DNA of 64,000 nt, taken from positions 124,001-188,000 of the forward strand of contig NZ_CP085324.1 of the NCBI RefSeq assembly GCF_020614395.1. Direction: 5' to 3'. Of the stretch, positions 1 through 64,000 are shown in pieces; positions within the stretch are counted from its first letter, which is position 1, and each line of letters starts with the position of its first letter. A program made the position numbers and the translations under genes. The notes beneath the pieces are model-generated. The model searched no databases, was not told where the DNA came from, and was given only the letters and a program-made list of their open reading frames with translations. Source of the stretch: Salarchaeum japonicum. Lineage in GTDB: Archaea > Halobacteriota > Halobacteria > Halobacteriales > Halobacteriaceae.

Positions 1-42
1 CGCATCATCTCCGTCCAGGAGATCGACCTGAACGGCGACTAA
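1..42 (+). CDS. C-terminal end of an upstream gene (partial)
   Basis: Only 13 codons and a TAA stop are in the window, so the product cannot be named. The frame reads from the first base and ends at 40-42. The last residues are IISVQEIDLNGD, a hydrophilic acidic tail. It converges on the histidine kinase gene and overlaps its stop by 4 bp, as many convergent neighbours in this window do. The open frame is too short to prove coding by itself; the tight convergent junction is the main support. Confidence 0.5.
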   Translation, partial: RIISVQEIDLNGD

Positions 43-1682
43 CTACCGCGGCTCTTTGCCGCCGTCCGGTTCCCGGTCTCGACGCTCGTTTCGAACGCGA
101 AGCGAGCGCCGCCCTCGTCCGCGCCGTCGAGCGTCACCGTCCAGTCGTGCGCGTCCGCGATGGCCTGCACGATGGAGAGCCCGAGGCCGGTTCCCGCGTC
201 GCTCGTCGTGTACCCCGTGTCGAACACGCGCTCGCGTTCGTCCGCCGCGATGCCCGTGCCGTCGTCCGCGACGACGAACCCCGCGTCCGTCGCCTGCACC
301 CGAACCGTCTCCGCGCCGCCGTGCGCGACCGCGTTCCGGAAGAGGTTTTCGAGGAGGCTCCGCACCTGCGAGCGGTCCGCGAGCACGGTTCCCGTGGACT
401 CGACCGCGAGCGCGGCGTCCCCGGTCTCGCTCGTCTCCCAGGCGTCCCGCGCGACGGACTCGATATCGACGCGCTCGCGGTCGGGGACGCCGAGGTCGGT
501 GCGCGCCGCGCGAACAGTGCTGTCCACCACGCGCTCCACGCGGTCGAGCGCGCGCTCCGCCCGGTCGAAGTCCTCCACGCTCCCGGTCTCCCGGGCGAGC
601 GCGAGCGACCCCGCCGCGACCGTGAGCGGACTCCGCACGTCGTGACTGATGGTGTCCGCGACCCGGTTCAATCGGTCGTTCTCCCGCGCGAGTTCCCGGC
701 GCTTGCGTTCGAGTTCCGTCACGTCCCGAATCCGGACGAGGGTGCCCCCGTCGTCGAGCGCGCTCTCCGTCACGGTCACCCAGCGCTCGCGCCCGTCGGC
801 GTCCGTCACCGACACCGGCGTCTCGTCGTCGGCTCCCCGAACCCGCGCGGAGAGCACGTCGTCCACGGACTCCCCGACCACGTCGGTCGCGTCGAGCAAC
901 CGCTCGGCCGCACCGTTCGCGTCCACGACCCGGTTCGCGGCGTTCACGACGAGCACGCCGTCGTCCAGTTCCTCGACGAGCGTGTCGCGCGCGACCGGCA
1001 CCACGTCGAGGAGGGCGTGCCGGGAGAGCGCGTACCCGAACGCGACCGCGGTGACGCCGACGAACGCCTCCGGTTCGAACGGACTCGCGCCCGCGAAGTA
1101 CGCGACCTGCGCGACCGCCGGCACGCTCACCCCCACCAGCACCGCGACGACCTGCCCGCGGAACGCGGGCGGCGACCCGACGAGCGACCCGAGGAGGAAG
1201 AGCGTGCCGAGCGTGTTCGTCACGCCGAAGTACGCCCACGCCACCCAGAACCACGGTCCGAACTCGCGGGTGAGCGTGACGACACCGCCGGTGGTTTCGA
1301 GCGCGGCGTCCGTCCGCACGAGTCCGTGGAGGCCGTTCGTCCACGCGAGCGCGAGCGTCGCCGCGGGAAGGAGACAGAGCAGTGCGAGCGTTCGCGGGGT
1401 GAGCCAGCTATCGCGGTCGGCGTACTGCGCGGCGAACACCAGCCACGCGACCGGCGCGAACGCGATGCCGACGTACTGCGCGTCCACCGCGAGGAGTTTC
1501 TGGGGGAGCGTCGTCGCCGCGACCTGCGCGGCGTTCCCGGCCGCCCACACCGCGGACGCCACGAGGAACGCGGTGAGCGCCCGCGCGCCCGGCGCGGTTC
1601 GCGACCGCCACGCGTAGCCGGCGACGAGCAGCGCCGCCGCTCCGGACACGAGCGACACCCAGACCTCGGGCGTGACCTGCAT
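39..1682 (-). CDS. 7TM sensor histidine kinase with PAS domain
   Basis: Membrane sensor kinase of 547 residues. Residues about 8-225 form seven hydrophobic segments like the N-terminal 7TM sensor region of haloarchaeal kinases. A PAS-like domain spans about 235-325. A HisKA segment has the phospho-acceptor His347 in SHDVRSPLT. The ATPase has an N box (ENLFRNA, 445-451), a G1 box (DDGTGIA, 473-479) and a G2 box (GTGLGLS, 497-503). All catalytic boxes are intact, so it should autophosphorylate. The frame extends 71 codons upstream, but that stretch is Arg/Pro/Ser-rich and runs antisense into the thrC region, so the Met at 1682 was chosen. No response regulator gene is adjacent; the partner and the signal are unknown. 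Confidence 0.88.
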   Translation of the reverse strand: MQVTPEVWVSLVSGAAALLVAGYAWRSRTAPGARALTAFLVASAVWAAGNAAQVAATTLPQKLLAVDAQYVGIAFAPVAWLVFAAQYADRDSWLTPRTLALLCLLPAATLALAWTNGLHGLVRTDAALETTGGVVTLTREFGPWFWVAWAYFGVTNTLGTLFLLGSLVGSPPAFRGQVVAVLVGVSVPAVAQVAYFAGASPFEPEAFVGVTAVAFGYALSRHALLDVVPVARDTLVEELDDGVLVVNAANRVVDANGAAERLLDATDVVGESVDDVLSARVRGADDETPVSVTDADGRERWVTVTESALDDGGTLVRIRDVTELERKRRELARENDRLNRVADTISHDVRSPLTVAAGSLALARETGSVEDFDRAERALDRVERVVDSTVRAARTDLGVPDRERVDIESVARDAWETSETGDAALAVESTGTVLADRSQVRSLLENLFRNAVAHGGAETVRVQATDAGFVVADDGTGIAADERERVFDTGYTTSDAGTGLGLSIVQAIADAHDWTVTLDGADEGGARFAFETSVETGNRTAAKSRGS

Positions 1683-1728
1683 CCCCCTCTGGATGGAGTT
1701 CAGCGCGTCCACTGGGATAAGAATGCCG

Positions 1729-2976
1729 CTAGAGCGCGTCCAGCACGCCGTCGGCGTCCGCGGGCACGGACACCGGTTCGCTCCCGGCCGCGGCCGCGGC
1801 GTCCGGGTCTTTGAGCAGGTGGCCGGTGGTGAGGCAGACGACGTGTTCGTCCGCGCTGATTTCGCCCGCCTCGCGGAGTTTCCGCACGCCCGCAACCGAG
1901 GCGGCGGACGCGGGTTCGACGCCGACGCCCTCTCGGGCGAGCGCGCGCTGGGCGTCCGTGATTTCGTCGTCGTCGACGGCGACGGCGGTGCCGCCGGTCG
2001 CGCGAATCCCCGGAAGCGCTTTCGGCGCGTTCACCGGGTTGCCGATGCGGATGGCGGTCGCGCGCGTCTCCACCTCGTCCCACGGCTGGACTTCGTTCCA
2101 GTCGTTCTCTATGGCTTCGACCATCGGGGCCGCGCCCGCGGCCTGCACGCCCGTCAGTTTCGGCATCTCCGACTCGTCCATCGCGCCCGCCGCGACGAGC
2201 TCGCGGAAAGATTTGTACAACGCCGCCGTGTTCCCCGCGTTCCCGACCGGGAGCGCGATGCGGTCGGGGTACGCGCCCGTCTCGGCCTTCGACTGTTCGA
2301 GGATTTCGAGCCCGATGGTCTTCTGCCCCTCCAACCGGAACGGATTGAGGCTGTTCAGGAGGTAGGCCTCGCCCCGGTTCGCGAGTTCCGCGACCACGTC
2401 GAGGCAGTCGTCGAAGTTCCCGTCCACCTCGCAGATTTTCGCGCCGTGCAGGCTCGCCTGCGCGACCTTCCCGGCGGCGACCTTCCCCGCGGGGAGCAGG
2501 ACGAGCACCTGCTTGCCGGCGCGGGTGCCGTAGCACGCGAGCGCCGCGGACGTGTTTCCGGTGGAGGCGCAGGCGAGGCGGCCGACGCCGAGTTCGTCCG
2601 CGACCTTCACGCCGACTGTCATCCCGCGGTCCTTGAACGACCCCGTCGGGTTCATCCCCTCGTGTTTCACGCGGAGGTCGGCGAGTCCGAGGTCATCCTC
2701 GATGCCGGGCACCGTGTAGAGCGGCGTGTCGCCCTCCTCGATGCTCACGCCGGACTCGAAGGGGAGCGCGGCGCTGTACCGCCAGACGCCGCGCCCCTCG
2801 AACTCGCTCCAGTCCGGGTAGTCGTCGTACCGGGCTTCGAGGAGGCCGTCGCAGTCCGGACACCGGTACACCACGTCGTCGAACGGCGCGACCGCGTTCT
2901 CGCACTCGATGCACGAAAGCCAGACGCCGCCGTCCGCCTCGGGCGGCGTCGGCACGTCGAGACTCAGGTCTGTCAT
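1729..2976 (-). CDS. thrC: threonine synthase
   Basis: PLP enzyme of 415 residues converting O-phosphohomoserine to threonine. The N-terminus carries a small zinc-ribbon-like pair of motifs (CIEC at 22-25, CPDC at 39-42), common in archaeal members. The PLP lysine is K115 in GSFKDRG. A Gly-rich phosphate loop follows, around VGNAGNTAALY. The start at 2976 was chosen because the upstream codons are Arg/Pro-rich and non-homologous in character. It lies 47 bp downstream of argF in the same direction, so read-through from the arginine operon is possible. Cysteate synthase and diaminopropionate enzymes are related, but the overall layout fits ThrC best. Confidence 0.9.
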   Translation of the reverse strand: MTDLSLDVPTPPEADGGVWLSCIECENAVAPFDDVVYRCPDCDGLLEARYDDYPDWSEFEGRGVWRYSAALPFESGVSIEEGDTPLYTVPGIEDDLGLADLRVKHEGMNPTGSFKDRGMTVGVKVADELGVGRLACASTGNTSAALACYGTRAGKQVLVLLPAGKVAAGKVAQASLHGAKICEVDGNFDDCLDVVAELANRGEAYLLNSLNPFRLEGQKTIGLEILEQSKAETGAYPDRIALPVGNAGNTAALYKSFRELVAAGAMDESEMPKLTGVQAAGAAPMVEAIENDWNEVQPWDEVETRATAIRIGNPVNAPKALPGIRATGGTAVAVDDDEITDAQRALAREGVGVEPASAASVAGVRKLREAGEISADEHVVCLTTGHLLKDPDAAAAAGSEPVSVPADADGVLDAL

Positions 2977-3023
2977 TGTCGAGTGTGGGACGGCGAGGCA
3001 CAAATAGGGGGCGCTTCGCGCAA

Positions 3024-3886
<863 letters not shown>

Positions 3887-3899
<13 letters not shown>

Positions 3900-4897
3900 A
3901 GGCGGTCTGCGGTCGCCGAGAGCACCCGGACGCTCCGGTCGTACTCGGCGAGACTGATGTGTTCGTTCGGCGTGTGGTCCAACTCGGAGTCGCCGGGGCC
4001 GTAGGTCGCCATCGGGCAGTCCCAGGCCGCGGCGTACACGTTCATGTCGCTCGTTCCGGTTTTGCGGACGTGCCCCGGACTCCCGCCCTCCTCGCGGATG
4101 GCGGCGCGGAGCGCGCCCGCGACCGGCGTCCGCGGCGACACCATCACCGGCTGGTAGTGCTGGTCGTAGGAGACGCTCCCGTGCTCCGTGAGGCCGGCGA
4201 GCGTCTCCTTCACGTCCTCCGCGCCGGTTTCGGGCGGCAGGCGGAACGAGGCGGTGAGCGTCGCATCGACGCTGAGGCCGTCCCCGCTCGTCCCGCCGTT
4301 CAGGTCGAGCGGCGTCGGCGTCACCGTCTCGAACACGTGCTCCGACTCCTCGTCGAAGGCCGCCCGCACCGACTCCCACCACGCGGTCGCGTGGTCGATG
4401 GCGTTCGCCTCCGGGAGCGACCCGTGCGCGGTCGGCGTCTCCACCTCGTAGCGCGCCGGCAGGAGTCCGCGATAGCCGAGCGTCACCGCGTCCCAGCCCG
4501 AGGGCTCGCCGTTCACCACGGCGTCCGGGGCCTCGCGGTTCGCGACGAGGTGGCGCGCGCCCCGGGAGTCCCGTTCCTCGCCGACGACGCCGACGAACGA
4601 CACGCCGGTTTCGACGGCGGCGGTCGCCATCGCCGCGAGCGGGCCCTTCGCGTCCACGCTCCCCCGGCCGTAGAGCGTGTCGTCCTCGACGCGCACCTCG
4701 ATGTCGCCGGGGACGGTGTCCACGTGCGACGTGAGGAGCACGGAGTCGTCGGCGGGCGCGCGGACGTTCCCGACCGCGTCCGTCCACGCCTCCCGGCCGT
4801 GCTCCTCGAAGAACTCGACGAGCACGTCGGCCGCCGCGGCCTCGTCGCCCGAGACGGACGGCGTCTCCACGAGGTCGCGGAGCAGGCTCCGGGTCAT
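3887..4897 (-). CDS. argE: [LysW]-ornithine/lysine hydrolase
   Basis: M20-family metallopeptidase of 336 residues (LysK type) that releases ornithine from the C-terminus of the carrier protein. Metal-site motifs are visible: SHVDTVPG near 57-64, GRGSVDAKG near 73-81 and VGEERDSRG near 98-106. LysK enzymes are shorter than bacterial ArgE or DapE because they lack much of the dimerisation domain, and the length here fits LysK. It overlaps argD by 4 bp (ATGA) and argF by 13 bp, so translational coupling is likely. Whether it also acts in lysine synthesis cannot be told from sequence; haloarchaea are generally thought to make lysine by the diaminopimelate route. Confidence 0.88.
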
Positions 4898-6021
4898 CCG
4901 ACCACCGATTCGAGCGCGTCCGCGACCGCCAGGCAGTCCTCCTCGGTCGCGACGAGCGGCGGGAGGAACCGCACGACGGTGCGGCCGGTCGGGAGCGCGA
5001 GCACGCCGTGGTTCAGCGCGAGGCTTCTCAACGCTCTGTTCGCCCCCCGTTTCACCTCGACGCCGACCAGGAGCCCCTCGCCGCGCACGTCCCGGAGGTC
5101 GTCGATTTCCTCCAGGCGGTTCTTGAACGTCTCGCCCAGGCTGGCGGCGTGCGCGGGCAAGTCCTCCTCGACGATGGCGTCGAGGGTAGCGTTCGCGGCG
5201 GCGCAGACGACGGGGCCACCGGAGAACGTCGAGCCGTGCGACCCCGCGTCCTCGGCGATCCAGTCCGCGCAGAGCGTGGCGGCGACGGGCAGGCCGTTCC
5301 CCAGTCCCTTCGCGGTGGTGAGGATGTCCGGGGTGACGCCCGCGTCCTCGCACGCCCAGAGCGAACCCGTCCGGCCCAGGCCGGTCTGGATCTCGTCGAA
5401 CACGAGCGCCGCACCCGCCGCGTCGGTCGCCTCGCGCGCGGCCTGCAGGTAGCCGTCGGGCGCGGGGTTGATGCCGCCCTCGCCCTGCACAGGTTCGAGG
5501 ATGACCGCCGCGGTGTCCGCCGTGACGGCCTCCGCGAGCGCCTCCGCGTCGCCGTACGGGACGTGCGTGAACCCCCCGGGGAGCGGGCCGAACCCCTCCT
5601 TGTACTCGTCCTTCCACGTCGCCGCGAGCGACCCCATCGTCCGCCCGTGGAACGCGCGGGTCGCCGCGACGATTTCCGAGTTCCCGGTGGCGTGCCGCGC
5701 GAACTTCAACGCGGCCTCGTTCGCCTCCGTCCCCGAGTTGCAGAGCCAGACGTTCGAGCAGTCGCCCGGCCCGAGGCGTCCGAGGCGCTCGTAGAGACCG
5801 TCGCGGGCGTCCACGGGATACGACCCCTGGACGAACGTCAACTCCGCGACCTGCTCCTGGACGGCCTCGACGACGGCGGGATGGCTGTGCCCCAGCGGCG
5901 TGCACGCGTAGCTCGCGCCGAAGTCGAGGTACGCGTTCCCGTCGTCGTCGTAGAGGTGGACGCCGTCGCCGGACTCGATGCGGATGGGTTTCTCGCCGAA
6001 GACGAACGACGCCTCAGGCAT
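4894..6021 (-). CDS. argD: [LysW]-glutamate/aminoadipate semialdehyde aminotransferase
   Basis: Class III PLP aminotransferase of 375 residues (LysJ/ArgD). It aminates the semialdehyde held on the ArgW carrier, with glutamate as donor. Visible landmarks are the NSGTEAN motif (96-102), the cofactor Asp in VFDEIQTG and the Schiff-base lysine K238 in TTAKGLGNG. The Met at 6021 was preferred to one three codons upstream because MPEASFVFGEKP looks like a typical N-terminus. It overlaps argB by 8 bp and argE by 4 bp. Its place between kinase/reductase and hydrolase matches the reaction order of the carrier pathway. Confidence 0.9.
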   Translation of the reverse strand: MPEASFVFGEKPIRIESGDGVHLYDDDGNAYLDFGASYACTPLGHSHPAVVEAVQEQVAELTFVQGSYPVDARDGLYERLGRLGPGDCSNVWLCNSGTEANEAALKFARHATGNSEIVAATRAFHGRTMGSLAATWKDEYKEGFGPLPGGFTHVPYGDAEALAEAVTADTAAVILEPVQGEGGINPAPDGYLQAAREATDAAGAALVFDEIQTGLGRTGSLWACEDAGVTPDILTTAKGLGNGLPVAATLCADWIAEDAGSHGSTFSGGPVVCAAANATLDAIVEEDLPAHAASLGETFKNRLEEIDDLRDVRGEGLLVGVEVKRGANRALRSLALNHGVLALPTGRTVVRFLPPLVATEEDCLAVADALESVVG

Positions 6022-6844
6022 CGCTCTCACCCCCGACCGCGCCCTGCGTGAAGCGCGTGCCGTGACCGGAGAGCGCGGAGACGATGGGGTCGTTCGCGTT
6101 CGCGTCCGCGATGGTCACCGACTCCGCGCCGCCGTCGAGCGCCTCCGTCGCGGCGAGCACCTTCTTCGACATGAAGCCCTCCGCGTACTCCTCGACAGCG
6201 TCGAGGTCGTCGGGGGAGTCCACGGACTCGACGAGCGTGTCGGGGTCGTCGGGGTTCGCGTACACGCCCGCCACGTCCGTCAACACGACGAGGTCGGCGT
6301 CGAGCGCGCCCGCGACCGCCGCGGCCGCCCGGTCGGCGTCCGCGTTCACCGCAACGCCGTCGTCCGCGAGCATCGGGAGCGAGACGACCGGCACGTAGTC
6401 GTCGAGCAGCGTGTCGAGCAAGTCCGTGTTCACGCTCGTGATTTTCCCCGAGTGGTCGCCGCGCCGAATCTTCTTCTTCCCGTCCTCCACGACCTTCACG
6501 GCGGACTTCCGGGGGCCGGTGAGGAGCGCGCCGTCCACGCCCGACAAGCCGACCGCCGGCACGCCGGTGTCCTGGAGGTCGGCGACCAAATCGGTGTTCA
6601 CGCCGGCCATCGCCATCGTGAACGCGTCCATCGTCTCCGCGTCCGTGAACCGCCCAGTCATCCCGGACGGGGACTCCACGTAGTCGGGTTCGATGTCGAG
6701 GCGGGAGAGGAGGTCGTCCACCGCGGTCGACCCGCCGTGCACGACCACCACGTCCTCGTCGTTCAACACGAGGTGCGCGATGTCCGTCAGCGCGCCCTCC
6801 GGGTTCACCGCGCGCGCTCCGCCGATTTTCACGACCAGCGTCAT
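6014..6844 (-). CDS. argB: [LysW]-glutamate/aminoadipate kinase
   Basis: Amino-acid kinase of 276 residues (LysZ/ArgB) that phosphorylates the side-chain carboxyl of the carrier-bound substrate. It starts with VVKIGGARAVNPEG, the nucleotide-binding first strand, followed by VHGGSTAVDDLL, typical of the N-acetylglutamate kinase fold. The segment SGMTGRFTD resembles the substrate loop of LysZ rather than bacterial ArgB. It abuts argC with no gap (argC stop at 6845) and overlaps argD by 8 bp. The run argC-argB-argD-argE is the order found in LysW clusters of other archaea and Thermus. Confidence 0.9.
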   Translation of the reverse strand: MTLVVKIGGARAVNPEGALTDIAHLVLNDEDVVVVHGGSTAVDDLLSRLDIEPDYVESPSGMTGRFTDAETMDAFTMAMAGVNTDLVADLQDTGVPAVGLSGVDGALLTGPRKSAVKVVEDGKKKIRRGDHSGKITSVNTDLLDTLLDDYVPVVSLPMLADDGVAVNADADRAAAAVAGALDADLVVLTDVAGVYANPDDPDTLVESVDSPDDLDAVEEYAEGFMSKKVLAATEALDGGAESVTIADANANDPIVSALSGHGTRFTQGAVGGESDA

Positions 6845-7873
6845 CTATGGAGCACCTACTGGGTGGAGTCCGTCGAACTCCAGGCCTGCTTGCTCGTCGA
6901 TGCCGAGCGCGACGTTCGCGGCGTGGACGGCTTGGCCGGCGGAGCCTTTCATCATGTTGTCGATGGCGGAGAACACCACGACGCGGCCGTTGCGCTCGTC
7001 GAGCTCGAACCCGACGTCGGCGTAGTTCGTGCCCGCTACGGCCTTCGGTTCGGGGTAGCGGTAGACGCCGCCGCTCCCGGCGACGAGGCGGACGAACGGT
7101 TCGTCCTCGTAACATTCACGAAACGCCTGCCAGAGGTCGCCCGTTCCCGGTACTTCCTCGGGGTAGACGTGGCAGGTCGCGGCCGCGCCCCGGGTCATGT
7201 CCACCGCGTGCGCGGTGAACCCGACCTGGACGCCGAGCTCCTGTTCGATTTCGGCCTCGTGGCGGTGGCCGGTCGGCGCGTACGGCCGGACGACGCCCGA
7301 GCGCTCGGGGTGCGAGGACGCCGCGCCGCCGCCCGCGCCGCCCTCCGACGACCCGACCTTCACGTCCACGGTCACGTCCGCGCCGTCGAGGATGCCGGCG
7401 TCCGCGAGCGGTTTCAGTCCGAGAATCGTCGCGGTCGCGTTACAGCCGCCGGACGCAATCAGGTTCGCGCCCGCCAACTCCTCGCGGTGGAGTTCCGGGA
7501 GCGCGTACACGCCGTCGGGGATGTGGTCGGGCGCGCTGTGGCCGTCGTACCACTCGTCGTACTGCTCTTCGGAGTCGAGCCGGAAGTCCGCGGAGAGGTC
7601 GACCACGAGGTCCGCGATGTCCCGGTACTCCTCGACGTGCTCCATCGTCACGCCGTGCGGCGCGGCGACGAACAGCACGTCGAGGTCGTCGAGGTCGTCC
7701 GGGTGCGAAAAGCGCAGGTCGAGGCCGCGCAGGTTCGGGTGGACGCTCCCCACCGTTTTGTTCGCGTACTCGCGGCTCGTCGCCGTCACGAGGTCGAACT
7801 CGGGGTGGGCGCTGACGAGCCGGCAGAGCTCGCCGCCCGTGAACCCGGACGCGCCGACGACGCCGACTTTCAT
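6845..7873 (-). CDS. argC: [LysW]-glutamyl/aminoadipyl phosphate reductase
   Basis: NADPH-dependent reductase of 342 residues (LysY/ArgC) that turns the acyl phosphate on the carrier into a semialdehyde. The N-terminal Rossmann motif is VGASGFTGGEL (6-16). The catalytic cysteine is C144 in SGGCNATATIL. A Gly/Ala-rich loop with GGAGGGAASSHPE is characteristic of the family's substrate region. Its start overlaps argX by 4 bp (ATGA). All expected residues are present and the length is normal. Confidence 0.92.
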   Translation of the reverse strand: MKVGVVGASGFTGGELCRLVSAHPEFDLVTATSREYANKTVGSVHPNLRGLDLRFSHPDDLDDLDVLFVAAPHGVTMEHVEEYRDIADLVVDLSADFRLDSEEQYDEWYDGHSAPDHIPDGVYALPELHREELAGANLIASGGCNATATILGLKPLADAGILDGADVTVDVKVGSSEGGAGGGAASSHPERSGVVRPYAPTGHRHEAEIEQELGVQVGFTAHAVDMTRGAAATCHVYPEEVPGTGDLWQAFRECYEDEPFVRLVAGSGGVYRYPEPKAVAGTNYADVGFELDERNGRVVVFSAIDNMMKGSAGQAVHAANVALGIDEQAGLEFDGLHPVGAP

Positions 7874-8778
7874 GCCGGCACCCCCGTCTCAGCCTTCGCC
7901 TCCAGCCAGTCCACCACGGCCGCGGGCACGTCCGTGTCCACGCAGTCGTTCAGCGCCTTGAACTCGACCGTGTGGTTCACCTCGTGCACGGTGTACGAGG
8001 GGTCTCGCGGCTCGTCGCCGCTCGACTGTTCCGCGGCGCTCTGCGCCGCGTTGGTTTCCATCAGGTCGACACCCAGCAATCCGCCGCCGACGGCGTCGCT
8101 CGCCTTCTCGACGAGGGCTTCGACTTCGGGCGTGAGTTCGAACTCCTGGGTCTGTGCGCCCTTCGCGGCGTTCGTGAGCCAGTGGTCGGCGGAGCGCGTC
8201 ATCGCGGCGACGGGTTCGCCGTCGAGCGCGACGACGCGGATGTCGCGGCCGGGTTTCTCCACGAACTCCTGGATGTAGAACACCTTGTGCTCGTAGTGGC
8301 CGAGCGTGGCCTTGTGTTCGAGCACGGCCTCGGCGGCGCTCCGGGATTCGAGTTTCGCCATCAGGCGACCCCACGACCCGACGACGGGCTTGACGACGCA
8401 GGGATACCCGAACTCCTCGATGGCGGAGAGCGCGCTGTCCGTGTCGAACGCCACCGTCGTCTCGGGCGTCGGGACGCCCGCGTCGTCGAGCGCGATGCTC
8501 GTCTTCGCCTTGTCCGCGCAGAGGTCGGCGGTGTCCGGCGCGTTCACGACGGGGACGCCGTAGCTGTCCACGAACTGGGTGGCGTACCGGCTGCGGCTGG
8601 TGGCGAGACACCGGTCGAGCACGATGTCGAGGTCGGCGACGCCCTCCGGCGGGTCGCCGACGCCGAATTCGAGCTTGCGAACGTCGAGCTTCTCGACGTC
8701 GTGGCCGCGCTCGCGGAGTTCGGAGAGGAGGAGTTTCTCGTCCTTCCGTATCCGCGAGTAGAGGATGCCGATCTGCAC
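7870..8778 (-). CDS. argX: glutamate--LysW ligase (ATP-grasp, RimK type)
   Basis: ATP-grasp ligase of 302 residues that joins the amino group of glutamate to the C-terminal glutamate of the carrier, protecting it for ornithine synthesis. The start is GTG at 8778, giving QIGILYSRIRKDEK; earlier Met codons lie inside or upstream of argW and give non-homologous sequence. ATP-grasp landmarks are PCVVKPVVGSWGR, FYIQEFVEKPGRDIR and the metal-binding VHEVNHTVEFK near the end. It sits 1 bp from argW. Specificity for glutamate versus aminoadipate is inferred from context (a whole arginine set) rather than from a decisive residue. Confidence 0.88.
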   Translation of the reverse strand: MQIGILYSRIRKDEKLLLSELRERGHDVEKLDVRKLEFGVGDPPEGVADLDIVLDRCLATSRSRYATQFVDSYGVPVVNAPDTADLCADKAKTSIALDDAGVPTPETTVAFDTDSALSAIEEFGYPCVVKPVVGSWGRLMAKLESRSAAEAVLEHKATLGHYEHKVFYIQEFVEKPGRDIRVVALDGEPVAAMTRSADHWLTNAAKGAQTQEFELTPEVEALVEKASDAVGGGLLGVDLMETNAAQSAAEQSSGDEPRDPSYTVHEVNHTVEFKALNDCVDTDVPAAVVDWLEAKAETGVPA

Positions 8779-8779
8779 G

Positions 8780-8944
8780 TTACTCCCCCCAGTCCTCGTC
8801 GAGCTCGGGTGCCCGGTCGAGGACGGGAGGTTCGGTGTCGACGACTTCGAGTTCCTGCCCGCAGGTGTCACAGTCGACGATCTCTCCGACTTCGAGGTCC
8901 TCGTGCAGGGAGACCTCCGCCCCGCACTCGACACATTCTGTCAT
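8780..8944 (-). CDS. argW: LysW/ArgW amino-group carrier protein
   Basis: Acidic zinc-ribbon protein of 54 residues that carries intermediates covalently on its C-terminus. It has CVEC at 4-7 and CDTC near 34-37 as zinc ligands and ends in the diagnostic EDWGE, whose last glutamate is the attachment point. The strongly negative surface is thought to attract the basic active-site entrances of the partner enzymes. The start at 8944 was chosen over one 27 bp upstream because it lies directly before the first zinc motif and a TATA-like box sits 30 bp upstream. It is the first gene of the argW-X-C-B-D-E-F run. Confidence 0.93.
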   Translation of the reverse strand: MTECVECGAEVSLHEDLEVGEIVDCDTCGQELEVVDTEPPVLDRAPELDEDWGE

Positions 8945-8971
8945 ACACCCTCGTCTACCCACCACTCCCAC

Positions 8972-8977
8972 TTAAAC
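8972..8977 (-). promoter_or_regulatory. probable TATA box of the argW operon
   Basis: On the minus strand this reads TTTAAG, about 28-33 bp upstream of the argW ATG, the spacing expected for a leaderless haloarchaeal transcript. A second AT-rich run (AATATTTAATTT on the minus strand) lies at 8998-9009 and could be an upstream promoter or activator site. The choice between them needs transcript start mapping. Confidence 0.5.
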
Positions 8978-9081
8978 ACGTCGAACCTGTCAGAGAAATT
9001 AAATATTCGCAGGGGCGTCGCTACCGGGGCGAAACGCCCGAAAAACGCGACCGAAACCGCGAACCGAAGCCGGTACTGTAG

Positions 9082-9088
9082 TTATAAA
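9082..9088 (-). promoter_or_regulatory. second candidate TATA box upstream of argW
   Basis: The minus strand reads TTTATAA here, a strong archaeal TATA match. It would start transcripts near 9055, giving a leader of about 110 nt before argW. It directly follows the terminator-like hairpin of argH, so the short argH-argW gap (194 bp) packs a terminator and possibly two promoters. Confidence 0.45.
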
Positions 9089-9090
9089 GT

Positions 9091-9104
9091 CCCCCGAGTG
9101 GGGG
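9091..9104 (-). terminator. GC hairpin after argH
   Basis: A perfect CCCCC-4nt-GGGGG hairpin begins 35 nt past the argH stop and is followed on the minus strand by ACTTTATAA. This suggests partial termination between the argG-argH and argW-argF units. The T-run is short, so efficiency is uncertain. Confidence 0.5.
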
Positions 9105-9138
9105 TCGCGGTCGTCGCAGCCGTCCCGCCGACGCGGCC

Positions 9139-10584
9139 TCACTCATAGCTCGCCACCTCCGCCGCGAGTTCGTCCGCGGCGTCCGCGAGCGCGTCCCGGC
9201 GCGCCTCGACGGCGTCTACGTCCGCGGCGACCCCGTCGGCCGCGCGGTCGAGCGCGCCCGCCACCGCGTCCGGCGCGGGGCCGCCGAAGGAGTCCCGCAT
9301 CGCCACGCTCGCCGCCGGGTCGAGCGCCGCCTCCACGGCCTCGCCGTCCGCGAGGTCAGCGAGCGGCTCGCCGGTCACTTCGCGGGCGGCGCCGTCCAGC
9401 GCCGCGAGGTCGCCCGTCCCGGCCTCGGCGACGATTTCGTGCGCCGTGCGGAACGGGAGCCCGGCCATCGCGAGCGTGTCCGCGACGCCCGTCGCCGTCG
9501 AGAACCCCTCGCCCGCGGCGTCCGCGAGCGCGTCCGCCGGCCACTCCGCCGTGGCGACCGCGCCCGCCACGACCTCGACCGCCTCCGCCACCTCGTCCAC
9601 GGCCGTCCAGCCGTACCCCGTCGCGGACTGCAGGTCGCGGTTGTACGCCCGCGGCAGTCCCTTCAGGGTCGTGAGCAGACCCTGGAGCGCGCCCGTCGCG
9701 TCGCCCGCGGTCGCGCGGACGAGCTCGAGCGTGTCCGGGTTCTTCTTCTGCGGCATAATCGAGGACGTGGAGGCGTAGTCGTCCGAGAGCGACACGAGGC
9801 CCTTGTTCGAGAACACCACCAGGTCTTCCGCGAGCCCCGAGACCGTGGTGGCGAGCCCTGCGAGCGCCGACACGCCCTCCACGAGGAAGTCCCGGGTCGA
9901 TGACGCGTCCATGCTGTTCTCCACGACCGAGTCGAACCCGAGCAGGTCGGCGGTGCGCTCGCGGTCGATGTCGAACGGCGTCCCGCCGAACGCCGCCGCG
10001 CCCAGCGGACTCCGGTTCGTCCGCGCGTAGGCGTCGAGGAGGCGTTCGGTGTCGCGGGCGACCGCGGACTCGTAGGAGAGCAGGAAGTGCGCGACCGTCA
10101 CCGGCTGGGCCGGCTGGAGGTGCGTGTACCCCGGCATCACCGTGTCCGCGTGCGCCGCCGCCGTCTCCAGGAGCGCCTCCCGGAACGCGATAGTGGTCTC
10201 CGCGGCGTCCAACAGGTCGTCGCGGAACCGATGGCGGATGCAGGTCGCGACCTCGTCGTTGCGCGAGCGCGCCGTGTGCATCTTCCCGCCGACCGGGCCG
10301 ACGCGGTCGATGACGGCGGTCTCGATGGCCTCGTGCACGTCCTCGCCGTCGGGGAGCGCGTCGAAGCCCGCCGACTCCACGTCGTCGAGCGCGCCGAGAA
10401 TCGTCTCGGCCGCCGACGCCTCGATGATCCCCTGCTCCGCGAGCATCACGACGTGCGCGCGGTCGACCGCGAGGTCGGCGGCGAAAATCCGGGCGTCGGC
10501 GTCCATCGAGGAGAGGAACTCGCGGGCGGGGCCGCCGCTGAAGCGGTCGCGGCGAACCGCCGTCGAGTCCTCTCCCCCCGTCAT
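9139..10584 (-). CDS. argH: argininosuccinate lyase
   Basis: Fumarase-superfamily enzyme of 481 residues that splits argininosuccinate to arginine and fumarate, the last step of the pathway. The superfamily signature SSIMPQKKNPD lies near 274-284. TARSRNDEV at about 104-112 and the HLQP segment near 155 are the other conserved active-site blocks. The ATG overlaps the argG stop by 4 bp (ATGA), so the pair is surely co-transcribed. The C-terminal third is unusually Ala/Asp/Glu-rich even for a halophile. Confidence 0.94.
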   Translation of the reverse strand: MTGGEDSTAVRRDRFSGGPAREFLSSMDADARIFAADLAVDRAHVVMLAEQGIIEASAAETILGALDDVESAGFDALPDGEDVHEAIETAVIDRVGPVGGKMHTARSRNDEVATCIRHRFRDDLLDAAETTIAFREALLETAAAHADTVMPGYTHLQPAQPVTVAHFLLSYESAVARDTERLLDAYARTNRSPLGAAAFGGTPFDIDRERTADLLGFDSVVENSMDASSTRDFLVEGVSALAGLATTVSGLAEDLVVFSNKGLVSLSDDYASTSSIMPQKKNPDTLELVRATAGDATGALQGLLTTLKGLPRAYNRDLQSATGYGWTAVDEVAEAVEVVAGAVATAEWPADALADAAGEGFSTATGVADTLAMAGLPFRTAHEIVAEAGTGDLAALDGAAREVTGEPLADLADGEAVEAALDPAASVAMRDSFGGPAPDAVAGALDRAADGVAADVDAVEARRDALADAADELAAEVASYE

Positions 10585-11789
10585 TCGTCGTCGCCCCCGT
10601 CCGTCGTGAGCGTCGGCTTCGTCTTGTTCGCCAACCGGGACTGGAACCCGTGGTACTTCGCGACCCCGGTGGCGTCGGCCTGCTCGATGCCGTCCACCGT
10701 CTCGGTGTTGAACGACGCCGCGGACTCGGAGTACACCGCGTACTCGCTGTCACGGGCGACCGGACGGGCCTGCCCGCCCTCGAACTTGATGGTCACCGTC
10801 CCCGTGACGCGCTCCTGCGTCGTCGAGATGAACCCGTCGAGGGCATCGACGAGCGGCGCGTCCACGAGCCCCTCGTAGGCCTTCTGCGACCACTGCGCGT
10901 CCACTTCCTGCTTGAAGTCGCGCTCCTCCTTCGTCAACACCAGGCCTTCGAGCGCCTCGTGCGCGTTCAGGAGCGTCGTCGCCGCCGGATGCTCGTAGTT
11001 CTCGCGCACCTTGAGACCGAGCATGCGGTCTTCCATCATGTCCGTGCGACCGACCCCGTAGCTCCCCGCGAGGTCGTTCAGGTACTGAATGAGCTGGACC
11101 TGCGGGAGTTCCTCGCCGTTCACCGCGACCGGCACGCCCGCCTCGAACTCGATTTCGACCAGCTCGGTCTCCTCGCCGGGGTCGTCCGTCCACTCGTAGA
11201 TGTCCGTCGGCGGCACGTATCCGGGGTCTTCGAGCTGACCGCCCTCGATGCTGCGGCTCCAGAGGTTCGAGTCGATGCTCCACACGCCCTCGTTCCCGCC
11301 CTCCACGGGCAGGTTCTTCTCGTCCGCGTACTCGACCTCCCACTCGCGGGTGAGCCCGAGTTCGCGCACCGGCGCGACGACCTCCAGGTCGGAGTTCCGC
11401 CACACCGCCTCGAACCGGAGCTGGTCGTTTCCTTTCCCCGTACACCCGTGCGCGACCGCCGCACAGCCCTCCTCCTCCGCGACTTCGAGGATGGCCTTCG
11501 CGATGACCGGGCGCGCGAGCGCGGTGCCGAGCGGGTAGCCCTGGTAGTCCGCGTTCGCCTGCACCGCGTCCATGCACAGCGAGGCGAAGTCGTCCTTCGC
11601 GTCCACGACGAAGTGCTCCAGCCCGAGCGCCTCGGCGGTCTCCTCGGCCTCGTCGAACTCCGATTCGGGTTGGCCGACGTCAACCGTGACGCCGATAACC
11701 TCGTCGTAGCCGTACTCTTCTTCTAGCAGCGGTACACAGACCGTCGTATCGAGCCCGCCCGAGAAGGCGAGCGCCGCTTTTCCTGACAT
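10581..11789 (-). CDS. argG: argininosuccinate synthase
   Basis: ATP-dependent ligase of 402 residues that joins citrulline and aspartate. The N-terminal P-loop of the ATP-pyrophosphatase type is AFSGGLDTTV (8-17). Family blocks such as AHGCTGKGNDQLRFE (near 114-128) and the YGVGRTDMMEDR citrulline/aspartate loop are intact. It heads the argG-argH unit. The 255 bp upstream separates it from a divergently transcribed small membrane protein and contains a short inverted repeat. Confidence 0.95.
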   Translation of the reverse strand: MSGKAALAFSGGLDTTVCVPLLEEEYGYDEVIGVTVDVGQPESEFDEAEETAEALGLEHFVVDAKDDFASLCMDAVQANADYQGYPLGTALARPVIAKAILEVAEEEGCAAVAHGCTGKGNDQLRFEAVWRNSDLEVVAPVRELGLTREWEVEYADEKNLPVEGGNEGVWSIDSNLWSRSIEGGQLEDPGYVPPTDIYEWTDDPGEETELVEIEFEAGVPVAVNGEELPQVQLIQYLNDLAGSYGVGRTDMMEDRMLGLKVRENYEHPAATTLLNAHEALEGLVLTKEERDFKQEVDAQWSQKAYEGLVDAPLVDALDGFISTTQERVTGTVTIKFEGGQARPVARDSEYAVYSESAASFNTETVDGIEQADATGVAKYHGFQSRLANKTKPTLTTDGGDDE

Positions 11790-11853
11790 TCTCGTTGGAT
11801 TCCGTGGTTAGTGAGCGCGCGAACGACCGACCGACGTGGGGTAGTAACTAGGT

Positions 11854-11870
11854 GGGGTCAGGGAGACCCC
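11854..11870. repeat. inverted repeat in argG upstream region
   Basis: GGGGTC-5nt-GACCCC lies 65-81 bp upstream of argG in the gap between divergent genes. It could be an operator for arginine control or simply a GC-rich chance palindrome. The rest of the 11790-12044 gap shows no further gene; GTATTAATGG at 11976-11985 is the most TATA-like run. Confidence 0.35.
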
Positions 11871-12044
11871 GGTCGTCGTCGTCGCGCGAGGAAAGCGGCG
11901 GACGGCTCGCTCACCGGACGCGAACGCGCGATGGCGGGAGCCGTCGTCATCGTACCCCAGTCTACATCCGTCCTCGTATTAATGGGTTTCGTCATCCGTC
12001 CGCGCGCCACATACGTTATGGTGGCCGCCCGCGAACCCCGGGGT

Positions 12045-12227
12045 ATGCTCGACCGCGCTGAACTGGAGGTCGAAGACCTCCTCAAACTCGTGCTCGTCCT
12101 CGTCGTCGTCTGGCTCGCCATCGAAATCGTCGGCGAAGTCGTCGGCACGCTCGCGGCCATCGCCGGCCCCATCGTCGGCCTGCTCATCGCCGCCATCATC
12201 GTCCTCTGGCTCCTCGACCGCATCTGA
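12045..12227 (+). CDS. small two-helix membrane protein
   Basis: Hypothetical protein of 60 residues. A short acidic N-terminus (MLDRAELEVEDLL) leads into two long hydrophobic segments at about 12-30 and 33-56, ending with a basic tail (LLDRI). Function is unknown. The frame also opens upstream with an ATG at 12018, but the ATG at 12045 follows a CCCCGGGGT context and gives the typical short acidic lead of such haloarchaeal proteins. TATACGTTATGG-like sequence about 27 bp upstream would fit leaderless expression. It is divergent from argG. Confidence 0.65.
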   Translation: MLDRAELEVEDLLKLVLVLVVVWLAIEIVGEVVGTLAAIAGPIVGLLIAAIIVLWLLDRI

Positions 12228-12266
12228 GCCGACGAACGCAAACCCCCGCACTCCCTTCCTCTTCGC

Positions 12267-12791
12267 GTGTACAGCGTGAACGTCCCCGTCCCCGACGCGG
12301 TTCACGACGTGGTCGAGGGGTTCCGCCCGCTCCTCACGCCGTTCGACCGCGTCCGTGAGCGCCGCACGCGCTCGCTCGTCGCGAAACGCCTCCCCGCCGA
12401 GAACCGCCGCGAGTACCGCGAGAACGAGCGCCGCGCCCGCGACGCCCTCCGCGGCGCGCCGAGCTTCGAGTGCCGAATCAGCGATGTCGGCGTCTTCGAG
12501 CACCCGCCGAGCGGCACGAGCCCCGTCGTCTACCTCGCCGTCGAGAGCCCCGGCCTCCGCGAGGTTCACGGATTGCTCTGCGACGCCTTCGACCCCGTGC
12601 CGGGGATGGAGGGCGACGACTACGCGCCGCACGTCACGCTCGCCCGCGACCTCTCCGGCTTCCGCGCGCAGTCCGCGCTCGACGACGTGCTCGCCGCCGA
12701 CTTCGACCCTGTGACGTGGACCGTGACGGAACTCGAATTCAGGGACGCCACCCACCACGAGCGCATCAGCACGCTCTCGCTCCCCGCCTAG
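12267..12791 (+). CDS. 2'-5' RNA ligase-like (2H phosphoesterase) protein
   Basis: Protein of 174 residues with a GTG start (YSVNVPVP follows). The fold family has two H-x-T/S motifs that catalyse phosphodiester cleavage or ligation of 2',3'-cyclic RNA ends. The second motif is clear (HVTLAR near 138). The expected first one is replaced by CRIS around residue 68, with no histidine. The enzyme may therefore be inactive as a classical 2H hydrolase or use another residue. It overlaps the convergent helicase gene by 4 bp. The family assignment is moderately sure; the substrate is unknown. Confidence 0.7.
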   Translation: MYSVNVPVPDAVHDVVEGFRPLLTPFDRVRERRTRSLVAKRLPAENRREYRENERRARDALRGAPSFECRISDVGVFEHPPSGTSPVVYLAVESPGLREVHGLLCDAFDPVPGMEGDDYAPHVTLARDLSGFRAQSALDDVLAADFDPVTWTVTELEFRDATHHERISTLSLPA

Positions 12792-14980
12792 GGCGTCGGC
12801 GGACTGCCGTCCCAGGCGTCCATGTCGCCGTAGAAGTTCAGGGTCGCGAACTTCAGTTTCTCCGGGCCGATGTCGATGAGTTCCGAGCGCTCCTCCGGCG
12901 GGAACGCGTTGTTCACGCTGTACTTCCGCATCTCGGTTCGCGACGCCTTGGTGTACCGGCGGTCGAAGAGCGCGCGCACCCCGAAGTCGTCGGGCGACCG
13001 AATCACGCGCCCGAGCGCCTGCCGGGTCTTGCGCACCGTCGGAATCTCCACGGCGTACCGCCAGCCCGGGTCTTCGCCGCGGCGCTGGCGGCCCGTGTCC
13101 TTGAACGCCTCCCCGTACGCGTCCTGCACGGCCTGCGCGCGCTCGTCCAGGTGGGGGTAGGGCACGCCGACCACGCCGACGGAGCGCGCGTCGTCGCCGT
13201 CGAACGACACGCCCTCCGCGAGCGTCCCCCAGAGGCTCGTGAACAGTACCGCGCCGTCGTCCGCGACGAACGCCTCGCGTAACTCCTCGGCGCTCACGCC
13301 CGGTTCGTCCAGGTAGCGTTCGGCGTCCGCGTCCGCGAGCAGGTCGTGGTAGCGCTCCGCCTCGGCGTAACTCGGGAAGAACAGGAGGGTGTTCCCCGCC
13401 GAATACTCCACGAAATCCCGGATCGCGTCCGCGTACTCCCGCTGGACGGCGGGGTCTTCGCGGTTACTCGAAAACAACGGCTCCGTGTCCACGGCGAACG
13501 TCCGTCTCCGCTCTTCGGGGAACTGGAGGCCGTACGCCATCGTCTCCGGGTCGTCCAGTCCGAGCACGTCCGCGGTCACGTCGAACGGCCGGAGCGTCGC
13601 GCTCATCAGCACGCTCGCGTGCACGTCCTCGAACAGTTCGGTGGTCACGTCCCGCGGAATGCAGGTGTAGAGTTCCGCGCGCCCGTAGACGGTTCCCGTC
13701 CCCGAATCCCGGCGCACGGAGACCGTGGGGTACTGGCCGAGCTCCGTGCCCTTCGTGAGGTAGGCGTCCACGAACCGCGCGCACTGGAGGGTCTGACAGT
13801 CCTCGCGGGTCGTCGCGTCCCCGTTCCGGTACGCGTCCTCGTACTGCTCGTCCAAGTGCTCGCCGAGCGCGAACGCGTCGTCCACGTCCTTGCTGATGCC
13901 GCGGCCCTCGTAGTGCTCCAGGAACGCGAGCGTGAGGTCGTCGCGCTTGTCCTCGTTCGCCACCGGCACGTCCTCCCAGTTCTCCCCGACGCGCTCTGCG
14001 TCCCCGTACCCGAAGGAGTCCTCGTACGTCTCGACGAGCGCGTCCCGGAACGCCTCCACGACGTTCAGCGCCGCGTCCGCCCGCACGTCGTCCGCGTCTT
14101 CGAGTTCGGAGACCGCTTCGTCCAGCGTGTTCTCCGTCAGCGTCTCCGAGGCGTGGTCGCGCGCCGCGCCCTCGACGTTGTGCGCCTCGTCGAACACCAC
14201 CACCACGTCCTCGGGGTCGCGGCCGAGCCAGCGGAAGAACTGCGCCCTGATGCCCGGGTCGAGCAGGTGGTGGTAGTTACACACCGCGAGGTCTACGCCC
14301 TCGATGCCGTCTTTGAGGAGTTCGTAGCCACACAACCCCTCCATCGCCGCGTACTCGTAGATGTCCTCGGGCGTCCGCACGTCGTCGTACAGCCACGCGT
14401 AGAAATCGTCCGTATCGGCGGTGAGGTTCTCGTAGTAGTGCTCGCAGGTGTTCTTCTCCCGGAGGTCTTCGAGTTCCGCCTCGACGGATTCGAGTTCGTC
14501 CATCACGGCCTGCCGGGCGTCCGCCGCCCCCGACTCGCCGTCGTTCGCCGCGTCCAGCAACTCCCGCTGTCGCTCCGCCAACTGCTCCCGGTCGCGCTCG
14601 GCCTCGACGACCTCGTGGGTGTTGTCCCGGAGCACCTGGCACTCCTCGTACCCCACGTCGATGTGGCACATCTCGCCCTTCCCCTTGAACACGATACCCC
14701 GGATGGGTTCCTCCGCGTGAATCTCCCGGGCCTCCCGGACGAACTGCCGCATCTGCTGGTGGACGTTCGTCGTAATCACGACCGTCTTGTCCGTCTCGCG
14801 CGCGTACGACAGCGCCGGCGCGAGCGACGCCAGCGTCTTCCCCGTCCCGCACGCCCCCTCGAACAGGACGTTCCGCCCGTCCTCCAGGGACTCCCGAATC
14901 CGCGCCATCGCCTCCGACTGATTGTCGTACGGCGACGGTTTCGGGAAGAACCGGAGGTAGTCCGCGTTGCTCGAAGCCAC
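12788..14980 (-). CDS. XPD/Rad3-like ATP-dependent DNA helicase
   Basis: SF2 helicase of 730 residues. Walker A is GACGTGKT (42-49) and Walker B is VVFDEAHN (DEAH at 264-267). Four cysteines at about 105, 114, 179 and 217 lie between them, as in the 4Fe-4S domain of XPD and DinG. An acidic/coiled stretch at 121-178 separates the cysteine pairs. The C-terminal helicase domain ends with the QALGRVIRSPDD motif VI region near 665. It probably unwinds DNA 5' to 3' in repair. Archaea often carry several XPD/DinG-like paralogues, so the exact role is open. The gene is monocistronic and 45 bp from the CDF gene. Confidence 0.85.
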   Translation of the reverse strand: MASSNADYLRFFPKPSPYDNQSEAMARIRESLEDGRNVLFEGACGTGKTLASLAPALSYARETDKTVVITTNVHQQMRQFVREAREIHAEEPIRGIVFKGKGEMCHIDVGYEECQVLRDNTHEVVEAERDREQLAERQRELLDAANDGESGAADARQAVMDELESVEAELEDLREKNTCEHYYENLTADTDDFYAWLYDDVRTPEDIYEYAAMEGLCGYELLKDGIEGVDLAVCNYHHLLDPGIRAQFFRWLGRDPEDVVVVFDEAHNVEGAARDHASETLTENTLDEAVSELEDADDVRADAALNVVEAFRDALVETYEDSFGYGDAERVGENWEDVPVANEDKRDDLTLAFLEHYEGRGISKDVDDAFALGEHLDEQYEDAYRNGDATTREDCQTLQCARFVDAYLTKGTELGQYPTVSVRRDSGTGTVYGRAELYTCIPRDVTTELFEDVHASVLMSATLRPFDVTADVLGLDDPETMAYGLQFPEERRRTFAVDTEPLFSSNREDPAVQREYADAIRDFVEYSAGNTLLFFPSYAEAERYHDLLADADAERYLDEPGVSAEELREAFVADDGAVLFTSLWGTLAEGVSFDGDDARSVGVVGVPYPHLDERAQAVQDAYGEAFKDTGRQRRGEDPGWRYAVEIPTVRKTRQALGRVIRSPDDFGVRALFDRRYTKASRTEMRKYSVNNAFPPEERSELIDIGPEKLKFATLNFYGDMDAWDGSPPTP

Positions 14981-15025
14981 GTTGAGAACGTATTCGCCGC
15001 CAAACGGCTTAAACTCGGGGTTCGC

Positions 15026-15970
15026 CTACACCTCGGGTTCGATGTAGACCTTCTTCACGTCCGTGTTCGCGGCCTGCAGGTCGTCCTCGATCGCGGTGAT
15101 GGCGTCGTCGATGCGCTCGGTGTCCCACGAGGAGTCGAACGACACGTCCGCCGTCACCAAGACCTGGTTCGGGCCGAAGAAGACGGTGCGGAAGTCCACG
15201 ACCTCCTCGACGCCCGCCCAGTCCGCGACGATGGCGCGGAGCTCGTCCTCCTCTTCCTTCTGGAGGCTTTCGCCGAGCAGGAGGCGTTTGTTCTCCCAGG
15301 CGAGCGCGACCGCGAACCCCATCAGGAGCACGCCGATGAGGAGCGCGGCCGCCGCGTCGTAGACCGGGTTCCCCGTGAAGTCCGTGAGGAACACGCCGAC
15401 GAGCGCGAACACGAGACCGGCGACGGCGATGAGGTCTTCCGTGAACGCGGTGAGCGTCGTGACGTTCGAGGTCTTCCGGAACGCCTCCCCGAACCCGCTC
15501 CAGTCGTGCCGGCGGATGTCCGCGCGCATCCCCAAGATGGCCTGTCGGAGCGCGTACGACTCGAACGCGATGCCGCCGAGGAGGACGCCGTAGTTCACCC
15601 AGACCGCCGGGAACGTCTGCGAGAACAGGGTGACCGTGCCGGAGAGCGCCGCGGACGAGTGGCTGGTGAGCGCGTGATACCCGTGGTTGAAGCTCTCCCA
15701 GCCCGCGATGCCGAACAGGAGGACGCTCACGAGGAACGCGTAGAAGAACTGCGCCTTCCCGTACCCGAACGGGTGGGCGCGGGTGCGCTCCCGGCCGCCG
15801 TACCGCAGGCCGATGAGGAGGAACACCTGGTTCCCGGTGTCGGAGAGCGAGTGGTACGTCTCGGAGAGCATCGCCGGACTCCCCGTCAGGGTGAACCCGA
15901 CGAACTTCAGGACGGCGATGGCGGCGTTCGCGAACAACGCCGCGAGAACGACAGACTTGCTTGACGCCAT
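15026..15970 (-). CDS. cation diffusion facilitator (CDF) transporter
   Basis: Membrane exporter of 314 residues for divalent metals (Zn, Mn, Fe or similar). Six hydrophobic segments fill residues about 8-215. The TM2 metal motif is HSLSD at 40-44, and a second acidic site (FTEDLIAV) lies in the fifth segment near 178. The cytosolic C-terminal domain (about 225-314) has the CDF beta-alpha-beta pattern. The HxxxD of zinc CDFs is partly replaced in TM5 by an E/D pair, so the metal could differ from zinc. The start at 15970 was chosen because upstream codons are antisense to the phosphoesterase genes. Confidence 0.85.
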   Translation of the reverse strand: MASSKSVVLAALFANAAIAVLKFVGFTLTGSPAMLSETYHSLSDTGNQVFLLIGLRYGGRERTRAHPFGYGKAQFFYAFLVSVLLFGIAGWESFNHGYHALTSHSSAALSGTVTLFSQTFPAVWVNYGVLLGGIAFESYALRQAILGMRADIRRHDWSGFGEAFRKTSNVTTLTAFTEDLIAVAGLVFALVGVFLTDFTGNPVYDAAAALLIGVLLMGFAVALAWENKRLLLGESLQKEEEDELRAIVADWAGVEEVVDFRTVFFGPNQVLVTADVSFDSSWDTERIDDAITAIEDDLQAANTDVKKVYIEPEV

Positions 15971-16047
15971 TACAGAGGGGTTCGATCCGGGACGTGAAAA
16001 AAGCGGCCTCCGGAACCGTTTCGGTGGTCGCCGCCCTCCCCCCGCGT

Positions 16048-16443
16048 ATGACCGAGTACCAGCCAGGGGCGTGCAACATCGGCGGGGGCGAGCAACGCAA
16101 GCGGTACGCGTTCGGCGTCGCGGGGTTCGCCGTCGCCGCCGCGGCGTTCGTCGCGGTGTACGCGCTCTCGCTCCCCGCCGTCTGGACGCTCGCCACACTC
16201 GTCCCCCTGCTTGCGGGGTTCGAGGGCGTTCTCCAGGGCGCACAGCGGTTCTGCGCCGGGTTCGCGACCGCCGGCATCTACGACGTGAGCGCGGACGGGA
16301 ACGACCGCCGCGACGTGACCGACGACGCCGCGCGGCGCGCCGACCGCCGGAAGGCAGTCCGGATTCACGTCCAGTCCCTCGTCGGCGCGACCGCCACCGG
16401 GGCCGCGCTCTACCTGCTCGCCGTCGCGGTGCCGCCGACATGA
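16048..16443 (+). CDS. small haloarchaeal membrane protein
   Basis: Unrecognised protein of 131 residues. Two or three hydrophobic segments (about 21-41, 45-60 and 108-127) flank a polar loop rich in Asp/Arg. The N-terminus has a cysteine and a GGGEQRKR stretch, which suggests a cytosolic lead. It overlaps the phosphoesterase gene by 4 bp (ATGA), so the two are probably co-expressed. It starts 78 bp from the divergent CDF gene. No function is proposed. Confidence 0.6.
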   Translation: MTEYQPGACNIGGGEQRKRYAFGVAGFAVAAAAFVAVYALSLPAVWTLATLVPLLAGFEGVLQGAQRFCAGFATAGIYDVSADGNDRRDVTDDAARRADRRKAVRIHVQSLVGATATGAALYLLAVAVPPT

Positions 16444-16955
16444 TAGCCGTCGTCTCCGACACCCACAGCGAGACGGGCCACGAACTCGCCGGCCGAACCC
16501 GGGACGCCGTCGAAGCCGCTGAGGTCGTGCTGCACGCGGGCGACTTCACCACCGAGGCGGCGCTCGACGCGTTCCACGACGCCGCCGACCGCCTCCACGC
16601 CGTCCACGGGAACGCGGACACGCCGGCCGTCCGCGACCGCCTCCCGGACGCCCGCACCGTCGAACTCGCCGGGGTGCGGGTCGCGATGACGCACACGGAA
16701 CGCGGCGGCGACACCGGTCTCGCGATGTTCGGCCGGCAACGCGGCGCAGACCTCGTGATTTCGGGCCACACTCACCGCCCCCGAGTCGCGGACGCGGGCG
16801 ACGTGGTGCTGCTGAACCCCGGGACGCACGCCGAACCGCGCGGCCACCCGGTGACGCACGCGGAACTCGAACCGACGGACGACGGGCTACGCGGGAAAAT
16901 CAAACGGCAGGACGGAACGGTCGTCGAGGCGTTCGGGGTGGAGGGCCGAACGTAG
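16440..16955 (+). CDS. YfcE/MJ0936-type metallophosphoesterase
   Basis: Calcineurin-like phosphodiesterase of 171 residues. The metal ligands are visible in order: SDTH (6-9), HAGDF (about 32-36), HGNAD (about 56-60) and SGHTHRPR (about 108-115). This compact single-domain form belongs to the archaeal MJ0936/YfcE group, which hydrolyses phosphodiesters in vitro with unclear natural substrates. It is translationally coupled to the preceding membrane protein and followed by a strong hairpin. Confidence 0.85.
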   Translation: MIAVVSDTHSETGHELAGRTRDAVEAAEVVLHAGDFTTEAALDAFHDAADRLHAVHGNADTPAVRDRLPDARTVELAGVRVAMTHTERGGDTGLAMFGRQRGADLVISGHTHRPRVADAGDVVLLNPGTHAEPRGHPVTHAELEPTDDGLRGKIKRQDGTVVEAFGVEGRT

Positions 16956-16973
16956 CGGGTGCGTCGCGAGGAC

Positions 16974-17009
16974 GCGGGCAGGCCACGGGGGGAGGCGGCC
17001 TGTACCCGC
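16974..17009 (+). terminator. hairpin after the phosphoesterase gene
   Basis: GCGGG-CAGGCC pairs with GGCCTG-TA-CCCGC around a 12-nt loop, 19 bp past the stop. The stem is 11 bp with a 2-nt bulge. No T-run follows, so it may stabilise the 3' end rather than terminate by itself. Confidence 0.45.
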
Positions 17010-17042
17010 TCCTACCACCCGGTACGTCAAGTAGTTCGTGAA

Positions 17043-17064
17043 GACTCAAACGGCCGTTTGAGTC
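17043..17064. terminator. perfect 22-bp palindrome between convergent genes
   Basis: GACTCAAACGG and its exact reverse complement abut at 17053/17054. The palindrome overlaps the last two bases of the stop region of the regulator gene and lies 88 bp after the phosphoesterase gene. As RNA it would form a stem of up to about nine pairs from either strand. It could be a bidirectional 3'-end signal or a dimeric protein site. Confidence 0.5.
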
Positions 17065-17635
17065 ATCTCCAGTACCGGTAGCCCGCGGCGAGCGCGAGCA
17101 CGAGGAGGCCGCCGAGGAAGAACAGCACGCCCGGCGGCACGCCCCAGGCCGCGTTCGACGCCGTCTCGACGCTCGCGGTGGAGACCCCGCCGCTCGGCGC
17201 GAACACGCGCTCCGCGAGGTACTGGACGAGCAACGACGCGACGCCGAGCACGGCGACCGCGCCGAGGAGCGCGCCGAGCATCGACCGCACCGTACTCCCC
17301 GTGTTCTCGTCGCCAGCGAACAACACGAGCGGCGCGTCCGTCGGCGCGTACACGTTCATCTCGCGGCCCTTCTCCGAGTAGGAGGTGCCCGCGACCTCCA
17401 CGAGGTCGGCGTCCCGGAGTTTCCCGAGGTGGTACTGGGCGTTCTGGAGGCTCGTATCCACTTCGTCCGCGAGCTCGGACGCCGTCGCGGGCTCCTCGTG
17501 CAATGTGGTGAGCATCGTGCGAGCGGTGCCGGCGGAGAGCGCGGACAGCACGCGGTCGGCGTCCTCTGAGTCCACGCCGATGACGCGCGGGTCGCCGTCC
17601 GGCGCGTCCGGCTTCTGGGAGGGCAGAAGGGACAT
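17063..17635 (-). CDS. winged-helix regulator with C-terminal membrane anchor
   Basis: Protein of 190 residues. Residues about 25-100 form an ArsR-type winged helix (ATASELADEVDTSLQNA as helix-turn-helix, then a wing with SYSEKGREM). Two hydrophobic segments at about 113-137 and 164-186 follow, so the DNA-binding domain is probably tethered at the membrane. Many haloarchaea have this layout; the genes controlled are unknown. The divergent 42-codon gene begins 77 bp away and could share its promoter region. A perfect palindrome sits at its stop codon. Confidence 0.8.
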   Translation of the reverse strand: MSLLPSQKPDAPDGDPRVIGVDSEDADRVLSALSAGTARTMLTTLHEEPATASELADEVDTSLQNAQYHLGKLRDADLVEVAGTSYSEKGREMNVYAPTDAPLVLFAGDENTGSTVRSMLGALLGAVAVLGVASLLVQYLAERVFAPSGGVSTASVETASNAAWGVPPGVLFFLGGLLVLALAAGYRYWR

Positions 17636-17683
17636 ACCCCCTCTTGCGCGTCCGACGGCTTTAGCGTTACTCGGCGAAAACCC

Positions 17684-17689
17684 TATACG
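17684..17689 (+). promoter_or_regulatory. TATA box of the 42-residue membrane protein
   Basis: TATACG centred about 26 bp before the GTG at 17712, matching a leaderless promoter. This spacing is part of the evidence that the tiny downstream frame is a gene. Confidence 0.5.
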
Positions 17690-17711
17690 CGACTACGGGC
17701 ACTCCTCACGT

Positions 17712-17840
17712 GTGCTCCCAGGCGACCCCGTCTTCTACGCGATTGCAGGTATCTTCGTCGCGTTCGTCCTCTACGTCTACCGCTTCCTCACGCGAACCGT
17801 CTCCGGGTTCCGGGACGGGTTCCAGGACGGGAAGAACTAG
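17712..17840 (+). CDS. single-span membrane mini-protein (42 aa)
   Basis: Short frame with a GTG start (LPGDPVFYAIAGIFVAF follows). Residues about 7-24 form one transmembrane helix, followed by a basic/aromatic tail ending FRDGFQDGKN. A TATA box at the leaderless distance supports expression. It converges with the threonine aldolase gene, overlapping stops by 4 bp, a junction style seen at other real genes here. Function is unknown. Confidence 0.6.
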   Translation: MLPGDPVFYAIAGIFVAFVLYVYRFLTRTVSGFRDGFQDGKN

Positions 17841-18853
17841 ACCGCGCCCGCGACGACCTCGATAGCGCGCTCCACGTCCGCCGCATCCACGTCCTGGTGC
17901 GTGCAGAAACGCACGGTGTGCTCGCCGAACTCGGACGCCAACACGTCCTCGCGCTCGCACCGCTCGATGAGCGCGCCCGCGGTGAGACCGGCGTTCTCGG
18001 TGTGAACGAGGACGATGTTCGTGTCCGGTGCGGGCGCGCGGAGCCCATCGATGTCGTCGAGGCCGGCCGCGAGCGCCGTCGCGTTCTCGTGGTCGTCCGA
18101 GAGCCGCGAGACGTTCTCCAGCGCGACAAGCCCGGGCGCGGCGACCATACCGGCCTGCCGCATCCCGCCGCCGAACAGTTTGCGGACGCGGCGCGCGTTC
18201 TCGATGAACGACGCGTCGCCCGCGAGAATCGACCCGACGGGCGCGCCCAACCCCTTCGAGAGGCAGAACATCACGGAATCGACGTGCTCGGTGATGTCGC
18301 TCGCGGGCACGCCCAGGGAGACGGCGGCGTTGAACAACCGCGCGCCGTCGAGGTGGACGGGGACGCCGTGGTCGCGCGCCGCGTCCGCCGCCGCGCCGAC
18401 GGTGTCCGGCGGGACGGCGACCCCGCCCTTCACGTTGTGCGTGTTTTCGAGACAGAGCAATCCCGTGCCCGGTCGGTGGAGTTCCTCCGCCACGTAGCCC
18501 GCCTCGACCTGCTCGGGCGTGGGCGCGCCGTTCTCACCGCCGTCGAACGTCCGCACCTGGAGTTCCGAGTGCTGGGCGAACCCGCCGAGTTCGTACTTGT
18601 AGACGTGACTCGTCTCCTCCACGAGCGCCTCCTGGCCGCGCTCGGTGTGGACGCGCGCCGCGATCTGGTTCCCCATCGTCCCCGACGGCACGAACATCGC
18701 GGCCTCCATCCCAACGCGCGCCGCCGCCTCGGCTTCGAGTTCGTTCACGGACGGATCCTCGCGGTAGACGTCGTCGCCGACGGCCGCCGTCCGCGCGGCC
18801 TCCCGCATCTCCTCGGTCGGCCGCGTGACGGTGTCGCTCCGGAAGTCGAGCAT
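17837..18853 (-). CDS. low-specificity threonine aldolase
   Basis: Fold-type I PLP enzyme of 338 residues that splits threonine or allo-threonine into glycine and acetaldehyde. The N-terminal FRSDTVTRPTEEM block is diagnostic. The PLP phosphate loop PSGTMGNQ is near 56-63, the cofactor Asp is in HLDGARLFNA near 168-177, and the Schiff-base lysine is K200 in CLSKGLGAP. The start at 18853 is set by the family N-terminus. It is divergent from the aminopeptidase, with 85 bp between starts. Confidence 0.9.
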   Translation of the reverse strand: MLDFRSDTVTRPTEEMREAARTAAVGDDVYREDPSVNELEAEAAARVGMEAAMFVPSGTMGNQIAARVHTERGQEALVEETSHVYKYELGGFAQHSELQVRTFDGGENGAPTPEQVEAGYVAEELHRPGTGLLCLENTHNVKGGVAVPPDTVGAAADAARDHGVPVHLDGARLFNAAVSLGVPASDITEHVDSVMFCLSKGLGAPVGSILAGDASFIENARRVRKLFGGGMRQAGMVAAPGLVALENVSRLSDDHENATALAAGLDDIDGLRAPAPDTNIVLVHTENAGLTAGALIERCEREDVLASEFGEHTVRFCTHQDVDAADVERAIEVVAGAV

Positions 18854-18938
18854 ACCCCCGACTCGCCCGCCGAGCAGGAAAACGCTCGCGGTTCCGGCAC
18901 TCCGAAAGCGGTTTTCGCCGCGGACGCGACTCTCCGGT

Positions 18939-20042
18939 ATGGACCCCCGCGTCCGCGACCACGCAGACGTCATCGTCTCGCACTCCACCAGCATCGAACC
19001 CGGCGACCGGGTCGCCGTCACCGCGCCGCCGGTGGCGGAAGACCTCGCCGTCGCCGTCTACGAGCGCCTCGCTGAGGCAGGCGCGACGCCCGTCATGCTG
19101 TACGGCGGAGACACAATCCTCGGCGCGGACAGCGCCGCGCGCGCCTACCTCCGGGAGGCCGAGGAGTTCGAGAACCCCGACCACCTCCAGGCGCTCTTCG
19201 CGGAGACGGACGCTACCATCCGCATCCGCGGCCACGACAACGTCGCGGAGCGCGCGGACGTGGGGGACGAACAGAACGCCGCGTACCAGCGCGCCATCCA
19301 GCCAGCGCGCACCGAACTGCTCTCCACGAAGTGGTGTCTCACGCAGTACCCGACGCCCGCGGACGCACAGCTCGCGGGCATGAGTACCGCCGAGTACGAG
19401 GAGTTCGTGTGGAACGCCGTCAACAAGGACTGGGACGCCCAGCGCCGCCACCAGGAGCAGATGGTGGAGATTCTCGACCCGGCGGAGGAGGTGCGCATCC
19501 GCTCGGGCGACGAGACCGACCTCACGATGAGCGTCGCCGGGATGAAGACGCTGAACGACCACGGCGAGCACAACCTCCCGGGCGGCGAGGTGTTCACCGC
19601 GCCCGTCCCGGATAGCGTCGAGGGAACCGTTCGATTCGACCTCCCGCTCTACCACCAGAGTCAGGAGATAGAGGACGCCTACCTCGAATTCGAGGACGGC
19701 CGCGTCGTCCAGCACGACGCCGCGAAGAACCGGGACGTGCTCACGGGCGTCCTGGAGACGGACGAGGGAGCGCGGTACCTCGGGGAGCTGGGCATCGGGA
19801 TGAACCGAGACATCGACCGGTTCACGTACAACATGCTGTTCGACGAGAAGATGGGCGACACCGTCCACCTCGCCGTCGGCATGGCGTACGACGCCTGCGT
19901 GCCCGACGACCGCGAACCCAACGAGTCCGCGACGCACGTGGACATGATCGTGGACATGAGCGAGGACTCAGTCATCGAAGTGGACGGCGAAGTCGTCCAG
20001 CGTGACGGCACCTTCCGATTCGAGGACGGGTTCGACGACTAA
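18939..20042 (+). CDS. M29-family aminopeptidase (thermophilic type)
   Basis: Metallo-aminopeptidase of 367 residues like AmpS/PepS of Thermus and Gram-positive bacteria. The co-catalytic metal residues usually lie in the C-terminal half; matching blocks are VRFDLPLYHQSQEIEDAYLE (near 228-247), ELGIGMNRDIDR and GDTVHLAVGMAY (near 308-319). It should remove N-terminal residues from peptides in the cytosol. No signal peptide is present. The 250 bp downstream to the zinc-finger mini-gene contain no other recognisable gene. Confidence 0.85.
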   Translation: MDPRVRDHADVIVSHSTSIEPGDRVAVTAPPVAEDLAVAVYERLAEAGATPVMLYGGDTILGADSAARAYLREAEEFENPDHLQALFAETDATIRIRGHDNVAERADVGDEQNAAYQRAIQPARTELLSTKWCLTQYPTPADAQLAGMSTAEYEEFVWNAVNKDWDAQRRHQEQMVEILDPAEEVRIRSGDETDLTMSVAGMKTLNDHGEHNLPGGEVFTAPVPDSVEGTVRFDLPLYHQSQEIEDAYLEFEDGRVVQHDAAKNRDVLTGVLETDEGARYLGELGIGMNRDIDRFTYNMLFDEKMGDTVHLAVGMAYDACVPDDREPNESATHVDMIVDMSEDSVIEVDGEVVQRDGTFRFEDGFDD

Positions 20043-20238
20043 CCGACGTTTCTCCGTCGTTTGGGGCTGACAGGCGGCGATTCTCTGGCCGGGGTGTGCC
20101 GCGCTCCCGCCTCGTCCCCCGACCGACCGTAGTTACGTCACGCCGCCCGCTGGCCGCGCCTTCCTACTTGAACGCTCGCCCCGGCTTCGTGTGAATCCCT
20201 TGTGGCCGCGGGCTGTCGAACTCCCCCACGCCGCGGGT

Positions 20239-20260
20239 GTGGTACGGACTTCCATACCAC
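20239..20260. promoter_or_regulatory. inverted repeat just upstream of a TATA box
   Basis: GTGGTA-10nt-TACCAC ends one base before the TTTTAAG box of the zinc-finger mini-gene. Its position at about -54 to -33 fits an operator or activator site for a dimeric regulator. No protein can be assigned. Confidence 0.45.
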
Positions 20261-20261
20261 G

Positions 20262-20268
20262 TTTTAAG
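20262..20268 (+). promoter_or_regulatory. TATA box of the zinc-finger mini-gene
   Basis: TTTTAAG is centred 28 bp before the ATG at 20293. This implies a leaderless or nearly leaderless transcript. Confidence 0.55.
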
Positions 20269-20292
20269 TGTTTGGCAGGTGTGTGTCACAGT

Positions 20293-20445
20293 ATGCCCCA
20301 GCTCGACTGCCCGGAGTGCGAACGCGGCATCGCGATGCACGAACTCGAAACGCGCACCGTCGCACAAACCACGGGGTTCGAGACCAACTATCGCTGTCCG
20401 TTCTGCCGCAGCGACTTCGACGAAGTCGCCGAACTCATGACGTAA
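20293..20445 (+). CDS. zinc-ribbon mini-protein (50 aa)
   Basis: Hypothetical protein with two CxxC knuckles, CPEC near 6-9 and CPFC near 35-38, predicted to bind one zinc ion. Between them is a polar segment with HELETRTVAQTTGFETNY. Such tiny zinc-finger proteins are numerous in haloarchaea and several are regulators, but no role can be assigned here. It has its own TATA box, an inverted repeat upstream and a hairpin 2 bp after the stop. Confidence 0.75.
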   Translation: MPQLDCPECERGIAMHELETRTVAQTTGFETNYRCPFCRSDFDEVAELMT

Positions 20446-20447
20446 CG

Positions 20448-20461
20448 CCGCCAGCAGGCGG
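20448..20461 (+). terminator. hairpin after the zinc-finger mini-gene
   Basis: CCGCC-AGCA-GGCGG begins 2 bp past the TAA. It is a perfect 5-bp stem with a 4-nt loop, a plausible 3'-end structure. Confidence 0.5.
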
Positions 20462-20560
20462 ACGCACACCACCGGGCACCCGCGGGCCGCACCCGCGAAT
20501 TCCGTCCTCTCCGGGACGACACGAGCTCTCTCGTTCTACCGCGCTCGAAAACCGACAGCG

Positions 20561-20583
20561 ACGGGCACGGGGGGATTTGAACC
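20561..20583. repeat. partial copy of the tRNA-Arg 3' end
   Basis: These 23 bases are identical to 20659-20681, which cover the 3' acceptor strand and most of the T-arm of the neighbouring tRNA-Arg. The identity stops inside the T-stem, and the next bases form an unrelated hairpin (GCGAGACGC-5nt-GCGTCTCGC, 20586-20608). The offset is 98 bp. A duplicated tRNA 3' end is what integrases leave at the far border of an inserted element; here nothing lies between, so it would be a scar. Confidence 0.7.
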
Positions 20584-20659
20584 GACGCGAGACGCTGGAC
20601 GCGTCTCGCTGGGTGCAGAATCTCTCGTCCGGTTCGCTCGACACGCCGTTCTCGCTGCA

Positions 20660-20734
20660 CGGGCACGGGGGGATTTGAACCCTCGCGCTTCTGGTTAGAA
20701 GCCAGACGCTCTATCCGAGCTGAGCTACGTGCCC
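20660..20734 (-). tRNA. tRNA-Arg (anticodon UCU)
   Basis: Read on the minus strand the cloverleaf is complete: acceptor GGGCACG with CGTGCCC, D-arm around TAGCTCAGCTCGGATAGAGC, anticodon stem TCTGG/CCAGA enclosing loop CTTCTAA, and T-arm GAGGG-TTCAAAT-CCCCC. The anticodon TCT decodes AGA and, with wobble, AGG. Position 20660 gives the discriminator base G; CCA is not encoded. There is no intron. A CTTTTG run about 25 bp upstream may act as the TATA element. Its 3' end is partly duplicated 98 bp away. Confidence 0.93.
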
Positions 20735-20772
20735 TCGGGCTTCGTACGCGCTGGCGGGCAAAAGCCGTTGGG

Positions 20773-21681
20773 TTACGAAATCCGGGTGCCCGCGTCGCCC
20801 TCGACGGCCGCCGCGGCGTCGTCGATGGTCGTGATGATGGCGCGCTCGCCGTCCGCGTCGAGGAAGTCGAGGCAGGCGTCCACTTTCGGCCGCATGCTCC
20901 CGGCTTCGAACTCGCCCGCGTCGAGCAAGTCGCGCATCCGGCCTACACTCGCGTCCCGAATCGGCTCCTGGTCGGGCGTGTTGTAGTTCCGGTACGCGCA
21001 GGGCACGTCCGTCACCAGCAGGAGCGTATCGGCGTCGGTTTCGCGGGCGAGCAGTTCCGCTGTGTAGTCTTTGTCCACCACCGCTTCCACGCCCCGCAGG
21101 GACTCGTTGCCGTCGTCACGGGCGACCGGAACGCCTCCACCGCCGCCGCAGACGACGGGCGTGCCGGCGTCCGCGAGCCGTGCGACGTGTTCCGATTCGA
21201 GGAGGCCGCGCGGTTTCGGACTCGGAACGACTCGGCGGTGGACGGTTCCGCGCTCGGTCTCCACTTCCCGCGTGGAGTAGTCGGCGTTCCGGGCCGTGTC
21301 CGCGTCGAGGTAGGGGCCGACGGGCTTCGCGGGGTCGGAGAATGCGTCGTCGTCGGAATCGACGACCGCGTGCGTCACCACCGAGACGGCCTGCGCGTCG
21401 AGTTCGGCGTCGAGCGCGCGCACGACGAGCGTCCCTATCTGCGCCTGCGTCTCCGCGACCAGCACGTCCAGCGGGCGCTCCGCCGTGTCCGCGGCCGCCT
21501 GCTCCCGCAGGAGACCGCCGACCTGCGGGCCGTTCCCGTGCGTGACGACGAGGTCGTGACCGCGCTCCGCGAGCGTCCCGAGTTGCGGCGCGACCCGCGC
21601 GAGGTGGTCTCGCATCTCCGCGACGCCGCCTTCGCCGCCGGACACGAGCGCGTTCCCGCCGAGCGCGACCACGGTTCGCAT
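20773..21681 (-). CDS. arcC: carbamate kinase
   Basis: Amino-acid-kinase-family enzyme of 302 residues. It makes ATP from carbamoyl phosphate and ADP in arginine or agmatine breakdown, or runs in reverse. It begins VVALGGNALV and has THGNGPQVGGL near 47-57, both diagnostic. The block GGGGGVPV near 158-165 and the C-terminal GSMRPKVDA near 263-271 are also intact. No arcA or arcB deiminase-pathway genes are adjacent; the biosynthetic arginine genes are 9 kb away. It lies 38 bp downstream of tRNA-Arg in the opposite sense of gene order (tRNA end to arcC end). Confidence 0.92.
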   Translation of the reverse strand: MRTVVALGGNALVSGGEGGVAEMRDHLARVAPQLGTLAERGHDLVVTHGNGPQVGGLLREQAAADTAERPLDVLVAETQAQIGTLVVRALDAELDAQAVSVVTHAVVDSDDDAFSDPAKPVGPYLDADTARNADYSTREVETERGTVHRRVVPSPKPRGLLESEHVARLADAGTPVVCGGGGGVPVARDDGNESLRGVEAVVDKDYTAELLARETDADTLLLVTDVPCAYRNYNTPDQEPIRDASVGRMRDLLDAGEFEAGSMRPKVDACLDFLDADGERAIITTIDDAAAAVEGDAGTRIS

Positions 21682-21762
21682 ACGCCCGTCTTCTCCGGCG
21701 ACCCACTAAGCCGTACTCCCCGAAGGGGTGTGTTTTTAGGGGGGACGCGGCTACCTCCTCTC

Positions 21763-22293
21763 ATGACTGTCATCGGTATCGTCGGCCTCCCCGGAAGCGG
21801 GAAGAGCGAGGCCGCGGCCGTCGCGGAGACGCTCGGCGTGCCCGTCGTGACGATGGGAGACGTCATCCGGCAGGCCTGCCGCGACCGCGGCCTCGACCCC
21901 GCCACCCACCACGGCGAGGTCGCGCAGGCGCTCCGCGAGGAGGGCGGCCCCGCCGCCATCGCCGACCGCTCGCTCCCGATGATTCGGGACGCGCTCGACG
22001 AGAACGACACCGTGCTCGTGGACGGCATCCGCTCCGGCACCGAGGTCGAAGCGTTCGAGGACGCGTTCGGCGACGACTTCCTGCTCGTGAACGTGTACGC
22101 GCCCTTCGAGCTGCGGAACGAACGCATCACGACACGCGGGCGCGACAACGCCGAGGCCGAGTCGCTCCGGGAGCGCGACGAACGCGAACTCGGGTTCGGG
22201 ATGGACGACGCCATCGAGCGCGCGGACGTGACCGTCGAGAACACGGGAAGCCTGGAGTCGTTCCAGGAGGAAATCGAGGAGTTGCTCGCGTGA
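21763..22293 (+). CDS. UPF0200 family P-loop kinase-like protein
   Basis: Protein of 176 residues with a Walker A motif GLPGSGKSE (8-16) and an overall layout like dephospho-CoA kinase or nucleoside monophosphate kinases. It also has VLVDGIRSGTEVEAF, the segment typical of archaeal UPF0200 proteins. The substrate is unknown; archaeal dephospho-CoA kinase itself belongs to another family, so that role should not be assumed. Its stop overlaps the next gene's ATG by one base (TGATG). Confidence 0.8.
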   Translation: MTVIGIVGLPGSGKSEAAAVAETLGVPVVTMGDVIRQACRDRGLDPATHHGEVAQALREEGGPAAIADRSLPMIRDALDENDTVLVDGIRSGTEVEAFEDAFGDDFLLVNVYAPFELRNERITTRGRDNAEAESLRERDERELGFGMDDAIERADVTVENTGSLESFQEEIEELLA

Positions 22294-22697
22294 TGTACGC
22301 CGTCACCGCCACCATCGACGCGCCCGTACAGCCGACGGAGGTTCCGGAGCGCGTCGCGGACGCGATTCGCGAACTCTTCCCGACCGCCGACCTCACCGTC
22401 ACCGACGACGCGGTTCGCGGGACGACCCACGACTTCGACGCGTTCCGCGAGCGCCTCTACGAGCAGGAAATCCTCGACACCGCGCGCTCCGAATTCCAGC
22501 GAAACCGTACGGACGAGGGGTTCTCGTTCGACCTGAAGAAGCAGGCGGCCGTCCAGGGCGTCGTGAACTTCTCCGTCGGGAACCCCGCGGAACTCGGCGA
22601 CATCCACGTCGAGGTCGAGGTCGAGGAGCCGAGCGTGGACGCGTTCGTCGCGCACCTCGCGCCCGAAACCCGGGACGGCAAGCCGGTCGAGGACTAG
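22293..22697 (+). CDS. UPF0201 family protein (possible RNA-binding)
   Basis: Protein of 134 residues of the archaeal UPF0201/DUF54 family. It is sometimes annotated as RNA-binding or exosome-linked because of its fold; this is not proven for this protein. The ATG at 22293 shares a base with the UPF0200 stop; a GTG one codon earlier is an alternative. In some archaea the UPF0200 and UPF0201 domains are one fused polypeptide, so this tight pairing suggests a joint function. The end overlaps the convergent membrane protein gene by 4 bp. Confidence 0.75.
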   Translation: MYAVTATIDAPVQPTEVPERVADAIRELFPTADLTVTDDAVRGTTHDFDAFRERLYEQEILDTARSEFQRNRTDEGFSFDLKKQAAVQGVVNFSVGNPAELGDIHVEVEVEEPSVDAFVAHLAPETRDGKPVED

Positions 22698-23680
22698 GCG
22701 AGCAGGAGGACGAGCGTCGCGCCGATGAAGACGACTTTGAGGACGGTGTTGAGCGCGACGACTTTCGACCCGAAGCTCGGCCCCCAGACGCCGTACTGGA
22801 AGGGGATGGAGCGCTTGAACGTGGAGAACGCGAAGGAGACGATACCGCCGATGAGCATCGTCGCCACCGCCTGCCGCGGCGTGAACGTCCCGTCGAGCAT
22901 GGGGGCGATGGTCGCCGCGCCGCTCGTCGTGTCCACCGCGAACACCGCCACCACGGGCACGGCCGCCGCCGGCAGTCCCACCGCGTCGAGCAGGGATCGC
23001 GCCGGTACGTCCGGAATCGCCGTCCCCGTCGCGCCCGTGAACGAGTCCGCGAGCAGGCGGGCGTTCGCGAAGTCGTTCGTCGTCAACCACGCCACCGCGA
23101 CGTAGACGAGGGCGAGACGCGGAACGATGGTTTTCAGTTTCGACGCCGTGCGCTCGCCCGCCTCCGCCAGTTTCTCGCGCCGCGTCGCGTCCGCGGTGTC
23201 GGGGCCGCTCGGCGTCGCGGACAGCGACTCCGGCGACGAGAGCAAGACCATCCCCGCGAGGATTCCCGTGAGCGTGATCGCGAGGCTGATGGCGGCGCGC
23301 GCCCCGACGTACATGACGCCGACTTCGAGGCCGAGAATCGGAATCAGCACCGGGAGGTAGAACGTGAAGATGTGCTGGACGAACCCGAAGAACGTGTTTA
23401 TCGTCACCGCGACGAGGGTCGCGGCGTCGCTCAATCCCTCCTCGCGGAACTCCGCGAGCATCCCGTAGCCCGCGGTCGGACTCGCCGCCGTCGCGAGAAT
23501 CGCCGTCCCGACCGCGTCCGGGAGGTTCGCCGGCCCCGTCAGGTAGCGCGCGAGACCCGCCACGCGCTCCACGAGGCCGAACGCGACGAGGAGGTTCGCC
23601 GCGAACAGCCCTATCGAGATGAAGACCGCGATGGACGCGACCCGGGGGAGCACGTCGCCGAGGAGACCCGCGAGTGACAC
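22694..23680 (-). CDS. nucleoside-recognition (Gate) domain membrane protein
   Basis: Polytopic membrane protein of 328 residues with a GTG start. It has about eight hydrophobic segments and two related halves, one with TAASPTAGYGMLAEF near 64-78 and one with VDTTSGAATIAPML near 251-264. Both recall the paired Gate domains of SpmA/FeoB-like and nucleoside-recognition proteins. It is probably a transporter or channel subunit; the substrate cannot be read from sequence. It is 39 bp from the first MgtE-like gene and in the same direction, so it may be in that operon. Confidence 0.75.
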   Translation of the reverse strand: MSLAGLLGDVLPRVASIAVFISIGLFAANLLVAFGLVERVAGLARYLTGPANLPDAVGTAILATAASPTAGYGMLAEFREEGLSDAATLVAVTINTFFGFVQHIFTFYLPVLIPILGLEVGVMYVGARAAISLAITLTGILAGMVLLSSPESLSATPSGPDTADATRREKLAEAGERTASKLKTIVPRLALVYVAVAWLTTNDFANARLLADSFTGATGTAIPDVPARSLLDAVGLPAAAVPVVAVFAVDTTSGAATIAPMLDGTFTPRQAVATMLIGGIVSFAFSTFKRSIPFQYGVWGPSFGSKVVALNTVLKVVFIGATLVLLLA

Positions 23681-23719
23681 ACGCTGGAATAGGAACTCGG
23701 GGGAGAAAGGCAGTCCGCT

Positions 23720-24277
23720 TCAGACGAACAGTTCGACGGCGGCGAGCAGAACGACGACGCCGAGCACGTCGCAGACGTTCGTGACGACGGGAATCACCAC
23801 GTCGTCGGGGTCGAGGCGGAACCGGTAGGCGGCGTAGGTCGCGGCGGCGGCCACGAGAACGGCGACAACGGCGAGGACGACGCCGCTCGCGGTGGCGACG
23901 AGCAGGACGGTCGCGAGCGGGAGGACGAGGCCGCCGAGCGCGAACTGGACGGCCCACGCGCCCGCGCCGACGAGCGGGAAGAGCGTGAGCGCGAGCGCGA
24001 CGGTGGCGACGGCGTTCCCGGCGAGTTCGTCGTCCCGGGAGTCGAAGGAGAGCGTGCCGAGGTGGAGCGCGGTGGAGAGCCGGCTGGCGAGCACGCTCCC
24101 GAGGTTTCCCGCCATCCCGATGGTTACGGGAACCAAGGTGAGGAGGCTCGGGTACGTCGTCAACACTTCTTGGCCGGTGTCGAGGACGAGGCCGCTCGCG
24201 AGTTCGACGAGCGTCAGGCCGACGAGCAGGGGGAAGGTCGCGCGGACGATACCCGCGACAGTCCAGTCCTCGGGCAT
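23720..24277 (-). CDS. MgtE-like divalent cation transporter, half 2
   Basis: Membrane protein of 185 residues made almost only of the MgtE transmembrane domain, with five hydrophobic segments. The conserved Mg-pore region is recognisable as PVTIGMAGNLGSVLASRL near 50-67 and the last helix region as VIPVVTNVCDVLG near 162-174. It lacks the cytosolic N and CBS domains of bacterial MgtE, so it has no obvious Mg sensor. It follows the other half with no gap, so the two probably form a heterodimeric channel. Confidence 0.82.
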   Translation of the reverse strand: MPEDWTVAGIVRATFPLLVGLTLVELASGLVLDTGQEVLTTYPSLLTLVPVTIGMAGNLGSVLASRLSTALHLGTLSFDSRDDELAGNAVATVALALTLFPLVGAGAWAVQFALGGLVLPLATVLLVATASGVVLAVVAVLVAAAATYAAYRFRLDPDDVVIPVVTNVCDVLGVVVLLAAVELFV

Positions 24278-24856
24278 CTAGGTCACCCCGAGCGCGATTG
24301 CGAGGCGCGCGCCGGCGAGCATGGTGGCGATGCCGATGACGTCGCCCGTGGTCGTGACGACGGGGCCGGCGAGCGTGTCCGGGTTCATCCCGCGACGGTA
24401 CCCGAGGAAGACGGCGGCGACGACGACCACGGTGAGGCCGATTCCGGACAGCACGCCGGCGACGAGCGCGACGACGAGCAGGGCGGAGAGCGGGGCGACG
24501 GGGCGGCCGAGGCCGAGCAGAACGAGATACCCGAGGACGGCGGCGACCGCGGAGACGGCGACGCCGTTCGCCATCGCGGCCGCGATCGCGGCGCGCACCC
24601 GGTCGTCCGCGAGCGAGAGGTCGGGTTCGACGAGCCCCTGGTGGAGGCCGGTGGCGAGGCGCGCGCCGAGCGACCCGTACACGTTTCCCCGGGTGGCGAG
24701 CAGGGCGGGGACGAGCACGAGGAGGCCGGGGACGACGGTGAGTTCGCGCTCCATCCCGCCGAGCACGACGCCGGAGAACAGGCCGCCGAGCGCGGAGAGC
24801 GCGAGCACGCCGAGCGCTTCCTCGTACGCCTCGCGCGCGACCGCCCGGATGCTCAT
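24278..24856 (-). CDS. MgtE-like divalent cation transporter, half 1
   Basis: Membrane protein of 192 residues with the same five-helix MgtE domain. Key blocks are LVPALLATRGNVYGSLGARL near 49-68 and LAGPVVTTTGDVIG near 161-174, in places matching the partner's pore blocks. The start is preceded by a TATA-like TTTTTTAA at the leaderless distance. Its stop abuts the next start exactly. Two tandem half-genes resemble the duplicated MgtE domains of eukaryotic SLC41 transporters. Confidence 0.82.
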   Translation of the reverse strand: MSIRAVAREAYEEALGVLALSALGGLFSGVVLGGMERELTVVPGLLVLVPALLATRGNVYGSLGARLATGLHQGLVEPDLSLADDRVRAAIAAAMANGVAVSAVAAVLGYLVLLGLGRPVAPLSALLVVALVAGVLSGIGLTVVVVAAVFLGYRRGMNPDTLAGPVVTTTGDVIGIATMLAGARLAIALGVT

Positions 24857-24880
24857 GTACAGTGGGGTGTGCGGGAACGG

Positions 24881-24887
24881 TTAAAAA
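24881..24887 (-). promoter_or_regulatory. TATA box / T-run before the MgtE pair
   Basis: The minus strand reads TTTTTTAA 25-32 bp upstream of the ATG at 24856. It can serve as the TATA element of the MgtE genes and as the T-run ending the MFS transcript that stops at 24900. Confidence 0.5.
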
Positions 24888-24899
24888 ACCGGGCTGCGG

Positions 24900-26072
24900 T
24901 CACTCCGAGACGGCGAGCGCGACCGCGACGGCCGCCGCGACCGCGAGCGAGGCGAGGAGGAGCGCGAACGCGGCGACGTACGACACGCTCTCGGAGACGA
25001 CGCCGACGACCGCGGGCGCGAGCGCGCCGGCCCCCATCAGGATGGTGCGGACGACGCCGAGGCCGCCGCCCGCCATCGAGTCCGGGACGAGGTCGAGGAG
25101 GTACGCGCCCCGGACGGGCCGGAAGCCGTGGCTCCCGAGGCCGAACGCGACGACGCCCGCGGCAACGACGACGAGCGGCGCGCTCGTCAGGAGCAGGGCG
25201 GCGAGGCCGACGGCCGCGAGCGCGAGCGTGCCCGCGACGACGCGAATCCGACTGAAGCGGTCGGCGAGTTCGCCCGTCACCGGCTGCACGAGGCTCACGA
25301 GGAACAACCCCGAGTAGAGCAGGCTGGCGACGCCGCCGTCCACGCTCGCGGCGTCCGTGAGGTAGAGCGGGAGGAACGCGACGACGCCGTTGTACGCGAA
25401 CGAGAACCCGACGGTGACGAGGACGAACGCGCTGAACCGCGCGTCCCGGAACAGCCCGAGGTACGCGCGAACGCCCGCGCCGCCGCCCGAATCCGACGCA
25501 CTCTGCTCGGGGTCGTCGACGCGCGCGACGAACACGGCGGCGAGCGCGAGGCCGAGCAGTCCCGCGGGGAGGAAGACGGCGTGCCAGCCCGCGTGCTCCG
25601 CGAGCACGAGCACCGCGGCGGGCGCGACGACGCCGCCGAACGCGCCGAACGTGTCCAATACGCCGAGCGACCGGCCCGTCCGCGAGGGATAGGTCGCGGA
25701 GAGCAACCCCACGGCGACAGTCTTGTGGACGCCCGTCCCCGCGCCCACCAGCACCATCGCCGCGACGAGCACGAGGTAGGGAACGTCCACGGAGAGCGCG
25801 AGCGCGCCCGCCGCCGCCACGACCGCACCTGCGGCGATGACGGGAACGCGGCCGAGGCGGTCGGCGAGCGCGCCCGACGGGAACTGGAGACCCGCGTACA
25901 CCAGCATCATCGCCGTGAACGCCAGCCCGAGCGCCGCGTTGCTCACGCCGTACTCCGCGCTGAACGCCGGGAACAGCGGCGGGAACGCGTACCGGAGGAA
26001 CTTCGCGAGGAACCAGATACCCGCGGCGAGAACGAGCGCGTCCAGGTCCGCGAGCGTCTCCCGAACCGTCAC
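24900..26072 (-). CDS. MFS transporter
   Basis: Major facilitator protein of 390 residues with a GTG start and twelve hydrophobic segments. The MFS loop 2-3 signature appears as GALADRLGRVP near 67-77 and its counterpart in the second half as GELADRFSRIR near 264-274. The substrate is unknown; the compact size and drug/sugar-porter style are typical of archaeal efflux or uptake carriers. Its start directly abuts the SRP54 stop, so it is likely co-transcribed with it, although no functional link is evident. Confidence 0.85.
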   Translation of the reverse strand: MTVRETLADLDALVLAAGIWFLAKFLRYAFPPLFPAFSAEYGVSNAALGLAFTAMMLVYAGLQFPSGALADRLGRVPVIAAGAVVAAAGALALSVDVPYLVLVAAMVLVGAGTGVHKTVAVGLLSATYPSRTGRSLGVLDTFGAFGGVVAPAAVLVLAEHAGWHAVFLPAGLLGLALAAVFVARVDDPEQSASDSGGGAGVRAYLGLFRDARFSAFVLVTVGFSFAYNGVVAFLPLYLTDAASVDGGVASLLYSGLFLVSLVQPVTGELADRFSRIRVVAGTLALAAVGLAALLLTSAPLVVVAAGVVAFGLGSHGFRPVRGAYLLDLVPDSMAGGGLGVVRTILMGAGALAPAVVGVVSESVSYVAAFALLLASLAVAAAVAVALAVSE

Positions 26073-27458
26073 TTACCCGAACGGCCCCATGCCGCCCATG
26101 CCACCGCCGCCGCCACCGCCGCCCATCTTCTTCATCATGCGCTGCATGTCGCCGTCCCCCATCCCCTGGAACTGCTTCATCGTGCGCGCCATCATCTTGT
26201 GCTGTTCGAGGAGTTCCCGCACCGTCTCCTCAGACACGCCCGCGCCCTTCGCGACGCGGCGAATCTGGCTCGCGCCGACGCTCCGCGGGTTCTCCAACTC
26301 CTCCTCGGTCATGGAGTCCATCACGACCTCGAACTGCCGCATCCGGTCTTGGGTCACGTCCATCGCGTCGTCCGGGAGCTGATCCATCATCCCGCCGCCC
26401 ATCCCGGGAATCATGTCCATCACCTGCGACAGCGGTCCCATGTTGTTCAGGGCGTTCATCTGCTGACGCATGTCCTTCAGCGTGAACTCGCCCTTCAGCA
26501 TGTCCTCGGGGTCCCAGTCCTCCTCCTCGTCGCCGGTCTCCTCCATCGCGCGCTCCACGCGCTCGGTGAGCTGCTTCAGGTCGCCCATCCCGAGGAGGCG
26601 GGAGATGAAGCCGTCCGGCTCGAAGCGCTCGATGTCCTGCACGGTCTCCCCGGTTCCGAGGAACGCGATGGTGGAACCGGTCTCGTTCACGGCGGTGAGC
26701 GCGCCGCCACCCTTCGCCGTCCCGTCCAGTTTCGAGATGACGACGCCGTCGATACCCACGGAGTCCTCGAACTGCCGCGCCTGGTCTTTCGCGCCCTGCC
26801 CGATGGCCGCGTCGAGCACGAGCAGCGACCGGTCGGGCTGGACTTCGGCCTCGATGTCCTCGATTTCGTCGATGAGGTCGTCCTCCAGCGCGTGCCGGCC
26901 CGCCGTGTCCACGATCTGCACGTCCGCGTCGGACGTGGCTTCGAGGCCGTCGCGCGCGATTTTCACGGGGTCGTCCTCGTCCGGGTCGCCGTAGAAATCC
27001 ACTTCGGCGCGCTCCGTCATCTGCTTCGCCTGGTCGTACGCGCCCGGCCGGAACGTGTCCGTCTGGATGACCGCGGGACGGAGGCCTTTCTTCGAGAACC
27101 ACCACGCCATCTTCGCCGCCGAGGTCGTTTTCCCCGACCCCTGGAGGCCCGCGAGCATGATGGTTTGTTCCTCCAGCGGGAGGTTCGTCGAATCGCCGAC
27201 GAGTCCGACGAGTTCCTCGTAGACGATGCGGAGCACGTGGTCGCGCGCCGTCGTGCCGCCCGGCGGTTCCTCCTCCAACGCCCGCTCCTTGATGGAGTCG
27301 GAGAGATCCATCACGAGGCTGACGTCCACGTCCGCCTGCAGCAAGGAGCGCTGAATCTCCTTGACGACCTCGTCCACGTCCTCCTCGGAGATGCGGGACT
27401 GCCCGCGCAGTTTATCGAGAGTGCCCCGCAGGGAACTCCCCAGGTCGTCGAGTACCAT
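26073..27458 (-). CDS. ffh: signal recognition particle protein SRP54
   Basis: GTPase of 461 residues that binds SRP RNA and signal sequences. The N domain covers about 1-95. The G domain starts with G1 GLQGSGKTT (104-112) and continues with DTAGRH near 188-193 and [11 protein letters not shown] near 249-259. The methionine-rich M domain (about 330-445) ends in a Gly/Met tail ([14 protein letters not shown]). A CTTTAA box lies about 27 bp before the ATG. FtsY lies 1 kb away on the same strand, so both GTPases of the targeting cycle are close. Confidence 0.95.
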
Positions 27459-27510
27459 TTGAATACGAGTAGTCGCCGCGTCCGTTAAAGGCTTTTTCTG
27501 CCCGTTTCAC

Positions 27511-27981
27511 CTACTCCGGGTACGGAACGTCGTCCTCGATGCGGTAGTACCCGTGGAGCGTGCGCTCCCCGCGACCGCCGGGCGGCGACCCGACGAACAC
27601 CCCGAACCGTCCCGCGTCCGGGTACACCGTCACGTCCGGTTCGTTCATCGTGGACACCGCGAGATATCGGAGCGGTTCCGCGGAGTCGTTGACGACGCGG
27701 TGGCCGCCCGACTCGTCCGCAGGAAGGGAGACGTAGTCCCCGGCGGACAGGTCGTGTTCGCCGCCGTCCGCGCGGAGCGTTCCCGTTCCGTCAAGGACGT
27801 ACAGCGCCTCCTCGTTCGCCGTGTGGTAGTGGTAGGGCCACGACGCCTCCCCCGGTGGAAGCTCGTACAGACTACACCCGATGTCGTCGCCGTCCCCCTC
27901 TTCTCCCAGGTGTTTCCGCCGAATCCCGCCACTTCCGCCGCTCTCCGACCACTCCAGGCTCTCCGATGTCACGCGCTCCAT
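27511..27981 (-). CDS. cupin-domain protein
   Basis: Single-domain cupin of 156 residues. The metal motif 1 is present as PYHYHTANEEALYVLDG (near 49-65) and motif 2 as PADESGGHRVVND (near 87-99). Cupins include sugar-phosphate isomerases, dioxygenases and sensors; nothing here decides which. The tail with GSPPGGRGERTLHGYYR may form part of the dimer interface. The start at 27981 is where the family sequence begins. It is 53 bp from the SRP54 start. Confidence 0.78.
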   Translation of the reverse strand: MERVTSESLEWSESGGSGGIRRKHLGEEGDGDDIGCSLYELPPGEASWPYHYHTANEEALYVLDGTGTLRADGGEHDLSAGDYVSLPADESGGHRVVNDSAEPLRYLAVSTMNEPDVTVYPDAGRFGVFVGSPPGGRGERTLHGYYRIEDDVPYPE

Positions 27982-28056
27982 ACGCCGCCGTCCCCCGCGA
28001 CCGTGATAAGAATTGGCGTGCGACGGCCTTTCCCCGGCGGCCCGCCTACCGTGGGT

Positions 28057-28509
28057 GTGACCGAGACGCTTCACGCCACGCGCGCGCTCCTCTCCGTGCT
28101 CTGCGACCTCGCCGCGGACGCCGACCCCCGCCCTATCGACGTATCGCTCGCCGCCACGCCCGCCCGCGACCTCCAACCCACCACCGAGGACGCGGGCGTC
28201 GCGCTCGCCAGCATCCCCGACGACACCCGCGTCCTCAGCGACTTCTACTTCCCTGACGCCGGCGACTCCATCAACCGCGTGTTCGGCATGGATCTCACCA
28301 CGCCCTCGGGGAAGACGGACGCGCGCTTCCTCTCCCACCCGAAGGGCGACCCCTCGGTATCGACGACGGACGACCTCCACGCCCGCCTCCTCGTCGGCGT
28401 GCCGCCGTGGAACCCGGACGACGTGCGCGCGTACGACCGGAACGGCAGACGGCTGTCGCTCACCGTCGTCGCCGCCGAAACGGAAGAAGACGCGTCAGTC
28501 CTCGACTAA
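28057..28509 (+). CDS. conserved haloarchaeal hypothetical protein
   Basis: Protein of about 150 residues, not recognised. The most likely start is the GTG at 28057 (TETLHATRALLSVLCDLA follows); a GTG at 28051 is possible. It is soluble, acidic and has no clear motif; GVALASIPDDTRVLSDFYFP and DDLHARLLVGVPPWN are candidate family blocks. Coding is supported by the third-position GC pattern and by its position between cupin and ftsY. It overlaps the convergent ftsY stop by 15 bp. Confidence 0.6.
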   Translation: MTETLHATRALLSVLCDLAADADPRPIDVSLAATPARDLQPTTEDAGVALASIPDDTRVLSDFYFPDAGDSINRVFGMDLTTPSGKTDARFLSHPKGDPSVSTTDDLHARLLVGVPPWNPDDVRAYDRNGRRLSLTVVAAETEEDASVLD

Positions 28510-29649
28510 GTCCGCGACCAACGCTTCGGGGTCGAAGCGTTCGAGGTCGTCGTACCCCTGGCCCGTCCCGAGGAAGAGGATGGGCTTTCCGGTGACGTGC
28601 GACACCGAGATGGCCGCGCCGCCCTGCGAATCGGCGTCGGCTTTCGTCAGAATCGTGCCGTCGATTTCGGCGGCGTTATCGAACTCGCGCGCGCGGTTCA
28701 CCGCGTCCTGCCCCGCCACCGCCTCGTCCACGAACACGGTCATGTCGGGGTCGACGACGCGCTCTATCTTCTCCAGTTGACTCATCAGGTCGTCGGACGT
28801 GTGCAGGCGGCCGGCCGTATCCCCGAGCACCACGTCCACGTCGTTCGCCTCCGCGTACTCCACTGCGTCGTAGATGACGGCCGCGGGGTCGCCGCCCTGC
28901 TCGTGCGCGATGAGCTTCCGGTCGAGGTTCCGCGCGTGCTCCCGAATCTGCTCGTTCGCGCCCGCCCGGTAGGTGTCGCCGTTCGCCAACACGGACGAGA
29001 AGCCGTGGTCGGCGAGGTACTCGGAGAGCTTCGCGATGCTCGTCGTCTTCCCCACGCCGTTCACGCCCGTGAAGATGACGACGACCGGCTTCTCGGACTC
29101 CGCGATGCGTTCGAGGAAGTCGAACTGCCCCACCGAAATCACGGACAGCAACGCGTCCTCCAGGGCGTCCTCGACGATGGAACCCGTGGACTCGGTGAAC
29201 TTCCGCTCCTCGCCCACGAGGTCGTCCCGAATCGCCTCCAATATCTCGTCCACGACGCTCATCTCCACGTCGCCCGACAGGAGCGCGAGTTCGAGCTCTC
29301 GAAGCGGCTCCTCCAGGTCGTCCTCGTCGATAACGACCCGACCGCGCGCGAACGACTTCGCGCGCGACGCCAACCCCGCGGACGACGACTCGTCCTCCTC
29401 GTCGGGCTCGGACTCGTCCTCGGACGGCTCGGCGGGTTCGGCGTCCGCGGTCTCGGTTTCCGCCTCCGCGACCGCGTCCGACTCCGGTTCCGACTCGGCG
29501 ACGTCCGCGGATTCCGATTCCGCGACCGCGGATTCAGCGTCGGCTTCCGCGTCCGCCTGTTCGGCGTCCGCTTCCTCCGCGGCCTCCTCCACGGACTCCT
29601 CCGCGTCCGACTTGAACCGGCCGAGTTTCTCCTTCAGCCCGTCGAACAT
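28495..29649 (-). CDS. ftsY: signal recognition particle receptor FtsY
   Basis: SRP GTPase receptor of 384 residues. Residues about 12-92 are an extremely acidic Ala/Glu/Asp/Ser segment (the A domain, enlarged in halophiles) thought to bring the protein to the membrane. The NG domain follows, with G1 FTGVNGVGKTT near 193-203, DTAGRLHTS near 274 and TKADADSQGG near 334. It starts 3 bp after the prefoldin gene and is likely in an operon with it. Together with SRP54 it covers co-translational targeting. Confidence 0.95.
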   Translation of the reverse strand: MFDGLKEKLGRFKSDAEESVEEAAEEADAEQADAEADAESAVAESESADVAESEPESDAVAEAETETADAEPAEPSEDESEPDEEDESSSAGLASRAKSFARGRVVIDEDDLEEPLRELELALLSGDVEMSVVDEILEAIRDDLVGEERKFTESTGSIVEDALEDALLSVISVGQFDFLERIAESEKPVVVIFTGVNGVGKTTSIAKLSEYLADHGFSSVLANGDTYRAGANEQIREHARNLDRKLIAHEQGGDPAAVIYDAVEYAEANDVDVVLGDTAGRLHTSDDLMSQLEKIERVVDPDMTVFVDEAVAGQDAVNRAREFDNAAEIDGTILTKADADSQGGAAISVSHVTGKPILFLGTGQGYDDLERFDPEALVADLVED

Positions 29650-29652
29650 TCC

Positions 29653-30120
29653 CTATTCGTCCTCGCCCTGCTCCTGCATGCCCTGCATCTGCTGCTGCAT
29701 CATCTGCTGCTGGGCCTGCTGGGCCTGCTGTTCGAGCTGCTGGCTCTCGGACTCCAGCTCGGCGATCTCCTCCTGCACGTCGTCGATGCGGTCGTCCACC
29801 GTCTCCTTCTTCGACTCCAGCGTCTCCACGGCGTCCGCTTCCTCCTGCTCGGCCGCGTACCCGCCGCCGAGACCGACGACGACCTCGTCGATGTCCTCGA
29901 CTTCCGCGCGAACGTACGCGTCGCCGCCGAGCGGCACCTGCACCGTCGAACCCGTTTCGAGCAGGTCGAGCGCCTCGATGGCCTCGTCTATCTCCGTCTT
30001 CTCCGCTTCGAGGGACTCGACGTCCGCGCGAAGCTCCTCGATCTCCTCCTCGATGGCTTCGATTTCCTGTGAGAGCGCCTGAAGCTGCTGTCGACCGCCA
30101 CCACCGCCTCCAAGACTCAT
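29653..30120 (-). CDS. pfdA: prefoldin alpha subunit
   Basis: Chaperone subunit of 155 residues. Two long coiled coils (about 10-55 and 95-145) flank a beta-hairpin region (about 58-92, with VQVPLGGDAYVRAEV), the jellyfish-tentacle layout of archaeal prefoldin. The C-terminus is rich in Gln and Met (QQQMMQQQMQGMQEQ). The start at 30120 gives the Gly-rich lead MSLGGGGGGRQQ. It directly precedes ftsY, a common archaeal neighbourhood. Confidence 0.92.
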   Translation of the reverse strand: MSLGGGGGGRQQLQALSQEIEAIEEEIEELRADVESLEAEKTEIDEAIEALDLLETGSTVQVPLGGDAYVRAEVEDIDEVVVGLGGGYAAEQEEADAVETLESKKETVDDRIDDVQEEIAELESESQQLEQQAQQAQQQMMQQQMQGMQEQGEDE

Positions 30121-30234
30121 GATACCAGTAGAGCGGGCCGCGAGCGGGAAGTATCTTTCCAAGCCCTCACACGACACCGGCGCGTGCGCCCTCGAAGCGT
30201 CCACCGGCGCGCACCCGGTCGGCCGCGCGAAAAA

Positions 30235-30900
30235 TCAGTCGATGTAGCCGAGCGCGTCCTCGATACGGCCGAGCTCCGGCCCCGTCGTGTCCTCGCCGAC
30301 GACGTAGCCGTTCGAGTTCGCGACCAGACCGGAACCGACGAGCGGCGCGCCGTAGTTGATAGTGCCGATGTCCGCGGGGACGGAGAGCGCGTCCTCCACG
30401 GCGTCCAGTTCCTCGTCGGTCGATTTCGGGTGGCAGAGCACGCCGCGGTCGTTCGCGACGCCCGCCGTCCCGACGGTGTCCACGCCGCCCAGCGTCCCGC
30501 GCTCCACCGGCACGCCGAGCGTGTCCGCGACGATATCGACGGCGTCGGCCGAGAGGTCGGGATGGACGTACGCGCCGTCGTCGTTCGCCAACACGACGTT
30601 CCCCGCGGCGTTCACGCGCCCCGGGAGCGCGCCGACCGCGAGGTCTGTCTCCGCTTCGAGACGCTCGCGCTCACGGTCGCGAGCGCGACCGCTCAACACG
30701 AGGCCGTTGCTGTTCCCGGCGACCAGCGACCCGACCGTCGACGACCCGCCGACGGTCGTCCGAACTACTGGTGCCTCCAACTCGTCTTCGAGCGACGCGG
30801 CCACGTCGTCCTCGACGTCAGGCCGCACCACCACACAGTCGTCGGTCGCCCGCGCGAACACACCGACGTACGGGGACCCCGCGAACGACGTACGGAACAC
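30235..30900 (-). CDS. eif6: translation initiation factor aIF6
   Basis: Ribosome anti-association factor of 221 residues with a GTG start. It shows the five-fold pseudo-repeat of the pentein fold: similar blocks such as [27 protein letters not shown] and NSNGYVVGE recur about every 45 residues. It binds the 50S subunit near L14/L24 and blocks premature joining. It follows rpl31e by 3 bp. The 114-bp gap to pfdA is too short for the small LX (L18Ae) gene that sits here in some archaea. Confidence 0.93.
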
Positions 30901-30903
30901 GAC

Positions 30904-31185
30904 TTACTCGTCCGCGTACTCCGCTTCCACGACGGGCTCGCCCTCCTCCGTGAAGCGAGCAGCGCGAACACGAACCTTGCTCGGCGGCTTCTTCTGACCG
31001 CGCGCCCACGCGACCTCGTTGATGGAGGGATCGAGACGCACCGCGTCCTCGTCCACGCTGAAGTGCTTCGCGAGGTGTTCGCGGATGAGCGTCATCGCCT
31101 TCCCCGCACGCTCGTGCTTCGGCTCCGCGAGCACGTCACGGAGGGGAACGGTCACGATCCGCTCCTCGAAATCACTCGCGCTCAT
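30904..31185 (-). CDS. rpl31e: 50S ribosomal protein L31e
   Basis: Ribosomal protein of 93 residues near the exit tunnel. The family core is visible as ERIVTVPLRDVL (8-19) and INEVAWARGQKKPPSKVRVR (55-74). The C-terminus is acidic, as usual for halophiles. The ATG shares a base with the L39e stop (TAATG), showing coupling. Confidence 0.94.
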   Translation of the reverse strand: MSASDFEERIVTVPLRDVLAEPKHERAGKAMTLIREHLAKHFSVDEDAVRLDPSINEVAWARGQKKPPSKVRVRAARFTEEGEPVVEAEYADE

Positions 31186-31337
31186 TATTCGTCAGTGTCG
31201 CTACGCCGCCAGTTCCGGCGCTTCGGGTTTCGCTGCACGTCACGATCCGTCTTCATGATAACCCACGCCGGAACCCGGCTGTTCTGGCGCTCCAGCTTCG
31301 CCAGCCGCTTCTTCTTGGACTTCGACTTCTTACCCAT
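31185..31337 (-). CDS. rpl39e: 50S ribosomal protein L39e
   Basis: Very basic tunnel protein of 50 residues ([18 protein letters not shown] at the N-terminus; [14 protein letters not shown] at the end). Length and sequence fit the family exactly. It heads the L39e-L31e-aIF6-(prefoldin-FtsY) run. A TTTATG box lies 26-31 bp upstream, giving a leaderless transcript. Confidence 0.95.
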
Positions 31338-31362
31338 AGTGCCCGACGCTACACCTGCCGAG

Positions 31363-31368
31363 CATAAA
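31363..31368 (-). promoter_or_regulatory. TATA box of the rpl39e operon
   Basis: The minus strand reads TTTATG centred about 28 bp upstream of the L39e ATG. A pyrimidine-rich segment lies between it and the start. Confidence 0.5.
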
Positions 31369-31513
31369 GAATTGTCCTTTCCCACCCACCTTTTTGCAGG
31401 CGAGGCGCTGAGCGGCTCGTCTCGAAACACCTGACGCGAAAAAGCGCGACCGCTTCGCAGTCGCGTCCGGTACGACCGTGCCGCACAACAAACCGCGACC
31501 GCTCCACATGTTG

Positions 31514-31633
31514 AAGTAGGATGCCGGGGCCAGCGTGCGGCGTGCTCTGAGAGAAGCGCGGGCGAGAGCGCGAAACCCCGGCGGTGCGCTCGCCCGCGAA
31601 CGCCGACGCACCGCCGTGAACGCACACCTACTT
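31514..31633 (+). ncRNA. candidate structured RNA or 5' leader of the NSS transporter
   Basis: Several exact complementary pairs nest or interlock in 120 nt. An outer helix pairs 31514-31520 (AAGTAGG) with 31627-31633 (CCTACTT). Inside it, 31523-31529 (GCCGGGG) pairs with 31576-31582; this stem encloses a hairpin CGTGCT/AGCGCG (31541-31546, 31555-31560) with loop CTGAGAGA. Two 10-bp perfect helices can also form: 31557-31566 with 31589-31598, and 31579-31588 with 31607-31616. Their arms interleave with no spacer, as in an H-type pseudoknot, and the second competes with the GCCGGGG stem. It ends 24 nt before the transporter start. Strand, expression and function are inferred; chance pairing in GC-rich DNA is the main alternative. 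Confidence 0.4.
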
Positions 31634-31657
31634 GACGGCTCACGTCGCACGCCCGGT

Positions 31658-33058
31658 ATGGCGACGGAACGCTGGTCTTCCAGGCTCGGATTCCTGCTCG
31701 CGACGGTCGGTGCCGCGGTCGGCCTCGGGAACATCTGGCGGTTCTCCGCGGTCGTCGGCACGAACGGCGGCGGCGCGTACCTCGTTCCCTACCTGCTCGC
31801 CGCGTTCGTCTGCGCCGTCCCCCTGCTCGTCCTCGAACTCTCCGTTGGGCGCGCACTCCGCACCGACGTGGTGTCCGCGTTCGCGTCCGTGAAACGCCGG
31901 TACGCCGCGTTCGGCTGGCTCGTTGTCGCGGGCGTCCTCCTCGTTCTGAGTTACTACCTCGTCCTCACCGGCTGGGTACTCGGGTTCGCCGTCTCGTGGA
32001 CCGCCGGCTCCGGCACGGCGTTCGCGGCGTTCACGAGCGGCTGGCAGCCGGTCGCGTACTTCGTGCTCGCCACCGCGCTCACCGGCGGCATCGTGTCCCT
32101 CGGCGTCCGCGGCGGCATCGAACGCATGGCGACGGTGGTGATGCCGGTCGTCTTCTTCGTCCTCGTCGCGCTCGCCGTCTACGCCGTCACGCTCTCCGGC
32201 TGGAACGAGGCCGCGAGCTTCCTCTTCACGCCAGACCTCTCCGTCCTCGGCGACCCCGCACTCTGGAGCGCCGCGTTCGGCCAGGTGTTCTTCTCGCTCT
32301 CCGTCGGCCAGGGAATCATGCTCACGTACGGGAGCTACGTGGACGAGGGAACCGACCTCCGGCGGTCGGCGCTCCTCATCACCGTCGCCGACATCGCGGC
32401 CGCTGTCGTCGCGGGCCTCGTCATCTTCCCCATCGTGTTCAGCTTCGGCCTCCAGCCAACGCTCGGCACGGAACTCGCGTTCACGACGCTCCCGACGGCG
32501 TTCGCCGCGATGCCGTTCGGGCGCGTCGTCGCCGTCGCGTTCTTCGGCCTGCTGTTCTTCGCCGCGCTCTCCTCCGCCGTCTCCCTCCTCGAAGTCGGCG
32601 TCGCCGCCGCGACGAACAGCACGCGCCTCGACCGCCGCACCGCGACGGTCGCGCTCACCGCGGGCGTCTTCCTGCTCGGCGTTCCGTCCGCGCTCAGCTA
32701 CAGCCCGCTCGACTTCGCGGTCGCCGGCACGCCGGTTCTCGACCTCGTGGACGAGTCCGTCGGGACGTACGCGCTCCCGGTCTCCGCGATTCTCGTCGCC
32801 GCCGTCTTCGCGTGGCGCGCCGACCTGCCCGCCGTCCGCGCCGACCTCGGGCCGTTCCTCGCGCTCGTGAAGTACCTCACGCCCACGCTCCTCGTCCTCG
32901 TCACCGCGGCGAAAGCACTCGGCGTCGCGCGGCCGGCGTGGCGGCTTCTCGTCGCCCGGAGCCGCGACCACCCCCTGCTCGCGCTCGGCGTCGCGCTCAC
33001 CGCCCTGGCCGCTGTCGCCGCCGTCGCCTACACTCGCGGGACACGCGACCGCCGCTAG
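31658..33058 (+). CDS. NSS-family sodium-dependent transporter
   Basis: Neurotransmitter:sodium symporter family (SNF) protein of 466 residues with 11-12 transmembrane helices. TM1 has the family hallmark [14 protein letters not shown] (17-30), which forms Na and substrate sites, followed by [10 protein letters not shown] (36-45). Members import amino acids or tryptophan-like compounds with sodium; the substrate cannot be deduced. The downstream end converges with the ligA stop, overlapping by 4 bp. A strongly foldable stretch lies just upstream. Confidence 0.9.
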
Positions 33059-35205
33059 ACCTCGATACCGCGGTCGTCGAGCAGTTCGAAGAACTCCTCG
33101 GGCGAGAGCACGGGAACGCCCTCTGTGTCTGCGTCCTCGCGCTTCGTCGTTCCGGGGTTGTCGCCGACGACGAGGTAGTCCGTGTTCGAGGAGACGCTTC
33201 CCGTTGCGTTCCCGCCGTGTTCCTCGACGAGCGCTTCGAGTTCGTCCCGCGTCCAGTCCTCGACCGACCCCGTGAACACGACCGTGAGTCCATCCAGTTC
33301 GCTCCCCGTCTCCTCGGATTCGACGTGCGGCGTGACGCCGCGGTCGCGCAGGCGCTCGATGACGTCGCGGTTCCGCTCGTTCTCGAAGAACTCCCGAATC
33401 TCGCCCGCGACGGTCTCTCCGACGCCGTCCACCTCACGGAGGTCGTCCTCGCTCGCGTCGAGCACCGCGTCGAGGCCGCCGAAGTGCCGCGCGAGGTCGC
33501 GCGCGACCGTCGGCCCGACCTCGGGGATGCCGATGGCGGCGAGGAACTCGGCGAGCGACGGGTCTCGGGAGTCCGCCAGTTCGTCCACGAGCTTCCGCGC
33601 GCTCGTCTCCCCCCACCCGTCCAGTTCCGCGATGTCGTCCACGGTGAGCTCGTAGAGGTCGGCGACGCTGTCCACGAGCCCTTCCTCGACGAACTGCTCG
33701 GCGGCTTCCGTGCCGAGTCCTTCGATGTCGAGGCCGTCGTCGCTCGCGAAGTACTCGACGGAACGCTTCAACTGCGCGGGACACGCGAGCCCGCCCGTGC
33801 AGTAGTGTAGCGGCCCGCGGCGCTCGGTCTCGCTCCCGCAGACCGGGCACTCGTCGGGCATCTCGAAGTGGCCCGTAGCGTGCTTCTCCACGACTTCGTC
33901 CACGTACGGGATGACTTCGCCCGCGCGCTCGACCCGGACGTCGTCCCCGACGTTCACGTCCATCGCCGCGATTTCGTCCTGGTTGTGGAGGCTCGCGCGC
34001 GACACGGTCACCCCGGCCACGTCCACGGGTTCGAGCAACGCCACGGGCGTCAGACGGCCCGTCCGCCCCACCTGCACGACGATGTCCGTGATGCGCGTCG
34101 TCTCGGAGCGCGCGGGGAACTTGTACGCGTACGCCCAGCGGTAGTGTCGGCTCGTCGTCCCGAGGTCGGCGCACTGCGCGCGCGAGTTCACCTTGTAGAC
34201 GACGCCGTCTATCTCGTAGTCCAGGTCCTCGCGTGCGTCCTGCAGTTCGTTCCGGTACGCGATGGCGTCCTCGATGTCCTCGACGAGGCGGGTGCGGTCG
34301 TTCACCTTGAGCCCCCAGTCGGGGAACTGCTCGTGTTCGCTCCAGTGCGTGTCGAGGCCCTCCGCGCCGAGCGCGCCCCGGGACGCCGTCGCGTCCGCCA
34401 CGTCCTCCTCGCGCTCGCCGGCGGCGAGGATGTCGTAGAAGAAGCAGTCGAGCGGCCGGTCGGCGGTCACGGACGGATCGAGCTGGCGGAGCGTGCCCGC
34501 GGCGGCGTTCCGCGGGTTCGCGAACGGCTCCTCGCCCGCTTCGACGCGCTCCCGGTTGTGCTCCTGGAACGCCTCGCGCGGCATGTACACCTCCCCGCGG
34601 ACGGCGAGGAAGCCGGGGTGGTCGCCGCGGAGGCGGGAGGGAACGCTCTCGATGGTGCGGACGTTCTCCGTCACGTCCTCTCCCGTCTGGCCGTCGCCCC
34701 GGGTCGCGGCGCGAACGTACCGGCCGTCCTCGTAGACGATTTCGATCGAGAGGCCGTCGAATTTCGGCTCGCAGACGTAGTCCACGTCGCCGTCGACGTT
34801 CCGCCGCACGCGCTCGTCGAACTCCCGCACGTCCGATTCGTCGCCGCTCGAATCGATCGACAGCATCGGCGCGACGTGCTCGACGGTGCCGAGTTCCTCG
34901 ACGGGTTCGCCGCCGACGCGTCGCGTGGGCGAGTCCTCGGCCCGGAGGTCGAACGCGTCTTCGAGTTCCTGCAGGCGCTCGAACAACCGGTCGTACGCGC
35001 GGTCGGAGATGACGGGGTCGTTCAGCACGTAGTACCGGTAGTCGTGGAACCGCACGGCCTCCCGGAGGCGCGCGACCTGCGTTTCCGCCTCCCCCTCGCT
35101 GAGGGAGTCCGCGTCCTCGAACGCCGTCTTCGGGTTCGTGATGTAGGGGTTCTCGGGGTCGAGGTTCGCGGCTCCCTCCAGGTCGTCGAACGCCGCGTCT
35201 GACAT
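33055..35205 (-). CDS. ligA: NAD-dependent DNA ligase
   Basis: DNA ligase of 716 residues of the bacterial NAD type. In order: Ia domain with the NMN-binding residues (HDYRYYVLNDPVISD near 54-68), adenylation domain with K148 in EPKFDG, OB fold, a Cys4 zinc finger (CPVC then CTGGLAC near 440-462), helix-hairpin-helix repeats (about 490-620) and a C-terminal BRCT domain (about 640-716). NAD ligases are standard in bacteria but rare in archaea; haloarchaea are a known exception, presumably by lateral transfer, alongside their ATP ligase. The protein has fully halophilic, acidic composition, so the transfer is old. A CTTTACC box sits upstream at about -28. Confidence 0.94.
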   Translation of the reverse strand: MSDAAFDDLEGAANLDPENPYITNPKTAFEDADSLSEGEAETQVARLREAVRFHDYRYYVLNDPVISDRAYDRLFERLQELEDAFDLRAEDSPTRRVGGEPVEELGTVEHVAPMLSIDSSGDESDVREFDERVRRNVDGDVDYVCEPKFDGLSIEIVYEDGRYVRAATRGDGQTGEDVTENVRTIESVPSRLRGDHPGFLAVRGEVYMPREAFQEHNRERVEAGEEPFANPRNAAAGTLRQLDPSVTADRPLDCFFYDILAAGEREEDVADATASRGALGAEGLDTHWSEHEQFPDWGLKVNDRTRLVEDIEDAIAYRNELQDAREDLDYEIDGVVYKVNSRAQCADLGTTSRHYRWAYAYKFPARSETTRITDIVVQVGRTGRLTPVALLEPVDVAGVTVSRASLHNQDEIAAMDVNVGDDVRVERAGEVIPYVDEVVEKHATGHFEMPDECPVCGSETERRGPLHYCTGGLACPAQLKRSVEYFASDDGLDIEGLGTEAAEQFVEEGLVDSVADLYELTVDDIAELDGWGETSARKLVDELADSRDPSLAEFLAAIGIPEVGPTVARDLARHFGGLDAVLDASEDDLREVDGVGETVAGEIREFFENERNRDVIERLRDRGVTPHVESEETGSELDGLTVVFTGSVEDWTRDELEALVEEHGGNATGSVSSNTDYLVVGDNPGTTKREDADTEGVPVLSPEEFFELLDDRGIEV

Positions 35206-35311
35206 GCCTCGGGGTACGACAGGGGGCGAGGTAAAGCACGGGGCTGCCCGCTCGCCGGCACTAGTTGCGCTGACCCACGACGCTTAACCCGCGTCCGCCC
35301 AATCCACGGGT

Positions 35312-36484
35312 ATGCGAGAGGACTTCCTCCTCCTGAACCCGGGCCCCGTCCCGTTGTCGGACGACGTCCGCACGGCGATGTCGGAGCCGATGGTGTCGCA
35401 CCGCTCCAGCGAGTTCGAGGCCGTCTACGAGCGCGCGCAGGACGGACTCGACTACGTGTTCGAGCGCTCCACGCTGGACGAGGCCGAAACGTCCGCGGGC
35501 GGGACGAGCCTCGTCCTGAACGGCACGGCGACGATGGGGATGGAGGCCGCCGTCGCGAACCTCGCGGACGAGGACGACGAGGTCGTCGCGGTGGTGAACG
35601 GGAAGTTCGGCCGCCGGTTCGCGCGCATCGCCGACCGGCACGCGGACGTGACGCGCGTCGAGTTCGACTGGGGGAGTCCCGTCGATGTGGATGCGGTCGC
35701 TGACGCCGTCTCCGACGACACCGCGGTGGTGACGATGGTGCACAACGAGACGAGCACGGGCCTCCTCAACCCCGTCGAGGCGGTCGGCGAACTCGCGGCC
35801 GAACACGACGCGCGGTACGTCGTGGACGGCGTCACGTCCATCGGCGGCGACGAGTTCCGCATCGACGACTGGTACGTCGACATCGCCATCACGGACGGCC
35901 AGAAGGCGCTCGCCGGCCCGCCCGGCGTGAGCGCGCTCTACGTCTCGAAGCGCGCCGAAGCCCACATCGAGGGCGAGGACGCGCCGTTCTACGAGGACCT
36001 CGACTGGCACCTCCGGAAGTCCGAGAGCCACCAGACGCCCTTTACGAGCGCCGTCCCGCTCTTCCGCGGACTGGCGGTCGCCGTGGAGGACATCCGCCAC
36101 GAGGGCATGAGCGAGCGCATCGCCCGCCACCGCCGGCAGTCCGCGGCGTTCCGCGCGGCGTTCGAGGCGATGGGACTCGACCTCTTCCCCGACCTGAACG
36201 AGCACTCGACGTACTCGAACACGCTCACCGCCGTCAGTCTCCCCAACGAGGTGTACGGCGACCCCGACGAGTTCATGAGCGAAATCAGTGAGCGCGGCGT
36301 CTCCATCAGCGGCGGCCAGGCCCACCTCGGCGGCCAGATATTCCGCGTGAGCAATATGGGGAACCTGACGAGCGAGCACGTCCTCCGCGGGGTTCGCACC
36401 ATCGGCGAGTCCTTCGACGCGGTCGGCGTCGATGTCGATACCGAGGCGGCGCTGGACGCGGCGCGCGACCACCTCCGCCAGTAG
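35312..36484 (+). CDS. class V aminotransferase (alanine/serine-glyoxylate type)
   Basis: PLP aminotransferase of 390 residues. The N-terminus LLLNPGPVPLSDDVRTAM (6-23) is diagnostic for alanine-glyoxylate/serine-pyruvate aminotransferases and their archaeal relatives. The PLP lysine is K198 in ITDGQKALAGPPG. SHRSSEFEAVY near 29-39 is also conserved. In archaea such enzymes may make serine or glycine or act on purine-catabolism ureidoglycine; the reaction here is not resolved. A CTTAAC box 24-29 bp upstream supports the ATG. The end is 12 bp from a convergent MFS gene. Confidence 0.88.
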   Translation: MREDFLLLNPGPVPLSDDVRTAMSEPMVSHRSSEFEAVYERAQDGLDYVFERSTLDEAETSAGGTSLVLNGTATMGMEAAVANLADEDDEVVAVVNGKFGRRFARIADRHADVTRVEFDWGSPVDVDAVADAVSDDTAVVTMVHNETSTGLLNPVEAVGELAAEHDARYVVDGVTSIGGDEFRIDDWYVDIAITDGQKALAGPPGVSALYVSKRAEAHIEGEDAPFYEDLDWHLRKSESHQTPFTSAVPLFRGLAVAVEDIRHEGMSERIARHRRQSAAFRAAFEAMGLDLFPDLNEHSTYSNTLTAVSLPNEVYGDPDEFMSEISERGVSISGGQAHLGGQIFRVSNMGNLTSEHVLRGVRTIGESFDAVGVDVDTEAALDAARDHLRQ

Positions 36485-36496
36485 CGTTCCGGGCGG

Positions 36497-37654
36497 TCAG
36501 CGCCCGAGCCGAACGAGCGCGGGCAGCGCGACGGCGGCGAGGAGGAGTTCCGCGCCGCCCGCCGCGAGGAATGCTTCTTGATACCCGTACTCGTCCGCGA
36601 CGTAGCTCCCGCCGACGATGCCGACGAGGAACCCGAGGCTCCCGGCGGCGTTGAACCCCGCCATCCCGACGCCGCGTTCCGTTTCCGCCGTGAGGTCGGC
36701 GACCAGCGCCATCGTCGCGGGAGCCATCAGCGCGCCGAGCACGCCGACCGCCACCATTCCGACCTGCGCGTACAGCAGGGCGGGGACGAGGCCGACGGCG
36801 GCGACGACGACGCCGTAGAGCGCGGAACCGCCGGCGATGGGGAGCGTGCGGCCGATCCTATCGGAGAGCCGACCGAACGGGTACTGGAGGAGCGCGAACG
36901 GCGCGAAGAACAGCGCGAGCGTCAGTCCCGTTCCGGCGCCGTCCAGGCCGAACGCGTCCCGGAAGTAGTAGGTACCGACGAGCGCGAAGAACCCCGCGGT
37001 GAACCGGTCGACGAACCCGAACGTGTATGGGACGGCGAGTTCGGGGCGGCGGCGGAGCGTGCGGAGCGCGTCCAGGGCGGACGCGGCGCGGTCGGGCGCG
37101 CGGTCGGTGACGAACAGCGCCAGCAGTCCTGCGATACCGAGGGAGAGCGCGCCCGCCCAGAGCGGGAGCACGGGGTTCACGTCGGTGAGTTGGCCGCCGA
37201 CGGGCGCGCCGAGCGCGGTGCCGAGGCCGATGGCGAGGCCGGCCGCGCCCATGTTCTTCCCGCGCTCGCTGGAGAGGTCGGCGAGCATCGTGATTGCGAG
37301 GCTGAACGCGCCGACGGTGAGCGCGCCCTGGAGCACGCGGAGCGCGACGAGCGCGGGGAAGGAGAGCGTGCCGGCGGTCGCGGCGAGCGCGGCGTAACAG
37401 AGAGCGCCGCCGACTGCGCCCGCGGTGATGTAGGGGACGCGGCGGCCGGTTCGGTCGCTCACCGCGCCCCAGACGCCGGCGAACGCGACGAACGCCGCGA
37501 ACTCCGCGCCGAGGAACCACGTGCTCGCGTCGATGCTCGTGCTCGCGCCGAGCGCCGCGACGAGGTCGGGAATGCCCGGGTAGAGGAGAACCTGTGCGAA
37601 CAGCGTCGCGAAGACGACGGCCGCGAGCGCGACTCGTTCACGTCGTTCCGTCAC
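36497..37654 (-). CDS. MFS transporter
   Basis: Major facilitator protein of 385 residues with a GTG start and twelve hydrophobic segments. The loop 2-3 signature is GAVSDRTGRRVPY near 63-75, and the second-half version is GRLSDRIGRTLP near 262-273. Drug-efflux-like in layout; the substrate is unknown. It is 39 bp upstream of no other co-directional gene; the membrane-anchored regulator starts upstream and may be co-transcribed with it (37694-38242, 39-bp gap). Confidence 0.86.
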   Translation of the reverse strand: MTERRERVALAAVVFATLFAQVLLYPGIPDLVAALGASTSIDASTWFLGAEFAAFVAFAGVWGAVSDRTGRRVPYITAGAVGGALCYAALAATAGTLSFPALVALRVLQGALTVGAFSLAITMLADLSSERGKNMGAAGLAIGLGTALGAPVGGQLTDVNPVLPLWAGALSLGIAGLLALFVTDRAPDRAASALDALRTLRRRPELAVPYTFGFVDRFTAGFFALVGTYYFRDAFGLDGAGTGLTLALFFAPFALLQYPFGRLSDRIGRTLPIAGGSALYGVVVAAVGLVPALLYAQVGMVAVGVLGALMAPATMALVADLTAETERGVGMAGFNAAGSLGFLVGIVGGSYVADEYGYQEAFLAAGGAELLLAAVALPALVRLGR

Positions 37655-37693
37655 ACGCCGAAGCCACGGCCGCGAGTCGTATAGCCGGTGCGG

Positions 37694-38242
37694 TTACTCG
37701 CGGACGCGATGGAAGACCGAACTCCCCTGCGCGTACGTCTGGTAGACCGCGCACGTGATGATGAGGCAGAAGGTGAACACCGCCCAGTAGGCGGGCGAGA
37801 CGTAGTCGAGGTAGGGGACGCCGACCTCGGTCGCGAGCACGAGCAGGATGCCGAGCACGCTCAGGCCCGCGTAGAACTCGCTCCACGACAGCCCGTACTT
37901 CGGGACGACTTCGAGGTAGATGCTCACGTCCCTCGCGTGTTCGGAGAGCGTGACGGTCTTCTCGTTCTCGTCGTACTCGACGATGTCGAGTTCCGCGAGC
38001 TTCGGGAGGTGGGTCTGCTGGAGGGTGACGTAGACGGACTGCCGGACGTTCCGCGGGGGCGGGGACTCGCCGCTCTCCTGTTCCGCGATGTACTCGGAGA
38101 GTTCGCGCGCCGTGCTCTCGCCGTCGCGGTCGCGGAGGTACTCGATGACGTGGCGGCGGCGGTCGTTCCGGAGCACGTCGTGCACGTCGGCTTTATCGAG
38201 ACGGCTCGACCGTGGCTGTGAGAGCAGCGTCCGCCCCTTCAT
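37694..38242 (-). CDS. winged-helix regulator with membrane segments
   Basis: Protein of 182 residues. Residues about 15-110 form a winged helix (DKADVHDVLRNDRRRHVIEY at the start, then SVYVTLQQTHLPKLAELDIV) of the haloarchaeal DUF7344-like type (name from memory). Two hydrophobic segments (about 130-165) follow, suggesting membrane association. It is followed 39 bp later by the MFS gene, so it may control that transporter. An AATATG box lies about 25 bp before the ATG at 38242; upstream Met codons were rejected because the intervening sequence is not protein-like. CGTAC repeats at 38243-38255 may be a binding site. Confidence 0.78.
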   Translation of the reverse strand: MKGRTLLSQPRSSRLDKADVHDVLRNDRRRHVIEYLRDRDGESTARELSEYIAEQESGESPPPRNVRQSVYVTLQQTHLPKLAELDIVEYDENEKTVTLSEHARDVSIYLEVVPKYGLSWSEFYAGLSVLGILLVLATEVGVPYLDYVSPAYWAVFTFCLIITCAVYQTYAQGSSVFHRVRE

Positions 38243-38377
38243 CGTACATTCGTACGTTTCACGACATATTGAACGTGTTGTATTCTTCGCCGCGATTCCC
38301 GTCCACATATTTGTGGTTTCGCCGGGCGTTCGGTCGGTCGGCGTGCCAGCCGTCGCGCCAACCGGCAAGCGTCGCCG

Positions 38378-38394
38378 TAACTGTCAGTTATAGA
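38378..38394 (+). promoter_or_regulatory. palindromic operator overlapping the TATA box of the met genes
   Basis: TAACTG-T-CAGTTA (38378-38390) is a perfect 13-bp palindrome whose right arm runs into the TATA element TTATAG (38388-38393), 27-33 bp before the ATG of the first OAH sulfhydrylase. A repressor bound here would block TBP, so this is a good candidate operator for methionine or sulfur control. Three AGTATG/TGTATG repeats fill the space down to the start. Confidence 0.55.
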
Positions 38395-38420
38395 AGTATG
38401 TAGGAGTATGCGTGTAGTGT

Positions 38421-39698
38421 ATGAGTGACGAGGGTGAGTCGGGTTTCGACACCCGAACCGTCCACGCCGGCAGCGACCCCGACCCCGCCACGGGGGCGCG
38501 CGCCACCCCGATCTATCAGACCACGTCCTACGAGTTCGAGAGCGCCGACGCCGCCGCCGACCTCTACGCGCTCGAAGGCGAGGGCGACATCTACACGCGC
38601 ATCACCAATCCCACGGTCGCCACGCTCGAAGACCGCCTCGCCAGCCTCGCCGGCGGCAGTGCGGCCGTCGCGAACGCGAGCGGGATGGCGAGTTTCGACG
38701 CCCTGAACTTCGCGCTCGCCTCCGCGGGCGACAACGTCGTCTCCGCGAGCGCCATCTACGGCGGTACCCGCGCGTACCTCGCGCACACCGCCCGCCGCCG
38801 CGGCGTCGAAGCCCGGTTCGTGGACACGCTCGACTACGACGCCTACCGGGACGCCATCGACGAGGACACCGCGTACCTCCACGCCGAAACCATCGGGAAC
38901 CCCGCGCTCGTCACCGCCGACCTCGAACGCCTCGCCGACATCGCCCACGACAACGACGTGCCCTTCGTCGTGGACAACACGTTCGCCACGCCCGCGCTCT
39001 GCCGCCCCCTCGAACACGGCGCGGACATCGTCTGGCACTCCACCACGAAGTGGCTGCACGGCGGCGGCACCACGCTCGGCGGCGTCGTCGTGGAGGACGG
39101 GAGCTTCGACTGGGACGCCCACCCCGAGAAGTACCCGGAAATCGCGGGCGAGAACCCGGCGTTCCACGGGATTCGATTCACCGAGCGGTTCCCGGACGCG
39201 CCGTTCGCCGCCGTCGCCCGCCACCGCGCCACCCGAAGCATCGGCCACGCCCAGAAGCCCTTCGACGCCTGGCAGACCCTCCAGGGACTCGAAACGCTCG
39301 GCCTCCGGATGGACCGCCACAGCGAGAACGCGCACATCCTCGCCGAATACCTCGAAGACCACCCCGCGGCGGACTGGGTGTCCTACCCCGGTCTCGCCTC
39401 GCACGAGACCCACGAGAACGCCACGAAGTACCTCGACGGCGGCTACGGCGGCATGGTGACGTTCGGCCTCGGGAGCTTCGACGCCGCGAAGGAGTTCTGC
39501 GAGAGCGTCGACTTGGCGTCGTTCCTCGCGAACGTCGGGGACGCGAAGACCCTCGTCATCCACCCCGCGAGCACCACGCACGCCCAGTTGAGCGAGGACG
39601 AACAGCGCAGTTCGGGCGTCCTCCCCGACATGGTTCGCGTCTCCGTCGGAATCGAAGACCCCGCCGACATCCTCGCGGACTTCGACGACGCGCTATGA
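38421..39698 (+). CDS. O-acetylhomoserine aminocarboxypropyltransferase (sulfhydrylase), copy 1
   Basis: Cys/Met-metabolism PLP enzyme of 425 residues. It replaces acetate on O-acetylhomoserine with sulfide to give homocysteine (methanethiol would give methionine). The PLP lysine is K210 in [31 protein letters not shown] near 13-32 and the NASGMAS block near 85 are conserved. It overlaps metX by 4 bp (ATGA), so acetylation and sulfhydrylation are coupled. A close paralogue lies just after metX. Confidence 0.9.
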
Positions 39699-40852
39699 CC
39701 GTCAGCCTCGGGAGTTTCACGTTCCAGTGCGGCGAGACCGTCCCCGAGTTCGAGGTAGCGTACGAGACGTACGGCGAGTTCGAGGGCGACAACGCCGTCC
39801 TCGTCTGTCACGCGCTCACCGGCAGCCAGCACGTCGCGTCCGGCGCGCGCGAGGCCGAGGGAACCGCGGGCCAGGCGCGGGCGTGGTGGGACGACGTGGT
39901 CGGCCCCGGGAAGGCCATCGACACGAACGAGTACTTCGTCGTCTGCGCGAACGTCCCCGGGTCGTGCTACGGCACCACCGGGCCCGCGAGCGAGAACCCC
40001 GAGGGCGAACCCTGGGGGACGGACTTCCCGGCTGTCACCGTCGGTGACTGGACGCGCGCCCAGCGCCAACTGCTGGACGAACTCGGCGTCGGCCGCCTCC
40101 ACGCGGTCGTCGGCGGGAGCGTCGGCGGGATGAACGCGCTCGACTGGGCGAAACGCTACCCCGACGACGTCCACCGGGTCGCCGCCGTCGCAACCGCCGC
40201 CCGCCTCGACGCGCAGTGCCTCGGATTGGACGCGGTCGCGCGCCGCGCCATCACCACCGACCCCGACTGGCAGGGCGGCGACTACTACGGCGACGAGGGG
40301 CCGACCGACGGCCTCGCGCTCGCCCGCCAGCTCGGCCACCTGATGTACCTCTCGAAGGACTCGATGGAGCGGAAGTTCGGGCGGCGGAGCGCGGGCCGCG
40401 AGGGCGGCCGCGACCGCTTCCCCAGCGACCCCGCGGGCGGGTTCTTCCCCTACCGCGAGGTCGAGTCCTACCTCGACTACAACGCGAGCAAGTTCACGGA
40501 GCGCTTCGACGCGAACAGCTACCTCTACCTCACGCGCGCGATGGACGACTACGACCTCGCGAACGGCTACGAGAGCGACGCGGACGCGCTCGCCGCGTTC
40601 ACCGGCGAAGCCCTCGTCATGTCCTTCACGGGCGACTGGCACTTCACCGTCGAGCAGTCCCACGACCTCGAAGCCGCGTTCGAGGACGCGGACGTCCCCG
40701 TCACGCACCGCGTCGTGGACTCCGACCACGGCCACGACGCCTTCCTCGTCGAACCCGAGAACGTCGGCCCGCCCCTCCGCTCCTTCCTCGACAGCGGCGT
40801 CTCCACGGACGGCGGGCACGCGCCCGTCCACAACAGCCTCTTTCCCGGCTAG
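39695..40852 (+). CDS. metX: homoserine O-acetyltransferase
   Basis: Alpha/beta-hydrolase fold acyltransferase of 385 residues that makes O-acetylhomoserine from homoserine and acetyl-CoA. The nucleophile is S142 in [24 protein letters not shown] near 86-97 is a family block. The acid and base of the triad are in SFTGDWHFT and DSDHGHDAF near the C-terminus. Length is normal. Acetyl versus succinyl donor is inferred from the MetX fold. It sits between the two sulfhydrylase paralogues. Confidence 0.92.
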
Positions 40853-40913
40853 ACGCCGGTAGGTTCTGCAGGTGTACCCCTGCTTTACGTCTCGCCGGGA
40901 GAAATCACGGGGT

Positions 40914-42218
40914 ATGTCCGACGAGAGCGACGACGCGCCCGGATTCGACACGCAGAGCGTGCACGCCGGCAGCCAGCCCGACCCCGCGACGGGGGCGCGC
41001 GCCACGCCAATCTACCAGACCACGTCCTACGAGTTCGCGGACGCGGAGGACGCGGCCGCGCAGTTCGCGCTGGAGAAACCCGGCCACATCTACTCCCGGC
41101 TGATGAACCCGACCGTGGACGTGCTCCAGGACCGCCTCGCGGCGCTCGAAGACGGCGTCGGCGCGGTCGCCACATCGTCCGGGATGGCCGCGCTGAACGT
41201 CGCGACGTTCCTGCTCGCGGAGGCCGGGGACAACATCGTCGCGGCGAACGCGCTCTACGGCGGCACCCACACCTACCTCTCGCACACCGTCGAACGCCGC
41301 GGCGTCACCACGCGCTTCGTGGACACGCTCGACGTGGACGCGTACGAGGAGGCTATCGACGAGGACACCGCGTACGTGCTCGTGGAGACCATCGGGAACC
41401 CCGCGCTCGTGACGCCCGACCTCGAAGCCATCGCGGACGTGGCGCACGAGCACGACACGCCGCTCCTCGTGGACAACACGTTCGCCACGCCCGCGCTCTG
41501 TAACCCCATCGAGCACGGCGCGGACATCGTCTGGCACTCCACCACGAAGTGGCTGCACGGCGGCGGCACGACCGTCGGCGGCGCGCTCGTCGATGCGGGG
41601 AACTTCGACTGGCAGGCGAACGCCGACTCGTACCCCGAAATCGGCGCGGACAACCCCGCCTACCACGGCGTGAACTTCGCGGAGCGCTTCGGTGACGCCG
41701 CGTTCACGTACGCCGCCATCGCCAGGGGCCTCCGCGACCTCGGGAACCAGCAATCCCCGTTCGACGCGTGGACGACCCTCCAGGGCATGGAATCACTCCC
41801 GCTCCGCATGAACCGGCACTCCGAGAACGCGCAGGTCGTCGCCGAGTACCTCCAAGACCACGACGCCGTCTCCTGGGTGAACTACCCCGGCCTCGACAGC
41901 CACGAGACGCACGACGCCGCGAGCGAGTACCTCGACGGCGGGTACGGCGGCATGCTCACGTTCGGTCTCGACGCGGGCTACGACGCCGCCCGCGCGACCG
42001 TCGAGAACACCGAGCTCGCCAGCCTCCTCGCGAACGTCGGGGACGCGAAGACGCTCGTCATTCACCCCGCGAGCACCACCCACCAGCAGCTCAGCGACAA
42101 GGAACAGGCGGACGCGGGCGTCCTCCCCGAGATGGTGCGGCTCTCCGTCGGCATCGAAGACCCCGCGGACATCATCGACGACCTCGACGCCGCTATCGCC
42201 GCCGCCACCGACGACTGA
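40914..42218 (+). CDS. O-acetylhomoserine sulfhydrylase, copy 2
   Basis: PLP enzyme of 434 residues, close paralogue of the gene at 38421. The two proteins share long identical blocks, including [30 protein letters not shown] and [17 protein letters not shown]. The PLP lysine is K212. The start at 40914 matches the paralogue's MSDE N-terminus. A CTTTACG run about 29 bp upstream may be its own TATA, so it can be expressed separately from metX, 61 bp away. The pair may differ in thiol donor or in regulation. Confidence 0.88.
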   Translation: MSDESDDAPGFDTQSVHAGSQPDPATGARATPIYQTTSYEFADAEDAAAQFALEKPGHIYSRLMNPTVDVLQDRLAALEDGVGAVATSSGMAALNVATFLLAEAGDNIVAANALYGGTHTYLSHTVERRGVTTRFVDTLDVDAYEEAIDEDTAYVLVETIGNPALVTPDLEAIADVAHEHDTPLLVDNTFATPALCNPIEHGADIVWHSTTKWLHGGGTTVGGALVDAGNFDWQANADSYPEIGADNPAYHGVNFAERFGDAAFTYAAIARGLRDLGNQQSPFDAWTTLQGMESLPLRMNRHSENAQVVAEYLQDHDAVSWVNYPGLDSHETHDAASEYLDGGYGGMLTFGLDAGYDAARATVENTELASLLANVGDAKTLVIHPASTTHQQLSDKEQADAGVLPEMVRLSVGIEDPADIIDDLDAAIAAATDD

Positions 42219-42273
42219 AACGCCTCTTTCACCCTGCTGAAGACACTTACCGGGGCCGCGCGAGCCCTCGGGT

Positions 42274-43110
42274 ATGCACCGACGCCGCGTCCTCACGACC
42301 GCCGGCGCGCTCGCCGCCACCGCCGCCGCGGGCTGTCTCACGGCCGACTCGAACACGAGTCCCGCGGAGACGACCGACACCACGACCGACACGACCACGG
42401 ACACGCCCGCGGTTCCGCTGTCCGTGTCGCTCGACCGCTACCAGCCCGGCGTCGTCGCGATGACCAGCCCGGACTCCATCGGGATTCGCTGGGGCGACCG
42501 GGCCGCGCTCTTTCTCCACGTCGCGCCCGACGGCGACGACGCGCCCCCGCGCACCGACTTCCGGCTCCGGTTCGACGGGTCGTCGTACGCGCCCGTCGAC
42601 CCCGACGACGTTCGGCTCTGGCGCGAATACGGCGACCGCGCGAGCGCGTACGGCGTCGAGGGACGGGACGGCTGGATGCTCTTCGACCTCCCCCGGTCGG
42701 GCGATGCGGGGGACGCGCGGCTCTCGTGGCCGGGCGGCGAGTGGGGTCTCCCCGAGGGGCTCCGCGAGCGCCTCGCCGCCGGCTTCGACTTCACAGTCGA
42801 GTACGACTTCCCCGAGACCGTCGAACACCACGACCGACCCACAATCGCGTTGACGGTGACGAACGACGCGGACGTGCCCGCGCGCTACCTCGGCGCGCTC
42901 AACCGGAGCGGCCCCCGGGTCGCGCACGCGCCCGTCGAGACGATTTCGTTCGTGCTCGCCCCCGGAGAGACGCGGACGTGGACGTACGAGGACGACTACT
43001 TCGGGTCGGGGCTGGCGGACGAGCGCGAAGTCGGGGACGGCCAGCCCGACATGACGTACTACTTCGAGTCCGCGGGCGAGAACAGGGAGTTCCGCGTCAG
43101 GATTGTATGA
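42274..43110 (+). CDS. Tat-exported lipoprotein of unknown function
   Basis: Protein of 278 residues. The N-terminus has a twin-arginine signal (HRRRVLTTAGALAAT) and a lipobox AAGC with Cys21, then a Thr/Asp-rich linker (about 23-47) typical of haloarchaeal surface lipoproteins. The mature part is beta-rich, with repeats of charged/aromatic blocks (FRLRFDGSSYAPVDPDDV, ALTVTNDADVPARYL) suggesting an immunoglobulin-like or similar sandwich. No enzyme motif is visible. It overlaps the convergent serB stop by 14 bp. Confidence 0.8.
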   Translation: MHRRRVLTTAGALAATAAAGCLTADSNTSPAETTDTTTDTTTDTPAVPLSVSLDRYQPGVVAMTSPDSIGIRWGDRAALFLHVAPDGDDAPPRTDFRLRFDGSSYAPVDPDDVRLWREYGDRASAYGVEGRDGWMLFDLPRSGDAGDARLSWPGGEWGLPEGLRERLAAGFDFTVEYDFPETVEHHDRPTIALTVTNDADVPARYLGALNRSGPRVAHAPVETISFVLAPGETRTWTYEDDYFGSGLADEREVGDGQPDMTYYFESAGENREFRVRIV

Positions 43111-43738
43111 GGCCGTCCTCCGCGAAGACCTCGTGGAGGACGTCCATGCGCGCGACGACGAGGTCGCACTCGGGCCGAACGTTCGGCTTCGGGAGGAACC
43201 CGACGGCGCGGCCGGCGCGTTCGAGCATCGGGAGGTCGTTCGCGCCGTCCCCCACCGCTATCGTGTCCGCGCGGTCGATACCGAACTCGGTCATCGCGGC
43301 GTCGAGCGCGTCGTCCTTCGTTCCCTCGATGAGCGGCCCCTCGACCTCGCCGGTGAGGTGGCCGTCCTCGACGGGGAGCGAGTTCGCCGTGATTGCGTCC
43401 ACCTCGACGTTCTCCTTCTCCAACGCGGCCTGTACGCCCTCCTCGAACCCGCCGGTGAGGATGACGACCGTGTGCCCGGCGTCCCGGAGCGATTCGATGA
43501 GGTCGGCCGCGCCCGGCCGGAGATACACCTGCTCGTAGGCCGCCTCGGCCTCCGCCTCCGGGAGGCCGTCGAGCAGGGCGGCGCGCTCGCGCAGGCTCTC
43601 CGCGTACGCGAGTTCGCCCCGCATCGCCCGCTCCGTGATGTCCTCCACGTCCGCCGCGACCCCGTACTGCTCCGCTAACAGTACGAGCATCTCGTCGTCG
43701 GACAGCGTCCCGTCGAAATCGAACGCGATGAGCGCCAT
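43097..43738 (-). CDS. serB: phosphoserine phosphatase (HAD family)
   Basis: HAD hydrolase of 213 residues, the last step of serine synthesis. HAD motif I is DFDGT (7-11, nucleophile D7), motif II is ILTGGF near 92-97, and motif III/IV is VGDGANDLPML near 161-171. The cap region with LRERAALLDGLPEAE fits SerB. Archaeal homologues can act on other phosphates, but the GDGANDLPM block is strongly SerB-like. No signal peptide is present. Confidence 0.85.
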   Translation of the reverse strand: MALIAFDFDGTLSDDEMLVLLAEQYGVAADVEDITERAMRGELAYAESLRERAALLDGLPEAEAEAAYEQVYLRPGAADLIESLRDAGHTVVILTGGFEEGVQAALEKENVEVDAITANSLPVEDGHLTGEVEGPLIEGTKDDALDAAMTEFGIDRADTIAVGDGANDLPMLERAGRAVGFLPKPNVRPECDLVVARMDVLHEVFAEDGLIQS

Positions 43739-43789
43739 ACCCCCGGTTGGTCGTCGGTGGGTTCAAAGGATGCGGTTCGCGCAACCGCG

Positions 43790-45517
43790 TTACGCGCCGT
43801 CGGCTCGCGTGAACACCACGACGATTCGGTCCCCGATATCGTCGAGCGCGTGCGTTCTGCTCGTGTACGCGTCCCCGAGTTTCTGAGCGACCGTGGGTTT
43901 CAGCGCCGGTGTCGTGATGACAACGGGCGGCGTGTTGTTTCCAACGGCTCCGGGGCGTTCGACGCTCGTCACGTCCGCGCCGAGTGCCTCGGTGTACCAC
44001 GGGAGCGGCATTCGCGCGTGCCACGCGCCCGTCGCGGGCGGGTAGTCGACTCTGGTCTCGTTCATCGCGAGCCGTTCGCCGACGTAGAGGACATCTGTCT
44101 CCCCGCCGCCCGTCGACGCCGCTCGGTCGATGTCGTCGACGACGGCGCGGAGGTCGTCGGGTGCCTGTGCGTAGTAGACGATTTGGTGGCCGGGGTCGCC
44201 CAGTGGGCTCTCGTGGGGCTGCTGGTAGCTCGTCTGCGCGAGTGTCGCACCCGCCGAGGCGACGAAGAAGACGAGGAGGCCGGCGGCGACCGCGGCGCGC
44301 ACGACGTGCATCGGCGCGCGCTCGCGGAGCGCGGCGGGTTCGCGGGCGGGAAGCCGGCTGCGTCCCCAGCGGTAGACGGCGACGCCACCGACCGCCGCCG
44401 GAACGCAGAGCGGGACGATGGCGTGGACCGTTGACCACGGGACGGGGAGGTTGTTCGCGAGCGGGTAGCCGACGATGGCGGCGACGCCACAGTAGAAGTT
44501 GAACGCGACGAGCGCGCGCGGCGAGTCCCCGGTGTACCGGTCGTAGAGGAAGCCGAGAGCCGCGAGAACGGTGACGCCGAGCGCGCCGGCGACGATGGTT
44601 TCGGCGGTGTCCGTGAAGTACGGGAGGTAGGCGTGATTCTGAATGCTTCCTTCGGCCCAGTACTCGATGGCGGCCTGGAAGGAGCCGAGCGTGGCTTCGC
44701 CGACGACGGCGGGGAGGCTTGCGATGTCGCCGGTGAGGCCTTTCCAGAGGCCGATTGGGTGGCCGGGGCCGGCGCGCGGCGCGTAGAAGTAGACGACGAC
44801 AGCGAGAAAGAGCACGCCCGAGAGCACGCCGTGTGTCCACCACGCGCGGACGCCCGCGACGGCGCGGTTCGCGAGCGACTGGAGCGTGGTGAGCGCGTCG
44901 CCGTCAGTGTCGCGGGCGCGAACGAGGACGCGGTCGAACACGAGCACGCTCGCGCCGAGCCACGTCACCAGCCAGAGGAGCACGCTCTCCTTCGTCGCAA
45001 ACGCGAGGCCGAGTGTCACTCCGCTCGCGTACAGGTAGCGGGGAGTACGGGTGTCGTACGCGCGGACGAGCAGGCCGAGCGTCACGAGCATGAACGCGGC
45101 GAGCGGGAGGTCCTTGCGCATGAACCGTGAGTAGTAGAACAGGACGGGGTTGAACGCGAGCGCGACGCCGAGTGCGACGACCTCGGCCCGGCGGAGGTGT
45201 TCGCGGAAGAGCCAGGCGGCGAGCGGGAGGAGCGCGCCGATGCCTGCGACGACGACGCGCGCGGTGAAGTCGTTCGCGCCGACTACGGGGAAGACGACCG
45301 AGTTCACGCGAGCGAAGAACGGGCCGTGGAGGATGGGCCGGTACTCCCAGACGCCGTTCTCCATGAACCGGAGCACCCAGTAGCCGAACCAGGCTTCGTC
45401 GTAGTAGAAGACGCGGTCGCCTAACTCGACGAGGCGAGCGAGGAGACCGCCGACGGAGAGCGAGACGAGGATCGCGAGGACGCGTCGCTTCGTGAGCTGC
45501 TGGTGGAGGGCCATCAT
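43790..45517 (-). CDS. Agl23-like polytopic membrane protein (GT39/PMT-type)
   Basis: Membrane protein of 575 residues with about 10-12 hydrophobic segments. The first luminal loop has YYDEAWFGYW near 38-47, matching the acidic catalytic loop of PMT/ArnT-type glycosyltransferases, and KESVLLW near 153-159. It resembles the family called flippase-activity-associated Agl23 (TIGR03663, from memory), linked to N-glycosylation in haloarchaea. A C-terminal soluble tail (about 430-575) follows the last helices. The start at 45517 places the ATG at the leaderless distance from a TATA box; the neighbouring Met at 45514 is an alternative. No other agl gene is adjacent. Confidence 0.75.
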   Translation of the reverse strand: MMALHQQLTKRRVLAILVSLSVGGLLARLVELGDRVFYYDEAWFGYWVLRFMENGVWEYRPILHGPFFARVNSVVFPVVGANDFTARVVVAGIGALLPLAAWLFREHLRRAEVVALGVALAFNPVLFYYSRFMRKDLPLAAFMLVTLGLLVRAYDTRTPRYLYASGVTLGLAFATKESVLLWLVTWLGASVLVFDRVLVRARDTDGDALTTLQSLANRAVAGVRAWWTHGVLSGVLFLAVVVYFYAPRAGPGHPIGLWKGLTGDIASLPAVVGEATLGSFQAAIEYWAEGSIQNHAYLPYFTDTAETIVAGALGVTVLAALGFLYDRYTGDSPRALVAFNFYCGVAAIVGYPLANNLPVPWSTVHAIVPLCVPAAVGGVAVYRWGRSRLPAREPAALRERAPMHVVRAAVAAGLLVFFVASAGATLAQTSYQQPHESPLGDPGHQIVYYAQAPDDLRAVVDDIDRAASTGGGETDVLYVGERLAMNETRVDYPPATGAWHARMPLPWYTEALGADVTSVERPGAVGNNTPPVVITTPALKPTVAQKLGDAYTSRTHALDDIGDRIVVVFTRADGA

Positions 45518-45540
45518 CCGCTGCTGCCCCCTCCGACGGC

Positions 45541-45549
45541 ATATCTTTT
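45541..45549 (-). promoter_or_regulatory. TATA box of the Agl23-like gene
   Basis: AAAAGATAT on the minus strand, centred about 28 bp upstream of the ATG at 45517. It settles the choice of start. Confidence 0.55.
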
Positions 45550-45623
45550 GTGCTGACACTTTATGCGAGTTCCCGAACGAACACAACCCCTAATAGTCCG
45601 TCCGGTGTATCCGGTAGGCGTAC

Positions 45624-48600
45624 ATGCGCTCCGAGGACGAGGCCTACTTCGAGCGACTCGAATCCCGGTTGGACGAGGCGTTCGACCTCGCGGAGCGCGC
45701 GAAGCAGAAGGGCGGCGACCCCGAGCCCGAGGTGGAGATTCCGGTCGCGAAGGACATGGCCGACCGCGTGGAGAACATCCTCGGCATCGACGGCGTCGCC
45801 GAGCGCGTCCGCGAACTCGAAGGCGAGATGAGCCGGGAGGAGGCCGCGCTCGAACTCACCGAGGACTTCGTCGAGGGGACGGTCGGGGACTACGAGACGG
45901 ACGCGGGGAAGGTCGAGGGCGCGGTTCGCACCGCGGTCGCCCTGCTCACCGAGGGCGTGGTCGCCGCGCCCATCGAGGGCATCGACCGCGTCGAGGTGTT
46001 GGAGAACGACGACGGGACGGAGTTCGTGAACGTCTACTACGCCGGCCCAATCCGCTCCGCGGGCGGGACGGCGCAGGCGTTGAGCGTGCTGGTCGCGGAC
46101 TACGCCCGCGCGCTCCTCGGGATGAGCGAGTACAAGGGCCGGGACGACGAGATAGAGCGGTACGCGGAGGAAATCGCGCTCTACGACTCCGAGACCGGCC
46201 TCCAGTACACGCCGAAGGACAAGGAGACGAAGTTCATCGCCGAGCACATGCCCATCATGCTCGACGGGGAGGCGACGGGCCAGGAGGAGGTCTCGGGCTT
46301 CCGCGACCTCGAACGCGTGGACACGAACAACCCCCGGGGCGGGATGTGTCTCGTGCTCGCGGAGGGAATCGCGCTGAAGGCCCCGAAGATTCAGCGGTAC
46401 ACGCGCGGACTGGACGAGGTGGACTGGCCGTGGCTCCAAGACCTCATCGACGGCACCTACTACGACGACAGCGCGAGCGACGAGGCCGACCAGGCGGACG
46501 AGAGCGAGGACGCCGAGGGCGACGACGCGGACGCCGACGGCGCGGACGAGGGCGAGGGCGAGTCGGACGACCCCGCGGGGCCGCCCCGGGTCGAACCCGC
46601 GAAGAAGTTCCTCCGCGACCTCATCGCCGGCCGCCCCGTCTTCGGCCACCCCTCCCGCGAGGGCGGGTTCCGACTCCGGTACGGGCGCTCGCGCAACCAC
46701 GGGTTCGCGACCGCGGGCGTCCACCCCGCGACGATGCACCTCGTGGACGACTTCCTCGCGACCGGCACCCAGATAAAGACCGAACGCCCCGGGAAAGCCG
46801 CCGGCGTCGTCCCCGTTGACAGCATCGACGGCCCCACCGTCAAACTCGCGAACGGCGACGTCCGCCGCATCGACGACCCCCGCGAAGCCCTCGAAGTCCG
46901 GAACGGCGTCGAGAAAATCCTCGACCTCGGCGAGTACCTCGTGAACTACGGCGAGTTCGTCGAGAACAACCACCCGCTCGCCCCCGCGTCCTACGTCACG
47001 GAGTGGTGGACGCAAGACCTCGCCGCCGCCGGCGCGGACCTCCAGGCGCTCGAAGACTCGCCCTACGTCGACCTCGAACACCCCAGCCCCGAACAAGCCC
47101 TCGACTGGGCGGACGAGTACGACGCCCCCCTCCACCCCGAGTACACCTACCTCTGGCACGACATCACTGTCCCTGAGTTCGAAGCGCTCACGGACGCCGT
47201 CGCCCGGGGCGAAATCGACGGCGACGAACTCGCCTTCCCCTACGACGACGACGTGCGGGAGACCGTCGAGGCCCTCATCCTCCCCCACCACCAGGGCGAG
47301 TACATCCGCACCACCGACTGGGAGCCGTTCGTCCGGTCGCTCGGCCTCACCACCGACCTCGAAAAGCAGTGGGACGACCTCAGCCCCGACGCGAGGGAGT
47401 GGGAGAACGCGATGAAGGCCGTCGAGGAAGTCGCGCCCTTCTCCGTCCAGGAACGCGCCCCCACCCGCATCGGGAACCGCATGGGCCGCCCCGAGAAATC
47501 CGAATCCCGCGACCTCAGTCCCGCCGTCCACACCCTCTTCCCCATCGGCGAAGCCGGCGGCAGCCAGCGCGACGTGGCGAAAGCCGCGAAACACGCCCCC
47601 GACATGCAGAGCACGCCCGGCCAGATCGACGTCCAGCTCGGCGTCCGCGAATGCCCCGACTGCGCCAGCCACACCTACGAAGCCCGGTGTCCCGACTGCG
47701 AGGTCTGGACCGACCCCTACTACGAGTGCCCCGACTGCGGCGTCGAAGCCCACCCCGACGAATCCGGCCGCGTCGAATGCCCGCGCTGCGACCGCGAACT
47801 CGACAACGTCACAACCCAGACTATCGACCTCCGCCAGGAGTACGCCGACGCCCTCCAATCCGTCGGCGAACGCGAGAACGCCTACGACATCCTCAAAGGC
47901 GTCAAAGGACTCACCTCCTCGGAGAAAGTCCCCGAACCCATCGAGAAAGGCGTCCTCCGCGCCAAACACGGCGTCACCACGTTCAAGGACGGCACCGTCC
48001 GATACGACATGACCGACCTCCCCGTCACCTCAGTCCGCCCCAGCGAACTCGACGTCACCACAGAGCAGTTCCACGAACTCGGCTACACCCACGACATCAA
48101 CGGCGACCCCCTCAAGCACGACGACCAACTCCTCGAACTCAACGTCCAAGACATCGTCCTCAGCGACGGCGCGGCCGAACACATGCTCAAAACCGCGGAC
48201 TTCGTCGACGACCTCCTCACCCAATACTACGACGTCGAACCCTTCTACGAACTCGACGACCGCGACGACCTCGTCGGCGAACTCGTCTTCGGCATGGCCC
48301 CCCACACCAGCGCCGCAACCGTCGGACGCGTCGTCGGCTTCACCTCCGCCGCCGTCGGCTACGCCCACCCGTACTTCCACGCCGCGAAGCGCCGCAATTG
48401 CGACGGTGACGAGGATTGCGTGATGTTGTTGATGGATGGGCTTCTCAATTTCTCGAAGTCGTTCCTGCCGGACAAGCGGGGCGGGCAGATGGACGCGCCG
48501 TTGGTGATGTCGAGTCGTATCGACCCGTCGGAAATCGACGACGAGGCGCACAACATGGACGTGGTGCGGCAGTATCCGCGGGAGTTCTACGAGGCGAGTC

Positions 48601-49145
48601 GGGAGATGGCTGACCCGGAGTCCGTGGACGTGGAGATCGCGGAGGAGAACCTCGGAACCGACTTGGAGTACACGGGGTTCGACCACACGCACGACACCTC
48701 GAATATCGCGCTCGGTCCCGACCTCTCGGCGTACAAGACGCTCGGGAGTATGATGGAGAAGATGGACGCGCAGCTCGAACTCGCGCGGAAGCTCCGCGCG
48801 GTGGACGAGACGGACGTGGCGGAGCGCGTCATCGAGTACCACTTCCTCCCCGACCTCATCGGGAACCTCCGGGCGTTCAGCCGGCAGGAGACGCGGTGTT
48901 TGGATTGCGGGAAGAAGTACAGGCGGGTTCCGCTCACGGGTGATTGCCGGGAGTGCGGCGGGACGGTGAACCTCACCGTTCACCGCGGCTCCGTCAACAA
49001 GTACATGGACACCGCGATTCAGGTCGCGGAGGAGTACGACTGCCGCGAGTACACCAAACAGCGCCTCGAAGTCCTCGAACAGTCCCTCGAAAGCATCTTC
49101 GAGAACGACAAGAACAAGCAGTCGGGCATCGCGGACTTCATGTAA
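45624..49145 (+). CDS. polC: DNA polymerase D large subunit (DP2)
   Basis: Catalytic subunit of 1173 residues of the archaeal replicative polymerase PolD. Conserved blocks include NVYYAGPIRSAGGTAQALS near 134-152, an acidic halophilic insertion near 289-320, zinc-binding clusters CPDC/CPDC/CPRC near 674-735, the catalytic motif NCDGDED at 925-931 (Asp927 and Asp929) and a C-terminal zinc ribbon CLDC/CREC near 1093-1113. The small subunit gene is not in the window. An intein is known to interrupt many archaeal DP2 proteins in front of C926 (from memory); none is present here. Codon choice changes abruptly at that site. The 3' end is partly duplicated downstream. Confidence 0.96.
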   Translation: MRSEDEAYFERLESRLDEAFDLAERAKQKGGDPEPEVEIPVAKDMADRVENILGIDGVAERVRELEGEMSREEAALELTEDFVEGTVGDYETDAGKVEGAVRTAVALLTEGVVAAPIEGIDRVEVLENDDGTEFVNVYYAGPIRSAGGTAQALSVLVADYARALLGMSEYKGRDDEIERYAEEIALYDSETGLQYTPKDKETKFIAEHMPIMLDGEATGQEEVSGFRDLERVDTNNPRGGMCLVLAEGIALKAPKIQRYTRGLDEVDWPWLQDLIDGTYYDDSASDEADQADESEDAEGDDADADGADEGEGESDDPAGPPRVEPAKKFLRDLIAGRPVFGHPSREGGFRLRYGRSRNHGFATAGVHPATMHLVDDFLATGTQIKTERPGKAAGVVPVDSIDGPTVKLANGDVRRIDDPREALEVRNGVEKILDLGEYLVNYGEFVENNHPLAPASYVTEWWTQDLAAAGADLQALEDSPYVDLEHPSPEQALDWADEYDAPLHPEYTYLWHDITVPEFEALTDAVARGEIDGDELAFPYDDDVRETVEALILPHHQGEYIRTTDWEPFVRSLGLTTDLEKQWDDLSPDAREWENAMKAVEEVAPFSVQERAPTRIGNRMGRPEKSESRDLSPAVHTLFPIGEAGGSQRDVAKAAKHAPDMQSTPGQIDVQLGVRECPDCASHTYEARCPDCEVWTDPYYECPDCGVEAHPDESGRVECPRCDRELDNVTTQTIDLRQEYADALQSVGERENAYDILKGVKGLTSSEKVPEPIEKGVLRAKHGVTTFKDGTVRYDMTDLPVTSVRPSELDVTTEQFHELGYTHDINGDPLKHDDQLLELNVQDIVLSDGAAEHMLKTADFVDDLLTQYYDVEPFYELDDRDDLVGELVFGMAPHTSAATVGRVVGFTSAAVGYAHPYFHAAKRRNCDGDEDCVMLLMDGLLNFSKSFLPDKRGGQMDAPLVMSSRIDPSEIDDEAHNMDVVRQYPREFYEASREMADPESVDVEIAEENLGTDLEYTGFDHTHDTSNIALGPDLSAYKTLGSMMEKMDAQLELARKLRAVDETDVAERVIEYHFLPDLIGNLRAFSRQETRCLDCGKKYRRVPLTGDCRECGGTVNLTVHRGSVNKYMDTAIQVAEEYDCREYTKQRLEVLEQSLESIFENDKNKQSGIADFM

Positions 49146-49246
49146 TCGACCGCGGGCCGGATGCTCGCGGGCTGTTTTCGTCCAGGTTTTGCGAGGAGCG
49201 GTGCGCGAAGCGCACTCGACGACGGAAAACGTGGGTCGAGGGCGAC

Positions 49247-49295
49247 GAGAACAGGCAGTCGGGCATCGCGGACTTCGTGTAATCGACCGCGGGCC
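49247..49295. repeat. partial duplicate of the polC 3' end
   Basis: This segment repeats 49110-49158 (last codons of polC, its stop and about 14 bp beyond) with only a few changes; GCAGTCGGGCATCGCGGACT is exact in both. The offset is 137 bp. The second copy also ends in a TAA but has no full gene in front of it; between the copies is non-coding DNA with a GTGCGC-GAA-GCGCAC hairpin (49201-49215). Confidence 0.8.
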
Positions 49296-49306
49296 AGTGG
49301 TCGGCT

Positions 49307-50473
49307 CTAGGTTGAGCGGGGGCCGAGGAGGTCTTGAATCGCGTCGCTGAGGAGGCTGACGGCGAGGATGGTGGCGAGGAGGGCGGCGACGGGTATCGCG
49401 ACGGTCCACCAGTACCGCTGGACGGACGAGATGTTACTGCCTATCATGTCGCCCCAGGAGATGACGGTCGTCGGGCGGAGCAGGAGGGGGGACGGCGGCG
49501 TGCCGAACCGGAGGAATGAGAGCGTCGCTTCGATGGTGATGAAGAGCGGTATCTGGGAGACGGCGGCGACGGTCGCGCTCCGGGAGACGTTCGGGAGGAG
49601 GTGCCAGCGCACGACCTGCACGGCGCTCGCGCCGCTCGCGTTCGCCGCGCGCACGTAGTCCGTCGCGACTTCGTCGAGCGCGCGACTGCGGACGACGGTG
49701 GCGACGCTCCCCCAGTTGACGAGGCCGAAGGAGACGACGAGCATGAAGAGTGTGCCGTCGCCGGAGAGCCACCGCCAGACGAAGAACACGAGGAGCGCCG
49801 GCACCGCCTTCAGGCTCTCCGCCGACCCGGCGAGCACGCGGTCGGTGCGTCCGCCGGCGTACGCGCTGACGGTGCCGACGAGGGTGGCGAGCGGGACGAT
49901 GAGCGCGACGGCGACGAGCGCGAGCTGGACGACGTTCCGCGCGCCGAACACGAGCAACTGCACCATGTCCTGTCCGAGCGCGTTCGTCCCGAGCGGGGCC
50001 GACCAGGTGCCGTAACACCGGTCTCCCACGGGGTTGTAGCACTGTACGACGTCGTACTGGGGGACGCTCGTGTACACCGGCGGCTGGTTCCGGTAGGGGA
50101 TGTTGACGGCGGGCGGGTCGAGAAAGACGGGGCCGAGCGTGCCCGCGAGGAAGACGGCGAGCGCGACGAACGTCCCGGCGGCGGCCGCGGGGTGGCGGGC
50201 GAAGTACGCGAGCGCGTTCCGGGCGTCCCCGCGGTCGGCGTTCGCGACGACGCTCGCGCTCGCGACGACGAACAGCCAGAGGCTCGCCACCCACAGCCAC
50301 TCCAGTCGGCCGATTTCGTACCCGAGCAGGCTCCGGCCCGGCGTGACGGCCGTGTACGCGAACGCCGCGAGAACCGCGAGCAGTCCCGCGAGCGCGGCGA
50401 CGGCGGGCGGCGAGTAGCCGCGACTGGTGTCCGCCGTCCAGTCGATGCGTCGGTCGCCGGGCGTCCCGGTCAT
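49307..50473 (-). CDS. ABC transporter permease (DppC/OppC type)
   Basis: Inner-membrane permease of 388 residues. Hydrophobic helices begin near 24; three or so extra helices precede the core, making it longer than the usual 290-300. The permease core has LGTNALGQDM near 170-179, then the EAA loop region VRAANASGASAVQVVRWHLLPN near 268-289. It probably pairs with the divergent permease at 50575 for peptide or nickel-like substrates. No ATPase or binding protein gene is next to it, so these must be elsewhere. Confidence 0.83.
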   Translation of the reverse strand: MTGTPGDRRIDWTADTSRGYSPPAVAALAGLLAVLAAFAYTAVTPGRSLLGYEIGRLEWLWVASLWLFVVASASVVANADRGDARNALAYFARHPAAAAGTFVALAVFLAGTLGPVFLDPPAVNIPYRNQPPVYTSVPQYDVVQCYNPVGDRCYGTWSAPLGTNALGQDMVQLLVFGARNVVQLALVAVALIVPLATLVGTVSAYAGGRTDRVLAGSAESLKAVPALLVFFVWRWLSGDGTLFMLVVSFGLVNWGSVATVVRSRALDEVATDYVRAANASGASAVQVVRWHLLPNVSRSATVAAVSQIPLFITIEATLSFLRFGTPPSPLLLRPTTVISWGDMIGSNISSVQRYWWTVAIPVAALLATILAVSLLSDAIQDLLGPRST

Positions 50474-50544
50474 TCGCGTTCACACCGCCACGAGACACCC
50501 ACGTAACGCCGCGCCAGCCGGACAGAACATCCGGTACACGTGGA

Positions 50545-50550
50545 TTTATC
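50545..50550 (+). promoter_or_regulatory. TATA box of the DppB-type permease
   Basis: TTTATC lies 25-30 bp before the ATG at 50575, which favours that ATG over the GTG two codons earlier. Confidence 0.5.
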
Positions 50551-50574
50551 AGTGCTGTTTCGTCCATCGTGGGT

Positions 50575-51510
50575 ATGGCCTCCCTCGGCGGCGACGCCCG
50601 CTACGTCCTCGGCCGACTCGCGTGGGCCGTCGCCGTCGTCTGGGTCGTGCTCACCGCGACCTACCTCGTGCTCGCCGTCCTCCCCGACACCCGCCGCGTC
50701 TTCTTCGCGGAAGTCGAGATGGGGCTCGGAGCCGTTCTCGACGCCGACGGCGGCCCCCTCGACCAGTACCTCGCGTGGATGCGCGCCTTCCTCACGCTCG
50801 ACTGGGGGCGCTCGCTCTACTACGACACGTCGGTCGTCTCGCTCTACGCCGGCCGGCTCCCCGTCACGCTCGCCTACCTCGTCCCCGGCGTCCTCGCCTC
50901 GCTCGCCGTCGGCCTCGGTCTCGGCACGTACGCCGCCGTCGAACCCGGAAGCCGCCTCGACCGCGCGCTCTCCGTCGTCTCCTACGTCGGTCTCGCGGTG
51001 CCCGCGTTCCTCCTCGCGGAACTCGCGTTCGCCTACCACCCCACCGTCCTCGGCTGGGTTCGCGTCTACGACCCCGAACTCGGCCTCCTCCACGCCCAGA
51101 ACCTCACCCGTCTCGCGCTCCCCGCCGGCATCGTCGCGCTCTCCCTCACCGCCGTCCAGATACGCCACGTCAAAGGCGTCACCGCCGACCGCCTCGACGA
51201 CCCCTTCGTCAAGACCGCGCGCTCGAAGGGCGCGGGCCGCCTCCGCGTCGCCCGCCACGTCTTCCGGAACACCTGGCCGACCCTCGTCTCCACCGTCCTC
51301 GGCGAAGCGCTCGGACTGCTCGTCCTCACCACCATCGTCGTCGAGGGCGTCCTCGACGTTCCCGGGGCCGCCGTCGCCGTGTTCAACGGGTTCGGCGCGG
51401 GCGACCCGATGCTGAGCTTCACCGCCGTGTTCGGCATGGTCGCGCTCGGCGTGCTCGGCTCCCTCCTCCGCGACTTCGTCCGCCTCACGGTCGACCCCCG
51501 CGTGACCTGA
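50575..51510 (+). CDS. ABC transporter permease (DppB/OppB type)
   Basis: Membrane permease of 311 residues with six hydrophobic segments. The first periplasmic loop (LDWGRSLYYDT near 79-89) and the EAA motif TARSKGAGRLRVARHVFRN near 208-226 match DppB. It is divergent from the DppC-type gene, with 101 bp between starts, rather than in the usual dppB-dppC order. It ends one base from the convergent PurD-like gene. Confidence 0.85.
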   Translation: MASLGGDARYVLGRLAWAVAVVWVVLTATYLVLAVLPDTRRVFFAEVEMGLGAVLDADGGPLDQYLAWMRAFLTLDWGRSLYYDTSVVSLYAGRLPVTLAYLVPGVLASLAVGLGLGTYAAVEPGSRLDRALSVVSYVGLAVPAFLLAELAFAYHPTVLGWVRVYDPELGLLHAQNLTRLALPAGIVALSLTAVQIRHVKGVTADRLDDPFVKTARSKGAGRLRVARHVFRNTWPTLVSTVLGEALGLLVLTTIVVEGVLDVPGAAVAVFNGFGAGDPMLSFTAVFGMVALGVLGSLLRDFVRLTVDPRVT

Positions 51511-51511
51511 C

Positions 51512-52825
51512 CTACGCCGGCCCGAGGTAGCCCCAGGCGTGCAGGCGGTCGCCGTCACCGTCTATCCAGCGCTCCCCGATGTCGTCCCGGTAGTAGCGGT
51601 TCGGGATGGTGATGTCCTCGATGCGGCCGTACGCCTGCTCGCGCGCCGCCTGCATCGTCTCACCCGTCCCCGTCACGACGAGCGGCATCCCGGACTCGCC
51701 CGCGACCCGCCACTGGCCGTCCACGAGCTTCGCGTCCTCGATGTGCACGCCCTCTCGGTCGTTCGATTCGAAGACGACCGCGGCGTTCCGCGAGTTCTCG
51801 TCGTACGTCTTCTCGTCGTCGAACGGGAACGGCGGGAGGACGACGCGAACCCCGACCTGGTAGCCGCGGTGCACCCGGAGGTCGGGGTCGCGGCCGTGCG
51901 CGAGGTCGAAGAAGAACGCGCCCGTCCCGGACTCGAACGCCTCCTCCTGGAGCGTGATTGTCGGATACCCGAACCGGGGCGTGAACTCCAGTGGGTAGAC
52001 GCCGGTGTCGTTCACGATGCAGTTCAGGTCGATGCTCCCGACGTACCCCTCGTCCGCGAGCCAGCCCTCCAGACGGCCGAGCGTCTCCGCGAACAACCGA
52101 TTCCGGCCCGCCCAGAACATCGACGTCCCCATCTCGCCCGTCGACGGCCCGATGTTCCCCGGGAAGAGCTTCTTGTGCTCGAAGTTGAAGTTGATGGGTT
52201 CGACGAACGACTCGCCGTTGAAAAAGCCGCAGACGGCGACCTCGACGCCCTCGACCTTCCGCTGGAGCTGGAACCCCTTCATCCGGTGACCCCACGCCTT
52301 CTCGTACGCCCGCAACACGTCTATCACGTCGCCCCCGTCGTCGTCCGACCCGACGTACAGCAGGCGCTTCACGTTCTGCACCTCCCCCAGCGGCTTGATG
52401 ACGTACGGCGCGGGGTTCGCCTTCACGTACTCGACCGCCGCCCCGAAGTCCGTGAACTCGCGGTGGTCGAGCGTGTTCACGCCGTTCTCCTCCAACACCT
52501 CCATCGCGTACCCGCGGTCTTCCTCCAACCGGTCCGTGTTCGGCGTCCCGCCGACTACCGCCGTCCCCTGCGCTCGCAACTCCTCCGCGAGTTCGCCGGT
52601 GCCGATGTCCGACCCGACCCAAATATCGTCGAAAATCACCACGTCCGCCCACTCGACCTCCGCGCGCCAGTCGTCCGTCTTCTCCACGAACCCGTCCGCT
52701 ATCTCCCGGTCGCTCTCCGCCTCGATGTAGTACTTCACGTCGTGACCCTCCCGCGACACCTGCCACGCCACGTCCCCGATGAGCGCCGCGTCCAACGAAC
52801 AGAACAGGAAGTTCTTCGCGTCCAT
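51512..52825 (-). CDS. PurD-like ATP-grasp protein
   Basis: ATP-grasp enzyme of 437 residues resembling phosphoribosylamine-glycine ligase in size and in its central and C-terminal domains (PYVIKPLGEVQNVKRLLYVG near 138-157; YPLEFTPRFGYPT near 272-284). It lacks the GSGGREHA phosphate-binding start of true PurD, beginning instead FLFCSLDAALIGDVAWQVSR. The substrate loop reads NFEHKKLFPGN where PurD has a D-x-K-x-x-D-GD pattern. It may thus act on another amine/acid pair. A TTTAGG box at -27 supports the ATG at 52825. Confidence 0.7.
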   Translation of the reverse strand: MDAKNFLFCSLDAALIGDVAWQVSREGHDVKYYIEAESDREIADGFVEKTDDWRAEVEWADVVIFDDIWVGSDIGTGELAEELRAQGTAVVGGTPNTDRLEEDRGYAMEVLEENGVNTLDHREFTDFGAAVEYVKANPAPYVIKPLGEVQNVKRLLYVGSDDDGGDVIDVLRAYEKAWGHRMKGFQLQRKVEGVEVAVCGFFNGESFVEPINFNFEHKKLFPGNIGPSTGEMGTSMFWAGRNRLFAETLGRLEGWLADEGYVGSIDLNCIVNDTGVYPLEFTPRFGYPTITLQEEAFESGTGAFFFDLAHGRDPDLRVHRGYQVGVRVVLPPFPFDDEKTYDENSRNAAVVFESNDREGVHIEDAKLVDGQWRVAGESGMPLVVTGTGETMQAAREQAYGRIEDITIPNRYYRDDIGERWIDGDGDRLHAWGYLGPA

Positions 52826-52873
52826 ACACATCCGAGAACCCCCCACTCCCTAAACTGTGCGGGCATTCGCGCA

Positions 52874-54004
52874 CTATTTCACTGTGAACAGGTCTCCGTC
52901 AGTAGTCAGCACGCCCACGGAGCCCTCCAGTCCCCTGATTCCCGCTATCTGTGACTCGAACGGAATCTCGTAGACAACGTCGCCGTCCAGCGTCATTACG
53001 ACGACGCTCTCTCTGTCCCCGCCCCTGCCCCCTGTGTATATCTGATTGTCGAATTTGAGGGCCTGCCAGCCAGATAGGTCTGCAGAGCGTGATTTCTCCT
53101 GTTCGATGCGGCCGCTTTCTCGGTCTATTTTGTAGAGGTAGCCACGCGATTCATCGGGATTCCCACCGACGACGTAACAGCTGTTCCGCGTTACAATCGG
53201 CGTAATCGCCCACTCCGTGGGAAGTGCGCGCTCCCATACGGTCCGCAACTCACTGTCGAATCGGAAGACAATGCCGTCCCCGACGACGTAGATTTCGCCA
53301 TCGACGATATGCGGGGCTGAGCCGTTCGTAAACGGGTCGTCTCCTCCGGTAGATCCAAGTGTTCGCTGGCGTTCGATATCGCCCGACTCCGGATTCAGCA
53401 TCGCAATCACTCCCTTTGAGTGGATTGCGATTACGGAGTTCTCAAGGACGTCCAAGCCAGCAACCCGCTGACTCTCTACGAGTGATGTTTTCCAGAGGAC
53501 CTCGCCCGTCTGTCGGTGGAGTGCGCAGACGCCGCCGGTGGACAGCCCGAAATAGACCGTATCGTCGGTGACGCGCGGCGGGCGTAGCGAGGACTGTGCT
53601 TTGAATCGGTCGGGGAGATCGATCGTCCACAGCTTCTCGCCGGTGAGCGTGTAGGCGACGGGTGCACGTCCGCCGATGAACACCTGCTGGTCGTCGACGA
53701 CCGGTCGCGTGGATTGCAGGGGGAGCTCGTGATCCCAGGTCGGGTACTCGACAATGTACGGTATCTCATCCGTCAGCGTCCCCGAAGAGAGGTCGACGCC
53801 GAGGAGCGTGCCCGCGTTCACTTCGTTAAGCCGGGAGCTACGGACTCGAATTGTGAAGTAGGCCGTCTCGTTCGTAATCGTCGGGCCAGCGATCACCGGC
53901 TCGTCTGCCGAATAGACGAGCGTTTTCGTATAGTCCGGGGAGAGACAACCGGCGAGCAGGAGTCCACTCGCACCCACGCCCGAGAGGAACTGCCTTCGAT
54001 TCAT
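52874..54004 (-). CDS. Tat lipoprotein with PQQ-type beta-propeller repeats
   Basis: Exported protein of 376 residues. The twin-arginine signal is NRRQFLSGVGASG and the lipobox ends at Cys19. The mature part contains about seven WD/PQQ-like repeats, seen as LTGEKLWTIDLP, QTGEVLWKTSLV, ESGDIERQRTLG and similar blocks, so it is a propeller facing the outside of the cell. It resembles BamB-like scaffolds and PQQ-repeat proteins of haloarchaea rather than a dehydrogenase, because no calcium/PQQ catalytic motif is visible. Base composition is clearly less GC-rich than its neighbours and codon use is looser, which suggests recent acquisition. Confidence 0.83.
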   Translation of the reverse strand: MNRRQFLSGVGASGLLLAGCLSPDYTKTLVYSADEPVIAGPTITNETAYFTIRVRSSRLNEVNAGTLLGVDLSSGTLTDEIPYIVEYPTWDHELPLQSTRPVVDDQQVFIGGRAPVAYTLTGEKLWTIDLPDRFKAQSSLRPPRVTDDTVYFGLSTGGVCALHRQTGEVLWKTSLVESQRVAGLDVLENSVIAIHSKGVIAMLNPESGDIERQRTLGSTGGDDPFTNGSAPHIVDGEIYVVGDGIVFRFDSELRTVWERALPTEWAITPIVTRNSCYVVGGNPDESRGYLYKIDRESGRIEQEKSRSADLSGWQALKFDNQIYTGGRGGDRESVVVMTLDGDVVYEIPFESQIAGIRGLEGSVGVLTTDGDLFTVK

Positions 54005-54008
54005 GGGT

Positions 54009-54025
54009 GTAAATATAATATTTAC
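54009..54025. repeat. AT-rich palindrome before the propeller lipoprotein
   Basis: GTAAATA-TAA-TATTTAC is a perfect 7+3+7 palindrome 5-21 bp upstream of the ATG at 54004. It lies between the start and a TTATC box at about -29, a position where a bound protein would block transcription. Confidence 0.5.
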
Positions 54026-54102
54026 TTGGAGATAAGTGTCTTTTCCCTAATCAGAAAGCACGCTCGTGTACGTACAGGTGTTGAAACCGCACCCCACTAT
54101 TC

Positions 54103-54116
54103 TATATCGCGATATA
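54103..54116. repeat. TATATCGCGATATA palindrome
   Basis: A perfect 14-bp palindrome in the AT-rich gap between the divergent lipoprotein and zinc-ribbon genes. A second short perfect palindrome, TGTACGTACA, lies at 54067-54076. Both may be regulatory sites; no owner can be named. Confidence 0.4.
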
Positions 54117-54173
54117 TGATTTATCGGGCGGTTGGCGGGTGCTTTTATCCCGGAGGGCGTCGATTCGCCGCCT

Positions 54174-54467
54174 ATGGCAGACGACTCCCCAGAAGTCGCG
54201 CTCGGCGCAACGATTTACGACGACGACGGCCGGAAACTCGGCACCGTTCGCGGGTTCGACGAGGACGGGTTCTACGTTACCACCCGCGACGGCGTCGAAT
54301 CGCTCTCCATCGAACACGAGCGCGCCGGCCACGAGTTCGGGGAGGCCGAACTCACCTGGCGCTGCTCGGACTGCGGCGAGATGGGCGACCTACACGACGG
54401 ACTCCCCGAGGAGTGTCCGTCCTGTGGTGCCGAAAAAGAACAGCTCTTCTACTGGACTGAGGACTAG
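54174..54467 (+). CDS. small protein with rubredoxin-like zinc ribbon
   Basis: Protein of 97 residues. Residues about 1-50 form a PRC-barrel-like beta domain (VALGATIYDDDGRKLGTV, then VESLSIEHER). The C-terminal part has CSDC and CPSC knuckles (near 64-67 and 81-84) spaced like a rubredoxin or rubrerythrin zinc ribbon. TTTTATC 26-32 bp upstream gives a leaderless start at 54174; an in-frame Met 14 codons earlier is less likely. Its stop overlaps the NifU-type gene by 4 bp. Confidence 0.75.
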   Translation: MADDSPEVALGATIYDDDGRKLGTVRGFDEDGFYVTTRDGVESLSIEHERAGHEFGEAELTWRCSDCGEMGDLHDGLPEECPSCGAEKEQLFYWTED

Positions 54468-54817
54468 AACGGGGCCTGCGGGCCTTCGTCGTCCTCGCCG
54501 TCCTCGGATGTTTCACCAGGGAACGAGGGACTCATCCCGCCGGTGTCGTGACCGCCGCCCATGCCGGTGTCGGCGTGGACTTCGTTGATTTCGGGAATCT
54601 CCTTCGTCATCCGGGACTTGATCGCCTGAATCGTCATCGGGCTGATGCCACAGCCGGAACACGCGCCGCCGAGCGCGATGCTGACCGTGCCGTTCTCTCG
54701 GTCGATGTTCTGGATGGCGTGGTTCCCGCCGTGCATCTGAATCTGAGGGAAGTTCCGGCGGAGGAAGTTGTTGATGCGCTCCTCCAGGTCGTCGCCGGAC
54801 TGGCTCTCGGTGCTCAT
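54464..54817 (-). CDS. NifU C-terminal-domain (Nfu-type) FeS scaffold
   Basis: Protein of 117 residues with the Nfu fold. The cluster ligands are C53 and C56 in GGACSGCGISPMT. The N-terminal block LEERINNFLRRNFPQIQMHG leads into DRENGTVSIALGG, as in bacterial and plant Nfu proteins. The C-terminal 30 residues are Gly/Asp/Glu-rich and probably disordered. It should pass FeS clusters to enzymes. It sits 38 bp from the next co-directional gene, so co-transcription is possible. Confidence 0.86.
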   Translation of the reverse strand: MSTESQSGDDLEERINNFLRRNFPQIQMHGGNHAIQNIDRENGTVSIALGGACSGCGISPMTIQAIKSRMTKEIPEINEVHADTGMGGGHDTGGMSPSFPGETSEDGEDDEGPQAPF

Positions 54818-54855
54818 ACTGGAGAACACGGTGTCTGGCGGCTTAAGTTCTTGGA

Positions 54856-55176
54856 CTACGCGAAATCGAACGTCGCGCGCAACTGCGTCTTCAACTCCTC
54901 CACGTACACGTCGAGCGTCTCCGCCGCCTTCTCGTCGCTCACGGGCACGCCCGTCAGGCGGTCGATGGGGTCGTCCGGCAGTTCGATCGAGAACTCGCCG
55001 TCGCCCTCGTAGTGCGGTTCGCTCTCGTTCAGTATCTGCTGGTCGATGGCGTGAATCAGCGTGGAGTCGTACGTCCCGTTCAGCTCGTTGAACGCCCGCT
55101 TGTACGCGGTCTGGAGCTGCGAGAAGTACTCCGTGTACTTCTCCTCCTCGAACTCCTCGGGCGTGAAGTCGCTCAT
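54856..55176 (-). CDS. haloarchaeal DUF5783-like protein
   Basis: Soluble acidic protein of 106 residues. The sequence (EKYTEYFSQLQTAYKRAF, then IDQQILNESEPHYEGDGEF) matches my recollection of the haloarchaeal DUF5783 family. It is alpha-helical in the first half. No catalytic motif or known function. It may share an operon with the Nfu gene 38 bp downstream. Confidence 0.7.
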   Translation of the reverse strand: MSDFTPEEFEEEKYTEYFSQLQTAYKRAFNELNGTYDSTLIHAIDQQILNESEPHYEGDGEFSIELPDDPIDRLTGVPVSDEKAAETLDVYVEELKTQLRATFDFA

Positions 55177-55303
55177 ACCCTTCCTCGGGGGAGTCGGGAG
55201 TAAAAACCGGCCGATTCACCGGCGATAAACCAAATAGGACGATACGGAATCGTGGCTGGCGGGTGACCGACACCGATTTGCCGGCGCTCCGCCACGTCCC
55301 GGT

Positions 55304-55516
55304 ATGCGCCTCCGTGACCGCCTCGTCACCGCCGCCGTCGTCACGCTGGTCGCGACGCTCTGCGGGTTCGTCGTCATGGGCACCACCAGAGGATTCGTCG
55401 GGTACAGAACCGCCCGCTTGCTCTCCGTGCCGTTCATCGCACTGGCCGCCGCGAGCGCCGTCTACGCCTTTTCGGTCTCCGTGCTCGTGTACGCGGGCGT
55501 GCTCGACTTAGGCTAA
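55304..55516 (+). CDS. small two-helix membrane protein (70 aa)
   Basis: Unrecognised protein with two hydrophobic segments (about 8-27 and 40-66) separated by a basic TTRGFVGYRTARL loop. The ATG at 55304 follows a CCCGGT context like many real starts here. It converges with the RecJ-like gene and overlaps its stop by 9 bp. Function is unknown. Confidence 0.6.
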   Translation: MRLRDRLVTAAVVTLVATLCGFVVMGTTRGFVGYRTARLLSVPFIALAAASAVYAFSVSVLVYAGVLDLG

Positions 55517-56917
55517 CTGCGCCGCGACCAACCGCCCGACCTCGGTCACGAACGCCTCGACGGCGTCGTCCGGGATGGTCGCGCCCGCGGCGACCGTGTG
55601 CCCGCCACCGTCACCGCCGACGGCGCGCGCGGCCTCTCCCATCACGACGGAGAGGTCGAGGCCGTCGTCCACGAGCCGACCCGTCCCCCTCGCCGACGCC
55701 TTCAGCTCCGTCTCGTTCTTCCGCGCGAGCGCGACGATGGGTTTGTCGTACCGCACGCCGTCCGCGCTCATCGCCATCCCCGCGACGATGCCGACGATGG
55801 TGTCCCTGATTTCGTCGCCCGCGTCGAACCACTGCACGTGCTCCTCCTGGGTGACGCCGTGTTCCTCGACCCAGCGAACGCCCGCGGAGAGGTTCCGCCG
55901 GTGCTCGGCGAGGAGGTCTCGGGCCTCCGCGAGCGCGCCGTCTCGGTCGCCGAGACACACCGCGAGCCCCACGTCCGCGCGCTCGTAGCGCGCCGTCGCG
56001 TTCAGGAGCGTGGAGAACTCGCTCGCGTCCCTGACTTCCGTTCCCAGTTCCTCCTCGGTGAGCGTGTACGTCGTTCCGACGAGGTCTTCGACGTCGTCCG
56101 TGCTGACGCCGTTGCGTATCGCGCGCCGGATGAGCGCGCTCGCGACCGTCTGCTTCTCCTCGACGGTGAGTTCGGCCCACGTCGGCCACTCGCCGCCCTG
56201 CTTCAGGTCGATGTCGAGGCCGGCGAGGAAGCGCACCGCGCCCTGCCGGTCGTTCGTGATTCCCGGGATGTGCACGTCGCTCGCGTACGCGAGGAGTTTC
56301 GGGAGGGGGCGGGTCTGGACGCCGTACACCGCGAGGCCGCGTGCGGTGTCGAGCACGCCCGCCTCCACGCCCTCCTTCGCGACGACGGTGTTCGCGCCGA
56401 CCAACTCCCCGCCCTCGGTCTGCATGTCGCCGACCGCGCCGACGACGGCGAGCGCCGCCAAGTCCCTGTTCTCGGGGCCGCCGAGCGCCCGCGCGAGCAC
56501 GTACGCCGCGCCAGCGCCCGAGAGCTCGCTCCCGCCGTCCACGCCCTCCAGGAGCGGGTTCAGGTGGTGTTCGATGTCGACGTCGGCGAGCTGGTGGTGG
56601 TCGGCCACGACGGGCGTGAAGTCGTACTCGACTATCTCGTCGAGCTGGCCGCTCCCGAAGTCCGTGAAGAGAACGGTGTCGTACTCGGTCGCGGCGATGT
56701 CCGCGATCTCCTCGGGGCCGAGCTGGTTCTCGAAGCGAGTCTCGTGGTCGATGCCCGCCCGCGAGAGGGCTTGGGACGCGACGCCGGCGCTCGTGAGGCC
56801 GTCGGCGTCGATGTGGGACGCGAGCAGCACCGCGTCCGCGTCGCGGAGCGCGTCCGCACACCGGCGTGCGCGCGCTTCGAGTTCCGGCACGGGAAAGGAC
56901 GCCGTCGTCTCACTCAT
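55508..56917 (-). CDS. RecJ/GAN-like DHH phosphoesterase
   Basis: DHH-family protein of 469 residues. Motif I appears as SHIDADGLTS near 34-43, motif II as LFTDFGSGQ near 83-91, and motif III as VADHHQLAD near 104-112, followed by the GA(G)A block near 135. The C-terminal DHHA1 domain ends with GDGGGHTVAAGATIP near 435-449. It is likely a single-stranded nucleic acid exonuclease; archaeal relatives include GAN, which works with the replisome, but this copy cannot be assigned to that complex from sequence. Confidence 0.85.
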   Translation of the reverse strand: MSETTASFPVPELEARARRCADALRDADAVLLASHIDADGLTSAGVASQALSRAGIDHETRFENQLGPEEIADIAATEYDTVLFTDFGSGQLDEIVEYDFTPVVADHHQLADVDIEHHLNPLLEGVDGGSELSGAGAAYVLARALGGPENRDLAALAVVGAVGDMQTEGGELVGANTVVAKEGVEAGVLDTARGLAVYGVQTRPLPKLLAYASDVHIPGITNDRQGAVRFLAGLDIDLKQGGEWPTWAELTVEEKQTVASALIRRAIRNGVSTDDVEDLVGTTYTLTEEELGTEVRDASEFSTLLNATARYERADVGLAVCLGDRDGALAEARDLLAEHRRNLSAGVRWVEEHGVTQEEHVQWFDAGDEIRDTIVGIVAGMAMSADGVRYDKPIVALARKNETELKASARGTGRLVDDGLDLSVVMGEAARAVGGDGGGHTVAAGATIPDDAVEAFVTEVGRLVAAQLA

Positions 56918-56956
56918 CGATACTCGCTAGGTCGCTCCCGGCTATAAACGTCCGCC

Positions 56957-57676
56957 CTACAGGTCGTCGAGCACCGCGTCCGCGAGCGCCTCGAAACTCG
57001 CCTCCGCGGGCACGACATCGACCTCGATACCGCGCTCCTCGGCGGTCTTCCGGGTCGGTTCGCCGATGGTGCCGACGACGGCGCGGTTCAATCCCTCGAT
57101 CGCCTGGGCGCGACAGCCGCGTTCGTCCGCGGCGTCGAGGAAGTGTTCGACGGTGAGACTCGACGTGAACAGCGCCGCGTCCAGGTCGCCCGCGGCCGCG
57201 CGCGCCGCCGACACGCCGCTCTCTCCCGGACGAGTGAGCCGGTAGAGCACGGTCTCGTGGACGTACGCGCCCGCCTCGGTGAGACCGTCGAGCAGCACGT
57301 CGCTCCCGTGGTCGGAGCGCGCGACTTCCACGCGCAACCCACCGACCCGGTCTCGCAGGACGTTCACGAGGCCGGTAGACGAGTACTCCCCGGGAACCAC
57401 GTCCACGCCGAACCCCTCCGTTTCTAGTGCAACCCGCGTCGATTCGCCGATCGCGCACACCCTCGCATCGCCGGGCGTCCAGCCCGCGTCCGCGACGAGC
57501 TCCGCGCCGGTCTTGCTCGTGAACACCACGTAGTCCGCGTCACCGCGGGGCGCGTTTCCCGTCGGCGCGACTTCGAGCATCGGGTCGAGCACGGGCGTCA
57601 CGCCCCGGGATTCGAGGTAGTCGCCGGCGCGCGCGAGCCGGCCGTCGTCGGGCCGGAAGACGGCGACTTCAGGCAT
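56957..57676 (-). CDS. hemD: uroporphyrinogen-III synthase
   Basis: Enzyme of 239 residues that closes hydroxymethylbilane to uroporphyrinogen III. The family has few invariant residues; here DYVVFTSKTGAELV near 47-60, TSSLTVEHFLD near 170-180 and VVGTIGEPTRKTAEERG near 198-214 match its typical blocks. It overlaps the cobA stop by 8 bp. The order hemL-hemC-cobA-hemD links glutamate-1-semialdehyde formation to siroheme and precorrin branches. Confidence 0.88.
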   Translation of the reverse strand: MPEVAVFRPDDGRLARAGDYLESRGVTPVLDPMLEVAPTGNAPRGDADYVVFTSKTGAELVADAGWTPGDARVCAIGESTRVALETEGFGVDVVPGEYSSTGLVNVLRDRVGGLRVEVARSDHGSDVLLDGLTEAGAYVHETVLYRLTRPGESGVSAARAAAGDLDAALFTSSLTVEHFLDAADERGCRAQAIEGLNRAVVGTIGEPTRKTAEERGIEVDVVPAEASFEALADAVLDDL

Positions 57677-58415
57677 CCAGCCACGCCTCCACGCGCTCGC
57701 GGACGCTCGCGACCTCGCCGATGACGGTCACGGCGGGCGGTTCGATGCCCGCCTCGTCGCGCACGTCCACGATGGTGTCGAGCGTGCCGGTCGCGACGCG
57801 CTGGCCGGGCCGCGTCCCCTTCTCCACGAGCGCGACGGGCGTCTCCGGACTCAGTCCCGCCTCGCGGAGCTCTCTGGTGTACTCGGGGAGTTTCCCGACG
57901 CCCATCAGCACGACGAGCGTGCCGCCGGTGGCGGCGAGCGCCTCCCAGTCCACGCTCGCCTCCTCCTTCGTCGGATCCTCGTGGCCGGTGACGAGCGTGA
58001 CGCTCGACACGAAGTCGCGGTGGGTCGCGGGAATCCCGGTCACCGCGGGCGCGGCGAGCGGGGAGGTGACGCCGGGCACGACCTCGAACGGAACCTCGTG
58101 GTCGGCGAGGAACTCCATCTCCTCGCCGCCCCGCCCGAACACGAACGGGTCGCCGCCCTTCAGCCGAACCACCTGCTTGCCCTCGCGCGCGAGTTCGACG
58201 AGCCGTTCGTTAATCTGGGACTGCGGCGTGCGCTCGCCGCCCGCGCGCTTCCCCACGTCCTCGCGCTTCTCCTCGGGGATGGTCTCCAGGATGTCGGGGC
58301 CGGGGAGCTTGTCGTGCAACACCACGTCGGCCTCGTCCAGCAGCCGCCGGGCCTTCACGGTGAGGAGTTCGGGGTCGCCCGGGCCGCTCCCGACCAGGTA
58401 CACGGTTCCGGTCAT
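57669..58415 (-). CDS. cobA: uroporphyrinogen-III C-methyltransferase (SUMT)
   Basis: SAM-dependent methyltransferase of 248 residues that makes precorrin-2. The SAM loop is VGSGPGDPELLTVKA (8-22), followed by LHDKLPGPDIL near 33-43 and RLKGGDPFVFGRGGEE near 83-98, all diagnostic. The single-domain size shows it is not fused to a siroheme synthase. It overlaps hemC by 4 bp (ATGA) and hemD by 8 bp. Precorrin-2 here can lead to siroheme, cobalamin or alternative heme. Confidence 0.94.
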   Translation of the reverse strand: MTGTVYLVGSGPGDPELLTVKARRLLDEADVVLHDKLPGPDILETIPEEKREDVGKRAGGERTPQSQINERLVELAREGKQVVRLKGGDPFVFGRGGEEMEFLADHEVPFEVVPGVTSPLAAPAVTGIPATHRDFVSSVTLVTGHEDPTKEEASVDWEALAATGGTLVVLMGVGKLPEYTRELREAGLSPETPVALVEKGTRPGQRVATGTLDTIVDVRDEAGIEPPAVTVIGEVASVRERVEAWLDA

Positions 58416-59530
58416 TCCCGGCGGGCCTCCGCGATGAGGTCGGCCGCGCCGCGTTCGCGGAGGTCGTTCGCGAACTCGCGGGCCTCGGGCGCGTAGTCGT
58501 CGATGTCGAGTTCGCGCGTCTCCACGACGGACTCGCTCCCGTCCTCGTTGAACACCTGGACGTGCGTGCGGACGACGCCGCCCTGGATGAACGCGTGCAC
58601 GCCGATGGGCGCGATACAGCCGCCGCCGAGCTCTTCGAGGACGACGCGTTCAGTCGTCGTCTCCACGCGCGAGCGCGGATGGTCGAGCGCGGTGTGCACC
58701 GCGTCCGCGACCTCGCCGTCGAGCGCCGTCACCGCGAGCGCGCCCTGCCCCGGCGCGGGCACGTGCTCGTCCGTCGGGAGGTCGGTGAGCGCCACGTCGT
58801 ACGCCAGCCCGCTCCGTTCGAGGCCGGCGCGCGCGAGCACGACGGCGTCGTACTCGGTCTCGACCTCGCGCTCCATCGCGGCGCGTTCGAGCTCGGAGAG
58901 CGAACTGAACCACTCCTCCACGTCCCGGTCGTACTCGCGCTCGTCGTCCTGATGGATGTCGTCGCCGTCGCGCTTCTGGTCGCGCGCCTCCGCGGACTGC
59001 TGTTCCTTCTCGTAGTCGAGGCGGCGCTCGTGTTCCGCCTGGAGCGCGGGCGCGAGCAGTTTCTCCAGCCGGGTGTCCACGTTCCCGCGAATCGGCTCCA
59101 CCGTGAGGTCGGGCCGCGCGTTCAACACCTGCGCCTTCCGCCGCAGGCTCGACGTCCCCACGGTCGCGCCCTCCGGCAGGTCGTCGAGGCTCTCGCCCTC
59201 GACGGTCGCGAGCACGTCGCCCGCGCTCGCGCGCCGCGGCACCGCCGCAGTCACCAGGTCGTCCGGCACGTCCGTCGGCACGTCCTTCATCGAGTGCACC
59301 GCCGCGTCCACCTCGCCCTCAAGAACGCGTTCGTCCAGCGCGCGCACGAACGCACCCGTCTTCCCGAGGTCCTGGATGCGCTCGTCCGTGATGCGGTCGC
59401 CCTCGGTCTCCACCTCCACGAGTTCCACCGTATACCGGCGGTCTTCGAGGGCGGCCTGCACCTCGGCCGCCTGCCGGCGCGCGAGCTGAGACCCCCGCGT
59501 CGCCAGCCGAATCGGCTCGCTCTTGTCCAT
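58412..59530 (-). CDS. hemC: hydroxymethylbilane synthase with acidic insertion
   Basis: Porphobilinogen deaminase of 372 residues. The start LATRGSQLARRQA near 9-21, the substrate arginines in TSSLRRKAQV near 126-135 and VDTRLEKL near 151-158, and the cofactor Cys305 in GGGCIAPIG are all present. Between VDTRLEKL and YDAVVLARAGLER, where the family normally has about half a dozen residues, about 65 acidic/Gln-rich residues are inserted (about 160-225). The insert looks like a charged coil. The rest is normal, so the enzyme should be active. Confidence 0.92.
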   Translation of the reverse strand: MDKSEPIRLATRGSQLARRQAAEVQAALEDRRYTVELVEVETEGDRITDERIQDLGKTGAFVRALDERVLEGEVDAAVHSMKDVPTDVPDDLVTAAVPRRASAGDVLATVEGESLDDLPEGATVGTSSLRRKAQVLNARPDLTVEPIRGNVDTRLEKLLAPALQAEHERRLDYEKEQQSAEARDQKRDGDDIHQDDEREYDRDVEEWFSSLSELERAAMEREVETEYDAVVLARAGLERSGLAYDVALTDLPTDEHVPAPGQGALAVTALDGEVADAVHTALDHPRSRVETTTERVVLEELGGGCIAPIGVHAFIQGGVVRTHVQVFNEDGSESVVETRELDIDDYAPEAREFANDLRERGAADLIAEARRE

Positions 59531-59569
59531 ACCGATACTGGGAGGGCGTCGTTGAAACCCCCTTCCCTT

Positions 59570-60835
59570 CTAGAGCGCGTCCGCGTACGCCTCGATAGTT
59601 CGCTCCACGTCCTCCTCCGTGTGGCCGGCCGCGACGAACTGGCTCTCGAACTGGTTCTGCGAGAGCATGATTCCGCGGTCCTGCATCTGCGGGCGGAACA
59701 CGCGGTTCCAGCGCTCCACGCTCGCGTCACCGACGTCCCCGCCGTTCCGCGGGCGTTCGCCGTCTCGCGTGAACACGACCTTGAACAGGCTGTCCGTCCC
59801 GACCACCGAGTACTGGGGGGCCTGGTCTTCGACCACGTCCTCCAGGCCGGATCTGAGTTGGTCGCCGAGCCCGTTCACGTGGTCGTACACGTCCTCCTCG
59901 GCGGCGTACCGGAGGGTTTCGAGGCCCGCGGCCATCGTCACCGGGTGCCCGGAGAACGTCCCCGCCTGGAACACGTCGCCCGACGGCGTGAACTCGTTCA
60001 TGATCTCCGTTTTCCCGCCGATTGCGCCGACCGGGAACCCGCCGCCGATTATCTTCCCGAACGTCGTGAGGTCGGGGTCGAAGCCGTACTTCCCCTGCGC
60101 GCACTGCAGACCGCCGACGCGGAAGCCCGTGATGACCTCGTCCCAGACGAGGAGCGCGCCGTGGTCGTCCGCCAGGTCGCGGAGGGTCTCGTGGTAGCCG
60201 GGTTCGGGTTCGACGATGCCCTTGTTCGCGAGAACCGGCTCCACGAGCACTGCGGCGATGTCGTCGCCGTGTTCCTCGAACACCTCGTGGGCGGCCTCCG
60301 GGTCGTTGAACGGCACGGGGAGCGTGTGCTCCGCGAACGACGCCGGAATCCCGGGCGAGGACGGTTCTCCCTGCCCCTCGACCAGCGTGGACTCCTGCGC
60401 GCCGTGGTAGCCGGACTCCATCACGACGACCTTCTCGCGGCCCGTGTAGCCGCGCGCGAGCCGGACGGCGGAGACGGTGGCTTCCGTCCCCGAGTTCACG
60501 AACCGCACCATCTCCACGGAGGGAACGTGGCGCGTCACGAACTCCGCGTGCTCGACTTCGAGTTCGGTCGGCATCCCGAACATCGGACCGTCCGCCGTCC
60601 GGGACTGAATCGCGGACGTGACGCGGTCGGGGAGGCTGTGCCCGAGCAGGAGCGGCCCCAGCCCCATCACCCAGTCCACGTAGCGGTTCCCGTCCGCGTC
60701 CACGACGTGGCCGTCCTCGCCCGACCGGACGAACGTCGGGTACGGCACGGGTGCGGCGCGCACCGAGGAGTTCACGCCGCCCGGGAGCGAGTCGAGCGCG
60801 CGGTCGTAGAGGTCGCGAGACGTATCGCGGTTCAT
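59570..60835 (-). CDS. hemL: glutamate-1-semialdehyde 2,1-aminomutase
   Basis: PLP enzyme of 421 residues that makes 5-aminolevulinate in the C5 route. The block [11 protein letters not shown] near 17-27, the NSGTEAT loop near 114-120 and the PLP lysine K261 in [15 protein letters not shown] are diagnostic for HemL against other class III aminotransferases. It precedes hemC with 39 bp between. The partner glutamyl-tRNA reductase gene is not in the window. Confidence 0.94.
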
Positions 60836-60912
60836 ACCCGAAAGTTTGGGTCGGACTCGGGAAAAGGATTGACGCTCCGGGGTCGCGGCGACCCGCGCCG
60901 CCGCCCCCGGCG

Positions 60913-60918
60913 TTTATA
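60913..60918 (+). promoter_or_regulatory. TATA box of the VOC protein gene
   Basis: TTTATA, 24-29 bp before the ATG at 60942. It marks a leaderless promoter in the divergent hemL gap. Confidence 0.55.
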
Positions 60919-60941
60919 CGCTCGCTCGCGTCCGTCCGGGT

Positions 60942-61775
60942 ATGACTGACCGTCTCGACGGAGCGCGCGTCGGTCGCGTCGCGCTCGCCGTCACCGACCT
61001 CGACGCCGTCACCGCGTTCTACCGGGACGTCGTCGGCCTCGCGGTTCTCGACCGAACCACCGACGCCGCGACGCTCGGTGCCGGCGACACGCCTCTGCTC
61101 GAACTCCGCGCCGACGAGGGACTCCCGGAGCGCCCGCGCTCGGCCGCCGGCCTCTACCACGTCGCGTTCCGGTTCCCGTCCCGCGGCGCGCTCGCGGACG
61201 CCCTCGACCGCGTTCGCGACGACTGGCGGCTCGGCGGCGCGTCCGACCACGGCGTGAGCGAGGCGCTCTACCTCGCCGACCCCGAGGGCAACGGCGTCGA
61301 ACTCTACCGCGACCGCCCCCGCGAGACGTGGCCGGTCGCGGACGGTCGCGTGGCGATGACGACCGACCCGCTCGCCCTCGACGCCCTCGCCGCGGACGCC
61401 GACGGCGCGAGCGACGCACCGCCCGGAACCGACATGGGGCACGTCCACCTCGAACCAACCGACCTCGCGGCCGCCCGCGAGTTCTACGTGGACGCGCTCG
61501 GCCTCGCCGTCCGCCAGGAGTTCGGCGCGGACGCGCTGTTCGTCGCCAGCGGCGACTACCACCACCACGTCGGCCTCAACACGTGGCGGGGCCGCACCGC
61601 GCCCGCCGAGGGCCGCGGCCTCGACTGGTACGAACTCCTCGTCCCGACCGAGGCGGCGCTCGACGCGGCCGCAGACCGCCTCGTCGCCGCCGGCTACTCG
61701 GTCGAACGCACGCCGAACGGCCTCGCGGTCGCCGACCCGGACGGCATCACGCTCCGCCTCCGCGTCGCCGAGTAG
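60942..61775 (+). CDS. VOC-superfamily protein (glyoxalase/extradiol dioxygenase-like)
   Basis: Protein of 277 residues made of two glyoxalase-type beta-alpha-beta modules, about 8-125 and 163-275. Each begins with the typical lead (VGRVALAVTDLDAVTAFYRDV and MGHVHLEPTDLAAAREFYVD). Candidate metal ligands include His166 or so and HHHVGLNTWRG near 207-217, plus Glu in NGVELYRDR. Enzymes of this form include CatE-like catechol dioxygenases of Bacillus, but halophilic members are unstudied and the substrate is unknown. Confidence 0.82.
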   Translation: MTDRLDGARVGRVALAVTDLDAVTAFYRDVVGLAVLDRTTDAATLGAGDTPLLELRADEGLPERPRSAAGLYHVAFRFPSRGALADALDRVRDDWRLGGASDHGVSEALYLADPEGNGVELYRDRPRETWPVADGRVAMTTDPLALDALAADADGASDAPPGTDMGHVHLEPTDLAAAREFYVDALGLAVRQEFGADALFVASGDYHHHVGLNTWRGRTAPAEGRGLDWYELLVPTEAALDAAADRLVAAGYSVERTPNGLAVADPDGITLRLRVAE

Positions 61776-61796
61776 CGCCGCCGCTCACCGGCTGGA

Positions 61797-61832
61797 ACAG
61801 CGAAAAGTGGATGATGGATGGGAGTTCGCTGT
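61797..61832. terminator. inverted repeat between convergent genes
   Basis: ACAGCGAA and TTCGCTGT pair exactly around a 20-nt loop in the 90-bp gap between the VOC gene and the amt-PII gene. It is a candidate bidirectional 3'-end structure. Confidence 0.45.
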
Positions 61833-61865
61833 CGGTTTCCGCGCGATACTATCCGGTGGTTCGTG

Positions 61866-63695
61866 TCAGACTGCGTCCGGGCCGGTCTTGCCCGTACGAA
61901 CCTGGTAGGCGTCGGAGACGGGGATGACGAACACCTTCCCGTCGCCTTTCTCGCCCGTGTGCGCCGCGTCCGCGATGGCTTCCACCACGTCCGCCGTGGG
62001 GATGTCCGCGACGACGCACTCGATTTTCACCTTCTGATGGAGGTCGACCGTGTACTCCTCGCCGCGCCACTGCCCGGTCTTCGCGGGCTGACTGCCGCGC
62101 CCGGAGACGTTCGTGACGGTGAGCGACGGCGCGCCGATTTCGGCGAGCGCGGTCTTCACCTCGCTCAGGCGGTCGGGCCGAATGACCGACATCACGAGCT
62201 CGATCTCCGAATCGGATTCGAGTTCGAGGGCTTCGTCCTCGCCACCGTCGGTAACGGGACGTTCGTCCGTGCGTTCCCCACTACCGTCGGTAACGGGACG
62301 TTCGTCCTCGGGGAGGTCGACGCCGCCGTCAGTGACGAGTTCGGGGTCGTCGTCCTCGTGACCGCCGTCGGTGCGGAGTTCGCCGCTGCCGTCCGCGCGG
62401 ACGGTGGCTTCCTCGCCGCCGAACTCGGGGTACGCGGCGATGCCGTGTTCGCCCTGGTCGAGGCCGATTTCTTCTTCGTCCTCGTCGACGCGGAGGCCCC
62501 AGATGGCGTCCGCGATGGTGAGGACGATGCCGGTGGTGACGATGGTCCAGACGGCGATGACGATGACGCCGGCGACCTGCATCGCGAGCTGGCTCGCGCC
62601 GAAGCCGTCGGCGGCGAACACGGGGATGAGGATGGTTCCGATAGCGCCCGCGCTTCCGTGCACGGCGAACACGCCGCAGACGTCGTCGATGTTGAGGTTA
62701 CGGACGACCCAGCGGTGGACGATGGGGGTCTGGACGCCGCCGATGAGGCCGATGATGAGCGCGCCCCACCAGGTGACGTGGAAACACGCACCGGTGATGG
62801 CGACGAGGCCGGCGAGCAGGCCGTTCGCCGCGAAGAGCGGGTCGGGTTTGCCCTCGCGGAACGCGGTGACGAGCGTCGAGCCGATCGCACCGATACCCAT
62901 GGCGAGCGTGGTGTTCAGCGCGACGCGGCCGAGCGAGGTCTCGCCGACGGAGACCGCGGCGAGTTCGGTCGCGTCCGAGGGAATGCTGATGATGAACTGG
63001 GTGCCGACGTTGAAGCCGTACCAGCCGAACGCGAGGATGAACGTCCCGATGACGGCGAACACGACGCTGTGGCCGGGAATCGGGTGTGGGTTGCCGTCCG
63101 CGTCGAAGCGGCCCTTGCGGGGGCCGACCATGTACGCGGCGACGAGGCCGGCGAGGCCGCCGAGCATGTGGACGACGGTCGCGCCCGCGAAGTCCTCGTA
63201 GCCCGCGCCGATGGCGTCACCGAGGAACCCGCCCGCGGAGAGCAGGCCGCCCGACCACGCGAACCCGCCGATGACGGGGTAGATGAACGCGGTGAGGCAG
63301 ATGGCGGTGAACACGTACGCGCTGAACTTCATGCGTTCTGCGACTGCGCCGGAGACGATGGTGGCGGCGGTCATCGCGAACACCGCGCCGAACAGCCAGC
63401 CGACGCCCGCGCTCGGGTCGCCGATGTAGGCGAACGCGGCGCCGATGTCGAGCGCCGTGTCCGCGTTCGTCAGCTGGCCCGCCATCGCGTAGATGGCGTT
63501 TCCGAGCAGGAAGAACACGACGACGCCGAGCGCCCAGTCCATCATGTTCTTCATGACGACGTTCGCGGCGTTCTTCGCGCGAACCTGGCCGGCTTCGAGC
63601 AGCGCGAACCCGGGCTGCATGAAGAAGATGAGGAAGCAGACGACGAGCGTCCAGACCGTCTGGACGCTGCTGGCGAGTTCGATGATGCTCGCCAT
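61866..63695 (-). CDS. amt: ammonium transporter fused to a PII signal protein
   Basis: Membrane protein of 609 residues. Residues about 1-400 are a full Amt/MEP/Rh channel with eleven helices; the amt landmarks VHMLGG near 174 and a second-half His near 320 ([12 protein letters not shown]) are the twin pore histidines. An acidic linker (about 405-497) with in-frame repeats (ERPVTDG twice) follows. Residues 498-609 form a complete PII: T-loop with Tyr at PII position 51 (RGEEYTVDL), B-loop [11 protein letters not shown] and C-loop RTGKTGPDA. Usually PII (GlnK) is a separate protein that plugs the channel. Here the two are tethered, so gating may be intrinsic. PII position 101, normally Arg, is Gln. 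Confidence 0.93.
62244..62307. repeat. 25-bp direct repeat in the Amt-PII linker
   Basis: Positions 62244-62268 and 62283-62307 are identical over 25 bp, starting 39 bp apart, so the duplication is in frame (13 codons). It encodes the repeated ERPVTDG of the linker, which could lengthen or shorten by slippage or unequal exchange. Confidence 0.8.
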
Positions 63696-64000
63696 TACGC
63701 CACCCCCATCGCGCCGCAGTCAGTCAGTGGACGTTCGTCTACCGATGTTACCGTGTTGTGTTGCAACATGCGTCTAACTCACGGGAAGACACCATGAAAG
63801 AGGGGAGTATAATGGTTTGCTTCAGGATTCAAAATTATCGGGGTTGATTGTGTGCATATGGACAAAACCTAATCGGACATTATGCCCTTAAGGATGTATT
63901 CTGTCCAGTTGTGTGGCAATTGTTTCCACAGCACTTTCCGAACGTAGTGTCGGATTACTATCTATAATGGGTGTGTGGCGGCCGCCGACGCCGCGCGCGC
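63696..64000. other. 305-bp AT-richer region upstream of amt-PII
   Basis: No gene is visible. The minus-strand TATA candidate for amt is ATTATACT at 63806-63813, which would give a leader of about 85 nt. TGTTGCAACA (63759-63768) is a perfect 10-bp palindrome between that box and the start. TGTGG-CAATTGTTT-CCACA (63912-63930) is another dyad. TATAAT at 63963-63968 on the plus strand may belong to a gene beyond the window. The composition contrasts with the GC-rich neighbourhood. Confidence 0.6.

Follow-up and report, generated by a model that had tools for sequence, protein, structure and literature searches.

An ammonium channel joined in frame to a PII domain in Salarchaeum japonicum and other haloarchaea, with different channels on the same PII in congeners

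PII proteins are usually taught as mobile hubs that visit the ammonium channel, glutamine synthetase and other targets. What becomes of such a regulator when it is part of the channel polypeptide itself? The question is raised by a gene on the minus strand at positions 61866–63695 of the window, the 64,000-nucleotide stretch of the Salarchaeum japonicum genome that we analyzed, which translates as one 609-codon frame encoding 609 amino acids without internal stops. Residues 1–425 (62421–63695, −) form an Amt channel domain belonging to clade A of haloarchaeal Amts, as assigned by Pfam, pore residues and an AlphaFold2 (AF2) model; residues 426–497 (62205–62420, −) form an acidic, disordered, DGG-rich linker, delimited by composition, pLDDT and motif density; and residues 498–609 (61869–62204, −) form a GlnK-type PII domain, as assigned by Pfam PF00543, a match to 4OZJ and alignment of the model. 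Alignment with E. coli GlnK, together with low pLDDT, places the PII T-loop, which contains Arg47 and Tyr51 in E. coli numbering, at 62040–62102 (−; residues 532–552, disordered in the model). PF00909 (Ammonium_transp) matches residues 14–422 over profile positions 1–399 of 399 (E = 5e-105), PF00543 (P-II) matches residues 500–603 over positions 3–102 of 102 (E = 1.6e-25), and the Amt scores above the family cut-off of TIGR00836. The 609-codon frame and the Pfam matches to both domains thus bear out the initial annotation, which had described a full Amt channel, a linker and a complete PII domain in one reading frame.

In the 2.34-Mb S. japonicum genome, this gene supplies the sole Amt as well as the sole PII, and glutamine synthetase is encoded by one gene. 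The nearest named relatives are Halarchaeum species, at 72–74% identity across the whole protein; a search for viral relatives found none. Since the in-frame architecture recurs in dozens of independent assemblies, sequencing or assembly error is untenable as its cause.

How common is the arrangement? We surveyed 106 haloarchaeal genomes drawn from across the class, scoring a fusion where both domains returned the same open-frame length. Amt and PII are both present in 97 genomes and both missing from the same nine, and therefore PII never occurs there without the channel. Sixty of the 97 genomes carry an in-frame Amt-PII fusion, which supplies the sole PII in 58 and is accompanied by a free PII in two; the other 37 have no fused copy. 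The Amt-PII architecture is ordinary for haloarchaea, and the earlier view that such fusions exist in only a few other organisms does not hold. The initial annotation had also proposed to examine variation in linker length; the fused linkers range from 22 to 72 residues.

Three of the nine genomes without Amt and PII belong to the family of S. japonicum. Extra free PII genes lie beside the amt-PII locus in Halorhabdus, Halovenus and Halohasta (approximately L128:3934–4360, L094:3790–4390 and L081:5855–6362); given these genes, some lineages have kept or regained a free PII copy. Two apparent fusions were rejected: in G334, from outside the class, the single TAG is a normal stop with a start codon for PII after it, and in G266 (genus label g23, shared with a Haloferax genome) the 599-codon frame is a spurious overlapping frame.

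In a sample of the phylum outside the class, all of the matches listed over both domains contained at least one stop, although rare fusions there may have escaped this listing. In a plasmid collection, Ruminococcus albus and Enterococcus raffinosus (Bacillota) have a single annotated CDS that encodes Amt and then PII; these proteins share the domain order of the haloarchaeal fusions but have linkers without DGG repeats, and they probably arose independently. Amt, PII and their pairing are already well known, and fused genes are public, annotated as ammonium transporters. Our search of the open-access literature, with subscription journals outside its scope, found no description of haloarchaeal Amt-PII fusions. 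In Haloferax, amtB2-glnK2 is listed as a single annotated gene, which was called a misannotation (PMC11218638).

Are both halves of the protein equipped to function? By alignment with E. coli GlnK and AmtB (AmtB positions in mature numbering), the pore residues W148, D160, H168, F107, F215 and H318 are retained in all 67 haloarchaeal Amts compared, including the S. japonicum channel with its twin histidines, gating phenylalanines, Trp148 and Asp160. The S. japonicum PII retains the 2-oxoglutarate ligands Arg9, Gln39 and Lys58, the T-loop residues Arg47 and Tyr51, and the nucleotide ligands Gly87, Asp88, Gly89, Lys90 and Arg103; Arg47 and the ATP and 2-oxoglutarate ligands are conserved equally in fused and free PIIs. 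Because both domains are complete and Arg47 and the 2-oxoglutarate and nucleotide ligands are kept, we can soundly infer that the fused protein would block itself.

A single-chain AF2 model, built from an alignment of 58 fused relatives, has a confident channel, a disordered linker (pLDDT below 50 at residues 423–462 and 465–494) and a PII fold whose T-loop is disordered (low pLDDT at 532–552). Structural alignment of the modeled channel gives Z = 46.7 to Amt-1 of A. fulgidus and Z = 45.8 to AmtB from the E. coli complex with GlnK, and the modeled PII matches Haloferax mediterranei GlnK2 in 4OZJ and 4OZL (Z = 14.7). The best Amt matches also include the sensor Amt 6EU6 and the receptor Sd-Amt1 (8QJ3), both at Z of ~46; these Amt receptor fusions share the Amt domain and have been assigned receptor or sensor roles, with output domains of kinds other than PII.

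Position 101 of the S. japonicum PII had been singled out as Gln in place of the usual Arg, a change that might alter nucleotide or 2-oxoglutarate sensing. Alignment confirms the residue, but it has no special status: each of the 69 haloarchaeal PIIs examined has Gln there, whether free or part of a fusion, as does the crystallized H. mediterranei GlnK2, which was solved with ADP and with AMP. What the S. japonicum PII lacks, Arg101, is a common but non-defining PII residue. In methanogen GlnKs, the Arg at this position is in contact with nucleotide (PMC8395244), so that the ligand affinities of Gln101 and Arg101 PIIs may differ.

From the YPEF motif of the channel to PII, the S. japonicum linker comprises 72 residues, of which 27 are Asp or Glu and five Lys or Arg. 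The initial annotation was right that it is acidic and repetitive but overestimated its length at roughly 90 residues. Tandem Repeats Finder detects a 39-bp tandem duplication in the linker (62232–62310, −) that is missing from the congener G010. DGG or DGS motifs occur in all 75 fused haloarchaeal linkers examined (a few of these being one gene fetched twice), [TAPV]DGG reaches 6.3 per 100 amino acids in fused linkers versus 0.024 in other long ORFs of those loci, and a comparable DGG tail is frequent at the C terminus of unfused haloarchaeal Amts. Because the motifs are in every fused linker and DGG tails are on unfused Amts, the repeat is a feature of the lineage and no peculiarity of this gene, whose linker form had initially seemed unusual. 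Linkers span 52–72 residues in clade A and 22–55 in clade B (medians 65 and 29). Since even 22 extended residues would reach ~70 Å, linker reach is unlikely to be limiting.

How might a tethered PII act? The E. coli AmtB-GlnK complex (2NUU and 2NS1) resembles the S. japonicum protein in its channel fold, pore residues, PII fold, Arg47 and adjacent genes, but consists of two proteins, whereas S. japonicum has one chain, amt then PII, with Gln101 and no other PII. We consider it likely that the fusion is a haloarchaeal Amt carrying a GlnK-type PII inhibitor on a flexible acidic linker, with the tethered PII trimer acting as a plug for the channel trimer it belongs to until MgATP and 2-oxoglutarate release it. 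The basis for this reading is the architecture, the single copy of each domain, the conserved pore, T-loop and ligand residues, the wide occurrence, the presence of Amt and PII in the same genomes, and the structural matches of the model to AmtB and GlnK2. As the channel trimerizes, its three PII domains would be gathered into a tethered trimer beneath the pores. Under nitrogen sufficiency, with 2-oxoglutarate low and ADP bound, the T-loops would extend and Arg47 would plug the pores; with MgATP and 2-oxoglutarate, the T-loops would retract and the channel would open. The tether would fix a 1:1 stoichiometry, raise the local concentration and remove diffusible PII from the cell. What we infer in this scheme is the trimer geometry, the gating, that each plug serves the trimer it is part of, and that the cell has no free PII. 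A tethered plug is the simplest account given the AmtB-GlnK complex, the binding of free GlnK to AmtB1 after ammonium shock in H. mediterranei (PMC3831643), and the release of methanogen GlnK from membranes by MgATP and 2-oxoglutarate (PMC8395244).

The H. mediterranei pairs AmtB1-GlnK1 and AmtB2-GlnK2 (PMC3831643; 4OZJ, 4OZL) include the closest solved PII by sequence (GlnK2, 4OZJ; 199 bits). Haloferax relatives have channels of the same two clades, DGG in the Amt tail, and Gln at position 101; unlike the fusion, the H. mediterranei pairs have been treated as separate proteins. The fusions of Halarchaeum, Natrinema, Haladaptatus, Halorubrum, Halorussus and others have the same architecture and a DGG linker, but mostly on clade B channels with shorter linkers, whereas that of S. 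japonicum is on a clade A channel.

Does fusion matter to function? The haloarchaeal Amt tree contains two well separated clades, A and B, and the fused or split state has changed at least seven times on it. Split amt/glnK pairs either share an ATGA overlap or have just one in-frame stop between them, the latter in Haloferax clade B, and each switch therefore needs little. One possibility, compatible with self-block, is that fusion is nearly neutral, with loss of a stop or a small frameshift joining amt to glnK, another event splitting them, and function unchanged throughout. The repeated switching, the minimal junctions of split pairs and the DGG tails already present on split Amts all speak for near-neutrality. 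However, fusion predominates in clade B and has been kept across several genera, and a change that alters stoichiometry and deprives 58 genomes of their only free PII is difficult to regard as inconsequential. We regard near-neutrality as unlikely, although it retains appreciable weight, and that weight is not exclusive of a tethered plug.

A point against the tethered plug is that PII of Haloferax can in addition activate glutamine synthetase in vitro, according to PMC3831643, which cites earlier work; a tethered PII would have to do so at the membrane. The possible shift in ligand affinities with Gln101 is another. PII might also be cut free by a linker protease. In that case, one chain would be translated, the linker would then be cut, and PII would act as a diffusible GlnK on both the channel and glutamine synthetase, in keeping with the long disordered linker, the many relatives with free PII (including the 37 of 97 genomes without a fused copy) and the retention of one glutamine synthetase gene. 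Against cleavage, the fusion is in frame in 60 genomes with linkers of variable length, when a single stop, as in Haloferax clade B, would free PII. Another route to free PII, initiation within the linker, is unlikely, since the S. japonicum linker lacks in-frame start codons (ATG, GTG or TTG) up to residues 501–502, inside the first PII strand. We consider cleavage improbable. It is more improbable still that the protein is mainly a sensor that relays ammonium binding at the channel to PII without pore block, as the receptor matches might suggest. Amt domains joined to output domains can indeed serve as receptors, but here the twin histidines and the gating phenylalanines typical of conducting channels have been preserved, PII performs no catalysis as an output, and an unfused pair in the same class binds in an ammonium-dependent manner (PMC3831643).

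If PII is tied to the channel, have the two evolved together? The PII tree is at odds with the channel clades, as holding all clade A partners together is rejected (AU test, p = 0.00015). In genomes with both copies, the PIIs are 77–91% identical versus 48–57% for the channels. This difference is partly due to stronger constraint on PII; since the trees also conflict, which goes beyond constraint, the data suggest that PII has been repeatedly exchanged or gene-converted between copies. This interpretation differs from that for Haloferax, whose copies were read as a recent duplication (PMC3831643).

The most interesting part of our findings is a change of channel over a constant PII. The congener G010 has one fusion, at the same locus and with the same two neighbors, and its PII is 96% identical to that of S. 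japonicum. The G010 channel, however, belongs to the other ancient clade, B, and is 56% identical to the S. japonicum channel versus 87% to that of G039. DNA identity between the window and G010 is 91–99% upstream of about 64,100, ~50–80% through the promoter and channel, and 88–99% from about 62,234 into PII, the shift lying within the linker repeat, with the linker codons matching G010 from TDGGVDLPE, near 62,334. Together, blastn segments, the identity profile and the linker codons place a mosaic seam at 62308–62340 (−), from which the gene matches G010 to the C terminus and before which the channel is of another clade.

AU tests, chosen after the trees were seen, support the mosaic. Sisterhood of the S. 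japonicum and G010 channels is rejected overwhelmingly; at the DNA level, grouping of the G010 PII with that of G039 is rejected too (p = 0.002). An origin of the S. japonicum PII from Halarchaeum clade A without G010 is rejected by the DNA test (p = 0.002); the protein test of the same grouping gives p = 0.40. The PII of the genus fits Halarchaeum B (p = 0.36) better than Halarchaeum A (p = 0.02), whereas the linker end common to S. japonicum and G010 resembles clade A linkers. Halarchaeum has both channel clades in tandem. With near-identical PIIs on channels of different clades, the genus has either traded its channel for a different one while the PII stayed, or started from a tandem pair of which its species have each lost a different member, in both cases with the joint in the linker. 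The linker marks the joint where channel and PII parted company in evolution, and the finding that a sister species pairs this PII with a very different channel suggests that the channel half is swappable.

Upstream of the fusion, a scan of amt loci identified a possible short ORF of 24 codons (63695–63769, −) that shares TAATG with amt, its stop overlapping the start codon there. Of 79 haloarchaeal amt genes (loci L052–L130), 68 have a short ORF of 20–35 codons, in many cases with a GTG start, that terminates at their start codon, versus ~20% in shuffles and other genes, a contrast inflated by allowing several amt starts. At many of these loci, its GTG lies at the expected transcription start, downstream of a conserved AAC-CTAA--TTATAT element; substitutions follow no general codon pattern, except in Halorussus. 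The short ORF may be a coupled leader of a leaderless mRNA. On the other side, a VOC-family gene (60942–61775, +), weakly like extradiol dioxygenases and FosA at scores below all cut-offs, stands between the fusion and a hemL-like gene (59570–60835, −); it is missing from the otherwise collinear G010.

Finally, beyond the tethered plug itself, we tentatively propose a broader reading, which we hold to be possible and short of probable: in most haloarchaea, PII may have become a built-in channel gate and no longer be a diffusible signal, and the fusion may behave as a cassette in which the linker end and PII stay while the channel and promoter are replaced by recombination with an edge in the repeat-coding linker. 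If the sole PII of 58 of the 106 genomes is indeed tied to a channel, its other roles would be either absent or located at the membrane. Switches between fused and split states offer natural comparisons of tethered and free regulation, and the change of channel over one PII offers a comparison of two channel types under the same sensor. If the cassette reading is true, S. japonicum and G010 would form a naturally occurring pair in which two channels, ~56% identical, carry the same PII.
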